From Mytilus galloprovincialis (taxonomy: Eukaryota; Mollusca; Bivalvia; Mytilida; Mytilidae), in contig NC_134839.1 of the NCBI RefSeq assembly GCF_965363235.1, forward strand, positions 59,487,560-59,551,559: a DNA stretch of 64,000 bases, given 5' to 3'. Shown here piece after piece: positions 1-64,000 of this stretch (position 1 is the stretch's first letter; each line of letters begins with the position of its first letter). The notes under the pieces were generated by a model. It saw nothing but the letters and a program-made list of their open reading frames with translations. It did not search any database and had not been told where the DNA came from. Made by a program: the position numbers and the translations under genes.

Positions 1-1170
1 TAGATATCGAATACAATGACTTCTTTCACAACAAAACAGCTTGGGGTATAGGAAGCATAGAGCCAAAGAAAGGAACACCAATCCAATAGACTCCATTGCT
101 TGAACCACGACCTGCCATGCTGAAAAAAAATCAACAAATTATGAAATATCATAAATAACATTTACTAACACTTCCCTTCATGGCTTGTAAGCTTTTCTCC
201 TCACTTGTCGTTCATCGTCTGTCGTCCGTTTAAAAGTTTTACAAAGAACACCTCCTCTGAAACTACAGAGCCAAATTTAACCAAAAGTAGACACAAACAT
301 CACGAAATCGTTAGTCGACTACTTTTTTCCTTCATTTTGCCTACTATCTCAAAACTACATTTAGATGAATAGAAACTTAAAATAACAAAAATCATAAGCA
401 AGATCTACTATTGAATAAGCCATCAGAAACCTTTACCTTAAAATAATCTTCTAGTTTAGTTTGTTTTCTGGTAAGTGTTATGTAGGATTATCATATTACC
501 TTATCTACATATTTCGATAAGTAGGAGGTGGAGGAGTAAAAGATAATCCCTCTTAACGATTTGCACATAATGATATATTGAGTATTACTCAACCAGGAAC
601 CTATCAAACACAAAAAGTTCAATGAACAATAAGACTGTACAATGTTTGTTGGTACATGTAGTGATCGGAAACAAGCCAAACGAAGACTACGTCTATAGCC
701 TCAATGTAAGTTTGAGGTGAAGCATATCAATAACAGCGTTATTCCTTTTCCATTTGTGTGTGGTTTTTTTTTTGCAGTGCGCGAACTAAAATATAAAAAA
801 AATACTAAACACCGAGAAAAATTCAAAACGGAAAGTCCCTTATAATTGTAAGTCATGGATAAATATTCCATATCTTTTTTTTTTGTTTGTACTAAAACTA
901 TACCCGATCATATGTTAATCATAAAGCTAACATGTTCTTGGTCTCATAATGTAGTTTATACTCACTTTGAATGTTCGGAAGTTTAATACAAGACGTTGCA
1001 GGATTCGATGTACAATATTGCCATATTCCAAAATATATATCTTCCTTACCGTTGTTATCAAAATACCAGTATGGGGATGCAAAACCTATAACATCTATCA
1101 TACAGGCCAGTATAGTTAACACAGTAGCTATAATTTGTCCGTCCTCTATGCCACAAACTCCCATAGTCAT
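1..1170 (-). CDS. Claudin/PMP22-like four-pass membrane protein, partial (exons 966-1170 and 1-119)
   Basis: The minus strand reads a start codon at 1170, then 68 codons to a GTGAGT donor (exon ends at 966). After an intron (120-965) the frame resumes at an AG acceptor behind a pyrimidine run, at 119, and stays open to the window edge. The junction phases agree (1 nt + 2 nt). Residues 13-31 form a first membrane segment. The extracellular loop carries W35, G48-I49-W50, C53 and C61, the W-GLW-C-C signature of claudins. After the junction, T69-W70 leads into a second hydrophobic segment (about 79-93). Family knowledge: claudins and relatives build septate or tight junctions or modulate other membrane proteins. 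At least 108 residues are visible; the last two membrane segments lie outside the window. It could be claudin, EMP/PMP22 or another member of the superfamily; sequence alone does not separate these. Confidence 0.75.
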
Positions 1171-2325
1171 AAAATTTTACAATATCTCGTTTGAATTCAT
1201 GATGATGAAATTTTATTTCTTGAAACTATGACCAAGTCGACATCAATTTTCATGATTCCATACCTATAAAAAATCAAAACATTAAATTTCTGGTTGAAAT
1301 ATCTAAGAACTAAGTAAGTACACTGAGGGGCTTATTTTGTGTAACCTTCTTTCGATGTTAGACCTGCAATGACATCAAATTATAAAACCTTTGTACCTTC
1401 TGTAACTTAGCTGAAGACAAGCTAATTATGACCAGACAATAGATTTATTGGATTTATATATATATTTTCGAGTAACAGTCGTAGGAATGGCAGATGAGCA
1501 GTTAAGGTTCAACTAAAGTCAAAATATAGGAAACTTCATAAATATCTTAACTTTGCCTGTATTTTTCAATCTATAATGAATAAAGTTCTAAACTATGGGA
1601 ACATATTTTACCTTAAACATACTTATCATATACACACTGTGTCAATTGTTAGGACAGTAAGTAAACTTGAAATTGTTATTTTGTGGCCAAATCAGTTCTT
1701 GGGGTGAACACTAAATTTTCCAAAAAATCTGGAGGCCTGTTAGAAGACTTGATTTGTATAAAATTGGTATGGACGAATACTGTTACATGTAATGCAGTAT
1801 ATTAAAGATTATGTTGATTTTTCAGAAAATGTATTATTTTAAGAGTTTCAGTTAATTTTATGTGTCGAAATATCGAAGGTACAATACAGAAATTGGACAA
1901 ATATGCCATTGAAACATATTTATGTGACAAATCAACATAATAATCGACATGTTTTTGCATCAGTGAATGTGAAAATATTTAAAGTCAAATCATGCAAAAA
2001 AAAAAAGTTCTGATAAAAAAAATCGTGTACCTTCTGCAATCGATATAAATGTTGATACTATTTTTAGGGCACCTTGTGACTGTTATTTTCAAACACTCGG
2101 CATCCAAAGACTGAAACGTCTTCTAACATGAAAACGAGAAGCCCATTACAAAACAGCTAAAGGTAGTTGCAATTTTAAAATGTGTAATTACTATCTTTAA
2201 AAAATGAACAGTCAATACATGATTTATTATAAAATCGTCAATACTTTACCTTACCTTGAACTTTTGTGTCTTATTTTACTCCAGTTTAAATTGGATGTAT
2301 GTAGTAAAATATGTTACTTTATGCA

Positions 2326-2330
<5 letters not shown>

Positions 2331-2363
<33 letters not shown>
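2331..2363. repeat. (TA)n microsatellite
   Basis: About 16 uninterrupted AT dinucleotides are read directly. Confidence 0.95.
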
Positions 2364-2366
<3 letters not shown>

Positions 2367-3088
2367 AATATTTGACAAGGGATAATTTCCGTTTTTTTAA
2401 ATAGATTTCCCCTCTCCTAATTCAAACCTTTAATGATGTTGGTTATGATATGTATAAAGAGAACGGGAAAGTTGTTTTTTTACATTTGAGGATTATATTT
2501 TAAACAGAGATAAGTGATGTATGTCATTGAAGCTTCGCCTTTCTTTCAAACCAAAAGTATGGTCCATTTTCCAAATCCGAAGTCGTCAATCTTTACTTAT
2601 GTTGCTAGTATGGCAGCTTTGGTGTTCTCTGAGGTTCGAACACGGTTATTGCGTATATCTGAATCTACCATCAAATTTGAATCGCCAAGAAAATGACTTC
2701 AAAATGCAATCGGATACATACATTTTGGCAGCTCTGTGGAAAAAAAACTTTTTGGGTCAGTGGTACATGATTGCCAGATACAAAAATCTCAACATAAGAC
2801 CAAATGTTGGTCCTATTTTCATGGTTAAATGGGCAACCTTTACTTTTGTTCTTTAAGAGTCATGGCCATCAAAAAAAGATGATATCAAAGGTGCATGACG
2901 TCTAGCCAAGAAATATTTTTGGAGGCAACAATGATGAACATGCTGAAAATTAAAAAATAAATACGCATGCACAAAAAAATGCCAACATTTATATAAATAC
3001 TTAAGGATGTACTTAGGTTAGGTTACTCAGCCCAGGTTAGGGCATTTTGTCAGATGTTTCGACTCCTTAATTTTCCCTACGATATGGA

Positions 3089-3436
3089 GTAAATAAACTC
3101 ATCATAGATACCAGGACTTAATTTAGTATATACGCCAGACGCACGTTTCGTCTAGAAAAGACTCATCAGTGACGCTCGAATCCAAAAAAGTTCAAAAGGC
3201 CAAATAAAGTACGAAGTTGAAGAGCAATGAGGACCAAAATTCCTAAAAGTTTTGCCAAATCCAGCTAAGGTAATTTATGCCTGAGGTAGAAAAGCCTTAG
3301 TATTTCAAAAATTCTAAATTTTGTAAACAGTTAATTTATAAATATAACTATATCAATGATAATTCATGTCAGCACGAAAAGTGCTGACTACTGGGCTGGT
3401 GATACCCTCGGGAAAATAAATCTCCACCAGCAGTGA
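3089..3436 (+). repeat. Mussel interspersed repeat, 'cgtttcgtctagaaaagact' family, copy 1
   Basis: It starts with 'aataaactcatcatagata', runs through 'acgcacgtttcgtctagaaa' and ends near 'ccaccagcagtg'. A shorter copy in the same orientation lies at 4482-4750, and the two align along almost all of the shorter copy. I recognise it as a very common bivalve repeat. No coding capacity is seen. Confidence 0.8.
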
Positions 3437-3485
3437 AATATTTTGTCCAATAACACCAATTTTCTTTTCATAAAAGCCTTCAAAT

Positions 3486-3614
3486 CAGAGGCGGATCATC
3501 ATTGGGGGCTGCGGAAAATTTGGTTGATTATATAGTGAATCACTGAAGCGTGACTGGAGTGGCCCCTTATGTCAGTCAGCTTCCTACTTACAAAAAGTTC
3601 TGGATCCGCCACTG
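3486..3614. mobile_element. 129-bp MITE, CAG(A/T)GGCGGAT termini, 5-bp TSD
   Basis: The left end CAGAGGCGGATC and the right end GATCCGCCACTG are inverted repeats with one mismatch. The element is flanked by CAAAT on both sides (3481-3485 and 3615-3619). A second copy at 63619-63781 has a different 5-bp duplication. CAG ends with a 5-bp duplication fit the hAT5-type class of hAT transposons; that assignment is inference. Confidence 0.8.
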
Positions 3615-4037
3615 CAAATGTTCATATCAGGTCATTTATTAAACTTTTGGCAGATTCTAGATTTCTTTTTTTCTTTATTTGAGACCCAAATAACACCAAG
3701 GCAAATAATAACTAAAAGTCTGAGTTAGCCTTTTCTCGCCATTTCAAATTAAATAAAATAACCTATTACTATATATTTAGCTTTTAAGTTATATTGTTCC
3801 TTAAACGATGCTCTTCTGACATACAGTATCAATTCTAAATTCTATTGTTGGTTTTTTTTTTAATTTCACTTAAGTACACTGTTACGTAGGGAAAAATGTA
3901 AATTTATACCCAATATTAAAAAACGCATTTTTTAGCATATCATATCGGATATTAATCATTTCCTTAAACATGTATCTGTTGATAAGGACATACTGAATAT
4001 ATGTAATAAATGAGATATCTAGTGTACATGCTGGATC

Positions 4038-5369
4038 ATGGGGAAAAGTCATTCTAGGCCTTCCAGTAAATCATATGATATCAGTAAGTACTCGATTCCT
4101 ATAGTATGTAAGGAGTTGTCTACATTTCAATCGGTCTAAATGTAAGAATGTTTACCATGTAAATACGCATTGACTTTGATGCCTGTGCTGTTAAAACATT
4201 CTGAAATGGTTAACAGGGAAAAGGTTCAGCAATTTAATGGCATGAAGTTTGGAATACAGTAAAAAATATTGAATCCTGTTATAAGACAAGTTAGCATTAT
4301 CTTATATTATTTAGCCACCTCCTGCTCTAACAGCTCCCTAAACATTTTTTTTTATTTGTCCATTTTTCGTCCAGGCTGGTACTAATGTTGATATTATCTC
4401 CCTTTGATTAGTGTTTGGCAGGAAAACATATTAAACTGAATGAAGTCTTCGATTAAATGATATTTCAGTAGTGTTACTTATGAATAAACTCATCATAGAT
4501 TCACGGATTAAATTTTGTATTTACGTTAGGCGCGCGTTTCGTCTACAAAAGACTCATCAGTCACGCTCGAATCCAAAAAAGTTAAAAAGGCCAAATAAAA
4601 CACGAAGTTGAAGAGCACTGAGAACCAAAGTTTTGCCAAATACAGCTAAGGTTATATATTCCTGAGGTAGAAAAAGCCTTAGTATTTCAAAAATTCAAAA
4701 GTTTTGTAAACAGTTAATTTATAAATATCAATGATAGTTCATGTCAGCACAAGTACTTTTAAAGAACTACATGATTAAAAATGAATATAAGCTGAGTCTG
4801 TTTTGCCTGTAAAAATAAATTATATTTTGATTGAAATAATAAAATCAGCGAAAATTGACAAACGAATTATACGTGTACATTTTTTGACACAACCTGACAC
4901 GAAAATATCTTACGGGATACATCACTTACAGTGTATTTTGGTATCGTAGTTTAATATAATTACTATTTAAATTGTCGCCCTTACTATCGTGTGGGGTTCT
5001 TTCTGGTATTAACATATAGATCTACAAAATGTCCATATGCAATTACTGTGCTTACGTTGATTATGACGTCACAAAGAACATATACTCAGTATTATTTCTA
5101 TTCACTTTACTGGAATGAATAATTTTCTTGATTATGTTGTGTCATCCTTTACTTCTAATACCTTTTATTCATTGCTGTATTTAATTTAAGACCAAGAACC
5201 AAAACCAGAAGATACAGAAAACGGTGGTGTAACTGAAAAAAGCATCAAATCTATCAGCGATGACCAACAATGTAGCAAAAGAAGTGACTCATGTCCTGAC
5301 ATCCACAGTGACTCAGGCCCTGTCAAGGACAGCAACCCTAGTTCTAACAAAAACACAGACATAAATTAA
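4038..5369 (+). CDS. Predicted 74-aa hydrophilic protein with N-myristoylation-type start (exons 4038-4083 and 5191-5369)
   Basis: Exon 1 begins with ATGG and ends at a GTAAGT donor. Exon 2 follows an AG acceptor and stays open for 58 codons to TAA. The phases agree (1 nt + 2 nt), giving exactly 75 codons. A candidate AATAAA poly(A) signal sits at 5443, 74 bases past the stop. The N-terminus MGKSHS fits the G2...S6 consensus for N-myristoylation. The rest is Ser/Lys/Asp/Asn-rich with two Cys and no membrane segment, so it looks disordered. The intron (4084-5190) contains copy 2 of the bivalve repeat. I do not recognise the protein. Exon 2 could instead be the last exon of a longer gene, because the acceptor has a weak pyrimidine tract. 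Confidence 0.5.
4482..4750 (+). repeat. Mussel interspersed repeat, 'cgtttcgtctacaaaagact' family, copy 2
   Basis: Same order of motifs and same orientation as the copy at 3089-3436, ending at 'catgtcagcac'. It lies in the intron of the 74-aa gene. Confidence 0.8.
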
Positions 5370-5773
5370 ACTTAATTTTATTTGTTTTGTATGTTTGTTT
5401 GTTTTCGCTTGTTTTTATTATTATACTTACTCTAACTAGACAAATAAATAGAAAGAGAACAAAAACAATAAGACTTTGTTGTCATCGTTATTAAACTTCG
5501 TCTCAATTAGTATTAACACGTGCTCTTGTTTGTCAATTTTTATAGCAACTGATTACATTCCGGAGAATTGTTTGTACATTTGTACTAAATTACAATCCTG
5601 GTACCTTTGATAACTATTTATAGTCATAACTTATACATAAGTATAATTTACTTAGCCAAGCGGTATAACTCAATGTGTAATATGGTTCAATTTAACCGAT
5701 GAACTACATGCAAGCTTTTTAAATTCTTTATAGTAAAATTTAACTATTAAAAACCACTCTCATGACTAATATA

Positions 5774-5885
5774 AAAAAAAAGAAGATGTGGTATGATTTC
5801 TTATGAGACAACTCTTCACAAGAGACCAAAATTAACAACGAAAGGTCATAGTACGGCCTTCAACAATGAGCAAAGTCCATTTTCG
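5774..5885 (+). repeat. Mussel 'gagacaactcttcacaagag' repeat fragment
   Basis: Contains 'agaagatgtggtatgatt', 'gagacaactcttcacaagag' and 'tacggccttcaacaatgag' in the usual order of this abundant mussel repeat. A longer copy is at 61085-61545. Confidence 0.8.
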
Positions 5886-7737
5886 TATATTAATGTCTTA
5901 TTTGATAAGATCTTCACGAAACACCAAGTTTTATACTAAGTAAGATAGATGGATATACATAAATCAAATGCATTCTTTCATTAGTATAATGCATGTTTGT
6001 AATTGTTTAAGGGTTTGAATTTGAGATTGTCATTAAATTTTCACCAGTGGTATGATCATGTAGGTAAATTGTGTTAGTCGCAGTAAGGAAGTAAAATTAC
6101 ATATTCATTATTACAAATGGAATTTTTGTTTCATTAACACGAGATACCGGAGGCAATGCTCTCTGAATGAGAAAAACAGAACTACAAGTTATAGTAGCAG
6201 TTTCTTCACTCTGTATATATTCAGTTTACGGGTTCAATTTATGTGTGATGGGTCGTGCCTAAAAGAGGGGAATGCCCGTGCATCCTCCTCGACTTATTAC
6301 CTGATGATATTTCAGCATTTTCTTTAGATCCTTATGTCTCCTTCCTGTCCTTCTTTCCTGCAGGTCGTCTTCCTCGTCTTTCAAATGGCCCTTGATGGCT
6401 ACCCCCTGGTATTCCTGTTGTTTCGCATCTTTAGGTTTTTAAATAATTAAACTATTTCCTGTAGCACTTGCTTCGTTGTCGACAGCAAATTAAAAAGTGC
6501 CCGATACGAGAATTCCTAAATTCAAATTCCACGTTAGAACGCCTTCTATGACCATGCCATACATGGCAATAAGCTAAAGGCTGCAACACCCACACACCCA
6601 TACAAATATTTGATTGAATAAATCAGATAATTGAAAATATAAAATTTTAACAATCTCTATTATTCTAATTTAATTTGCCGAATAATTCGTGGTTTATTCC
6701 ATTAGAATATGGGATGCACGTGATTGACATCAAAATTTAAAAATTGCAACAGCTGTATTTTAAACAACGCAGGAGAACAAAATGGATATTGTTGGTATAA
6801 TTCGATGGAAATAAAAATCATTCTCAAATTTTTTCAGTTATCCGCTTTGAGCGTTTCAAATAAAGGTAAATCCAGCAACGCCATATGACGCATGAAATTC
6901 ATTAAGACTTAGTGTTCTTTTCCTTTTTTTCAATATTTATTTCTTACTGTAAACCTACAAAAATCCTTGACAAGTCAGTTAATGGTGGTCATCACAGGTC
7001 AAAAACCAAAATAGTAATTACTCGTAAAAACTGGTAAAGTCCAGTACGAAATGTGTATTTCCACACGTATGTATATGAATAATTGATATTTTCTACCCCT
7101 TGCGTTGTAAACAAATAAAAAAAGCACCGTGACCTACAACAAAAACAACATGCCAAATTATTCACGGTTGTCAAATAAGTAAGGAAAAAGATATTATAAT
7201 CTAACAAGTTTATTGAAGGCCGTACAGTGACCTATATTTTTCATTACTTTTACGTCATTTTGGTCTCTGATAGTGCATTGTCTCAATTACAATTGTTCCA
7301 CGTCTTCTTATTTTTTTATATTTTAAACAGTACATCAGAAAGTTTAACAAATTAACGTATTTTACGTAAATCCGGTAGCATGGGTATTATTATTATAAAA
7401 TCTACAAAATACAATCGAAATTGATATACAAATTATTTGTAGCATCCAGAAGTGTCTGAGTACGTATATTTTTTGCAGGTTGCAAGCTGTAGGTTGCAAT
7501 ATGCAAGTCAGTTGAAAATTAAGGAACCAAAGCATATTGTTAATACCGATACAAGTTTCTCTTGAAACTTTGGAAAATAGTGTATTATTAATATTCATTA
7601 TTTACGCACTTTTAGGGAAATATTGCTGAAAATGAATTTGCTTTATCTTGTACTATAATTTGTATCATTTATAAATTATTGTCCAAATATATATAAAATA
7701 AAAGTACAGAATATTAAAACAGAGTTTCTGATCAAAT

Positions 7738-8680
7738 GTCACTTATTTATTTACAGTGCTGTTTCTACTTTCTTCGGTTTAGATTTGAGAAGAACTAGTT
7801 CAAATAATAAAATTATATATTTTTATACAAAGAAATGTTGCAACTTAGACGACAGAGACGGTTTAAGAATCATAAGCTATGAATGTCTTGTTATCCTTAC
7901 CCCCTCTTTTTTTTAAAGGTAAATGGTCGTTCCCTTTTTTTCTGGAAGTGCCACTGTTTTTACTTTCATATGCACGTAAAAGATTGTGCATGCGGACTTC
8001 TACGATACCAAATAAAAATACTCATGATTTTTTTAACAAAGACAAAACTATTGCGTAGTACGTAAGTTGTATTAAGTATTTCAATTTTTCTTTTGTTTTT
8101 TAACAGATTTGAATAAGGAAGATGCGCATACCTGTACATTATAAAAGTGCAAAGTCTTATTTAAAACACGTGGTTAATTTGGATCACATCTTTTATTTTA
8201 TTAGTCCTATATTATAACTTGGCAGTTTCATTCAATCAATTATCAAAGTACGTTTTCAAAAGAGCTGGATAGGTGATTTTATTTTTAGAAAATACGAGTC
8301 ACTGAGGGACAGGAAAGACCTACGAAAGTTTATCTGTAAATTCAATATTGAACATTAACTGTAAATTCAATATTGAACATTAACTGTAAATTCAATATTG
8401 AAAATTAACTGTAAATTCAATATTGAACATTATCTGTAAATTCAATATTGAACATTTTATGTGTTTTGGCATCATCGACATTTAAAATAAGGTTGCAGTT
8501 CAAATTTTAGCCTAAAGTTCCATGGCCTTTTTAAGCTACGTTAGGACATGCATATTTGACAAGTGTCCGACCTTCTCTTTTTTTGTGGAGGACCCAATGT
8601 CATTTATTTATATACAGTGCTGTTTCTACTTTCTTCGGTTTAAAATTGAGAACTAGTTTAAGTAATGAAATGATATATTT
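7738..8680 (+). repeat. Dispersed duplication of ~85 bp (7738-7822 and 8598-8680)
   Basis: Both segments contain 'cagtgctgtttctactttct' followed by 'tcggttta' and 'actagtt', with small indels. They are direct copies about 860 bp apart. No open frame is shared. Confidence 0.75.
8334..8458 (+). repeat. 25-bp tandem repeat, five units, each with a palindrome
   Basis: The unit starts with 'ctgtaaattcaatattgaac' and repeats five times with only scattered substitutions. Each unit contains the perfect dodecamer palindrome TTCAATATTGAA. Confidence 0.95.
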
Positions 8681-9620
8681 CTTACCGTTATAAAACTAAA
8701 ACAAAATCAAATAATAACTGAGACTATATATGAAGCTTTTCAAAACAACTTACAAACTTATTTATATTAAGGTCAGATATTTATTTTGTGAACCATCAAA
8801 TCTCAGGATGAATTACTTGCCTGGTTTCAGAGACAGATTTTTCTTTCTAAATTTTATAACAAGGTTAATTATTTTTCCAACTTATTGTACAAACTTAATG
8901 AAAATACGATCTAATAGTTGAGTACAACTCAGCATCTTTATGCATATATGAAAAGACGTTTAGAAGGCGTTTGTTCTTATAAAACATTTAAATGATAGTT
9001 TTTTAACGAGTACCAACATTTATAAAAGAAAAGCCATAGATCTCACAAAACATGTTAAACCCTGCTGCATGTTTGGTTTTTTAGTTCATTTATATGTTTC
9101 GGAGTTAGGTGTGACATTCATTTTCATTGAACTAGTGCAATGTTTGTTTAGAGGCCAGCTGAATCCCGCCCCAAGGTTGAGGATTTTCATGAATACAACA
9201 TTTCCTTTGCATAATAAATAGAGTAGTGTTATATTTTCAAAGATTTTTTATATTATCATCTTTCTCATTCCCTTAAAAAAAAACTTTCACATTCCCTTTT
9301 GCAGAACTGTCAGTACAATGTTTCGGCTGCCTCACTTCTTTGCTCTTGGAATAAATTATTCTGGAACTACGAGGGGGTTTTCTGTAAAAAGAAAAACCAG
9401 GTCAATTTGGTCATACGCATAGCCAGGTACGAAAAGGAAGAAAACATGACAGACTGACAGCTATACTTTATTTGATGTAAATTCAGATAATGAATATAGT
9501 TCACACTGCGTTAAATCAGTTTGTCAAAACATTATTTTTTTCTATAAAAAGGAAAAATAAAATTATCTGCTTCAGAATGCAAACAAGATCATCAGAACAA
9601 AAATCACATTAAAGGAGAAG

Positions 9621-11387
9621 ATGAATAAAAAACAGATATTGTTCGGGATGTTGATTGTGGCTTTACTGTTGGAAGTCGTAGCTGCTGCACAAGGAGGTAA
9701 GAAAGTTCTTCGAAGTATAACTTTATTCTGTGAAATGTTTGCTTTTAATTTTACAAATTGTTTTCTTACTTGTAAAGTTTGGTTGATTTTCAGTAAATGT
9801 CTGTTTTAACTTTAATTGCTCAGTTTCTGCTAAAGTTGTGTCCCTTGGACAAATTAATGTAGAATTCAAATTCCCAGATCACTATTCCATCAAATTGTAT
9901 TAGAAGCACATATTGTAAGCAAAACATAAAGAAAACAAGCGAATGTATAATGTATATGGATTTGTCTTATTCGTTTGAATATTTTTAAACCGTTTGATTC
10001 TAAACAAACGAAATCAAAGAAAGCACCCGGTTTATACTCATATTGTTTAACTACTTTATATTTACCGTATTTGTAATAACATAAGCAACACGGTGGGTGC
10101 CATATGTGGAGCCGGATCTGCTTTCCCTTCCGGAACACCTGAGATCACCCCAAGTTTGTGGTGAGGTTCGTGTTGCTTAGTCTTGAGTTTTCTATGTTGT
10201 GTCTTCTGTAATATTATTTGTTTGTTTGTCTTTTTATTTTTAGCCATGGCGTTGACAGTTTACTTTCTATCTATGAGTTTGACTCTCCCTCTGGTATCTT
10301 TCGTCGCTCTTTTTTAAGATATGTAATATCTTTTTTTTTTATATGATCCTTAAATTCTAATAAACATTTTTTTGTTGGAGAGGAAAGAGGAAGACGTAGA
10401 GGAGGAGGATATCGACCACGTTATAACCAACGACGTGGACCACCAAAACAAGAAGGAGATTTAGGGAAAGTAAGTTACTTCGTCATAAGATGATCATTTT
10501 CACCATACCACTTTCTTCTTACTTCTTTATATTAAAAATCTAAATTAGGAGTCCATTGAAAGAACTGTTGCCACGATTTGTACCCTACCAAAAACAAATG
10601 CACCGAAGTAACAAAAAATGAAATGTTTGAAATACAACAAATGTGTTGCGTATTATGAGTCCCTTTCTAGTCGATGTTTACTTGCAGTCGTTTGATGTAG
10701 ATAAGATAAGAACGAAATAGAATACATATCACGTAATGCATCTAGAGAGTTCATGTCTCCTGGCATTCATCATATGACAGTATAATAATATCTTTGACAT
10801 CATTGTCGTTGTAACGTACATGATGAGGGAAGATTGCAATTGATTCCGAGAAATTGTTCAATCAATAACAAAAAGTGAATCTTTTTTAATCTTGTTTTCA
10901 CTTGGACGTATCATTTTGGAATTGTTGACAACCGAATATATCAAAGTGTACACTAAAAATTTCTGAATGCCTTAGTTGGTGTATATGGAAACAGACTCTC
11001 TTACATATTGTATGTCCGGTCTATCCTAATTAAAATGGCGTGCAATTATGTATCAAGTTGAAGGTGGTCCAGTTAATACTTTTATTTTCATAGCTGTCTT
11101 TTCATTTGTCAGTTCACAAGGTTCCCTATTTCTAATAATCAAATTGACCACAACGGGAGTACTCATTGCTGTTAGAAATGGTATAGTTCACCGGTTTACT
11201 TTCTATTACATTTGCAAAATGCATGTCAAGCAAAAAAGCGGTCAATTGTAATGTTTTTATTTTATTTTCAGATGGCAAATAGTTTGGATGTGAAGACACG
11301 AGAGGATGGGGTCGTGGGATTGGAAGCAGTAGTGCTGACACCAGCGACGACCTTAGTGATAGCTTGGGTAATGAAGGTTTTGATTAA
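9621..11387 (+). CDS. Secreted cationic Arg/Gly-rich peptide precursor, myticalin-like layout (exons 9621-9696, 10381-10469, 11283-11387)
   Basis: Exon 1 encodes a signal peptide: K3-K4, a hydrophobic core at 6-20, and A21-A23 before Q24. It ends at GTAAGA. Exon 2 (after ...GTTGGAG) encodes residues 26-55, with eight Arg between 28 and 44 plus Gly, Tyr and Pro, and ends at GTAAGT. Exon 3 read from AG at 11281-11282 continues in phase to a TAA and encodes an acidic Ser/Asp tail (74-89) with one Cys (C58). Total 89 aa. Mussel myticalins are linear cationic antimicrobial peptides with signal peptide, Arg-rich mature part and anionic C-terminal region; this has the same order, so an immune-peptide role is inferred. 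Uncertain point: the first AG after the pyrimidine tract (11270-11271) would give another reading frame without the acidic tail. Intron 1 holds a mussel repeat. Confidence 0.6.
10087..10316 (+). repeat. Mussel repeat 'cttccggaacacctgagatc' family (in intron 1 of the peptide gene)
   Basis: Contains 'cttccggaacacctgagatc', 'ggttcgtgttgcttagtctt', 'gccatggcgttgacagttta' and 'ggtatctttcgtcgctc'. A partly matching inverted copy is at 30240-30450. Confidence 0.8.
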
Positions 11388-12770
11388 TAGATTTGTATTA
11401 GTTTTAAGAAAACTATTTATTTTTGTTATGTTTTTGTTTTGTTATTTTTATAAACTCAATGCCGTTCTGATAGGTCCATTGGATCATGCAAGATTTTTAC
11501 CACTAATTTGTATAGTTGCCGAAGGTTCACAGAGGATTGACAATCCACTACAATGTTTAACCTATGTGTCAGTTCTAAGTTGGAAGCATGCAATTCATTA
11601 GATGGTCGTTGGTTGAAGTTTTATTATCAGTTTTCGCTGCTTGTTTATTTATGACAGTGGCTCGTATCTGGAAACATCATCATCCATTAATTTCTGTTAG
11701 ATAGTTATCTCATGCTGTTAACCTTATCCAACCTTTTTATTTGAATAGATGTAATACAGAGCTTTTGCTATTTACCATGATCAGTCCCGATTGTCAAATA
11801 TGGCCGCTCTTTAAACTTATCCAATCAAAAGTTCGTCAGACATTGGCCCTGAATAAGTGGTTGGTCTTTTTTTTTTTTATCTTTCGTGGTGTTTAATTTT
11901 GATTAGAAATTAATTATATATCAAAAAAGGCAACAGTAGTATATCACTTTTCAATCGTAGTGAATCGATTAAACGGAAAGTAATCCGGGTAACAAACAGA
12001 AACCGAGGGAAACACATAAACTATAAAAGAAACAATGGAACAACAAATACAAACGCCAACATACATACATGTATAAATAAAAATGCATATGAACTTTCCA
12101 TTCTGGGATTTGATTTTTTTCAAAACTTCATTGTAAAAGTGGTACAGTTTTAGCCGTTAAAAGAGTTCCAATGGGAAATTGCATTTTCAATATTAACAGA
12201 AACGCAACTTTTATTGGGAGAAAAGAGAACAAGCAAAATTTTACCAAATCTGGTTTATTATGTTTTAATGAAATTAACTCAAATATAAAGTAATATAATA
12301 TTTTATGAAAATTGAGAAGTCCTTGATCTTAACTGTGATGACTCAGCATAAATTTTCCCAAAAATTCTGATTACATCTGTGAGAACTCAAATAAAAGTGG
12401 TTAAGTCGTTCGAATTATGAAACACATCTTGTTTGTTTACATATTTAATGCCATTGAAATATCGAGGAGCAATCTGCCTATTGTAGTTTTGCAAGAACAG
12501 TTTACTGTTAAACCTTGATTTTTCTCAGATACTGATCATTATGTTGAACCATTTTGACAAACACATTTTTTTTCAAATTTGTTCGTGTAAATAATTCATT
12601 ATTTTATAATTAATTGACCTTGCGTATGTCTTCTCAATATGATGGAATTCACGATCAAATCATAATACTTGACCACCGTTAGGTTTCTTTTCACGTTCTT
12701 TTTCTCGATATGACACCCGTGATGAAGTAGATTTTCTATTACGGCAGGTATAAATATGTCGGACTAATGG
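11388..12770. other. Non-coding stretch
   Basis: Probable 3' UTR of the peptide gene at the start, then AT-rich sequence. The open frame that runs to 11601 is intronic or UTR-like, rich in Phe, Leu and Val codons from T-rich DNA. I see no further gene or repeat structure. Confidence 0.4.
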
Positions 12771-12771
12771 G

Positions 12772-12890
12772 GTGACGGATCAATTTGGTGTCGGAATATT
12801 GGGGTGTTGGAGTATTGGGGTGTTGGAATATTGGGGTGTTGGAATATTAGGGTGTCGGGCTAATGGGATGTCGGAATATCGAGACGACCC
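12772..12890 (+). repeat. Degenerate ~18-bp minisatellite 'ggaatattggggtgttgg'
   Basis: About six imperfect units of a G/T-rich 18-mer. The 103-codon open frame over it (12772-13083) is a by-product of the 18-bp period and is not a gene. Confidence 0.85.
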
Positions 12891-13097
12891 CAAAACTAAG
12901 ACCATTCAAACGGGAAACAAACGGTATAATCTATATAAAAAAAACGAGAAGAGACAACTACGGAACGCCACAGCTGTCTTATGTGGAACTCTGATATTAC
13001 TTTATGTTGTTTTATTATTACTTAATGATATTTTGTCCTTTCTTAATACGGTTTTGACACTACGTAATGATGTTTTGATATAACTCAATATGGAATA

Positions 13098-13314
13098 CTG
13101 TAAACCAACTTATTTTCGCGGATACTTTATTTCGCGTTTAGCCCTAACTAGCCCATTTCGCGGCGATTTAATTTCGCGATTTTCAAATTTGCTTGATGTT
13201 TTTAATTAAGAATACTCCAATTTTAACATATTCGCGACGATTAACATTCGCGTTATTTTTCAAATCGCGAAAGACGCGAAAATAAATCGCTCGCGAAAAT
13301 TAGTTGGTTTACAG
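13098..13314. mobile_element. 217-bp MITE, CTGTAAACCAACT termini, TA duplication
   Basis: Terminal inverted repeats CTGTAAACCAACTTATTTTC and GAAAATTAGTTGGTTTACAG match with one mismatch, and TA flanks both ends. The interior is rich in TTCGCG. The TA target fits the Tc1/mariner class. The right foldback arm is the empty site. Confidence 0.85.
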
Positions 13315-13402
13315 TAGTCATTACCTTATGATATTTCGATATTACACGAAATGGTTCCGTTTTGACTTGATATAGTTTTGTCATTACTAAATATGGGTTT
13401 TT

Positions 13403-14230
13403 ATCCTGCAATTGGGCGTTCTACTATACAGATACATCCCTAAAGATATCGCTATGCAGTATCTGTATACTATACAGATATCGCTTAAAAGCTCCGCCCA
13501 CTGCCGGACTGAGTATTGTATGAACCTACGTGACCTCAGAATGTGTATTGCAATCGTATTCCAATGACGTATCAATTGCAAATTAATGATTACTTTTATA
13601 CGTTCTGTATGTTTTCAAACATTTCTTTAGAGCAATAAAAATCACACCAACTTTCTGATAATAAACACACATGAACAGCAGTCTTTTTCTACGATGACAA
13701 CTATCGATTTCAAAACTTTAATGTGTATGAATGTGTAACAAAAACAACCATGTCAATTTCAGCATGCATATTTAATGAATGTCGAGTCTGAAGCGTAGGA
13801 CAACTCGTACACTCCTGTTTCAAATTGGACAATGTTTTGTTATTTGTTTTTACTGTTGAAATTAGTTATGTTAAAATAGATAATAAATCACTTTGAGCGA
13901 TGTATTATTGTTGACGATTCGAGATTCTTCTTTTGTGAACCCATATTCAGCTGAATGTGTGATTACTGAATCGTATTACTACACGGGCCTCAAGGGATTT
14001 CAAATCGAAAATAAATGCAAAACATGTGTTTTTGTGTCTTTCAAAACACAAATAATATACAGAATTAATTGCAGGATAAAGACAATAACTTTTTAGTGTC
14101 TTTAAATATCAGCTGTATTTTTACTCGGCTCGAAACAGGTGTAATAGCTCGCTAAAAGCTCGCATACACCTTGTTTCCTAGCCTCGTACAAATACAGCTG
14201 ATATTTAAAGACACTAAACAGTTATTGTCT
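13403..14230. mobile_element. Insertion with ATCCTGCAATT termini (13403-14077) plus adjacent hairpin (14080-14230)
   Basis: ATCCTGCAATT at 13403 is the inverse of AATTGCAGGAT ending at 14077. The next 151 bp form a hairpin: AGACAATAACT... to ...AGTTATTGTCT, with arms containing 'gtctttaaatatcagctgta'. The right foldback arm lacks the whole 828 bp, so it arrived after the arms formed. It may be one element with a hairpin end or two neighbours. Confidence 0.6.
14080..14230. repeat. Hairpin, ~60-bp arms
   Basis: Left arm 'agtgtctttaaatatcagct' is mirrored by 'agctgatatttaaagacact'. The loop contains 'ctcgctaaaagctcgcata'. Confidence 0.85.
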
Positions 14231-14231
14231 A

Positions 14232-14575
14232 TGTCATTACTCAATATGGTTTTGTCATTACTCGATGTGGTTTCACCATTATTTAATATGGTTGTGTCAT
14301 TAGTCAATGTGGTTTTAACATTACTTGATGTGTGACTTAACGTAATGTAGTTGTTTCATTACATGATGTGGTTTTGTTATTTCGTAATGATGATTTGTCT
14401 ATTCTTTATATGGTTTTAACTTTACGTAATGATGTTTCAAAATTTGACGATTGTACGCTACTTGATGTGTTTGTTTCATTATTTGATGTGGTCTTGTCAT
14501 TCTTTGATGTGGTCCTGTCATTCTTTGATGTGGTTATCCCATTACTTGATGAGGTAAAACCACGTGACCAATTCG
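14232..14575 (+). repeat. ~20-bp minisatellite block of the left foldback arm
   Basis: About 15 units of the form TCATTAcTxxATGTGGTTTT. The 67-77-codon open frames here, and the mirror frames at 23470-23711, come from the period and encode only repeated FDVVLS- or KNDRTTS-like words. Confidence 0.85.
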
Positions 14576-14711
14576 GAAAAACCTGTTCTATTTTTAGATA
14601 GATTTCCATGTTGTATGTGCCTTGAATGATCTAATTAGTGTTCAAATTAAAGTTCGGGTTACTGTTTGAATTAAACTTTGAGTTAGTTTTCGAATTCAAG
14701 TCATGCTTAGA

Positions 14712-15035
14712 GCTATAATGGTTTACTTTTTTAAATTGTTATTTGGATGAAGAGTTGTCTCAAATAGTTTTATAAATTGACCATAAACCCACTTATTCAT
14801 GGTATGGTATCAATATTTCTGACCTGACACTACGTACTTTTTATTGTTTAATTCTTAAAGAACCCGAAACATTGCATATTAAATTCTAAAGAATTAAGCA
14901 ATAAAAAGTACGTAGTGTCAGGTCAGAAATATTGATACCATACCATGAATAAGTGGGTTCATGGTTAATTTATAAAACTATTTGGATAGAGAGTTGTCTC
15001 ATTGGCACTCACACCACATCTTCCTATTTCCATTA
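14712..15035 (+). repeat. Mussel 'gagttgtctcattggcact' repeat split by a 220-bp palindrome
   Basis: The repeat starts 'ctataatggtttactttt' and ends 'caccacatcttcctatttcc'. It is interrupted at 14763-14982 by an inverted repeat whose arms start AATAGTTTTATAAATT and end AATTTATAAAACTATT. The host sequence 'atttggatgaagagttgtct' appears on both sides of the palindrome (14741 and 14980). This insert is absent from the right foldback arm. Confidence 0.8.
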
Positions 15036-15620
15036 GAATTAAAGCTCTAGTTAGCATAGAGTTTCGAGTTGAACTTCGAGTTTGAGTCACATTTAGAGGC
15101 AGAGTTCTAGTTACAAGTTTGAATTTGAGTCACTTCTTGAGGTAGAGTTTGAGAAAGATTCGAATTTAAGTCTCGTTTAGATTAATTGAGATTTCGAGTT
15201 GAAATTCGAGCTATTTTATATGTCTTTTGGAGTTCGTAATTAAATTTTCTATCGCGGAACAAGGGCTTTTGCTCGGGCTTCCGATAAGAGGGCTCCGGGA
15301 TATGCGTACTAAATTAACAATGTTGCAGTAAACAAAACCTAACATATGAGTTGAAATAATTAAAAGTTAAATGTGGTGTGATTGCCAATGAGACAACTAT
15401 TCACCAGAGTTTAAATGTAGTGGGTGTCAGAAATCATAAATTGGCAACAGTACAGCCTTCAAGACTCCGTATACTCAGCTACAGAAAAAGATCTGCGCAT
15501 GTGTGGAGAAAATATGTCGACCAATTTTTTATCCCGAAAAAAAGACAATAACTAGAAGTTAACAATTATTGTGAAAGTTATTTTATGTGGAATTTATTAC
15601 CCAAATAGTGTATCAACTAC

Positions 15621-16874
15621 ATGAATCGTAAAAAGGATGGCAAGAAAGGTCAGAAAAGAAGGAATTAAAAACCTGAAAACGATAGCTCGGAGAAACCAAG
15701 TAAGAAACAACAAAGTAGTACTCACGATTCAAAACATGAGAATGTAAACAAACCGAAAAAAAGTTTAAAAAATAAAACTGTCGATAAATTACAGACTGTA
15801 AATATGTCAACGTACATACCAAATATTGATTCCCCTATCCTACCTGGAAGATCCAACATACCACAGTATACAACACAACAAATGTCAACTCCAAACTTAA
15901 CTTCACCAACGGGCTACTATCCTTATGGACCCCAACCTATTCCAAATATTCAACCAGTTATGCATTCAACAATGAATATGGGACACGACACAAACATCAA
16001 AATTGACAATCTTGACAGAAAGGTGGAAGAAATGTTGACAAAATTATCTATGCTTGACTCTTTTGGTGAAAAAATTGACAAATTTGAAAGAAGTATGCAA
16101 ACATTTTCAAGCAATGTAGGAAAAATTACAGATAGAGTAGGAGATATAGAAAAAAGTTTGGACTTTATAAACTCTCAGTTTGAAGGAAACAGAAGTGATC
16201 TATCCGAAATGAAATCTGAAGTTACTGCTATTAGATCTGAAAACAATAAAGTGGCCGAAAACATGCAAAAGGTACAGAATAATCTTGATGAACTACAAGA
16301 AAAACACCTAGATCTTCAGATTCGTTCGATGCGTGAAAACCTAGTCTTCACAGGAATTCCTATGACGACAGAAAATGAAGAAAGTGATACAACGGAAGGA
16401 ATTTTGAAATTATTCATGAAAGAAGACATGAAAATGGAAACAGAGATTGATTTCCACAGAGCTCACCGATTCGGACAGCTGAATGAGAGAAAAAATCGAG
16501 ACGGAACAACATTTAAAACTAAACCAATTGTATGCAGATTCAAGAGCTTTAAGGACAGAGAAATAGTACGGAAGTCTGCAACTAATCTTAAGGGGACGAC
16601 CTTTGGTGTTTCAGAACAATTCCCTAAAGAAATCAACGAAAGAAGAAAATTATTGTGGCCTTATTATAAGGAAGCTCGAAAACAAAACAAAAAAGCTCTT
16701 ATCAAACGAGACAGACTTTTTATCGATGGAAAAGAAATTAAGCCTCTACAATCAGATATAGCCGAAAATACTACACGACGTGAATTTCAATCACAAGGAG
16801 CACGTCCAAAAACTAGACGACGAAACAGACGAGATGATATCACTTCGGATGAAACCGCAAGTAACGGAAGATAG
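15621..16874 (+). pseudogene. LINE ORF1 (L1/Tx1-type RNA-binding protein); open from 15804, upstream start cut by an in-frame stop
   Basis: From ATG 15804 the frame is open for 356 codons. Residues about 65-170 are a heptad-rich coiled coil, followed at about 172 by RSMRENLVFTGIP and later DFHRAHRFG and KPIVCRFKSFKDRE, the pattern of the RRM plus C-terminal domain of L1-type ORF1 proteins ('transposase 22' family). Such proteins trimerise and coat the element's RNA. In the same frame, an earlier ATG at 15621 starts a Lys/Arg-rich leader broken by a single TAA at 15666-15668; the frame then stays open into the main ORF. I infer that the original start was 15621 and that the TAA is a nonsense mutation, although a true start at 15804 is possible. 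ORF2 follows directly after the TAG in the same frame. Confidence 0.8.
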
Positions 16875-19800
16875 GTGAACCATGGAGGGCAAACAAACTC
16901 AGTGAACAGTGACAATTCTAACGATTCGGATGACTTTCACGGATCAACTGGCCATACTGTGAACAAGAACTCAGATATTAAAATATTATCTCTAAATGTA
17001 TGCGGTGTCAAGCATCGATTATTTTATCCCGAATTCCAATGTTTAATAAATAAATTTGATATTGTTTGTTTTCAAGAAACAAAGCTTGATGATATAGACA
17101 TTATTGATTGTGAAAACTTTATTTTCAAGTATAAAAATAGAAAGAAAATTTCAAACTACAAATCTGGTGGTATTGCTATAGGTTACAAAAAATATTTAGA
17201 ACATTACATTACTGTAATAGAATCAGAATGCCCTTTTGTTTTCTGGTTTTCTGTTAAAAAAGAAATTTTTGATTTCCAAGAAAATGTTATATTTGGTATA
17301 ACTTATATACCCCCAGAAAATACAAATTATGCGTCAGATGAAGCCTTTTCGGAAATTGAATTTGAGTTTCAAAATTTTAGTAAGAATAATGATTACATGT
17401 GTTTACTTGGCGATTTCAATAGTCGAACTGCAACACTAAAAGATTTCCATGAAATAGAAGATACTGATGATACTCAATTTAATGATATATCAGATATAAA
17501 TGTATTTTCAGATATATGTATTCTTGATGATATGAACATATCAAGGTGTAGAAAAAATCCAGACACTATTGTAAATAAGTATGGTAGAAAACTTATTGAA
17601 TTTTGTAAAAATAATAATATGTTTATCCTAAATGGTAGATTTGGGAAAGATAGTATTGGTAGAATGACTTGTAAAAATAAAAGTGTAGTTGATTATATAA
17701 TATGTACATGTAATGTTCTCGAGAATATACTCGACTTTGAAGTACAAGAGTTTTGTAGACTTTTTTCAGATGTTCACTCACCTCTCTCACTTACTTTGAG
17801 CTGTAAAAATAAGAAGCATTCAGATTTGGAGACAAATAATTTTACACCGAAAATTGGTAAATGGAAATGTGAAAAAACTTTGGATTTTAGAGATAATTTA
17901 GATGGAGAAATGATTGAGAAATTATTTTTTAAGATACAAACTTTACATAATGCAAAAGAAAATGCACAAAAACCGGAAGTAGATTTTTGTAATATTTTAT
18001 TGAAATCGGCAGAAGCTACTTTCGGTCTCACAAGTAACAAAGCACACAGACATTCAAAAAAGCAATGGTTTGATCTGAAATGTTTGAAAGCAAAAAAAGA
18101 ATTCAGAAAATCAAAAAGACTGTGTAAAAAATATGGTTCAAATATATTTAAAGAAAGATTAAGGGTGAGTGAACTTTCCTATAAGAAAACTATGGAAAAT
18201 GCTATTGTGAGATTTAATACAGATTTTCGAAACAAAATGAAAAACATGAGAACAAAAAATCCCAAAGAATTTTGGAAACTTTTTCATGGTAATAGGCAAA
18301 GAGATATTTCTAAAATTCCTTTGCAAACTTTGGTTGACTTTTTTAAAGATTTAAATACAAACAAAGATCATTCAGACGATTTTGTTATTACAAACGAGAT
18401 AAATTCAGACGAAGTAAATGAGATGATTAACAAGGAAATAACTGCAGATGAAATAAGAAAAGCAGTAAAAAAAGCGAAAAATAACAAGTCTCCAGGTGAT
18501 GATTTAATTATTAATGAATACATTTCATCTTCATTGGATTCTATGATTGACATTTATGTTTATTTATTCAATTTGATTTTTGATACAGGTATTGTACCAG
18601 AGTCCTGGCTTTTTGGTAATGTTTTACCTATTTTTAAGAATAAAGGGAGTAAAATGGAACCAAAAAATTATAGACCTATAACACTGTTATCTTGCATTGG
18701 GAAGATATTCACATCTATTTTGAATGATAGATTAAGTACATTTTTCGATCATTATAAGATTTTACATGAGAATCAAGCTGGATTCAGATCCGGATATTCT
18801 ACTAACGACCATATTTTTTCTCTGTATGTATTGTTTCAATTATTGTTTTTAAAAAGAAAGAAACTTTACTGTGCGTTTGTAGATTTTGAAAAAGCCTTTG
18901 ATTTTGTACATAGAAACTCTTTATTTTTCAAACTTCTACAGAACCACATAAATGGTAAATTTTTTAGAATTGTACAAAATATGTATCAAGATACGAAATC
19001 CTGTATAGTACATAATAATGAAAAGTCTGACTTCTTTGCTTGTGATATAGGAGTTAGACAAGGGGAGAATCTCTCTCCTATATTGTTTTCTTTATATCTA
19101 AATGACTTGCAAGACTTTCTAGAAACTACAAATGTTAAAGGTTTAGAAACTATTAGTAAAGATATAGAAAATGAACTGATGGTTTATTTCAAAATGTTTA
19201 TTTTACTGTATGCTGACGATACAATTTTGATGTCAGAATCAAATGAAGACTTACAATTGATGCTTAATGAATTTTGTGATTATTGTAAACGATGGAAACT
19301 GAAAGTAAATGTGCAGAAAACAAAAGTTATGGTATTCTCAAAAGGTCGACTGTCAAAGAATTTAAAATTTTATATTGAAGATTATGAAATCGAGATAGTA
19401 AATGAATATAAATATCTTGGAATTATTTTTTCAAAAAGTGGCTCTTTTTTGAAGACAAGAAAATATTTATATGGAAAAGCTACAAAAGCAATGTATGGAT
19501 TGTTACAAAAATGTAGAAAGAACAATTTGTCTATTGAATGTCAATTAGATATGTTTGACAAAACTATTTTACCGATACTTTTGTATGGATGTGAAATTTG
19601 GGGGTTTGGAAATTTAGAGTTACTCGAAAAAGTACATTTGCGATTTTGCAAACTTATATTACATTTGAAACAATCTACTCCAAATTTTATGATTTACGGA
19701 GAGCTGGGAAGATATCCCATTTCATTTCACGCAAGAGTTCGTATGGTAAAGTTTTGGTGTCGTCTTTTACATGGAGAAGAATGTAAAGTCTCTTCACTTT

Positions 19801-20396
19801 TATATAAGCTATTATTCGTCTATTCTAATAATTATGGTTTGGAGAGTAAATGGTTATGTTTTATAAAAAGCACACTAGACAATTGTGGAATGTCAAATAT
19901 TTGGAATCAGCAGGGTACTTTTTCTGCTCTGTGGATTTCTAAATGTGTAGAACAAAAACTGAAGGACCAATTTATACAGGAATGGTATGAAAATATGAAT
20001 TCTACCTCAAAAGGTATATGTTATAGAATATTTAAAAAAGAATTTAAATTTGAAAAATATCTATCTATTTTACCATTGAATTGTATGTATATGTTTTGTA
20101 AATTTAGATGTGGTAGCCATCGTCTACCAGTTGAGACAGGGAGATGGCACAATCTGTCGAGAAATCATAGATTGTGTCGTATCTGTGGCTCGGCTGAAAT
20201 TGGTGACGAGTATCATTATATTTTGTCTTGTAAATCTTTCGTTAATGAAAGACAAAAATATTTACCGAAATTTTGTTGGAAAAATCCAAACACCTTGAAA
20301 TTATGTAATCTGTTTTCCTCAAATAATATTACTGTTTTAGAAAAATTATGTCGATATATTAAAGCTGTTAATGTGAAAGTCTCTCCTCCTGGTTAA
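16875..20396 (+). CDS. LINE ORF2: endonuclease-reverse transcriptase (intact frame, no N-terminal ATG)
   Basis: The frame is open for 1,173 codons. Order: Ser/Asn-rich leader (1-33); APE-type endonuclease with LSLNVCG (~38-44), FQETKL, GDFN (~178-182) and SDVHSP (~297); reverse transcriptase with NYRPITLLS (~598), AGFRSGYSTND, FVDFEKAFD, GVRQGENLSPILF and YADD (~779); then a C-terminal Cys-rich motif CRICG...HYILSC (~1101-1119). It copies the element's RNA at nicked target DNA. The frame begins right after ORF1's TAG, in register; the first codon is GTG and the first in-frame ATG lies just before GDFN, inside the endonuclease. Translation would need readthrough or non-AUG reinitiation. No internal stop or frameshift is present, so the copy is young or selected. 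I do not assign the clade. Confidence 0.9.
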   Translation: MNHGGQTNSVNSDNSNDSDDFHGSTGHTVNKNSDIKILSLNVCGVKHRLFYPEFQCLINKFDIVCFQETKLDDIDIIDCENFIFKYKNRKKISNYKSGGIAIGYKKYLEHYITVIESECPFVFWFSVKKEIFDFQENVIFGITYIPPENTNYASDEAFSEIEFEFQNFSKNNDYMCLLGDFNSRTATLKDFHEIEDTDDTQFNDISDINVFSDICILDDMNISRCRKNPDTIVNKYGRKLIEFCKNNNMFILNGRFGKDSIGRMTCKNKSVVDYIICTCNVLENILDFEVQEFCRLFSDVHSPLSLTLSCKNKKHSDLETNNFTPKIGKWKCEKTLDFRDNLDGEMIEKLFFKIQTLHNAKENAQKPEVDFCNILLKSAEATFGLTSNKAHRHSKKQWFDLKCLKAKKEFRKSKRLCKKYGSNIFKERLRVSELSYKKTMENAIVRFNTDFRNKMKNMRTKNPKEFWKLFHGNRQRDISKIPLQTLVDFFKDLNTNKDHSDDFVITNEINSDEVNEMINKEITADEIRKAVKKAKNNKSPGDDLIINEYISSSLDSMIDIYVYLFNLIFDTGIVPESWLFGNVLPIFKNKGSKMEPKNYRPITLLSCIGKIFTSILNDRLSTFFDHYKILHENQAGFRSGYSTNDHIFSLYVLFQLLFLKRKKLYCAFVDFEKAFDFVHRNSLFFKLLQNHINGKFFRIVQNMYQDTKSCIVHNNEKSDFFACDIGVRQGENLSPILFSLYLNDLQDFLETTNVKGLETISKDIENELMVYFKMFILLYADDTILMSESNEDLQLMLNEFCDYCKRWKLKVNVQKTKVMVFSKGRLSKNLKFYIEDYEIEIVNEYKYLGIIFSKSGSFLKTRKYLYGKATKAMYGLLQKCRKNNLSIECQLDMFDKTILPILLYGCEIWGFGNLELLEKVHLRFCKLILHLKQSTPNFMIYGELGRYPISFHARVRMVKFWCRLLHGEECKVSSLLYKLLFVYSNNYGLESKWLCFIKSTLDNCGMSNIWNQQGTFSALWISKCVEQKLKDQFIQEWYENMNSTSKGICYRIFKKEFKFEKYLSILPLNCMYMFCKFRCGSHRLPVETGRWHNLSRNHRLCRICGSAEIGDEYHYILSCKSFVNERQKYLPKFCWKNPNTLKLCNLFSSNNITVLEKLCRYIKAVNVKVSPPG

Positions 20397-20489
20397 CGTA
20401 TATCATTTTCCTCATACATGCACTGTATATTATATTGTTGTATATACTTATTGTCTCTATAACTATGTCAGTAGTTGATGAGAATAAAA

Positions 20490-22261
20490 TTCATTCAGTT
20501 ACAAAAGGCCAATATGCACCATATGAAAAAAAAGATCAAACGAAAAAACTAACGGTCTATTTTACAAAAAAAAAATATGCACATATGTGTACAACGATAA
20601 CAATTGAACTCCATGCTCCTGACTTGGGGCAGGTACATAAAGAAAGTGCACGGGGCGGAGTTAAACATGTATGTGAGCAAACATCGGACTGTAACAGAGG
20701 TGTAACAGCACAACACGAGAAAAAATGTAAACTAGACAAAGTGATGCCCCGCACTCCACTCATTTAACCGCTTATACCCCAAAAAGGACAAAATTCAAAT
20801 TTTCTCCCAACAGAGGAAAATTATAAAAAGAAAAAACCCTGACCACATGCACACCTTCGATACATGTACAAACAGCTAGCAGAGTGATAAATTCCTAGCA
20901 TTCAAACTGTAGGAGGAGTTATCTGGAAACGCCCTACTTATGCAAGCACCTTTCCCAAAAATGACAAAGTTCAAATTTCTCCCAAAAGAGCACATATTAA
21001 TAAAATTAAACCCTGACCACATGCAGCACACTTTCAATATATGTACAAACAGACAGTAAAGAGAAAACTTCTTAGGATTCAAACTGTTGGAGGAGTTATG
21101 CGGGATAACTATATACCCCTAATGGGACGGAAAGACCGACGGACGGGCAGAGATTAAACACTATGCCCAACTTTCAGTTGCGGTAAAGTTGTGGTGGCTT
21201 AAAAAACAGTTTCAATTGGCTGACTCAATAGATCAGTATGACTGGGTAATTTAAATCCATCCGGGTGATCTTGGGTTCCACAGAAAGGTAAGGAGATTCT
21301 GCTCAACGTGTGGCACCCGTCGTGTTATTCGCGAAATTACAAACCGAGTGATTTGGTTTTATTTGGAAGTTCACATTCGAGTAAAAGATGAAGGTATTAT
21401 GGTTACGTCAACTGGAACATGTTCGTCGTCACATGTGAAACAGTTATTCCAGGTAAATCAGAGAACTCAATTGATTAAAAGTAAAAGATTAATATTCGTG
21501 TATATGTTCAAATGATCATTAACGCTAAACAAAAATCGGAGAATTCTTATTTTATAGTATTGATGCTTTGTCGCTTAATCCGAGCCCCTCCCCCGATTTT
21601 CTTGTGCCCTAAGTGTAAGTTGATTTGAAGTATTAGTCTTTTGATTTGCGTCGAGCCTGCGACATCAATGTAGCGGCAGTGAGACACAACAACGTCGTCG
21701 AAAGTGTCGTCATTTTGCGACCTTTTATAGCTTACTATGGGGTATGAGTTTTGCTCATTGTTGAAAACCATACGGTTGTGTTTCAGTTAAATAAAACCGA
21801 GTTCAACTTTTTTGACAAGATAAATTTATTACCTCCATGAAGTGTAATACAGGAGTTTCCGTCAATATCAAGAAAAAGCATCTACAGAAAAACATTTTTT
21901 TATTTTTTTTTTTTGACCGATGAATGTACAGCCGATCAGCAGCAGCGATATCAGGCAAGACACAGCGTTCCGTGGACTTTTTTACAAATTTATTATAATA
22001 CTGCTTCTATTTGAGAACATCGGATCAAATAACAGGACCAAGAGGTTTGGGGATATTCCAATTATGTCCGAAATACTGTAAAATTTTTAGGATTTTATTT
22101 TTTTATTATTGTCTGCCGTTCCCCTTTTTCATATCAAATAACTCTCAACAACCACTCGAACTTTGATTGGAACTTTGGTGATACCCATCCAAAGCACTTT
22201 CAACAAACGACATATTGAAATCTGTTAACAAATAGATTTTTTTTCACATAGTGTATGGTGG
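20490..22261 (+). repeat. Mussel repeat block with a ~170-bp tandem duplication (20784-21110)
   Basis: 20500-20760 has the 'gctcctgacttggggcaggt' repeat. 20784-20950 and 20956-21110 are two copies of a unit with 'aaaccctgaccacatgca' and 'ggaggagttat'. 21280-21500 and 21550-21780 resemble other mussel dispersed repeats ('attcgcgaaattacaaaccg', 'gaccttttatagcttacta'). No gene is seen. Confidence 0.65.
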
Positions 22262-22335
22262 CCTTTTGTAGCTGACTATATGGAGTGTTGAAGGCTGTAC
22301 GGTTGCCTATTTATGATTTCTTACACCCACTGTCA

Positions 22336-22990
22336 TTACTGTTGTTCAGTATGGGGAAACTGTAACAGGTTTTTAGTTGAAAGTTTATTAAAATTGCAAA
22401 AAAGGGCAGCTAAAATTAGCTAGAACACAATATTCATGAACCATCTATTGAACTATTTAAGGAATCTGGAATTATTCCTGTTCCTAAGAGAATATTTGAT
22501 CACAAATCATTATTAATGTATAAATCAAAACACCAACTGGCACCAAAATATTTATCCAATCGTATTGTGCAAGTAGTAAACAATCGTATAATACTCGACT
22601 TTCATCATCGGATAATTTTATTATCCCTAAATCAAATACAGAATTATACAAATCAAGTTTTCTTTTAGTGGTCCAAAAGTGTGGAATTCATTGTCCAGTG
22701 AAATTAAAAAATCAAAAATTATATCTGCATTCAAAAACTCTTACAGGTCATTTTATTTTTAAAAGTGTTAAATTTATAAGTTAAGCCACAATGTATACCA
22801 TAGGTGTTTTTGTTGTTGTTGTTATATTACTTTATATACGTCTATTGTTTACATGTGTGTAATAGTAGATTAATTATGTTTTATTCATATTGTTAACATT
22901 GTATGTCGAGAGCCTTATTGAAAATTGGTTTAATCAAAATGTCATTATTGAGGGACTCTCTTTAAATAAAGATATTATTATTATCATTAC
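22336..22990 (+). mobile_element. 5'-truncated LINE 3' end, (ATT)n tail
   Basis: A broken frame includes LLKLQKRAAKI and later IELFKESGIIPVPKRIFDH, typical of the C-terminal region of LINE ORF2. Then comes an AT-rich 3' UTR and 'agatattattattatcatt'. It splits the right foldback arm: removing it restores 'cccactgcatttaaactc', which matches the left arm. The flanking ACTG on both sides is a possible short duplication. The tail type suggests a CR1/L2-like LINE different from the one at 15.5-20.5 kb. Confidence 0.75.
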
Positions 22991-23499
22991 TGCATTTAAA
23001 CTCTGGTGAATAGTTGTCTCATTGGCAATCATACCACATCTAACTTTATTTCAACTCAAATGTTGCGTTTTGTATACTGCAACATTGTTAATTTAGTACG
23101 CATATCCCGGAGCCCTCTTATCGGAAGCCCGAGCAAAAGCCCTTGTTCCGCGATAGAAAATTTAATTGCGAACTCCAAAAGACATATAAAATAGCTCGAA
23201 TTTCAACTCGAAATCTTAATTAATCTAAATGAGACTTAAATTCGAATCTTACTCAAATTCTACCTCAAGAAGTGACTCAAATTCAAACTTGTAACTAGAA
23301 CTCTGCCTTTAAATGTGACTCAAACTCGAAGTCCAACTCGAAACTCAATGCTAACTAGAATTTTAATTCTAAGCATGACTTGAATTCGAAAACTTACTCA
23401 AAGTTTAATTCAAATAGTAACCCGAACTTAAATTTGAACACTAATTAGATCATTCAAGGCACATACAACATGGAAATCTATCTAAAAATAGAACAGGTT

Positions 23500-24000
23500 T
23501 TTCCGAATTGGTCACGTGGTTTTACCTCATCAAGTAATGGGATAACCACATCAAAGAATGACAGGACCACATCAAAGAATGACAAGACCACATCAAATAA
23601 TGAAACAAACACATCAAGTAGCGTAAAATCGTCAAATTTTGAAACATCATTACGTAAAGTTAAAACCATATAAAGAATAGACAAATCATCATTACGAAAT
23701 AACAAAACCACATCATGTAATGAAACAACTACATTACGTTAAGTCACATACACATCAAGTAATGTTAAAACCACATTGACTAATGACACAACCATATTAA
23801 ATAATGGTGAAACCACATCGAGTAATGACAAAACCATATTAACTAATGACAAGTTAAAACGGAACCATATCGTGTAATATCGAAATATCATAAAGTCATG
23901 ACTATTCCATATTGAGTTATATTAAAACATCATCACGTAATGTCAAAACCATATTAAGTAAAGACAAAACAACATAAAGTAATATCAGAGTTCCACATAA
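23500..24000 (-). repeat. ~20-bp minisatellite block of the right foldback arm
   Basis: Units such as 'accacatcaaagaatgacaa' are the reverse complement of those at 14232-14575, with the same variant order for much of the block, showing that the arms were copied as a unit. Confidence 0.85.
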
Positions 24001-24174
24001 GACAGCTGTGGCGTTCCATAGACAGCCACTGAAAATCCGGTTCAAGACTTAGGACAGGTGCAAACAATTTCAGAATTAAACGTTTTAATGGTACCCTTAA
24101 ACCTATCACTTTGTATGACAGATGTTAATTGCGTTTTCACTGGTGTCAAAATGCTCTATGTAATTTCCATGCGG

Positions 24175-24640
24175 CTATCTCGCAATAAACTCGGTAGAAC
24201 AAGAATGTGTCCATAGTACACGGATGCCCCACTTGCACTATCATTTTCTATGTTCAGTGGACCGTGAAATTGGGGTCAAAACTTTAATTTGGAATTAAAA
24301 TTAGAAAGATCACATCATAGGGAGCATGTGTACTAAGTTTCAAGTTGATGTAACTTTAACTTCATCAAAAACTACCATGACCAAAAACTTTAACCTGAAC
24401 TTCGCACTATCATTTTCTATGTTCAGTATTCCATGAAATTGGGGTCAAAACTATAATTTGGCATTAAAATTAGAAAGATCTTATCATGGGGAACATGTGT
24501 ACTAAGTTTCAAGTTAATTGGACTTCAACTTCTTCAAAAACTACCTTGACCAAAAACTTTAACCTCGCACGGACGGACGGACGAACGAACGGAGACACAG
24601 ACCAGAAAACATAATGCCCCTCTACTATCGTAGGTTTTTT
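24175..24640 (+). repeat. Bivalve repeat 'ggacggacggacgaacgaac' family with internal duplication
   Basis: Two ~160-bp internal units each contain 'tatcattttctatgttcagt', 'gtgtactaagtttcaagtt' and 'ccaaaaactttaacct'. The element ends with a GGAC/GAAC run and 'cagaccagaaaacataatgc'. A shorter copy is at 44526-44850. Confidence 0.8.
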
Positions 24641-26399
24641 TTTATTATTTTTACGAAACCAGGGATGAGGCAATCACAATGAGAATACATTTAGGGGTTG
24701 GTCAGCGTTAGAAGAGAGTCAGCAGTATTTGACTTAAAACTCCTATTTTCTGGTCTAGGCGATCTACCAAATTACATGTTATGATTGTAAATTCATTTTT
24801 GATATCATCTCGCCATGCATCTAAAGGTTTAGTATCCGTTATGAGGAATCATGGGCAATTGAACAAAACCAATGTATGTGTTTGTATATTTATTAAAAAG
24901 ATCACCCATATAAACTAAATCTAAACTAGACAATACTAGAACATAATAATAAGGATTCAGATATGAATCAAACTTCATTCATCTATGAATATAACAGTCG
25001 ATTCCAATAATTTCATCAGTCTGACAAGTCGAATTGATAGACATATGACCGAAGGAATTACCGGTCATCAATTTGCCGGTTTCATTTTGTACACAGGTTA
25101 TGGAAGTGAAGGCTGGCTACTATACTAGTTAAGTAGATAAATATGCCCGGTATATATCTATTCCGCTATGAAAATATACTGAATTATAATTATTAAATTC
25201 TAGTTAAATGGAATCTAACAAAAATGATAGGCCCAATTCAACTTGAAATCAAAAGTCTCAAGGAGTTATATGTATCTCCGAGTTTTCATCTTGTACGTCA
25301 GGTAAACAAATTTTTAAAGTTTGAAACCATTTTAAGAGAATTCATGGTTATTCAGGACATCTGAAAATTGCAACTATGATTCTTAAACAAAATTTAACTT
25401 CTTATTGAGCGTTTCTTAAATTCGGTAGTTTATCTTTTAAAAGAAAACTATATCACCTTGAAGCCTATATTTACAAACATTTGTCTGAAAATGTTATGAC
25501 AAGGATTAAACTTTACAAAATACCAATTCCTCTGTTCGTGATGTTTCTATAAGTGTTTCTCAAGAGAATTTGCTGCAATAAAGTATGAATTTAGGTCAAA
25601 GACAAAGAAATACTGTCTTTATGTCATCGGATGGGCCTTAATGAATATATCAATAGGAGGTCGCTCTATAACGACATTTTCCCCGCACCCTTTGTGTAAT
25701 CTTGAGTATGGGCTCAATCGGAAAGTCTTCTAATGTTTTGTTATTTTTATTTTAATTGTCAAAATCAGAGATAATATCGTATAAAATTGCATGGAGCCAT
25801 ACTTAAATTTAACAAAACGACAGTAAATAGGAGTCTACTTTATAATAATTGTAAACTATTAAAAGTTTCAATAAATGAGTCTTAGTTTTACACGTTTCTT
25901 GAGATTTGATGTTTGAAATAAGGTCATTATTTTTTTAACCTCATGTTCGTGATGATTTAGTTGGATGAAAACCGGTAAGTGTGTATTTCAATTTGAAATC
26001 AGTGTTTGTGCTTTAATAAAATTTGTCAAAGTTCGGAAAAGATCCGGCGATTCATGGCTTTAAGTTTGTAAAAACATTTATTTAATCAAGACAACAATAA
26101 GATATTGTAAAACGTCTGCGTCCCAATCCTCCCGTTTGAATCCGATTCTGTTCTGATTTGTAATTATTGCATGATTAAAAAATGAATTAATCTGTCTCTT
26201 CTCTCGAGTTCGATCAAAGAATATCATACAGTGAACCGATGTCTGACATTGTTCCGAATTTGATAGTCACGATTGTAAGTCAACTAGAGAAAATCGGCTG
26301 AGTATTACGAACAACACGAATGCATCTAACTATCAAGGGTACTTGGCTGACAAATACCGATCATTCCCGATCATTAAGACTTAGTAACGAACGTATATG
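24641..26399. other. Non-coding stretch
   Basis: AT-rich sequence with no supported gene, no tandem repeat and no inverted repeat that I can see on either strand. Confidence 0.4.
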
Positions 26400-26748
26400 A
26401 AGCTAGGTTCACACTGCCGATCAGATCAACTCGATCAAGCCAGATCAAGACAAATTACGTGATCGGGAGACTGGTCTGACTCAATCGACAAGGATGTTCG
26501 GGATAGTATACCCTACTCGTCATCGGTCTGACCATCTACCCGAGAGTTTTTGACATGTCAAAAACAATCGAGTAAGCACCGAGAAGCAAGTAACTCGAGA
26601 AGAGATCGAGAATTCGTCGAGTAGCGGTCGAATTGATCGGAAAAGGACCGTGTAGAGATCGAGATTGGTCAGACCAGTGTCCCGATCACGTAATTTGTCT
26701 TGATCTGGCTTGATCGAGTTGATCTGATCGGCAGTGTGAACCTAGCTT
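26400..26748. mobile_element. 349-bp GATC-rich MITE with 81-bp terminal inverted repeats
   Basis: The left arm 26400-26480 begins AAGCTAGGTTCACACTGCCG. The right arm 26668-26748 is its reverse complement with one mismatch (G/C at the tenth base after the conserved GATC). The interior is dense in GATCG and TCGAG. No clear target-site duplication. Superfamily not assigned. Confidence 0.9.
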
Positions 26749-27071
26749 AAATTACTGTGTTCAGACAATGATGCCACATTTCAGATTATTGAGGATAATT
26801 ATACGTCTTTTTCACTTTTCGTGTCAAATCTTGTTACACGGGAGCCATAATCGGCTATGTTCAACTCCGCATTACATTGTATGAACAGTGTTGTTTTCAA
26901 TGGACGAGAATGTAACCCACTAAAACAATACAATATAAAAGGACATGTGTGGGTTTGTAATATATGTATCCTATCAGTATGAAAGAAACATATCATTAAT
27001 ACTTCTGTTCAGTTGACCCTGTCAAACAGATCAGAAATTATTTCAGGTATTGTGAAAATGAATGTTTTTAT

Positions 27072-30000
27072 TCATTCTAAATAATCACCGAAAACTGGAC
27101 TTTTGTATCTAGATGATATGAATATATTGTGTAATGTTGCATAATTCGGCAATTCTTTTAAACCTAATATCTTATAAACATTTTTGCAATTTTTGTCAAA
27201 TGATTTAACGACTTTAACATTGATATATTTTCTCCATAAATTGGCTGTTAATGTTGAATTTCTTCTGACAGTGTCATAGTATCCATTACTGTAGCCTGCC
27301 TTTGTATGACTTCCTAGCCACGATTCAAAATGTGCTGGTTCAGTTAATCCCAAAAATCGAAAAAGACTCCTTGCTGCTTTTAATGGTTGTTCTGCCACTG
27401 TTTCGTACAATATTGTTTTTATTCTGTCGGGATAAAGTGCTTTTAACCTGAATCCAACTTTTAGGTCCGACTTTAAATTATCACAATTACTTCGTGTAAT
27501 CGCATCTAGGTCATTTTGATTCTTTAGGAAATATCCATTTTTCCTTGATTGATAAGAACCTCTAGGATCACGAATTAAATGTATAATCTTCAACTGTGGA
27601 AATTCTTCTATTAGCTTTTCTGCTACTTTCATATTCATTCTAATAGTTTTAATCATCCTTACGGATTTTCTACATTTATCCTGGAAATCTAAAAGACAAT
27701 TGTATTGTGTATTATAATGTCTGCAATGGTCAAACCGATGCATTGTGCTACTCTTGTTTGAGGAGCGGAAGTACGAAATTGGCACATGAAGTAAATCACA
27801 TTTATAAAATTTGGCTAAGTCATCTAAAATGCCATCGATATTCTCTCGCCTTCCCTTTTGTTTCCTGAAACACATAAAAAGCGGAATGTTTAATTAGAAC
27901 ATGACATTCATAGCAAGTTTACCTTAACTTGACATTTTGCTTTATAAACCATAGATACATTCAGAAAGTCAAACAACTGTTTACTGGTAACAACTATAAG
28001 TATGTGCAGGTTTGGACAAGTTTGATTAAAAAAATGTGTCACCTTGAAAAGCTAATAAGACAAAAATGCACGTGTTGTCAGGATAAGCATAATTATCACA
28101 ATCGTAACTCAAAACATAGAAAAACAGATAAAAAAACAACACACACACACTTAACACTTGTTTTATATAAATATATAATCGTTTGTTTTTCGACTTGTAA
28201 GATACACATGTACTAGTATTGATTAGGAAATATGGTTATTAAACATTATTACTATAGACAATTTGTAATTCAGACCTATTTAGACGTACTTCATGTAAAA
28301 ATGTCAATTTTAATGGAGTCAAAGTATGTTGCATGTTGAATAGTTCCTACGTCATTTGACTTATATAATTATAGAATAAACCATTATAATATTAAATACT
28401 TATGTTCAATCACATTGCTCTATTTGCAATACTATATCACAGAAGAAGTTGAATAAATTCGAACATAACAGTACTTTAGCTTTATATATTAGACTTAGAT
28501 CGACGCCCGTATCTCTAATAGTTTTTTTATATAGACGTCCAACCACGGGGGGGTAACTTCGATATTTTTTTGGTAGGGGTGTGCCATTTTTGCCTCAAAA
28601 AACGTACCCATTTTAATATTACATTCACTGAAATTCAGTACCTATAGTTATATAAATATTTAATAAAGAATGACCTATACTTATATACAATACACCTTAT
28701 CGCTATTCCCGGCTGACCCGTCCGCTTGAACTTTTGACGTCAACAACAATCACTTTTCCATTGTGGCGTCAGACATTTTGTTTTATGACGTCAAAATTTT
28801 ACGGGAACCTGTGTGATTTCCAGCAATGGCGGACAAATAGCGATAAGGTGTATATTTAAAATATGACCCATGCTCATAATTCATAAATATACTGGTCAGC
28901 TACCCTTAAGTTTTTATATATGAATTGACATTCTTAATAGCATATTTATATATGATATGTAGATCATACCCCAAATCAATATACAGTTATCAAACGTAAA
29001 TGCATTTTAATATAGGATGTCATTAAAAAGGAGGGTCATTTTTATATAAAATCTCGCAAAATTATGACCCATATTTTTGGCACATCCCCGTATACCCAAT
29101 AATAGGAAGTAACCCCCCCCCCCCCCCCGTGCGTCCAACGTTATTTTATGTTCTAAATTATTACTATAAGTCGAAGTAAATGTATGGTAGGGATTATCAT
29201 TTACAGGAGGACACTATATCATGTATATATAGCTATTCTGTTTATGAATTGCTCAAAAAACGAGAAACAAATGCTTTGAGTTCTAAAGAGATGTCTGGAG
29301 ACGCGACTGTTTTTTTTTTTCACTCCAGTTACTGGACGACACAATTAAGCGTAACTATTTGAATCGAAGTTGAAACATTTTTAGCGACATTACAGTTCGT
29401 CTCCCCTTTCAAAAAATTTAAATCACAAATATTCTCTTGACCAGAAGCTTTATTTTTCGAATGATGTATATTAAAATTAACAGTGAAATATTATATAATT
29501 ATAAATTTAATACAATAAATACCTGCATGTTCCGTTGATCGTATGACAAACTGAGTCCATTGTAAAATAATGCTGACCTTTCACATAAGGTTTTAATGGT
29601 TCATATATATAGAACATATCTGCTGCTTGCTGAATAAGGTCCGCAGTGAATGTTGATCCACTGCGCAAGTATGTTACTAATAAAACTAGAGTTTGATTGG
29701 AACTTTTCATTTTCTTTAGAATTGATGAAATGTTAGAAGAATGTTTTTGAAATTCATTTTCTTCTTTTAAAGTTCTCTCTTTCTCTGTATAATTATTGGT
29801 CAAATGTTGTCCAGGTCTGTAATTTGATGTGTTATCCAGTAAAGGAATTCTTTCTTTCTTTTTCTTTGACAACATAATGTCAATATTTGAATTCACAATA
29901 TCTTGAAAGTTAATAAAATTTCCATTTGAATTTCTATCTTTAGATGAAAAGTTTAACAGTTTTGATCTCTTTGATATGGATGAAGTTGTAGATTTCTCTA

Positions 30001-33000
30001 TTGTAGGCCCTGGATTTGTAGATTGACTGAACTTTTGTAAATTGTTTTCATTAAACGTTTCAACATCAACTGCTGAGTGAAGGCTTCTAGATTCAATGTC
30101 TTTTACGTCATATTTGATGTAACTTTCAATATGGCGATTCTGAAGATAACGCATTTGTTGAACTGAAAAAAAGGAGATAGTTAAATTAATTGCAGGATGC
30201 ATTACGTGTACTACTTGTATACTTTTGGCTAATGTTCGTTTTGATTTTAATTCATTTCAATGAGATAAAAGAGGGGTGAAAGATACCAGAGGGACAATCA
30301 AACTCATAGGTTGAAAATAAACTACTGTAACAACGCCATGGCTAAAAAATTAAAAGACAAACAGACAAATAATAGTACACAACACACAACATAGAAAACT
30401 AAAGATTAAGCAACACGAACCCCACCAAAAAAATGGTTTTAACATGTACTACTTAATAGAATAGAGAATTTTAGAAGGGAATAATCAAAGAGACAACAAC
30501 CCGACATAAAGAAAACAACTGTCCGAAGCCATCAATGACATCAATGGGTGATCAACCTAGCGAGAAAATACCTCACAAAAAGGCGGGCTTGAGAGCTGGC
30601 TCATTACCAATACTGTATACCTTCTCAGCTAAATGAACGCCAAAACAAACACTGAAACATGCAAATGAACCAAAATTTTAAAAAATTCCACAAGACTAAC
30701 ATGCTAAAGGTTTTTGACAAAGTTTTTGTTCATTTCACGTGTTTTTAAATCGTATACTTCGCTTAAATACGGCAAATTTCAACGCAAATCGACGTATACC
30801 TACAAATTAAAAATGATACTGCATATTCCGCTATTTACGTTTCTGATTTATGGGCTTTTATTCATTACAAAATTCGTAAGGGTTCCGCTGAACCCGGTGT
30901 CTTGCCTACTTTTGCTGTTAATCGCAGGCTAAACAAAATTGAGGGAAAAAATCAATGAAAATATTACTCTCGATACTATCTTTTGATTGTAAGAAACTTC
31001 TTATCTGTCCAAGTTTGGTAAAAATCCAGGATAGTTTTTTAATCTACTAAATGTTTTTAAAAAATTAACTGTAGACTGAATGTAATATTAACTGGAAGAA
31101 AAACTAAGGTCAATTATAAGTAAAATACGGATAAACAAGTACAAAATTTAAACAAAATTTTAAAAACTTTAACCACATAGTGAATATTTGTGGACGCCGT
31201 CGCCGACCACGATATGACAGTGAGGAGTTACGGAACTTTATTCTTTGAAAAAGCGACGGGCGCGTCGTGCGCTCATAGCGCAGCTTTTTTGTTGTTGTAA
31301 TTTTGCCTTTCTGATCATTTAAGGTGTTAAAGTTTCTTTATATATTATACTTATCTCAGATTATTAGTAAAAAAGACACAAACATGGGGAAACTTTGGAT
31401 ATTTATCTGATATTAAATCAAATATTGTATTGTCATATAAACTTTACAGTTTGTGACCAACATATATTAACACAATAAACATACATATTAAACATACACA
31501 ATAACAACAGCATCAAAATGTTTTAACAACAAATAGGTTGTTAAGAGTCCCCTGCCCTCAGTTCTAATGACTTTTTCAAGAAGGATCCTAACTTATTTGT
31601 TTGTAAAGGCGATGATGGATTTAGTAAATATTGAATTTTTTCTTCTTCATTTAAATTATTAAAGTTATTATTTTCAGTACATATGTGATGAAAAAATTAA
31701 TTTCTTAGAGTTTTATTATACTCACAATATAGTAAAAAATGTTTCTCATCCTCTAGTATTTTACATTTATGGCAAAATCGTTCTTCTCTTGGGATTTTAA
31801 AATATCTCCCCTTTTCAATCAAGAGGGAGTGATCACTTACTCTAAATTTAGTGATTAATCTCCTTATCTGAAAATTAGATGTATTTAGATAAGATTCTAG
31901 TTTGTAATCTTTTTTAAGTTTTTTATAAAGAAAAAATTTACTTTTATCATCAATGTTTTGAAATTTAGTTTGAATTAAATCTTCATATCTATTTTTCATT
32001 TTTAACTTTATATCGTTCTTTTATTTTATTTACATCTTTTGTGTCCTTACAAGTAGAAAGAATATTAAGGTCAACATTAGTCTCTTTAACAATATTTTTT
32101 GCATATGTATACCATGAGTAAGTTCCTGTCAAATCTAGAGACTGTGCTGGAGAAAAAGCTTCCTTTATCAATGGATTAATATTATTATTATATAGTCTAG
32201 CTAAATATAAAAGGGTTTGTGTTTTAATAAAACATTCTATAGGCAATCTCCCTAATTCAACTTTTGCTCCTAAATTGGATGCATTTTTTCTTATTCCTAG
32301 AGTAGATTTACAAAATTTAAGATGCATATTTTCAATGGGGGTTTTGTCTATAAAATCAAGTTGATTAATTTCTTTTCCTGAAGATAAGACTCTGTTTTGG
32401 CTCGATGAAAAGAAATATGTTACTTCTGAATTATAGGTCATAATTGGTTTTACTAAAGAATCAAAAAGATTATTTGCTACTTTTATAGGTAGATTATTCA
32501 ATGATTTAGTATAGGATTTTATTGCAAAAAATACTTTTTTTGCCTTTTTTGTCAACTCTAAAGTACTTTGTGATAAATTTCCATTACATTATTTTATCAA
32601 CATTCCCAAAAATGAATATTCTGTTACACTCTCTATGGCTTTATTCTCATAGTAAATATGTGATGTTTTACTATTATGTTTTGACTGACTAAAAATCATG
32701 GATTTAGTTTTGTTTGTATTCAAAGAGAGTTGCCATTTGTTACAATATAATGTAACATTATTTAAACTGTTTTGAAGACCCTCTTTTGATTCTGACAGGA
32801 TTAAAAGATCATCCGCAAAAAGGAGGCATCCCACCTTACTATTTTTATCCATTTATCTATAATAATATTCAAGATAATTAACAAAATCTGCAATATTTTC
32901 TTAAAATTACCAATTCAGGGGCAGCAACCCAACAACGGATTGTCTGGTTCGTCTGAAAATTTCAAGACAGATAAATTTTAACCTGATGAACATGGTTACC

Positions 33001-36000
33001 CCTACATGTATATAAGATTTGCTCTAAATGCTTTAATTTCAAAGATATAAGCCAAAAGCAACATTTTGCCTCCATGTTCTTTTTAAGCAATGAAAGCCAT
33101 GTTGGTTGGAAGGCAGGAATGTCGGACACATTTTTTAAACCCGAATGATGGTTGTGGCCAAGTTTGATTAAATTTGGCCTTGTTATTTCAGAGGAGAAGT
33201 TAAAGCCTCGGTCACACCGTAAAGCTTCGGTCACACCTTATAATGGATAGCTCGAACGGATGCCTAACGGATAACTTTTTTTCAATCCGTTCATGTCCGT
33301 TAGACGTCCGTTCTTATCCGTTAGACGTCCGTCCATATCCGTTGCATGTCCGTTTAGCGTACGTTTTATTCGTCGACGTCCGTTCTGTCCGGTGGAAAAT
33401 TTTGAGCATATTCAAAACTTTGAACGGACGTCCAACAGATGATATGTTCGTTGAACGTCCGGTAGGCGTCCGTTTTGTACGGTACCAAACTCCATTCGGG
33501 TCATACTTCCCTTTCTCTACAAAGAAAGTTTGGTACGGTACTCGTCCGTTTCGTTTCCGTTTAGTATCCGTTACGTGTTCGTTATACATCCGTTGGAAGT
33601 CTGGCAGATAAATTCACCAACGGATTTCTAACGGACGTCTAACGGATAAAACGGTTGTTGAACGAATGTGAAACGGACTTCTACCAGACGTATAACGGAT
33701 AAAACGGGATGATGAACGGATCTGAAACAGCTAATTGCCAACTGAAAATTTCGCGTCAGAAATTGCCAATTAGATATTTTAGGTTCATGAATTCTTGTTA
33801 TTCATAATCAATCTTAGAGTTCGACATCCGTTCTGTCCGGTACGTTTCTGTTTCTCGTACGTTGCATATCCGGTGTATGTCCGTTATGCATTCGTTACGC
33901 GTCCGTTTTATTTGGTCAGTACATCAACCGACTCCCAACGGACAACAGTTTTGTCATCGGACTACTTTTATTTTCTTCCGTAAGGCGTCCGTTCGTGCTA
34001 TCCTGTGAGGTGTGACCGAGGCTTAACGTACGACGACGACGGACACCGAACGCCAAGTGATGAGAAATATCGATTGTTCATTTGGGTCATTTGGGCCAAA
34101 TGAGTTAAAAAGATTGAAAGAGTCCATATACCAGAAGAGAGTCAAATTAACTTCTAGCATCACCTTGTATGTTTGTCTTTTTATATAGATTTTCATCATT
34201 TTAAATTGTGGAAGTTTGTTGAATCAATTTTTCTATGGAAGATTAATCATAAAAGAATGAATTTTGTATCAAATAAACCGACAGAGATGATTTGAGTTGT
34301 GTAAAGAATTTACAAAGCTATTTTACGATATATATAAATCAAAGTTTGATATATGTTTTTGCAACGTAAATATGAAATAAATTGACCATTAATCTGTCTT
34401 TTCTACTTGGCATGCATCAATACATCTTTGTAAACAAGCCAAAGTTTAGCCCACTTAAACAGTGAAATCTTTAAATTTCACTAATTTAAAAACAACTCTC
34501 AATTTAATATATTCTGCATTATTAGTTCAATTCAATTCAATATTTTATTTAAGTCTCATATCTCAATAATATATCATACAACATTACATTAAATGTAAAA
34601 ATATATAAATATAAAAAGAGAGCCATTCTGTACAGAATTACAAGAGACTATAACATTAACAAGAGGCTGTCACAACGACAGCAAACCGGATTTATTAATA
34701 TTTATTTGTGTCCTGGCAATATCACAAGAACCATTACTGATGAATGGTGAAAGTGAAAATCGTCAATATCAAATTTGACCTCTAATTTGCCATCAGTAAC
34801 AACATATAAAAATTTCAAAAGCTTTGGTTGAATGGTTCATGAGAAAATGCACGAACACGACTGGAAACACCATTTTTCAATCTTTCAAGAACCATAACTC
34901 CTGAACGGTAAAAGTCAAAATCGCCATTATTGAACTTGACCTCCATTTTGTCATCAGTAACAACATATTAAAATTTCGGAAGCTTAGGTAGAACAGTTCA
35001 TGCGTAAATGCACGGACACGACTGGAAACTCCATTTTTCAATCTTTCAAGAACCATAACTCCTGAACGGTAAAAGTCAAAATCGCCATTATTGAACTTGA
35101 CCTTCATTTAGTTGTCAGTAACAACATATTAAAATTTTAAAAGCTTTGGTTGAACGGTTCATGAGTTAATGCACGGACAACATTTGATGACGCCCGCCCG
35201 CCCGCCCGCCGTACATCCCCAAATCAATAACCGACATTTTTGTCACAAAAATCCGGTTAAAAATTATATAAAGAATACATCTATTATAAAACATATTGAC
35301 AATAACATTATTTACAGTATAAAACATTTCTACGTCTATTTAAAATTAGATTACAGGCTTTGTGGCACAGCTACGAATCATATTATTATCTGTAAATAAA
35401 AACACTAATTTCTGTTTATCATCAAAAGACATAAAATCACTATTAAAATGTGTTGCTTCATCAAATATTTTTTTTTTCTAAAATCGTCATATAGAAGACA
35501 CGACAAAAATAACATGGGCTTCATCTTCTAAAATATTCATACAATTCTCACAGACTCGATCTTTTAAAATGAATTTTTCAAATCTTCCCGTCTCTATTCT
35601 TAGTGGTGCTACACCACATCGAAATTTGGCAAAAGAACTCCTTTGCGAAAATGGCATTGGAATTTTACAATAAGTTTCCGTTTCAAAACTGTTCTTAAAT
35701 AGATTATATGTACGAAGTTTGTAACCACCTTTACCAGATAAAGCTTTCTCTGATTGTAAATTGCCTTGCTGTTCGACATATTTACTACCTAGACATTTTA
35801 GACGTAACAGTATTGACAACTGAAGTACTATCAACATATTCTGTAATGATATACAAATGTTCTGCATTATACTCAGAAAATGTTTTCCTTACATAAAAAT
35901 TCCAATTTTTTATACAGTTTTGTTTTTTACTCATAATGTCTGCCCACATGAAAAGTCTAAGATTGCGAATTGAATCTGTCATAAGAATGATTATCACCGC

Positions 36001-39000
36001 TAAATCGTCCATCCACTTTTTGAAGGACGTGTATATATATTCTTTTCCAACTATGACCCGATAACATGTTGACTTTAAAAACACATTTTAATTATTTTAT
36101 TTTTGTTATTAATTAATGACATTCGGATGTCTTGTTTTTGTTGTTGTTCGTGTAACCGATCAAATATAGTACTTAAACATATTAATATATTTGAGTATTA
36201 TATTTGTTACTACTGTTATCGAGTCGATCGTCTGATAGAAAAAGAACAAGTTCGCTGTATTTTGATTATCTTCATTATACGATGATAGTGTTAGGTCTAA
36301 ATCAGGATTATGTATATGTAATGCACATTTCCGAGGATCAAATTCAGCTATTATTTTATTTGGCAATCGCCAATGGCAGTCAGCAGGGTTTAAGAACATC
36401 AGTTGTTCGACCTGGTAGTCAAATGAGTTTTGTTGAAATATACTTTTTCACTTTTTTGGTCTTTTGGAAAATGTTATTTGTGCTGTATTTAGACCCTTCT
36501 ACAACGAAATTTGTTTTACATGCACACGTATAAAAATTGCGGTTTTTATCCAACGCAATCATAGGTTTGAACGTAGTTTTCAAAATTCATAAGTTAACTG
36601 GATTTTGCCGTACACTTTTTTTCGTCTCTGCAGAAGATGATAAAATTAACAAACAGTTGAGTTTACCTTGATATGGTCCACTCAGGTACACAGTTTAGAT
36701 AACCAATTATTGTCAGGTATCTTTTGTTCATCTCATGTCCATGTCAATTAAAAATGCTCACTTTAATTTTTACCTGTGGGGACGTTCTCAAACCTGTTTC
36801 CTAACTTAGTTTATTTTGGCACCTTCTTGAGGAATAAAAAAAAGTGCACGGCAAAATCCTGGTAAGTTTTTATTTTTCTAAAACATAAAACATACTTAAA
36901 ATTCATTTGTCTAGGGCATGCTATGCCTGAATTTTTTTACAGATGCGCAGGTTTGTCTGTACTCAGAGTAAATTTTGAGGTGAAAATACGGCCATTTTAG
37001 CCATAGGGTCCACATGAACCTTAATGACTGTTATGGAATTTCCCGAGACCTCGGTATCACTGCATGCAGCTAATAAGAAGGCTATCTTTTCGCTCGAATG
37101 CAAATGGTGTAACTGCGAATGATCGTGCCCAATCAAGACGTGCAAATGGTTATGGTACCGTGTGGAAGTAAATGTCATCCTAAGCGTAAATTTAAGAATA
37201 CAATTCGCGATGAAAACTAGCTGTGGCATCAATATTTGATTTTTATATAGCCTTTGGATTATAAAATCAATACATTTTCATGTAAACATCATTGTTTTTT
37301 TTTAGATAAAGTTAATTAATATTTGAAAAAATACCTATATGGTCCAAATACTCATATGGTCCGGTTTGTTAATAACCAAACCAGCATATATACTCATATG
37401 GTCCGACCATACGCGTACGTGACCATACGCGTATGGTCAAAATACTCAAATGTTCCGGAACATATGTATATATTCAAATACGGAAAGTTAAGGCACGGAC
37501 CACAAAAGGTGGCATGAAAAAAAGAGGGGTGTAAATTTGAAAAAGAGAATGCGTATGTTATTAATGTACATGTTCAAGCCTAAATTACCGCCTTCATTAT
37601 TCACTGTAATTTCAACTGCAAGGAAATGTTCACCGATTTGATCTCATAAACAAACGACATTAATAGATGTTTTCAAAGATAAATTACATGAAAACGGATG
37701 TTATGGAAACAAAAATAGCATCAATTACAATACATCTTCTTATTTTTGTATATAAGTGTTATATATCATGTATCAACGAGAAAAATCTGAAAATTCCGGA
37801 AATTTAATACATGCATGCATTGTTTTATTGCATATTCTATTACATGCACGAATAGCTGTATCCATCTAGTCGTATTATATAACCCCCTGCGAACATAGTT
37901 ATTCATTTCCAAGTGAGCATCTTTACGATAAACAAATTCTTCATATCTGAAAATAGTATTTTATCCCTCAATACCCTTGGTACTTAAGCATTCTTTTGCT
38001 GAACTTCCACTTTATAGTGGCATTTTAATACATGTCAAGTATGAAAAACAGCCTGATAGCCATTTAACTCTCATCTTTAAGGTTATTACATACAACCTAT
38101 AACTTATATGTGACAGGTTTTATCTGTAAAATACCTACTGCTGGAAATTCCTTACACAATTTAAATCATCTATGCTAAACTATTTGGTAAACTATTTCAT
38201 TCATGTTGGATATAAATATTTTCCCCATCATAAACACAGATAATTTATGTTTAAGATGCTAAAACGTTTGAGGGAATCGGGAGACTCGCCTCAACTGCTT
38301 TTGTCTTCCTTGGTCATTGTGTTGGTTGTTGCCTTTGTTTTCTATACTAATATTATCTATATGAAAATTGTTTACATCTCATAATTTTACGTCTCCTACC
38401 CAAGAACAAAAAGTAAAAGACATGTTAAACCCCTGAGCCTCTATCATAGAACATGCATGTTAAACATATTGTCTCCGTTATAAAACAGTCATTTGAACTA
38501 AGGGCAGACGTCTTATAATTTTTTTCCATGTGTTCATTTCTTATAGAATTGTTATTTCTTTGCTATTAAAATATTATGTTTGTTTTTGTTTTTGTTTTTT
38601 GTCACAAATTAATTATGTTTATATGACAATAAAGCTATATATATAATTTATAGATACTCTTGTTTTTGTAACTTCATAAATCAAAACAAGTCTCAATAGA
38701 CATTTGCCCCTCAACATCAAATTGTTTGTAAGGAAGATTTTATATCTCCTCTCAAATTGTAGTGTTATAATAACTGTAAACATTATAAAATTTGTGATTC
38801 GTTTAATCCTTTGGTCAGAAATTATATATATACATTGATTATACATGTGTGTTCAACTGTTTCCACAACAAATACCATTAAAACAGTTGATTTAAACATG
38901 TATACGAATATTTAGAAAGAGGGCAAATTACAAGACAAAAGGTTATTATACCATTTAACAATAATAATAGTTTCCTTGTCACAATAACACATGCCACTGG

Positions 39001-41616
39001 TGACATTCATTAAAGGAAATACTAACAATAAAGTCACAGAAAATGATGTGTATAACCATGGAAGTATTGATATAATATATTTCCATGGTATTTCACATCA
39101 TATTCTTTTTCTTAAGGGGTGGGGGTGAGTGGGAGTAGGCAGTTAAATCATATGATGCAGTTACCAAAAATAGATTAAAAATTAAGGATTGTGCAGATTA
39201 AAAACAAAATATCAAGTCTACGCCAATCCATCTAAGTTATATATTTATATGTGAATCCGTTATAAGTAAACGAGTCAAGATCTGAATTTTGAATACTTTT
39301 TTGGACCTTTTATAGCTTGCTGTTCGGTGTGAGCCAAGGCTTCGTGTTGAAGACATTGACCTATAATGGTTTACTTTTATAAAATGTGACTTGGATGGAG
39401 AGTTGTCTCATTGGCACTCATACCAGATCTTCTAATATCTATCGGTAAAGAAAGAAGTATATCGCTTCTTTTACGTATATTCTGTTAATCTCGCTAGCTT
39501 TTTTCTTCGTATTTTTAACACTCATATATTAAAGTGCCTAAACATTTTGTAATGGGTGATGAAAGTTATAATATACAATATACAAACAAATACATGTATC
39601 AGTGTGTACATGGAAGTTTTAAAATCAATGCTTTTACTTTCCACTTAGTTAGCTGAGTGCTTAATTAATGGTTGAAGTTCATATTCAGTCCTGCTAGTAG
39701 CCAATGTTTCGGTCTTGGATTAGTTGAAATGGTTATATGTACCTTTTTATTGTAAAGTTTCATTTAACAGATTTTTGTTTATGTTAAAGCTTATTCTGCA
39801 CAAGTAAATTTTACCTGGTGAACAAGAAACGGAGATGTAGTATAAACTTCAGTGAGAATCGAAGGTAACCGTAGGAACAAATTATAAGACAGACATACGA
39901 AGAGCACCATTCAGGCAGTTGCATTGGTATCTATGTGCCACTAAATCCCGCCATGTTTACCTACCACTCAAATTTAAATGAGTAATATCCCAAGAGTAAA
40001 TTCTATCAAGGATTATACTAGTTTTATAACTTTTAGACTAATTTTAGTTAAATTACTAATCTGATTATGATATCTAAAAACATAGTTATGAAAAGGGTAA
40101 ATTGTTTTAATTAGCCTAGAGAGTAAACCATGTCACTCAATGTCAAAACTGAGTATTAAATTACATATCAAAGCATGTGGCTATGAAATAAAATTGATCA
40201 TAAAACAAAGAGAATTAAAGTATAAAATATCAAAATTGTGAATTTTATATTAAAGTCCTAAATATTTAAAATGAAGCTGTATTTTCCCCTGGTCACATAT
40301 ATTTGTATATCTGTAGAGGACCATAGTATGAAATTCAAAACAGTGTAGCTGTGGCCATTGATTGACACATTAAAATCATTCATTGACTGGGACAATTTAG
40401 GTGAACGTTTGTATGTAACGACCAATGCTCACTATGTACTTTTAAAGACACTTAAACTATGGGGTCACCAAAGGTTCTCAACACCTAATTAAGTAATTCG
40501 AAAAATTAATCAGAAATAACACGATATTTTGATTTATATCAATTATATAAATCAAAACACAAAGGTTATTCCTGATTAATTTTTCGAATTATTTTATAAT
40601 TAAAGGCGTTAAGAAACCTTTGGTGACCCCACAGTTTAAATGTCTATCGTAGGTACGTCATGAACAGTGGTTGTTACAGACAAACGTTCACGTAAATTGT
40701 CCCAGTCAATGGATGATTTTGATGGGTCAATCAATGGCCACAGCTACACTGTTTTGAATTTCATACTATTTACATAATTCCTTTTATATTCGGTAAATTG
40801 ACCGAGTGATTAACGAGAAGGTCTAAAAGATACACATGTGATTTCCCATATTGTTTAAATAGGGTCTATGTGCTACAAATGCGCGCAATGTTTTTCTTCC
40901 GATAAACATTTAATGATGGTAGTTTTATAAAGGTCTCTCAATAGTCTGTCCAATAAATATTTCGTCTTGCAGTTGAAGAGGAGAATTAAAATTAAAGATT
41001 GCCTCTGTTGGCCATACTTAATTTTCCTCCCGGTCAAAGCCAAATGAAGACAGTTTGACCTTCAATACACCAATCCTACAAATATTTGATAAAATCTGCC
41101 TAGTGGTTTCAGGAAAGTAAATGATTGCAAATGTGAAATGTAAAACGACGACAGATGACAAGTGATTGCATTAGCTCACATATACAAATTTAGAGATGAG
41201 GTATGATTGTCGATGAGACCACTCTCTACCGGAGTTGAAAGGGGATGATAGTAAAAAAATCATATAAATAGACCACATTCAACAACCAAACCACCCGGCC
41301 ACCCCGTATGGCTAGCCCTGAAATGTGAAACAATTTAAAAAACGAGAACTTAAAGCCTAATTTATAACAAAACAATTTACGAAAATCAAACCGTCAGACA
41401 TGATCCAACGATAGGCTCAATGTGACTTCAAACAAAAACAAAAACACATTATAATGTATTCAAAAAAAAATAAAGTATAATAAATTAAAAATATTACTTA
41501 CCATGATGTGTTGATAAAACGAAAATCCCAGCAATACAAAAAGAAACAAGAATGGCCACTTTTTGATGTCTTTTCCCCAGTAACACTATATTCTTTACAC
41601 GTGTATGAATGCTCAT
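27072..41616 (-). CDS. Carbohydrate sulfotransferase, type II Golgi membrane enzyme (exons 41502-41616, 29523-30162, 27072-27864)
   Basis: Exon 1 (ATG at 41616) encodes a short basic tail and a membrane anchor (~20-35) and ends at GTAAGT. Exon 2 follows a strong pyrimidine-rich acceptor, exon 3 follows 'atgtgtttcag'. Junction phases fit (1+2, 2+1) and total 1,548 nt, giving 515 aa plus stop. Residues ~43-195 are a polar stem. TYLRSGST (~202-209) is the 5'-phosphosulfate loop and IRDPRGSYQSR (~349-359) the 3'-phosphate motif of PAPS-using sulfotransferases; FYIYEPLKP follows the first loop as in CHST1/3-type enzymes. Expected role: transfer of sulfate from PAPS to glycan sugars in the Golgi. 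It is longer than usual members (about 400-480 aa) because of the stem. Intron 1 (30163-41501) is 11.3 kb and repeat-packed; intron 2 holds a nested MITE. The acceptor sugar cannot be told. Confidence 0.9.
28544..29131. mobile_element. 588-bp MITE with CACGGGGGGG termini and 8-bp TSD
   Basis: The ends CACGGGGGGGTAACTT and AAGTAACC...CCCCGTG are inverted. CGTCCAAC flanks both sides (28536-28543 and 29132-29139). An 8-bp duplication fits hAT-type (or P-type) transposition. The right end has a C run of about 16. It carries a second MITE inside and sits in intron 2 of the sulfotransferase. Confidence 0.85.
28693..28850. mobile_element. 158-bp MITE nested in the CACGGGG element, CACCTTATCGCTATT termini
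   Basis: CACCTTATCGCTATT at the left end is the exact inverse of AATAGCGATAAGGTG at the right. TA flanks both ends, a Tc1/mariner-like target. Contains two 'gacgtcaa' words. Confidence 0.85.
30240..30700 (-). repeat. Two adjoining mussel repeats in sulfotransferase intron 1
   Basis: 30280-30430 is the inverse of part of 10087-10316 ('aacgccatggctaaaaaat', 'taagcaacacgaacccc'). 30461-30700 has 'aaagagacaacaacccgac', 'gctggctcattacca' and 'aatgaacgccaaaac', matching the order at 55255-55500. Confidence 0.75.
31600..32880 (-). pseudogene. LINE ORF2 C-terminal half, broken (5'-truncated)
   Basis: Reading from 32880 downward: FADDLLILSESKEGLQNSL, the catalytic FADD motif of a reverse transcriptase, then FSFLGML-type sequence to 32589; a single TAA stop near 32587 interrupts the frame, which continues to 31989; then a frameshift into 31999-31697, where CHKC...HFLLYC is the C-terminal Cys/His motif. 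The upstream endonuclease and most of the reverse transcriptase are missing. It is divergent from the LINE at 15.5-20.5 kb. Confidence 0.85.
32910..33198 (-). repeat. Bivalve repeat with 'gcagcaacccaacaacggat'
   Basis: Contains 'gcagcaacccaacaacggat', 'tttgctctaaatgctttaat' and 'tataagccaaaagcaac', which I recognise as a common marine-invertebrate repeat. The 90-codon minus frame here is incidental. Confidence 0.55.
33204..34023. mobile_element. 820-bp MITE, AGCCTCGGTCACAC termini, TAA duplication, packed with TCCGTT/AACGGA
   Basis: AGCCTCGGTCACACC at the left mirrors GGTGTGACCGAGGCT at the right; TAA flanks both (33201-33203 and 34024-34026), which fits PIF/Harbinger. The left half is full of TCCGTT and GACGTCCG, the middle has the inverse AACGGA. 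A partial second copy of the terminus ('gcttcggtcacacc') lies just inside the left end. Open frames of 90-122 codons here arise from the repeats. Confidence 0.85.
34625..35255. repeat. Repeat with three ~160-bp tandem units and a CCCGCC run
   Basis: Units starting near 34720, 34870 and 35030 each contain 'tcaagaaccataactcctga'-like and 'cagtaacaacatattaaaat'-like words. They end in 'cccgcccgcccgcccgccg' (35189-35207). The outer parts 'gcaaaccggatttatt' and 'aaaaatccggttaaaa' are loosely inverted, so it may be a transposon. Confidence 0.7.
35480..36090 (-). pseudogene. LINE ORF2 C-terminal fragment, frameshifted
   Basis: From 35867 downward: GGYKLRTYNLFK, then FAKFRCGVAPLRIETGRFE and CENCMNILEDEAHVIF, the end of a LINE ORF2 with its Cys/His motif (CxxC...H). 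An upstream part in another frame (36084-35785) includes NWNFYVRKTFSEYNAEHLY, so at least one frameshift separates them. It belongs to a LINE lineage distinct from the 15.5-kb one. Lies in sulfotransferase intron 1. Confidence 0.75.
37330..37480. mobile_element. Palindromic 'ccatacgcgtatgg' element, copy 1
   Basis: Runs of ATATGGTCC, GACCATACGCGTA and TACGCGTATGGTC. It shares its end sequence (TCCGGAACATATGT) and internal words with 43318-43560. Confidence 0.8.
38256..38384 (+). CDS. Candidate 42-aa single-pass membrane microprotein
   Basis: ATG to TAA, 42 codons: MLKRLRESGDSPQ followed by a hydrophobic run (~14-35) and a short tail. The first half has more G and C and a less biased codon mix than the surrounding AT-rich DNA. 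It might be a first exon of a type II membrane protein, a microprotein or chance. No family recognised. It lies antisense within intron 1 of the sulfotransferase gene. Confidence 0.25.
   Translation: MLKRLRESGDSPQLLLSSLVIVLVVAFVFYTNIIYMKIVYIS
39298..39443 (+). repeat. Mussel 'gagttgtctcattggcact' repeat, uninterrupted copy
   Basis: 'gaccttttatagcttgctgt', 'ttgacctataatggtttac' and 'agagttgtctcattggcact' in order. Other copies: 14712-15035, 49475-49545. Confidence 0.8.
40323..40769. mobile_element. 447-bp near-perfect palindrome (MITE)
   Basis: Left arm starts ATAGTATGAAATTC; right arm ends GAATTTCATACTAT. The arms (~210 bp each) match through 'cagtgtagctgtggccattg' and 'ggggtcaccaaaggtt'-type words, with few mismatches, and meet in the self-complementary 'ttttgatttatat'. 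There is almost no loop. Lies in sulfotransferase intron 1. Confidence 0.9.
41190..41450 (+). repeat. Diverged mussel 'gagacaac' repeat
   Basis: 'gatgaggtatgattgtcgat', 'gagaccactctctaccggag' and 'ccgtcagacatgatcc' keep the motif order of this family but are more diverged than other copies. Confidence 0.6.
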
Positions 41617-43009
41617 ACTGTACTGTCATTCTAAACACATGAATATGACATTTTATGTTATTAATGCTATAATAATATCATAAATAATGCGTATTGTATA
41701 AATATGTGACCAATCCTTTAATAATTAATGCATCAATGCGTGGAAAAAACATTCATAGTATTTTCCTCAATTACTGTTTTTTTTTTTACAATGAAGCTAT
41801 ACTGACTCTAAGTTACAGCCTGCAACCAAAATTAAAATTGAAATAATACTTGTAAGCCCTGCCTTCGCCTTGTCTTAAAAACAATGTACTAGAACTTTCA
41901 GTAAAATCCTGATTATTGACATACCATCTGTATATATACTATATATACATGCCAAATATGTTTTATTATATCTTAATTCAGCGTCGTACATTTTATAGTT
42001 TTTTAAAAGATCAAAGTGCATATAAACAGGTCACCAGGTCTATTGTTAAAATTAATGTTTTGGAACTCAAACAGCAAGTAATGTCAAATTCCAGCGTATT
42101 TTATAGTCTCTAACACTGTTAAATACTGCTATCTATCTGGATGCTGGGAAATATTAAAGTTTATTCACCATCATTGATTCCAGATCAAAAACGTTTAATC
42201 CGGACTCAGCTAAATATACGCGTAGTTTATGTTATATAGGTTATCTTGAAAAAAACAATCCTTTTCACATTACCTAAAGATCTTACAAAAAGAAACTTAA
42301 TAGACTGTAGGAAATTTGCATGAAATTGAAACACATTTGAAAAAAGATAAAATGTTACTATAGGGAGTCTGTCCATTTTAATTAACCTGTAGCTAATTCA
42401 ATAAGTGAAACTCTAAAGCGATTTGAGTACATACATTTAGATAATTTATGACGACGAGAAATGCTATGAAACACACACAAATAGACACACACTCATACAT
42501 AAATAAATGGGATACAATGGATAGGGGCGCATTTCATTTGCTGCAAGTTTTTAAAAACATGAAATAATTGCGTCACTAGGTATTATTTCATTTGTCCTTA
42601 AAAATAAATACTGATTTATAAATACAGGTCAAATATAACAGAAACATTTTATATAAGATGTGTCATGAATGCGAGAAATTGTGTAGGGTATCCCCCGGGA
42701 TAATTTAACCAAATGAGAGTTCATAATCATTTTTTTTACAAAATGGAGACTGAGTGATGGGTTAAGAATTGCACAGTGTTCATATGTACACGGTGACAAG
42801 GTGGATGTGACTTATTTGGAGACAAATAGAGAAGGAAATACGTGTGTATTTTTTATGACCACACATAAAAGATATCTATTGTATTGAACAAGAGATACAT
42901 GTACAAGTCGTAATGATATATATATAAATAAAAATTTGTAAAACCAGAAACACAATTGGCGTGGACAGCGAAACCACTACAATAACACTGAATGAAAGCA
43001 ATCAACCAC

Positions 43010-43197
43010 TGTTGAGGGGGAGGGAGGGTGGACGTTTATCGAGACTACGGGGTCGAGTGTTTTTAAGCTCGGGATTTCGGAATTGATCCTTTAGGTATCC
43101 GGGAATTCTTTTTTCGAATTTCGGGATGTTGGGATTTAAATTTCTTTAAATTCGGGATTTTGGGATCAGGAATCCTCCTACCCCTCACTGTTTAGAG
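43010..43197. mobile_element. G-rich MITE 'cgggatttcggaat', copy 1
   Basis: Ends 'ttgagggggagggag' and 'cctacccctcactg' are roughly inverted. Interior has repeated GGGATTT, TCGGGAT and 'tgtttttaagctcgggat'. The same words occur inverted at 54031-54180. Confidence 0.7.
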
Positions 43198-43317
43198 CCG
43201 CAGAAAGTACAATCTCAGCATTTAAAAAGTAAATCAGTTATTCAGTGTCTAATGTGATTCGATTTCAATATATATCTATAATTATTCATACTGTATACCT
43301 GTACATGTAACTCATAT

Positions 43318-43560
43318 ATATATGTTCCGGACCATATGAGTATTTGGACCATACGCGTCTTTTTGATGAACGGTCATACCATATGAAGAGTTTAGAAGTA
43401 TTAAAAGTAAACTGTATAACAGAGTGTAAATTACCTCGACCATACGCGTACGGTCGGACCATACGCGTATGGTCGGACCATATGAGTATATACCCATATG
43501 GTCATGACCATACGCGTATGATCCAAATACTCATATGGTCCGGAACATATATATTATATA
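43318..43560. mobile_element. Palindromic 'ccatacgcgtatgg' element, copy 2
   Basis: Terminal inverted repeats TATGTTCCGGACCATATGAG and its inverse at the right end, with several GACCATACGCGTATGGTC palindromes between. About 80 bp of unrelated sequence (43385-43435) lies inside. Confidence 0.85.
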
Positions 43561-44000
43561 TTTTATACTATTTACCTGTAAAACTGGGGCAAATGAAATG
43601 TTTTATTTTGGGGCAAATGAAATATGGCTTATTGTGAGAATGAAAGATTGGTGTGTCAAAAATGATATGCTAATTGACTCGCATGCAAAATACTAATATC
43701 TACAAAAATGTAGGATAAACAATTGTCAATACAAGCGATCGAACGAAACGCAACACCATTTTATTTTTATATTATATAGTTATTTGCAATCAAAAATGGA
43801 ATGGCAAGTATTTCTAAGTTTTAACCTGTTATAAAATATTAGTAGCTTATTTCTGTCACACCAATTTCGTTCTTACTACGCTAAAACAAATGTAACCGAA
43901 CGATCTTAATCATAATGGTGCTCAAGATTTTTACGCCTATGAACCGAATTGGCTTTTCTAAACTTGGAACGTACTTTAAATATTTGTGCTGTGGTGGGGT

Positions 44001-44159
44001 ATAATTCCTTAATGTCCTGCTCTACGCTCATTTTAACATGAGTAGGCATTATATTTGTCGATATTTTACATTTTATATGCGTTAGCGAGGTGTAAAATAT
44101 GATGAAACATAATGCTTCTCATGTTAAAATGAGCATAGAGCATGACATAAAGGAATTAT
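44001..44159. repeat. Inverted repeat, ~65-bp arms
   Basis: 'ataattccttaatgtcctgc' at the left mirrors 'catgacataaaggaattat' at the right; 'gctcattttaacatgag' mirrors 'ctcatgttaaaatgagc'. Confidence 0.8.
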
Positions 44160-44525
44160 CACGACACTTATACGACAAATACAATAATTTTATAGGTCGA
44201 AGCGCACGAAAATACCCCAAAAATATTATTTTTTAAGCGACGAACGAGTATCAGAACTGCCAAAAACGTGCTTGTTTTTTATAGACGTCAGGCCAGTGCA
44301 AGAACTGTTAAAAGAACGAACTTGGATCGCATTGTTGACACTACCCGATCCGGCCAAGGCTGTATATTCATTTAAGCAAGACCAAAACCTGTATTACGGG
44401 GGGACTGGTTCGGACGTTTTGAGAACTAGTTTGGTGTAACTAAACCTTAAATAATATTGGTCGTCATCTGTATACAAAATATCATGCTACTCTATGGATG
44501 ATTTCATTCTGACTAATTCATAATA

Positions 44526-44850
44526 CAACAAGAATGTGTCCATAGTACACGGATGCCCCATCCGCACTATCATTTTCTATGTTCAGTGGACCGTGAAAAT
44601 GGGGTAAAATCTCTAATTTGGCATAAGAATTAGAAAGATCATATCATAAGGAACACGTGTACTAAGTTTCAAATTCATCAAAAACTGCTTTGACCAAAAA
44701 AATTTAACCTAAAGCGGGACAGATGAGCGGACAAACGAACAAACTAACGACCGGACGAACGAACGAACGAATGCACGTATGTAGACCAGAAAACATAATG
44801 CGCATAAATGGGGCATAATAAATGGGGCATAATAAATGGGGCATAAAAAT
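44526..44850 (+). repeat. Bivalve 'gaacaagaatgtgtccata' repeat, copy 2
   Basis: Starts 'aacaagaatgtgtccatagt', contains 'tatcattttctatgttcagt', ends with 'acgaacgaacgaacga' and three tandem 'aaatggggcataat' words (44807-44850). Confidence 0.8.
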
Positions 44851-44955
44851 TAATATCAATATGATTATCAGAATTTCTGATTTTCTCATGTAAAGTTATT
44901 TTTCGGATATATCCAATATATAATTAATGTAAATCAGGGATTTTGTTTCCAATAG

Positions 44956-45053
44956 ATTCAAGAGTTGAACAGCTTGGTGAAAAGACGGAAGATATACTTT
45001 ATAATGTAAAGATCAAAGGAAAAGATTTAAATAAATCAGCCTATGTGTTTTAG
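44956..45053 (+). CDS. Candidate terminal coding exon of an unidentified gene
   Basis: After 'ttttgtttccaatag' (a good acceptor) the frame at 44958 is open for 31 codons (SRVEQLGEKTEDILYNVKIK...) to TAG. Composition is protein-like and unlike the AT-rich surroundings. No upstream partner exon was found, so it may be a lone exon, a relic or chance. Confidence 0.3.
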
Positions 45054-45330
45054 TACAAAACAATCGACAAGTTAGGAATGGGTTATATGAAGGACGCACT
45101 CATAGTTTTAATAGAATTAAATTAATTTTAACATACGTAGATAATTATGATCAGTAATAATACATTTATAATTTCATTATTTGTATATTTCATTAAAATA
45201 CGTTGTTACGATTGGCTTAAAGTAACTTCCCGTCATTCTGAAATCAACATTCATTTCAAATTGAAATGAAGCAGTCGTGAGGACATGAACTTCCACAATA
45301 CAGTTGAATAAAAGAAAAACTTGATACATG

Positions 45331-45375
45331 CAAGGATTTGTATAGTTATGACTATACTAACTATACAAATCCTTG
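45331..45375. repeat. Hairpin
   Basis: AAGGATTTGTATAGTT is followed after 12 bases by AACTATACAAATCCTT, a perfect 16-bp stem. Confidence 0.9.
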
Positions 45376-46127
45376 ATACATGTAGAAATCGTGTTTTCAT
45401 TATCCTAGCAAAGTATGTAGTTATAAGTATTGAATGCTACTAGTAGTAATTTTATCATAGTGTTGTAAAGGCGTTGACTGCGTACATTTTAGAACGAAGC
45501 GCTTCGGCGCTTCAAACATAATGTTCTTTGGTCAACGCTTTTATATCCCAATAAATTTACAAAAAGAAGCATTCAATTCTTAAATAATTTATATTCTTAA
45601 TAATTTATCTTCGTTCTAATTAATTCTACTATGTGAAAAAAAGACTTACCTATTTTTAGTAATCAGTAGATAATGGCCAATTCTGTAAGATAATAGTAAT
45701 ATCCATTAGTGAACATCCAAACTACAATTATCAATGACATTAATGTGGTAGCTGGTCATCACCTAATTATCGTTTATTAAGGTGTCATTTAATGTTAGAT
45801 AGTCCGGCTCAGATGGTCATCACATAATAATATCTCATCAAGTTGTCATTAAACACATATCCTTGAACTGACTCCCTGACTTCTGATCACTTCTTGTTAT
45901 ATGTATCCATAAGTATTAAATAAAATGAGTCGTATATGATTTATCGCTATTTGTATTACACCTGATTTCTTTAAATAAATCAACCTTACAAAAAAACGTA
46001 ATAAGAATGGATTATGATAAGACTGGGACTTTTTATATAAACAGTCCAAAGATAAGACCGAGTGACACGATTTTTATTTGCCATGGGTAACACGATGGGC
46101 TGCACCGGGGGATCAGATACTACTTGA

Positions 46128-46480
46128 GCCGTGGTGTAGTGGTTACAAATGTAGTTCATCGGACTACTGACAAAAAAGTTCATGGTTCGATTCCCCTACC
46201 GGAATGAAAATTTCAGGGACTGAATGTTCGGCTCTCCATTGACTCCATTTGCGAGTATGGTCTCTTAAGAAAACGGTGATAGTCTGTCAGAATGGGACTA
46301 CAAATGGCTGACCCGTGTAAAGAGAGCCATATCTCTTGCACGTTAAAGACACCCTTGTAGATTTCGAAAAAGGCAGGCTATGCCGCTACAAGGCAGCACT
46401 CGCACCCGCAAAGTGGAAAAGGATTAACATAAGTTGCAAAACTTGTTTCCCAATCAACTATAAATAAATATCATGTTTAA
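46128..46480 (+). mobile_element. tRNA-derived SINE
   Basis: The first ~75 bp have pol III internal promoter boxes: GTGGTGTAGTGG (A-box-like) and GGTTCGATTCC (B-box). The body contains 'cttgcacgttaaagacaccc' and 'ggcagcactcgcacccgca', which I recognise from bivalve SINEs, and ends near 'ctataaataaat'. It is not a functional tRNA gene: the cloverleaf is degraded in the anticodon region. Confidence 0.85.
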
Positions 46481-46849
46481 ACTAGCCGATCTAGAACGCC
46501 CAAATTTAAATTTTTTTGGTGAGAAATGCATTTTTGGAGTTTAGATAACTAATTTTTTGGTTCTATTTAGTGTGTGTTAGTACTACTGATTTTTTTTTAT
46601 AAATTTTGAAACGGTTGTCTTCGTTAAAATAATGGTGATACCATAAAATAAAGATCTTATACTTACTAGAATATAATTCAATTTTGATAAATGTAAGTAT
46701 ACACTTACGTAAAAAACTATGGACATAAATTTGGAAGTTAATTTCCCACACTTTCTAAATATAGATATACTCGTGATACCAAGCAAAATAATAACCAATT
46801 TCAGTTCTTCAAAGATATTTACCTAAATAAACTGAAATTGGTATGTTTA

Positions 46850-47060
46850 ATATTGCCATGAAAGCGGGAGGTTTCGCAAGCCACAAAACCAGGTTCAACT
46901 CACCATTTTTCATAAAATATCCTGTACCAAGTCAGGGAAATGGCCATTGTTATATCATATGTCGTTTCTGTGTGTGTTACATTTTAATGTTGCGTTTCTG
47001 TAATGTAGTAGTTCTTTCTTATATTTGATGTGTTTCCCTCAGTTTTAGTTTGTAAGCCGG
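46850..47060 (+). repeat. Mussel 'ctgtaccaagtcagg' repeat, old copy
   Basis: 'ccacaaaaccaggttcaact', 'cctgtaccaagtcagggaaa'. Related to 53555-53815 and 57005-57245 in the same orientation. Confidence 0.65.
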
Positions 47061-48935
47061 ATTTGTTTTTTTTTTCTCAATCGATTTATGAATTTAAAAC
47101 AGCGGTATACTGCTGTTGCCTTTATTTACAATAAATTTAACTTAACAAACGACTAGTAATGATTAAAATGTCCACCTAAACTAATGAATCATAAAGTGAC
47201 ATGATTTATAATTTACCTTCTTAATTCTCTGTTGATGAATTTAGTAATTATTAAGAAACAAAGGAGCAATTTTGACCGTTAGATAGAATTGACCATTCTT
47301 TTTACGTCTATTTTCGTTATATTGTTTTTCGTGTATTCAAACACAGTCAATATGTACACTCTATGCTTTTGAAGTTTAGAACTAAAACAATACCGATGAA
47401 AGCAAATCAATAAAAAGAAATCTTTAAAAAAAAAAATGATAATTTTTCTTTAGATTGTTCGATTTGGCTTCAAAGGATTTAAACGCTCATGCCAATGATC
47501 TGTCAATATTGAAGGCAAAACGAACCCAAAGGATAAGAAAATTGAGTATATTGTCATTACTTTCATTTAGGCATCACACATAGATCTAGAAACCACAGAC
47601 CTCACAAAAAATGAATTGTTGTGGCATGATAAGACCATAATTGATGAGAGCACGTCAAGTACGCCATACTAAAATTTAACGGTCAATAAAAATGCGACTG
47701 TTTTAAATAGATATTAACGTAACATCGAGATCTTTATAAATATATTATAATACGTCATACAGACTAACTTTAACTTAATTTTTATAATCTTGTTTGTTTA
47801 TAAATTGAATTTGATTGGTCAACACCTACTGTAACAAAGTATATGTCCAAAGTACATATTCAAATTAATTACTAATTGGTGACCATTTAGAACAAGTGTC
47901 AGATGACATTGTTTTGATTTATTGGGTACAAATGTACATATCTTCTTGTATGTTTACCGATAAAATGACTGGACGTTTTGTTCTTTTACGGAGGTCAACG
48001 AACGGACCCTCACATTGTTTGCCCGATAACTTACTATATATAACGTATATTTTCTAAAGTATATAAATATCTCCAAAATAGACCAAATCTCACAGAAATT
48101 AAAAACTATAGGTCACCGTATGGACTTCAAAAATGAGCAAAGTCATTTATGAAAAGTCCTGACAGTACTGTACATCATTTCGAACACTGTACAATATAAA
48201 TCACTCATGCTATACAGATATATACACGTATGAAACAATACGATAAACACACCAAAGACTTTTATTCGCATGACATCGAAAACTATAGGCATTTTAATGA
48301 AATATTATAATGTTGTTTTTAAATAAAACTAGCCATCAGTAAAATTTAAAAAAATGGAGGTATATTTACACAAACTGAGACGAAGAAAATGTAATCGGAA
48401 ATAGATTAGCCATATACTACCAACAAATAAGTTAAAATTAACTCGTTAACATTAATTGTCCTTAAATAATGACTTATCTCCCTTTCTGCGTATTTTTGTT
48501 TTACATTAACAAAATTACTATATTTTTGACTGTCATCTTGTTTTATAATAAAAACTATACAAGTGTGGACACAGATTAGTGTGGATAGTATATTTGGATG
48601 TTTGGCTGTGTTTTCTTACAAATTAATAATTCTCTGCTAATTCGCATTATCCAGTTCACATTAGAAATATGTTTTCGTTAATAAGAACTAGTTAATTCGC
48701 TTCAATTCGAATCAAACTGTGGTGTAGACTATTTATAAATTATAATTCGAATAAAATTAAAATGAATTAATTGATAATGCGAATTAAGTTTTAACGTCGT
48801 TCTGACAGTAAAGCGAATTTGAAGTGCAATTAGAATTTACGTTCGGATGTAAAACGTTTCGAATGCGAAGTAAACTAATGCGGATCAAATTCGAATTACT
48901 TGTAAACGCAACAATACAAAAAACGATGTTAGGTG
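47061..48935. other. Non-coding stretch
   Basis: No gene supported. Around 48637-48900 it is rich in GAATT and CGAATT words, with a local inverted pair 'aattcgcattatc' / 'gataatgcgaatt' (48637 and 48773), possibly a decayed MITE. Confidence 0.4.
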
Positions 48936-49228
48936 ACTAACTCTAAGCTTACATTTATTGTTATTAATATGATAATTTTCAGCCTTACCTTCAAATGGTC
49001 ATTGATTTAGCTTTTTGAAACCAATTTTTAATTGAATTCCCATTATTTACTCACAAACTTCCAACAATTTTTTTTAACTTTTAAGTGACACTAAGCTTTC
49101 ATTTATTGTTATTAGGATAATGTCCAGCCTTACCTTCAAATGGTCAATGCTTTGGTTTAACTTTTTGAAACCAATTTTCAATTGAATTCCAATGATATTT
49201 ACTCACAAACTTCCAAAAGAACTTTTAA
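48936..49228 (+). repeat. Tandem duplication, ~145-bp unit x2
   Basis: Both units contain 'catttattgttatta', 'cagccttaccttcaaatggt', 'tttttgaaaccaattt' and 'actcacaaacttcca'. Confidence 0.9.
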
Positions 49229-49474
49229 GTTTTAATTTTTGTGATAAAACTTTAACAAGGTAACACTGCCTTAGAGCTGTTGCATATTTATGAAAATCAA
49301 TCTACCAGGTAGTTTATAAAAAAACAATAATTTTACATTTTTCTATACACCAACTGACAATGATATTTTATCTTTTTTACAATTGTAAAGAAATGTCAGC
49401 ATGATCCTTTCTAAGTACGGTTAACATGGTTTATTTCCAATTCAGGACATAAACTATTATTATAATGTCTTTAA

Positions 49475-49545
49475 CTTTCTAAATCTATTATTTGGATGGA
49501 GGTGTCTCATTGGCACTCACACCACATCTTCCTATATCTATAAAC
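49475..49545 (+). repeat. Mussel 'tctcattggcactcacacca' repeat fragment
   Basis: 'tggatggaggtgtctcattg' and 'caccacatcttcctatatct'. Confidence 0.8.
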
Positions 49546-49909
49546 GGACATTTTTTTTTATTTGTTTCCCCTTATTCTTTGAACATTAGATACAATGTAT
49601 CTCAGAGCTCTAATGCAACATCGTTTGTAAAGTTCATTTTGATTGTATAACCTCACCAATTTTCATAGTATCAATTTAAGATTCACAATGATGCTATAGT
49701 TTCATCAGAATGAAGATAACAATTGATTTTAAGCTCCATGGTGTTTTTAATGTAAAAGACCTAATCCAATACGGTATATAGACACCCACCATAAACTTGT
49801 CCGCTGAATAGAGATTTGTTGGTATTGATGGTTCAGTTGACTGGTGTGGTTTGTAAAACTAGCCGACAATAATATGGAACGCCGTAACTGCCTTATGGTA
49901 CTTCCTTCT

Positions 49910-50190
49910 TTATCTTGATGAGGTTTTTCTTTATCATGATGAGGTTTTTCTCTATTATAAAGAGATTTTTCAATATCATGAGGAGATTTTTCTCAAAAAT
50001 AATGATGTTGTTTTCTCTATTATGATGAGCTTTTCACTTATTATGATGAGCTTTTCACTTATTATGATGAATGTTTTCTTGATTATGATGAGGTTTTCCT
50101 CTATTATGATGAGGTTTTCCTCTATTATGATGAGGTTTACCTCTATTATGATAAGGTTTTTCTTTATTGTAATGCGCTTGATACTCAAAC
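49910..50190 (+). repeat. ~20-bp minisatellite 'attatgatgaggttttcctc'
   Basis: About 14 units. Open frames on both strands (FSSIMMR-like and NLIIIEE-like words) follow from the 21-base period in much of it and are not genes. Confidence 0.9.
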
Positions 50191-50339
50191 AGTTCCCATG
50201 TCGTTGCACTCCCCGGTACTATAAACTCCCCGAGCTGCTACCAAAATGGCGCAAAACTGCCGAAAGATAAAATAGATTCTTGAAGAATTAGATATTTAAT
50301 TATACCCAAAATGCTGAATAAGAATAAATATAAGTCCCA

Positions 50340-51640
50340 AATGGCCTTGACTCATGACCTTGAAAATTAATATGGTATAACGTCTTGCTGTGGAAATCCA
50401 TTGTACTAAGGTTTTTTCAAATCCATTGTGAGCTGTTTATTGTAGAGTGTTCATAAGGATTTCTGCTGAAAATTTAAGTCCCATAACGACCTTAACCTGA
50501 CGCATGACCTTGAAAATCAATAGTGTTCAAGGTCTTTGTATGGACATTCATTGTACCAAAATGGTTGATATCCTTTTAGCAATGTTAATTCTATAGTGTT
50601 CACAAGGATGATATTCGATGAAAATTCCTAAGTCTCAAAATGACATCGACCAATGAGCTTGAAATCATTAGAGTTCAATGATTTGCTATGGACATCCATT
50701 GTACTACGTTTGGTTTACATTCATTGAGAGGTATTGATTCTAGAGTGACTGTGTTCATAAGGATTTTCGCTGTAAATCTTAAGTACCATAACGACCTTGT
50801 ACTTTGACGCATGACCTTGAAAACCAACAGGGTTCAAGATCATTTTATTGATATTCATTGTACCAAATTGGTTGATATCCATTTAGCAATGTTCATTCTA
50901 TTGTGTTCACCAGGATAATATTCGATGGAAAATTCTAAGTCCCAAAATGACCTTAACCCATGACCTTGGAAATCAATAGGGTTCAAGGTCTTGTTATTGA
51001 TATTCATTGTACCAATTTGGTTGATATCTATTTAGCATTGTTAATTCTACAGTGTTCACAAGGGTAATATTTGCTAAAAAAACTTTGATCCATGACCTTA
51101 AAAATCAGTAGCTTTCAAGGTCTTGCTATGGACATTCATTGTACCAAGTGTGTTTGAAATCCAATAACGGATGTTGGTTCTAGTGTGTTTACAAGAATTG
51201 TTACGGAAGGATGGAGGCATTCCTATACGTTTGCATGGGGATAAAAAAAAAACGAACCCCGAAATACTTGGACAGCATCGGGTACTCCGGAAGCACATTC
51301 ACTCTAGAATCAATATCTCTCAATGAATGTAAACCAAACGTAGTACAATGGATGTCCATAGCAAGTCATTGAACTCTAATGATTTCAAGCTCATTGGTCG
51401 ATGTCATTTTGAGACTTAGGAATTTTCATCGAATATCATCCTTGTGAACATTATAATATAAATGAAAATCAAACAACTTAGTACAATGAATATCTATAGC
51501 ATGACCTTTCACCCTATTGATTTTCAAGGTCATGCGTCAAAGACTAAGGTCGTTATGGGACTTAATTTTTCAGCAGAAATCCTTATGAACACTCTACAAT
51601 CAACATCTCTCGATTGATTTTAACCAAACTTAGTACAATT
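50340..51640. repeat. ~150-bp tandem repeat, about six direct units then inverted units
   Basis: Units beginning 'atgaccttgaaaatcaata' start near 50359, 50510, 50660, 50811, 50960 and 51093, each with 'cattcattgtaccaa'-like and 'gttcataaggat'-like words. From 51296 to 51640 the same unit types run on the opposite strand ('gaatgtaaaccaaacgtagt' mirrors 50700-50730). This makes a large inverted repeat inside the foldback-like element. Confidence 0.85.
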
Positions 51641-51819
51641 AAAAACCAATTCTTCAGAGAACAATTGAAGGTCTTTCCACCTCGATAGTAAGAATGAAAC
51701 GATGTTAGAAAATGTCACTCCTTGTTGATGTAATTTGGTTCTTCAAATTGATATAAAAGAATAAGATTAATAGGTATATGCAGAAGACTAAATTGTTTTA
51801 TTGTGAACAGAAAATATTT

Positions 51820-52450
51820 TTTAGCAAAGGTCAAAATCTAGAACATCAAATTGACCTTTGACCTTGACCTCAATTTCAAGGTCATAGGTCAGTGATCTCA
51901 AATCAAAAGACCCAAGGTCAATCATTTGTATGGTTGTGGAGAAATACTGATTTCAAATACATAAGGGGAGAAAACTCCTATAAGGGTTAACCAAAACACT
52001 TCGACTGAATTAGGTTGAAGTTGCGCCTTTTTGTAAACAGTAATTTGACAAACAAATCATATCATTAACTGTAACAGTTTCTGTGGAATAACGATAACAA
52101 GCAAAATTCAAAATTTATAACATGACCTTGACCTTTGACCTTGATCTCAATTTCAAGGTCATAGGTCAGTGAACTCAAAATAGAAGACCGGAGGTCAATC
52201 ACTTGTATGGTTGTGGAGAAATACTGATTTGAAATACATAAGGGGAGAAAACTCCTATAAGGGTTAACCAAAACACTTTGACTGAAATAGGTTGAAGTTG
52301 CGCCTTATTGTAAACAGTTATTTGGCAAACACATCATATCATTTACTGTCACAGTTTCTGTGGAATAACGATAACAAACAAAATTCAAAATTAAGAACAT
52401 GACCTTGACCTTTGACGTTGACCTCAATTTTCTTCTAATGGACCAAGGAC
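51820..52450 (+). repeat. ~275-bp tandem repeat, 2.3 units
   Basis: 'tgacctttgaccttgacctc' occurs near 51852, 52126 and 52403. Shared words include 'ggttgtggagaaatactgat', 'ggggagaaaactcctataag' and 'aggttgaagttgcgcctt'. Confidence 0.9.
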
Positions 52451-53054
52451 TTCATATCAAAAGACTGTGGACCTCTACGACTTATAACGTAGGAATTTAT
52501 CCAACAAATTGCCTATCTTAAATTTTCAAAGGCCAATAACTCGTATAAGATGTCTTCCGATCACTCAAGTCAAAATAAACTAAATCATTCTCAAGAGTAG
52601 ACAAACAATTTGGTGAAAACAGTTTGCTAAAATCTTTTACGGTATTAGAGATATAGTGATAACAAGAAAAAGGGGACGCGGGGAGATAACTCCTATAAGA
52701 ATAAGTGTTCGGTCACACAGGGTGAGTTTTGAAACCCCCATTACTGTACAACATCATTGGCCAAATATCCATTCGATATGTTGTAAGACAAAAAAGCATC
52801 GATCAGACGGCAGAAGAAAAAAAAAAAAAAAATAATCAGAAGAAAAACAAAAGGTCTTTTTTTTTAGCATTTTGGGTTTAATTAAATTTCTTATTCTTCA
52901 AGAATCTCATCATAATAAAGAAAAACCTCATCATGATAAAGAAGGAAGTACCATAAAACAGTTACCAGCTGGTTACGGCGTACCATAACAACACATCCAA
53001 AACCGTATTAGAATGTAACTTATCTTGTTTTTGTAATTACGGTTTTCCTTTTAG

Positions 53055-53131
53055 GATATGATCTGAAAATGAACAAGAAAACGTGTCTGTTGCAGTCCAC
53101 GTGTTATACACATGAGGCGAAGGAAGCATGA
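53055..53131 (+). CDS. Weak candidate terminal exon
   Basis: After 'acggttttccttttag' the frame reads YDLKMNKKTCLLQSTCYTHE and ends at TGA after 24 codons. The acceptor is good, the exon is short, and no partner exon was found. Confidence 0.2.
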
Positions 53132-53554
53132 TTACTGGAAAAGTACCCACAACCAACAGATAGAAAGTCTTCGAAGAGACATATTTAAAGGCGTTCTGTG
53201 ATATTTTTACAAACTTTTCTATCATATGATATCTAAATTATCAATGTTTGCGGACGAGTCATTTAATATTTTAGAATGACAAATCCTTACTGGTAGGTGA
53301 ATCAGAAAGGATCATACTGACCAAGTAACAAATTCTAAGGTCTGTATACTGCTTATTCGGAAATTAAAGGTCAAGATCAAGGTAAGAATGATGGTTCTTG
53401 GTTGTTAAATGAAATGATTCTTCAGCTATTTTCGACCTACTGTGATGGAATCTATTGATTTTAATGATCAATTTAAGAGTCACTATATTCATTTTAAAAC
53501 ACGCGCATTAATTGAATAAAGAAAGAAACATACTAAAGTTTACGCATTGTTGTC

Positions 53555-53815
53555 ATTATAATGGAATTTGATGCGACTGTCATACAAGTGCGATGTTTCA
53601 TTTTAACAAGCTATAAAACCAAGTCTATCCACCATATTCTACATGAGAAAATGATTGTACCAAGTCAGGAATATGATACTATAGTAGTTGTTATCCATGA
53701 TTCGTTTCATGTGTTTGAGCTTTTGATTTTGCCGTTTAATTGGAGTCTTTCCGTTTTAAATTTTCCTCAGAATTCAATGTTTTTGTAATTTTACCTTTAA
53801 ACTAACTAAAAGATA
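53555..53815 (+). repeat. Mussel 'gtaccaagtcaggaatatga' repeat
   Basis: 'tggaatttgatgcgactgtc', 'gtaccaagtcaggaatatga', 'gtgtttgagcttttgatttt'. The 75-codon frame over it is incidental. Confidence 0.85.
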
Positions 53816-54030
53816 AAAAATATATATAAATAGTGTCACATCTTTGTTCTTCTGTCTTTACGAATATTGTCTCATACGCGATCATACCACCTTATACTAG
53901 TTTAGTTTTGACTAAAAATCATGTCACAGGCAAAATTGACCTTCGATGATTATGGCTCTTTTTAGAGCCTCTTCTGGTCATATGTAGCTGCTTACGTTTT
54001 ACCGTATATATAAATTCTTGGTTATCAAAT

Positions 54031-54180
54031 GTTATATTGAGGGGGGATAGGAGGGGGTCCTGATCCCGAAATCCCGGGCTTAAAAACACGAAATCCCGAA
54101 ATCCCGGGCTTAAAAACGCCCGATCCTGGAGTCCCGATAAAGGTCCTACCCCCCCCCCCCCTTCCCCGTATATTGGTTTG
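54031..54180. mobile_element. G/C-rich MITE 'aaatcccgggcttaaaaac', copy 2
   Basis: Inverse of the element at 43010-43197 by shared words; 'gaaatcccgggcttaaaaac' occurs twice. Ends in a C run. Confidence 0.7.
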
Positions 54181-55239
54181 GAAAGCGTTCCTGATGACAG
54201 TGCTTCGAGCCCTCGATACTTATCAAGTCACGTATCCTACGCGATTAAAACACCAGTTAGTTTTTTAAATTATTATAGATGGTGTATTGCATTTGACCAT
54301 TGCTCTCAAGCTTTCTAACATTGATCACTTGAAAACTATCACGTACAAAAAATATAAAAGATATATGTCATATATAACTACCAAATACTTACAAAACTGC
54401 CAGCATCTGTAAAGTCCATATTACACTGTATTGCCCTGTATTTTGATTCTCCCTCTGTCACAACATCTGTCAAACTAAATCCGCTTTTCTTAATTTTTGT
54501 TCATGGTTTAATAATGCCATAATGTCGTCTTATAGATACAATGGTCGAATAATAATGTCGACAAATTGACAGGATTTAAATAATGTATTCAGATTTTTAT
54601 ATTATAACTAAGCTTGAATAAATTTCTGACCTTTTGGTCGAAATAAACTGTCATTAAATTTTACGAGTTTTACCACCTACATCAATCTATTTTAAATAAA
54701 AAGATATTAATTCTGCATGTCAAACTACTATATACATGTATATAACCGGGAATTCACCTTGATCTGTGATAATTTCAGTGTTTCTATGGTATGACCTAGT
54801 GAGTCGGCAATACATCCTGAGTTATCCGAAATTAAGTGTTAAACTGAGAATATAAACCCCTAAAAATCATTATTCATTTGAGATTAATAATTCCATTAAT
54901 TCATTTTAACTTAGGCCTTAACATTTGGCAGCAATAAATTAATTATTCAGAATCAGACTCTTGTGTGTTCATTTATCATTTTAGTCTCCCACGTCAAAGA
55001 ATAGGTGTATTTAACGTTATTTAGCAATGACGATCGGTTAAGAACTGAACTTTACAACAATAGAGATGAATTCCCACTATGAACCTTCAATTTTAATTTA
55101 TCAAAATCGCAAGCACCATTTTATCTTTATACGAGTTAATACGAATAGCTTATATAGTTTTTTTTTCTAACTGAAGTGTCCGGGACCCCCTGTCCCCCTC
55201 TAAATAAGCCTATGCACTCGACTCCAATCTTAATTGACT

Positions 55240-55640
55240 AGTATTAATAAGCTAAGAATGGAAATGGGGAATATGTAAAAGAGACAACTACCCAACCAAA
55301 GAACACATAACAGCCGAAGCAACCAATGGGCCTTAAACGCAGAGAAAAAAAAACTACCTGGAGGTGGGACTCAGCTGGCTCCTAAATAAAACTGTGTACT
55401 AGTTCAGTGAAAATGGACGCCATACTAAACTCCAAATCATATAAATGAACTAAAATTTTTAAAAAAATACATACAGACTAACAAAAGCCAGAGGCTCCTG
55501 ACTTGGGACAGGCGCAAAAATGCGGCGGGTGTCCGGTTTCATACCCAAGGATGGTGGTTCTCTCAACAAACAAAAACACAAAAACATACAAAATAGCAAA
55601 ATAGTGTTGAAAGTGGCGTTGAAAACCAATCAATCAATCA
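55240..55640 (+). repeat. Mussel repeat 'aaagagacaactacccaacc' family
   Basis: 'aaagagacaactacccaacc', 'aggctcctgacttgggacag' and 'gcggcgggtgtccggtttc' in order. A related copy is at 30461-30700. Confidence 0.8.
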
Positions 55641-55852
55641 ATCCAAATGTCCTTTATATTGTTGTACGTTCCCCAGATTATATATTAAGGTAAATACAGA
55701 AAGTATGGTGTTTTCATCATATCATCAGTAATTACATATACAACATATACAAATGATAGAAAATTTACATTTGGTACATTCAGGAACAAAATAAATCCAT
55801 ACTCCTACTTTCACGTTAAAATGTTTCTAGTATCCAAATTTCTTGAGTTATC

Positions 55853-55979
55853 TCTGCATACATGACACAGGCACTTGTTTCTATCCAAGGGAAGGTCGAC
55901 TATCCATATAAATAGAAGTACATGTATATGGATAGTCGACCTTCCCATGGATAGAAACAAGTGCGTGTGATACATGCAT
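55853..55979. repeat. Palindrome, ~50-bp arms
   Basis: 'cacttgtttctatcc' / 'ggatagaaacaagtg' and 'gggaaggtcgactatccata' mirrored by 'tatggatagtcgaccttccc'. The outer parts match less well. Confidence 0.9.
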
Positions 55980-56295
55980 GATTCAGTTGGCAAAAGTTTT
56001 ACAGTTTAATCAAAAGAAAAGTTGTTGAACGGTTTACTGTTCAAACAAACTTGCAATCATATACCTATAGTTTTATAAATGTGAACTAATGATGGCGATG
56101 GCGATGACATTTATGAATCGTGATTAAATACATGTAGTTGGTGAAAAAGCAAAGTAACTGAGGTAAACTTAAATAAATATATCAATGGGTAATTACTAAT
56201 ATAAATATATCGAAGTGTAAAACGTTAAAAAATATTTAAAAAAAAGTCGTGAAAAGGGTACAAAATCTGCCCTCTAATGATTTGATAAAATATAT

Positions 56296-56922
56296 CTAAA
56301 TAACATGATAACAAACACTGTTCTTCACCAATTGTGAAAAGTTATCTACATTGACCTCTTCGTCGTCAAAGAATATAACTTTTGTGTCTGTACTTGTTGA
56401 AGCCATTGTATCTACTAACACGGGACCATCTGTTTCAATGTCATTGGTGTCATTTTCTACATTAACTTTTCCATGTGGTCCTGAATCTAACATATCACCT
56501 TTGTCTACATTTATAAAATCCTTTCTGTCATAAAATATATCCAAAAATGTTTCTGCTTTGTCATATCCACAAATGATAACGTTTCCTTTTCTTGCATATT
56601 TGTTCGGCACAATTTGAATGTCGTCAGACTTTTCAATAAACACATCAGTTAGTCCAAGCCGTTCTATTTCAATTAAAATTGTTTCCATGTTCATCTTTGA
56701 TGGTCTGATCGCACTTATAATAAATAATTGGCATTTTAAGTCATTCTTCCACTTTAGGAGTATACTCCTGTCGACTCCAGTCTTTAAGGTGCGTTTTTCT
56801 GGATTGTACTGCTTCAGAGTATTGTCCCAATCAAACACTACTGCAGAGGAGGATGAGACGGTACTCTCCTTAATATCCCCTATAGATATTTTATATATAC
56901 TTGAAGAAGGAGCGGTTGCCAT
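56296..56922 (-). CDS. HAD-like hydrolase/phosphatase domain protein, 208 aa
   Basis: Single open frame from an ATGG start to a TAA. FDWDNTL (D31, D33, T35) is HAD motif I with its nucleophile and acid/base aspartates. IISAIR gives motif II S70. The motif III lysine may be K108, K112 or K122; GNVIICGYDKAE is a typical following strand and helix. VIFFDDEEVN (D186-D187) is motif IV. HAD enzymes usually remove phosphate from small molecules or proteins with Mg2+; the substrate is not evident. No cap domain is obvious, and a polar linker (~140-180) precedes motif IV. A possible 5' UTR acceptor 'ttgaattacag' lies 47 bases before the ATG. No signal peptide or membrane segment, so cytosolic or nuclear. 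No neighbour suggests a pathway. Retrocopy or intronless origin is possible. Confidence 0.75.
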   Translation of the reverse strand: MATAPSSSIYKISIGDIKESTVSSSSAVVFDWDNTLKQYNPEKRTLKTGVDRSILLKWKNDLKCQLFIISAIRPSKMNMETILIEIERLGLTDVFIEKSDDIQIVPNKYARKGNVIICGYDKAETFLDIFYDRKDFINVDKGDMLDSGPHGKVNVENDTNDIETDGPVLVDTMASTSTDTKVIFFDDEEVNVDNFSQLVKNSVCYHVI

Positions 56923-57004
56923 TCGATGCGTTTAAAACAATTTGCTCCTTTGTGGACTTTCGGAACCTGTAATTCAAGGTATATGTGTAAATTAAAAAGA
57001 TATA

Positions 57005-57245
57005 CATATAACTATGTTTAAGAACGTGGAATTGTATGCTGCGACTGTCATACAAGTGAGAGATTAAGCTAGATATAAAACCAGCTACTTAAGAAAATAC
57101 CTGTACCAAGTCAGGAGTATGACATATATTGTCCATTCGTTTGATGTGTTTGAGCTTTTGATTTTGCCATTTGATTAGGGAGTTTCCGTTTTGAATTTTC
57201 CTCGGAGTTCAGTATTTTTGTGATTTCACTTTTTATATAGGCATT
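57005..57245 (+). repeat. Mussel 'gtaccaagtcaggagtatga' repeat
   Basis: 'cgactgtcatacaagtgaga', 'gtaccaagtcaggagtatga', 'tttgattagggagtttccgt'. Best-preserved copy in the window. Confidence 0.9.
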
Positions 57246-58710
57246 ACATTATTTAGTCTTAGATGTAAGGTTTTTTAATTGGTTGCTATTGGCTTTGGAC
57301 TAGCTGTCAGTGACTGCGAGTACTCGATCAGATCTGTTCCTAAACTCTTTTTGTTAATGGGATGTACAACTATCCGGCCACGTTCACTGTTTTTTTTTTT
57401 TTTTTTGTTAGATGTATTTCTATTTGAATCTATCTGATGAGTTAATCTTTTTTCAACTGATTTTTATTTTTATTCTTTAACTGCATGTTAATGAACTTTT
57501 ACCAGATGAACTTTTGTAGGATTTCATCATCCGCTTTAGAAGTTATCTCCCTTTTATTGATTTTTTTCAACATGCCCCCCCTTTTTTCGTTGTTTTTAAA
57601 GATATCATGACCTTATTTGGAAAATTGATAGCTCTCATCATGATGTATTACCATATGAGGCTGAATAGGATTTCATCGTCACCTATGAGAGTTATATCCC
57701 CTTAAAACAATTTCTTTCCTATGCATTTTTCTCAAAAAGTATTAGAGATAGAATCGATTTGAAAACGGCAACATGTACAGGAACAGATGGCAATGTTAAT
57801 GAACACAAACAATAATTTTGTTATTAACCCTTATAGGGAGTTATTTCTCTTGAAAGATTACACTCAATTTTTGAAAAATTCTAATTCTAGAACGGGAAGT
57901 CATGGCGACTTGGAACCTTCACCAATAATCTTTAATTCATGTGACCTTCAATATGCACCCAAGGTCAAAGGTCGCTGAGTGCAAAAACAAATTACGCTGC
58001 AATTTCAAGCTTACATATGAAGAAAACGATAAGACTTTGCTGCCTACATACAGTGTATAAAATGTTCCTCTCAACGAGCCCTACATTTTATACAATAAGC
58101 CCAAAAATGTCCGACCGTCTGTTCAAAAGTTATAACGGGATGATTCTTAAAAGTATAGTTTTGTGTGTATATCTTTTTAAAGGTAACAGATATCAACCTA
58201 CTATAAACTGCAAAGATGATCAGTAATTCAAGACCTTTAATTTAAGGTCAATGTTAGGTCATGATGAAATTTCACCTTGACCTTCACAGTATACTATGAC
58301 CTTGAACTTGTGATATTTGAAAGGTCAAGTGGTCCTGAGTTGAATGGTGGTAGTCCCATGTCTCTACGACTTCCGGTTCTCAAGTTTGGTATTGCATCAT
58401 ATATTTCATGATTCATAGTGACCTTGATGAACTTTGGAATTGTCCCATTTTTTTTCGACAATGTTTTCCTTTAACTGTAGATCATTTATCACTTACCAGA
58501 TTTGAGATATCTGCTGTCGTTTTAGAGAAAATTCAGATTGAAGTTTTGCGAGCGGATACATGTTTTTCTGAATCAACAACAGGTTACCAGCTAAAATGAT
58601 TTAGAAATTGAAGAGGTTAACATTGTTATATGTTTGACCAAATACCCAAAAAAATCCATGAAACAAACCCCAAAAATCAATGTTTTGCATTGACTTTGTA
58701 AGTTTCATAA
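57246..58710. other. Repeat-derived, no gene
   Basis: 57270-57470 shares 'ctattggctttg', 'gtcagtgactgcgagtactc' and 'caactgatttttat' with 60710-60890. 57940-58440 has several TGACCTT/AAGGTCA words like those at 51.8-52.4 kb. Confidence 0.5.
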
Positions 58711-59005
58711 GGCAGCAACCATTTGATTTTCTGGGGGGGGGGGGGGGGCTATGGTTTTTTTTGGAAAAAAAAGTTTGTTTCCAGTTTTTGGAGAAAAAAA
58801 TAATTTGTTTTTGATTCTGAGAAAAAAAAATTGTTTGTTTCACCCTCAGCTGCCACTATATGTAATGCTAAAATTAAAAAAGAAAAAAATTGTTTTCGAC
58901 TTGTAGCGAAAAAAATAGATGGTTTTTCGCCGTAGGCGAAAAAAAAAATTTGTCCAGAAAAAAAAACCATAGCCCCCCCCCCCAGAAAATCAAATGGTTG
59001 CTGCC
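58711..59005. mobile_element. 295-bp MITE, GGCAGCAACCATTTGATTTT termini, TAA duplication
   Basis: GGCAGCAACCATTTGATTTT with a G run mirrors the right end; TAA flanks both (58708-58710, 59006-59008), a PIF/Harbinger-type target. The interior is made of 'gaaaaaaaa' and 'ttgttt' words. Three minus open frames (67-80 codons) across it are Phe/Lys-rich noise. Confidence 0.9.
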
Positions 59006-59059
59006 TAACCTCTTTTTATATAGTTGATATTGCATCATTTTTAGCACTTTGTCGAATGG

Positions 59060-60700
59060 GGTCATTTGATATATCAAATTGAAGTTCTCAATAAACTCTA
59101 CTTATAAATTAAAATTTTAAACCCCTTTTTCATCCAAGGGGGAATGGTGGGGTCATTTAGTGCAAAAAAATTCAAATTTCTCGAATGGTAAGGTTGTCGC
59201 ATATCAAATGATAGAACATAAAGCGTACATTTCAAATTTCAAATTGACGTCCCCCAAAAATGTGCAAAAAATAAATTTTCTTTTAAGATAAGGTTGTTGT
59301 ATAACAAATGAAAGGTCATGATGTGTACATTTGAAATATCAAATTCCTGACCTCCAAAAATGAGTTGGATGGGGTTACCTGTATGAAATATTCCAGGTGG
59401 AATGTACACGGAATATAGTAGGAATATTGGTCTGAATTCCTACCACAAAAGAGTGATATTCCAGTCAGACAGTAGTAGGAATCCACACGGAAAATAGCCG
59501 AAAAATTTAAATGAGCAGAAATTTCTTAGTAGGAATATTGTATATTCCTGTATATTCCTACCAGGAATATTGTATATTCCTACCAGGAATATTGTATATT
59601 CCTACCAGGAATATGCAAATTAGCAGGAATAATTTGGTAGGAAAATGAAATTCCTACTAGAAAACCTAGTAGGATTTTTTTTTAAATTCCACCCAGAAAA
59701 AATATTGTCTGGTAGGAATCTAAAAATATACAAAAAGAAGTGTATATTCACAAATACACAACTGGGTCAATGATTTAAGTTTGAATCTCAACAACAAAGA
59801 ACAAAGGAAATTCATGGAATAAATTCATTTTTTTAAAAATGGACTTTTGAAATGTATAAGGAAACTGCAATATATGCAAGCTAGAAATTGTGTAATACAT
59901 AAACATGAAGAAAAGCCAAAATATGCCTAGTTGAAATTTAAAGTTATTCAAATAATGAGTGAAATTATGTACTATTGTTGAGTTAATTGATAACTGAATA
60001 TTTTGGCAGGCAGCTGGTAAAAAATTATTTTGAATGTATAAGAGTTACCTTCAATCTTCATAAGCTACATGTTCTTACATTTCTATATTGTAGTTGTGTG
60101 ACACTAGCTTGCAGCATTGTGTTCCAACACAACTTTTCATTCTTTTCCCCTCCAACTTTTGAATTTTGAACTGGAACCTGCTTGCATGTAACACTGCAAA
60201 ATGTGTGTTCTTAGCAAACAGGAATCCAGTGCAAGATAATTCCAGGTAGAAAGATTATCTGGTAGGGAATCTATAAATTCATTCTGGTAGGAATCTTGTA
60301 CAAGTAGTAAGAAAATAAATTATCAAATCAGATTTTCAAAACAGAAAATAATCCATACAGACTTTTAAGATTCCACCTAGGTAATAGGATTTTGGTAGTA
60401 GGAATATAAAAAAATCCAGTCAGAATTTTGTTCATTTTCCATGTCCGCCTACTTTCTGTGTGGAATCTTTGATTCTAGGTAGATTCCTACTTCATTCCTA
60501 CTAGTGTCTAGGTGGAATCCTACTACATATTTCGTACGTGTATTGAGTGCAAAAATCAAACTTTCTAGAACATGGCGTTGTCGCATATCAAATGAAAGAT
60601 CATCAAATCTATGTTACATATATCATACTTCCGAACTCGAAAATGTAGGCGGATGAGATCATTAAGTGTAAAAAGCGAAAAGTTTCAGAAGGTATGCTTG
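59060..60700 (+). repeat. Degenerate ~115-bp satellite split by a 1.15-kb insertion
   Basis: Units with 'gtcgcatatcaaatgatag', 'gttgtataacaaatgaaagg' and 'gtcgcatatcaaatgaaaga' plus 'ccaaaaatg'-type words lie at 59160-59380 and 60545-60690, on both sides of the insertion at 59380-60535. Confidence 0.75.
59380..60535. mobile_element. Foldback-type insertion made of 'attcctac' words
   Basis: Ends 'tatgaaatattccaggtgga' and (inverted) 'tacgaaatatgtagtaggat' are similar inverted sequences. GGTAGGAAT and ATTCCTACC recur throughout on both strands; 59553-59612 has three tandem 25-bp units 'accaggaatattgtatattc'. The centre (59720-60190) is ordinary AT-rich DNA. No coding region. Confidence 0.7.
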
Positions 60701-60709
60701 TTGTATATT

Positions 60710-61080
60710 TATTATATGTTATTGGCTTTGAAGTAGTTGCCAGTAACTGCAAATGCTCCCATATCTGTACTTTGGAGATGTTTAAGAGAAACCTACCACA
60801 CGTCCGATCTGTGTTTTTGTTAAATTTATTACTGCTTTGTATCGATCCGATGAGTAAAGCCCTGTTCAACTGATTTTTATAGTTTGTCTTTATCTTGTAT
60901 TGGTACACCTCTGTTCAAGCTTCAATGTTAGGGGGTGGTTAGCGCCTTCAAACTAGTTTAACACCGCCACATTCTGTGTCATGTCTATAGTCAGGAGTCG
61001 GTTATTCGGTGGCTGTCGTTTATTGCTGTATATCATATTTGTATCTCGTTCATTATTTTTTACACAAATCCGGCCGTTAA
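60710..61080 (+). repeat. Mussel dispersed repeat
   Basis: 'gtagttgccagtaactgcaa', 'gtgttagcgcc'-like and 'cggttattcggtggctgtcg' words, matching 57270-57470 in the first half. Confidence 0.6.
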
Positions 61081-61084
61081 TATA

Positions 61085-61545
61085 AAAAAAAATAAAAAAA
61101 AAGAAGATCTGCTATGATTGCAAACGAAACAACCTTTCACAAGAGATCAAATGACACAGAAATAAACAGCTATAGGTCACCGTACGGTCTTCAATAATGA
61201 TCAAAGCTCGTATCGCATATTCAGCTATATGCAACTAGTAAAAGGCCCCGAAATCACAAATGTGAGACAATTCAAACGATAAAACTAACGGCTTAATTAA
61301 TGTTAATAAAATTGACCCAAAAGAAAATATGCAACATACACGCACATACATACAGAACGTGTATGGCGGGGTTAAACATGTTAGCAGGATTCCAACCCTT
61401 CCCCTAACCTCGGACAGTGGTGCAACAGTACAACATAACAACGAGTCGTTGAAAAAGACTTAACTTATCAGATGGATACAAACAGAAATACATCTAACAA
61501 AACACAGAGTGGAAGTGGCCGGGTACTTGTACATCTTTACCATGC
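61085..61545 (+). repeat. Mussel 'gagacaac/caagagatcaaatgac' repeat, near full-length
   Basis: 'agaagatctgctatgattgc', 'aaggccccgaaatcacaaat', 'cggggttaaacatgttagca' and 'gacagtggtgcaacagtaca' in order. Confidence 0.9.
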
Positions 61546-62918
61546 TTACAGCAAAATAATAAAATGTTAGTCCTGTCTCATACAACCTTTCGAATTAAAA
61601 AGCACAATGCAACTAGTTACTAAAGATTCCCTGAAATATTATTGAATTTTAGAGACTTACATTGATTGAGAGGACGAGCGGGGTAGCTCATGTACCATTT
61701 TAACAAATTGATTGTATAAACGAAATAGTGTATTTCATTGTGTAGTATGTTATGAAACAACAGAGAATCTATAAATAGGAGGTGAACAATGCATTAAGTC
61801 TGTACACGAATAAAGAATCCTTGAAACTTTCAGTCCATTTAACGGTTTTAGATGAGTTACAAACGAGAGAAGCCTACTCCTGACAAGCAAAAGGTGTACA
61901 AGTATATATATAATTCTAAAGTCCATTAAAAAAGTTAAAATCAACTTAGTCTAAAAACTATATGCAGTTTGATCGAAAATAAAATACAAAGATTTTTTTT
62001 TTTAGAAATATTGAATGTCATTGTATCCTTTATTGCAACAAACATATATATATATGCTATAGGAACGTAAACATATTTACAACATGACAAATGGTAAACA
62101 GCTCGGAACATTAAAAAGGGAGGTTGTTGTTTTGGTCTATACCATAGTTTTTCATTGTTGACTTTTGGAACAAGTCTCTGTATCTTCTGATATTTGAGTT
62201 TATATTTGCTTTTTAGGATTTATCCTTACATTGTTCATTAAACATGTTAAAAGCATAACAATTTCATATCATCATAGCAAATCGATCGTTCCACTCAAAA
62301 ATTTGGCAGAATAATTAATTAGGTGCTTTGGAGCCGGAGTGGGACACCTTTTATTGGAACTATTTAGCACTGTTGTTAATAATATACATAGTGATGGTAA
62401 ATTTGAGGAAACTGATCGAAGTATAGATTAATTCTAATTATAGAGGTAAATTCGTTTTGTTTTTTTTTTTGGGGGGGGACTCTCTTTTGATCTCTTTTTA
62501 TAAAAAAAAAGTTATTAGACATATAAAAATGAAGCTGTCCGTGTTTAATAATAACTTGGGTACGACTTCGTAATTACTTTTATTTTCTCCGATTGCATGA
62601 TGCCTTTCTGTGTCATGAGCATGCCTAAATCTCAGGCGGTTTGGGGGGGGGGGGGGACTTCAATACTTATTCGTTAGGGATGCCGCTGCCGCGCTGGGGT
62701 TTTGTTACCTACCCATGCATTTCATAAAACTTAGATCTTAAAAAAATATACCGGCTTTTAATATGTTGCGTAGTTGTAGAAATGTACTCTTTTCTCATAT
62801 TGAAAGATGAATATTTGAGCACATGCAGGCACTTCATATATCCAGAAATCAACGCCACTTTGCTTATTTGAATATTATACTATAGAAATCGGATACCGGT
62901 CACGGAAATTATATTGAA
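61546..62918. other. Non-coding stretch
   Basis: No gene seen. Contains two G runs (62470-62480 and 62642-62655), each of 9 or more G. Confidence 0.4.
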
Positions 62919-63236
62919 ATGATAGGGAATTTTGGAAAAAATGATTGTTTCAACTTTAATTTAAGTGATAGACAGGTTGCCGGGGCAGAAAATAAATATA
63001 CACAACAATATGAAAGATTTTTTACTGTCATCAGTACAAATACCCGTGGGCATAATTGGAAATTAGCAAAACCTAGATGTAACACTTCTTTTCGATTAAG
63101 ACATTTCTCACAACGAATTATTAATGATTGGAATAACCTACCAGTTGAAGTTATTTCATCAAAAACTGTGGAAGCCTTTAAAATTAGTATAGACCGTCAT
63201 TGGGAGTCAGTCATGTATCAGTTAAGAAATTGATGA
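62919..63236 (+). pseudogene. LINE ORF2 C-terminal fragment
   Basis: 104 codons. TRGHNWKLAKPRCNTSFRL followed by FSQRIINDWNNLPVEVISS and TVEAFKISIDRHW is the usual end of CR1/RTE-like LINE polyproteins. The catalytic part is missing, so it is a 5'-truncated copy. Not a host gene. Confidence 0.8.
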
Positions 63237-63618
63237 GGACACAAATAGTTTTCTATATAACTTTTTAATTGTGTGAAATATTGCACCAAATCATGCAGGA
63301 TTGATGATTGTATCAGTTTTGAAAGTGTACCAAAATAGGGTGGGCTAAAAAGGATAGGATCCTTCCATATGAGCCCCACAACGATCTTACAGGTATCTTA
63401 CAGGTATATACACCATTTAAACGAAACATAATGACTGTCCTTGTAAAAATCAAGGTTCCTGAGCTATTCTAAAAATCGAAGCGAGTGGCTTTTATCATTG
63501 CAGTATAAAATACAGGCTAAAATGGCTGAAACGTCAAATTTGCAAACTCCGTGTTGAAAATTGACTAACAAGGTCATTAGAAAAACAAGTTGCCGGGGTG
63601 AAACTTGAAACTTGAATG

Positions 63619-63781
63619 CAGAGGCGGATTTAGAGGGGGGGCCAGGGGGCCCGGGCCCCCCCCCTTTTTGGGAAAAAATTTGGTTGCTTATATAGGGAAT
63701 CACTGAAGCGTGACTGAAGCGGGCCCCCTCTTAGGTCAGTTAGTGGACCCCCACTTATGAAAATTTCTGGATCCGCCACTG
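63619..63781. mobile_element. 163-bp MITE, CAGAGGCGGAT termini, 5-bp TSD (copy 2)
   Basis: Ends CAGAGGCGGATTTAGA and GGATCCGCCACTG; GAATG flanks both (63614-63618, 63782-63786). Shares 'gaatcactgaagcgtgactg' with 3486-3614. Confidence 0.85.
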
Positions 63782-64000
63782 GAATGTCCAAAGAATAAAC
63801 AAGTCCAAACCTTGTATGTGTAGTCGTTGAACTCTAGGTTCCCACGAAAAGTTAAAATGCCAATACTTCAAGAAGAATAAATACCTGAAAACACGAAAAT
63901 TCACTAAATTCTCGTTCATTGTTTTGATTTTGACCGCCTGACAACTTTCCGGATATATCAGAGTGATTATAAACAAGGACTCTGTGACGGGCAACTTATA

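Follow-up and report, generated by a model that had tools for sequence, protein, structure and literature searches.

Organization of the LINE and of its sibling copies

The window, i.e., the whole stretch of DNA analyzed (64,000 nucleotides of the Mytilus galloprovincialis genome, contig NC_134839.1, positions 59487560–59551559), harbors a copy of an APE-type non-LTR retrotransposon (LINE), a single ORF of which carries both the endonuclease and the reverse transcriptase domain. Its features are the following:

15494–20497, forward strand: LINE copy; limits approximate, set where sibling copies stop aligning
15666–15668, forward strand: in-frame TAA of the window copy, without counterpart in siblings L024, L025, L026, and L032
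15804–16874, forward strand: ORF1 as first delimited by the sequence-only reading, 356 amino acids plus TAG (ORF reading)
16872–16874, forward strand: TAG between ORF1 and ORF2, in the same frame (ORF reading; conserved across families)
16875–16888, forward strand: conserved 3' element GTGAACCATGGAGG (family alignment on the stop and genome-wide enrichment)
16875–16982, forward strand: 36-codon linker between the stop and the endonuclease, free of in-frame AUGs and in-frame stops
16882–16905, forward strand: out-of-frame ATG mini-ORF of 7 codons, not conserved between copies
16983–20396, forward strand: ORF2 endonuclease and reverse transcriptase (PF03372, PF00078), the first 174 codons of the open frame lacking an AUG

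The ORF1 frame of this copy is open over 15669–16871 and that of ORF2 over 16875–20393 (1173 codons, with the stop at 20394–20396), both in the same register and separated only by the TAG, as the sequence-only reading had described. Its further statement that ORF2 has no in-frame ATG before about codon 175 also holds, the first methionine being codon 175 (..DYMCLLGDFN), inside the endonuclease and 3' of the LSLNVCG and FQETKL motifs. ORF2 matches PF03372 with 28 bits (cut-off 24.5) and PF00078 with 128 bits (cut-off 29.6). Among solved structures, the closest chains include L1 ORF2p; the reverse transcriptase scores 105–108 bits against the L1 ORF2p chains and 71–76 bits against those of R2. 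The tail of the element consists of ATTC or ATTT repeats and not of poly(A). Regarding ORF1, a Pfam search returned 19 matches, all of them below cut-off, and the weak matches to solved structures were mostly coiled-coil proteins. Structure prediction from ORF1 as a single sequence gave a helix at residues 61–182 and low confidence for the remainder, the coiled coil being the only confident part. Read by eye and without a supporting database match, ORF1 appears as a long coiled coil with some likeness to L1-type ORF1p.

Sibling copies are present elsewhere in the 1.38 Gb genome that was searched. The nearly full-length L024, L025, and L026 align with the window at 98.9–99.4% identity from 15479/15494 to ~20497–20501, and L027 is ~92% identical to the window LINE. 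The siblings end in GAATAAAATTCATT.. followed by a varying number of ATTC/ATTT repeats and by different flanks; there are, thus, multiple insertions with a common 3' end and a variable short tail, together with partial and rearranged copies. The TAG occurs at the same place and in the same local register in 10/10 aligned family junctions, and also in an eleventh, that of the decayed relative L034 (71–77% identity in the aligned pieces). Some siblings, for example L026, carry frame breaks or stops elsewhere. In L024, L025, L026, and L032 the ORF1 frame is open further 5' (..MNRKKDGKKGQKRRNSKPEN..), reaching an ATG equivalent to window position 15621; L027 is broken in this upstream region. The ORF1 start of the sequence-only reading needs a correction: 15804 is just the next ATG of the window copy, given its in-frame stop at 15666–15668 that these four siblings lack. 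The ATG at 16882 lies in a good context (ACCATGG), is out of frame and opens only 7 codons. It was considered as a reinitiation start and rejected, since it is missing in L026 and L027 and cannot be a general start.

Conservation of the stop and of the frame in diverged families

The same arrangement recurs well beyond the siblings, so that it is more than a chance configuration of one copy. Families L040, L041, and L042, with ~70% DNA identity to the window, already show it, and the N-terminal ~350 residues of the window ORF2 share 51% identity with those of L041 or L042. For a broader survey, two endonuclease-peptide searches with overlapping lists were used, in which 150 of 363 and 150 of 396 candidates were scored, and the upstream DNA of 52 loci from these lists was taken; long open frames were preferred and the junction was not a selection criterion, L073 and relatives of L075 having already shown up in motif-based results. 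The 5' sequence was extended for L111, L116, and L083, where no stop had yet been seen (for L111 also on account of an element-like start), and L084 and L099 were used as initially taken. An in-frame TAG was found at the ORF1/ORF2 border in 42/52 loci and TAA in two (L070 and L072, one family), while two frame-shifted copies (L065 and L066) keep both the TAG and the element described below. ORF1 of L066 ends at the TAG plus element. Of the remaining loci, two were read too short (L086 and L090; their siblings L064 and L074 have the TAG) and four have unrelated or decayed upstream DNA (L083, L084, L099, and L115). No sense codon was found at the border among the 52 loci. In three of the 42 TAG loci (L106, L112, and L116) ORF1 is unreadable, being too short or decayed, and the border therefore rests on the element.

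Families were defined as groups of junctions >75% identical over 60 nt, after removal of obvious siblings. This gave 34 families, of which the 52 loci contributed 29, the other five being the window, L041, L042, L057, and L060. L027, L040, L058, L059, L100, L108, and L109 were merged into families, and L055, L056, L072, L073, L076, L082, L086, L090–L095, L097, L105, L110, and L113 were recognized by eye as siblings and not entered. All families come from one genome. The stop is TAG in 33 of them and TAA in the L070/L072 family; from linker base composition TAG would be expected in ~22%, a naive figure, and one for families that are not independent. Several families have ORF2 frames of 1160–1250 codons. 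Five distant families were read 0.6–0.7 kb further upstream. In four of them an ORF1 lies in the frame of ORF2 and stays open for 241–267 codons until the TAG, with a common core (..RSMKNNL.F.GL....VHRF....RPIVARF..) that to our eye, with no database match, resembles L1-type ORF1p; in the fifth, L104, the last ~90 ORF1 codons are in the ORF2 frame and the upstream part is in another. A search of viral contigs did not find a relative.

The sequence-only reading had proposed aligning other copies, and named as unfavorable outcomes an ORF2 ATG, a different frame, or a sense codon in most of them. None of these holds for most copies: TAG and register are kept in 10/10 siblings and 42/52 relatives, and 27 of 32 linkers lack an in-frame methionine.

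A conserved 14-nt element downstream of the stop

Alignment of the families on the stop reveals a linear consensus at nt +4 to +17 (UAG G NNN R CC NN GGAGR). Over the 34 families, the counts are G 28/34 at +4, purine 27/34 at +8, C 23/34 at +9, C 25/34 at +10, G 29/34 at +13, G 28/34 at +14, A 34/34 at +15, G 26/34 at +16, and purine 33/34 at +17. In 32 families the information amounts to 1–1.8 bits at the main positions, falls to 0.33 at +18 and is near background thereafter. Weak residual information is seen in the same 32 families at +21 and +38. The invariant A at +15 occupies the wobble position of different codons, namely GGA (25), GAA (4), AGA (3), and ACA (2), and the constraint is therefore on the RNA and not only on the residues. 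The element scores 5–9 of 9 at the stop; across 3533 linker positions the mean is 2.3 and every score is below 8. Upstream of the stop, positions −8 and −6 are conspicuous when judged by linker composition; against the composition of ORF1 ends the values are p 0.001 for −6 and p 0.02 for −8, uncorrected and calculated, like the other p-values of the family comparisons, as if the families were independent, which they are not. Given this bias, part of the signal may lie upstream of the stop.

Genome-wide, the exact 18-mer TAGGNNNRCCNTGGAGRA occurs 27 times with TAG, against 7 for the reversed control. The corresponding numbers (reversed control in brackets) are 2 (4) for TGG, 12 (41) for TAA/TGA and 1 (9) for CAG. 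By comparison of coordinates by hand, 23/27 exact TAG matches lie on the same strand as a listed relative match, either inside it or up to ~1.5 kb upstream, and none of the TGG, TAA/TGA, or CAG matches is at the position of a relative among the matches listed. TCG replaced TAG in 1/22 one-mismatch matches, at none of the listed endonuclease matches. Stop identity and 3' context are thus conserved across diverged relatives, as expected for readthrough. The string TAGGTGAACC..GGA presumably resembles the 3' end of 18S rRNA, in the same sense, a likeness that may be due to chance.

Linkers between the stop and the endonuclease

The linker varies from ~12 to 99 codons across families and the ORF1 frame is kept throughout. 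In 32 families (L066 and L112 are omitted from this count, and each linker end was taken from an approximate endonuclease pattern or from the end of the stretch), the 1388 linker codons contain no stop in the ORF1 frame, as compared with 105 and 236 for the two other frames. This zero is due in part to the definition of the stop as the nearest one upstream of the endonuclease. Independent of that definition, a readable ORF1 terminates at this very stop in most families. An in-frame Met is absent from 27/32 linkers. ORF2 lies in the frame of ORF1 without a start codon of its own, an arrangement expected for readthrough. The linker peptide is weakly constrained within families (pN/pS 0.83; 12 sibling pairs, with 8 synonymous and 29 nonsynonymous changes), and selection on residues consequently does not show linker translation.

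Probable readthrough of the UAG and alternative explanations

One conserved UAG, a frame that persists despite differences in length, the lack of an AUG, and a fixed element are the predictions of programmed readthrough, and on this pattern of sequence conservation such readthrough, yielding a low level of an ORF1–ORF2 fusion with the UAG and the linear element at nt +4 to +17 as its signal, is probably the mechanism in use. Ribosomes would ordinarily terminate at the UAG and release ORF1p. A small fraction would instead decode the UAG as an amino acid, stay in frame through the variable linker and continue into the endonuclease and reverse transcriptase, giving small amounts of a fusion comparable to gammaretrovirus Gag–Pol. 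The signal would be the UAG followed by G NNN R CC NN GGAGR; nt +4 to +17 correspond approximately to the mRNA stretch in the ribosome entry channel when the UAG is in the A site. The architecture, the conservation of stop, frame, and element, and the absence of an AUG are observed directly; from them we infer readthrough itself, its level, and its stimulation by the element. One family with TAA speaks against readthrough. Stable downstream RNA structure is present at many readthrough sites, although not at all of them. Folding of 38 stretches of up to 75 nt 3' of the stop (60 shuffles each; L103 was missed, L104 was represented by 28 nt only, and L066 was placed at the wrong stop) gave z values from −1.1 to +1.5 and no consistent local fold, a further point against readthrough. 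A stem of GUGGAGG with a later CUUUCAC, noticed by eye in a few families, was discarded, its pairing not co-varying.

The sequence-only reading had left a choice among readthrough, AUG-independent reinitiation, and a fused ORF that mutated recently; the first is now favored and the last can be excluded. Reinitiation coupled to termination, in which the ribosome would stop at the UAG, be held there by the element and restart at a non-AUG codon in or just after the stop, in frame owing to the fixed position of this start relative to the stop, to make a separate ORF2p, seems unlikely, even though unusual initiation of ORF2 has precedents among LINEs, as discussed for the stop–start coupling of SART1 and for L1 (PMC5972666). 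The conserved element is located where a determinant of reinitiation could be, and a linker that is open yet hardly constrained is compatible with such a restart. However, a start-like codon is not fixed, the first codons being GTG, GAA, GAT, GAC, GGA, CAA, AAA, TAC, and others, and any stop would serve reinitiation, yet 33/34 families have TAG. Readthrough is favored over non-AUG initiation at the stop because the TAG is conserved and the 3' element is fixed.

Much less plausible is splicing, in which UAG/G would be a 3' splice site, GGAGR an exonic splicing enhancer, and an upstream AUG would be provided by the spliced RNA. UAG/G would suit an intron end, and downstream motifs rich in purines can act as exonic splicing enhancers, but a polypyrimidine tract was not found: pyrimidines make up 44% at −20 to −4 (T 17%) against 43% at −60 to −21, and the longest pyrimidine run within 25 nt is 1–5 in 33/34 families. 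The TAA of the L070/L072 family is a further point against this explanation. A-to-I editing that would recode the UAG as tryptophan, of the kind known from the amber/W site of hepatitis delta virus, is slightly more improbable still. UAG is a favorable triplet for the deaminase and the TAG is nearly fixed; nevertheless, no duplex around the stop was found in folds of up to 75 nt, and, even though new copies are made from LINE RNA, TGG stands at the junction in 0/22 one-mismatch matches, and the 2 exact TGG-motif matches fall at no endonuclease position among the matches listed. StopGo/2A expression was rejected, since none of the 34 families has NPGP in the readable sequence flanking the stop. 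Finally, that the window holds a dead copy or a fused ORF with a recent nonsense mutation has a negligible probability: the window ORF1 has one further stop that siblings lack, but the TAG is common to siblings (10/10 junctions) and to diverged families, including those with ORF2 51% identical over ~350 residues and several with ORF2 frames of 1160–1250 codons, which refutes a recent origin.

Comparison with known systems and biological significance

Readthrough of a LINE stop is an idea already in print for a ciliate element. For the non-LTR Group 3 of Paramecium tetraurelia, whose two ORFs share one frame as they do in the mussel LINE, readthrough of the ORF1 stop was suggested in one sentence, on the basis of consensus sequences (PMC5405496). 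These elements differ in belonging to a ciliate and to a separate clade, and the passage that concerns them does not describe a conserved stop context (PMC5405496). Another parallel is Moloney murine leukemia virus, where pol lies in the gag frame behind one UAG; the gammaretroviral site uses a 3' pseudoknot (PMC5009743), in contrast to the linear 14-nt element of the mussel LINE, around which local structure was not found. In L1, ORF2 is downstream of ORF1 in a bicistronic RNA and is translated by a route independent of an ORF2 AUG, as the mussel ORF2 would be, a route called unconventional or unknown in the passages of two reviews that deal with it (PMC5972666; PMC5009743). The L1 ORFs are separated by a 63-nt spacer (PMC5972666), unlike the single conserved UAG, continuous frame, and element of the mussel LINE. 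In SART1, expression of ORF2 is coupled to the ORF1 stop and has determinants 3' of it, a coupling that may also exist in the mussel LINE; the SART1 stop and start codons overlap and are followed by a structure, as summarized in the review (PMC5972666), whereas the mussel junction has no AUG and no structure was seen there. Finally, the Candida LTR element Tca2 has a stop between gag and pol with a purine-rich stretch directly after it, and differs from the mussel LINE in being an LTR element with a predicted pseudoknot (PMC7175516). Readthrough had been proposed for Tca2 from its similar layout, and a reporter test, as described in the part of the source dealing with it, did not find it (PMC7175516); caution is therefore advisable when readthrough is read from layout. 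In the open-access literature on LINE stop readthrough or ORF junctions and on mollusc or bivalve LINEs, neither such readthrough in an animal LINE, nor a UAG in this role, nor a conserved 3' element was found.

On balance, these sequence comparisons lean toward a large group of LINEs that has long used UAG readthrough in the style of Gag–Pol, with ORF2p made as a fusion and with a new, structure-free 14-nt signal in the entry channel. It has long been asked how LINEs produce their second protein when it lacks a normal start, and 34 diverged families of one genome point to a retrovirus-like readthrough as one answer for this group, with the signal narrowed to ~14 nt and testable by reporter. 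If this is true, ORF2p would be born fused to ORF1p, which bears on the stoichiometry of the two proteins and on RNP assembly, and the suggestion made for a ciliate group (PMC5405496) would become a general route with a defined signal.

Surroundings and 3' tail of the LINE

Three features outside the LINE were recorded in the window.

Features outside the LINE (window coordinates)
14761-14984: inverted repeat whose arms, each about 86 bases long with few mismatches, flank a short centre; it lies a short way upstream of the LINE
27072-27893, minus strand: open frame matching the sulfotransferase families PF13469 and PF00685 in a Pfam search
31989-32588, minus strand: fragment that by eye resembles the region following the RT in a different LINE

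The inverted repeat looks like a hairpin or a MITE-like element. The Pfam search returned no match for the minus-strand fragment at 31989-32588, nor for a minus-strand frame (29507-30256) near the sulfotransferase-like one. The LINE itself ends in a variable ATTC or ATTT repeat rather than in poly(A), both in the window (20470-20500) and at the 3' ends of three sibling copies (L024, L025, and L032).

Unusual copies and relatives

In a sibling copy that is 92% identical (L027), the endonuclease part is interrupted by a 266-base insertion (3690-3955 of L027), and within this insertion lies an inverted repeat whose arms measure about 35 bases. Several rearranged copies (L028-L031), with breakpoints in common, are clustered at G000:C2:94276000-94303000 and probably represent a local duplication. 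Among the endonuclease-peptide matches listed, one relative (G000:C8:93411331) stands out because the frame behind its TAG stays open for 2089 codons, far more than the usual 1180 or so; either a C-terminal extension or a nested insertion is possible.

The stop signal and a possible second ORF1 type

In one of the 22 one-mismatch motif matches (G000:C1:87620435-87620452), TCG replaces the TAG; the locus may be a copy that has decayed, or one in which the two ORFs are fused. The stretch TAGGTGAACC..GGA (window 16872-16890, and the relative L057) resembles the 3' end of 18S rRNA, read in the same orientation, a likeness that may be due to chance. In four families (L079, L104, L105, and L113), and perhaps a fifth (L111), the sequence before the TAG resembles by eye another ORF1 type (..DDLFKLG..VDYKKLGLTEL*). 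As judged by eye, these families retain the TAG and much of the element directly after it (consensus G NNN R CC NN GGAGR). Because families with this other-looking ORF1 type keep both, the stop signal may be older than an exchange of ORF1.
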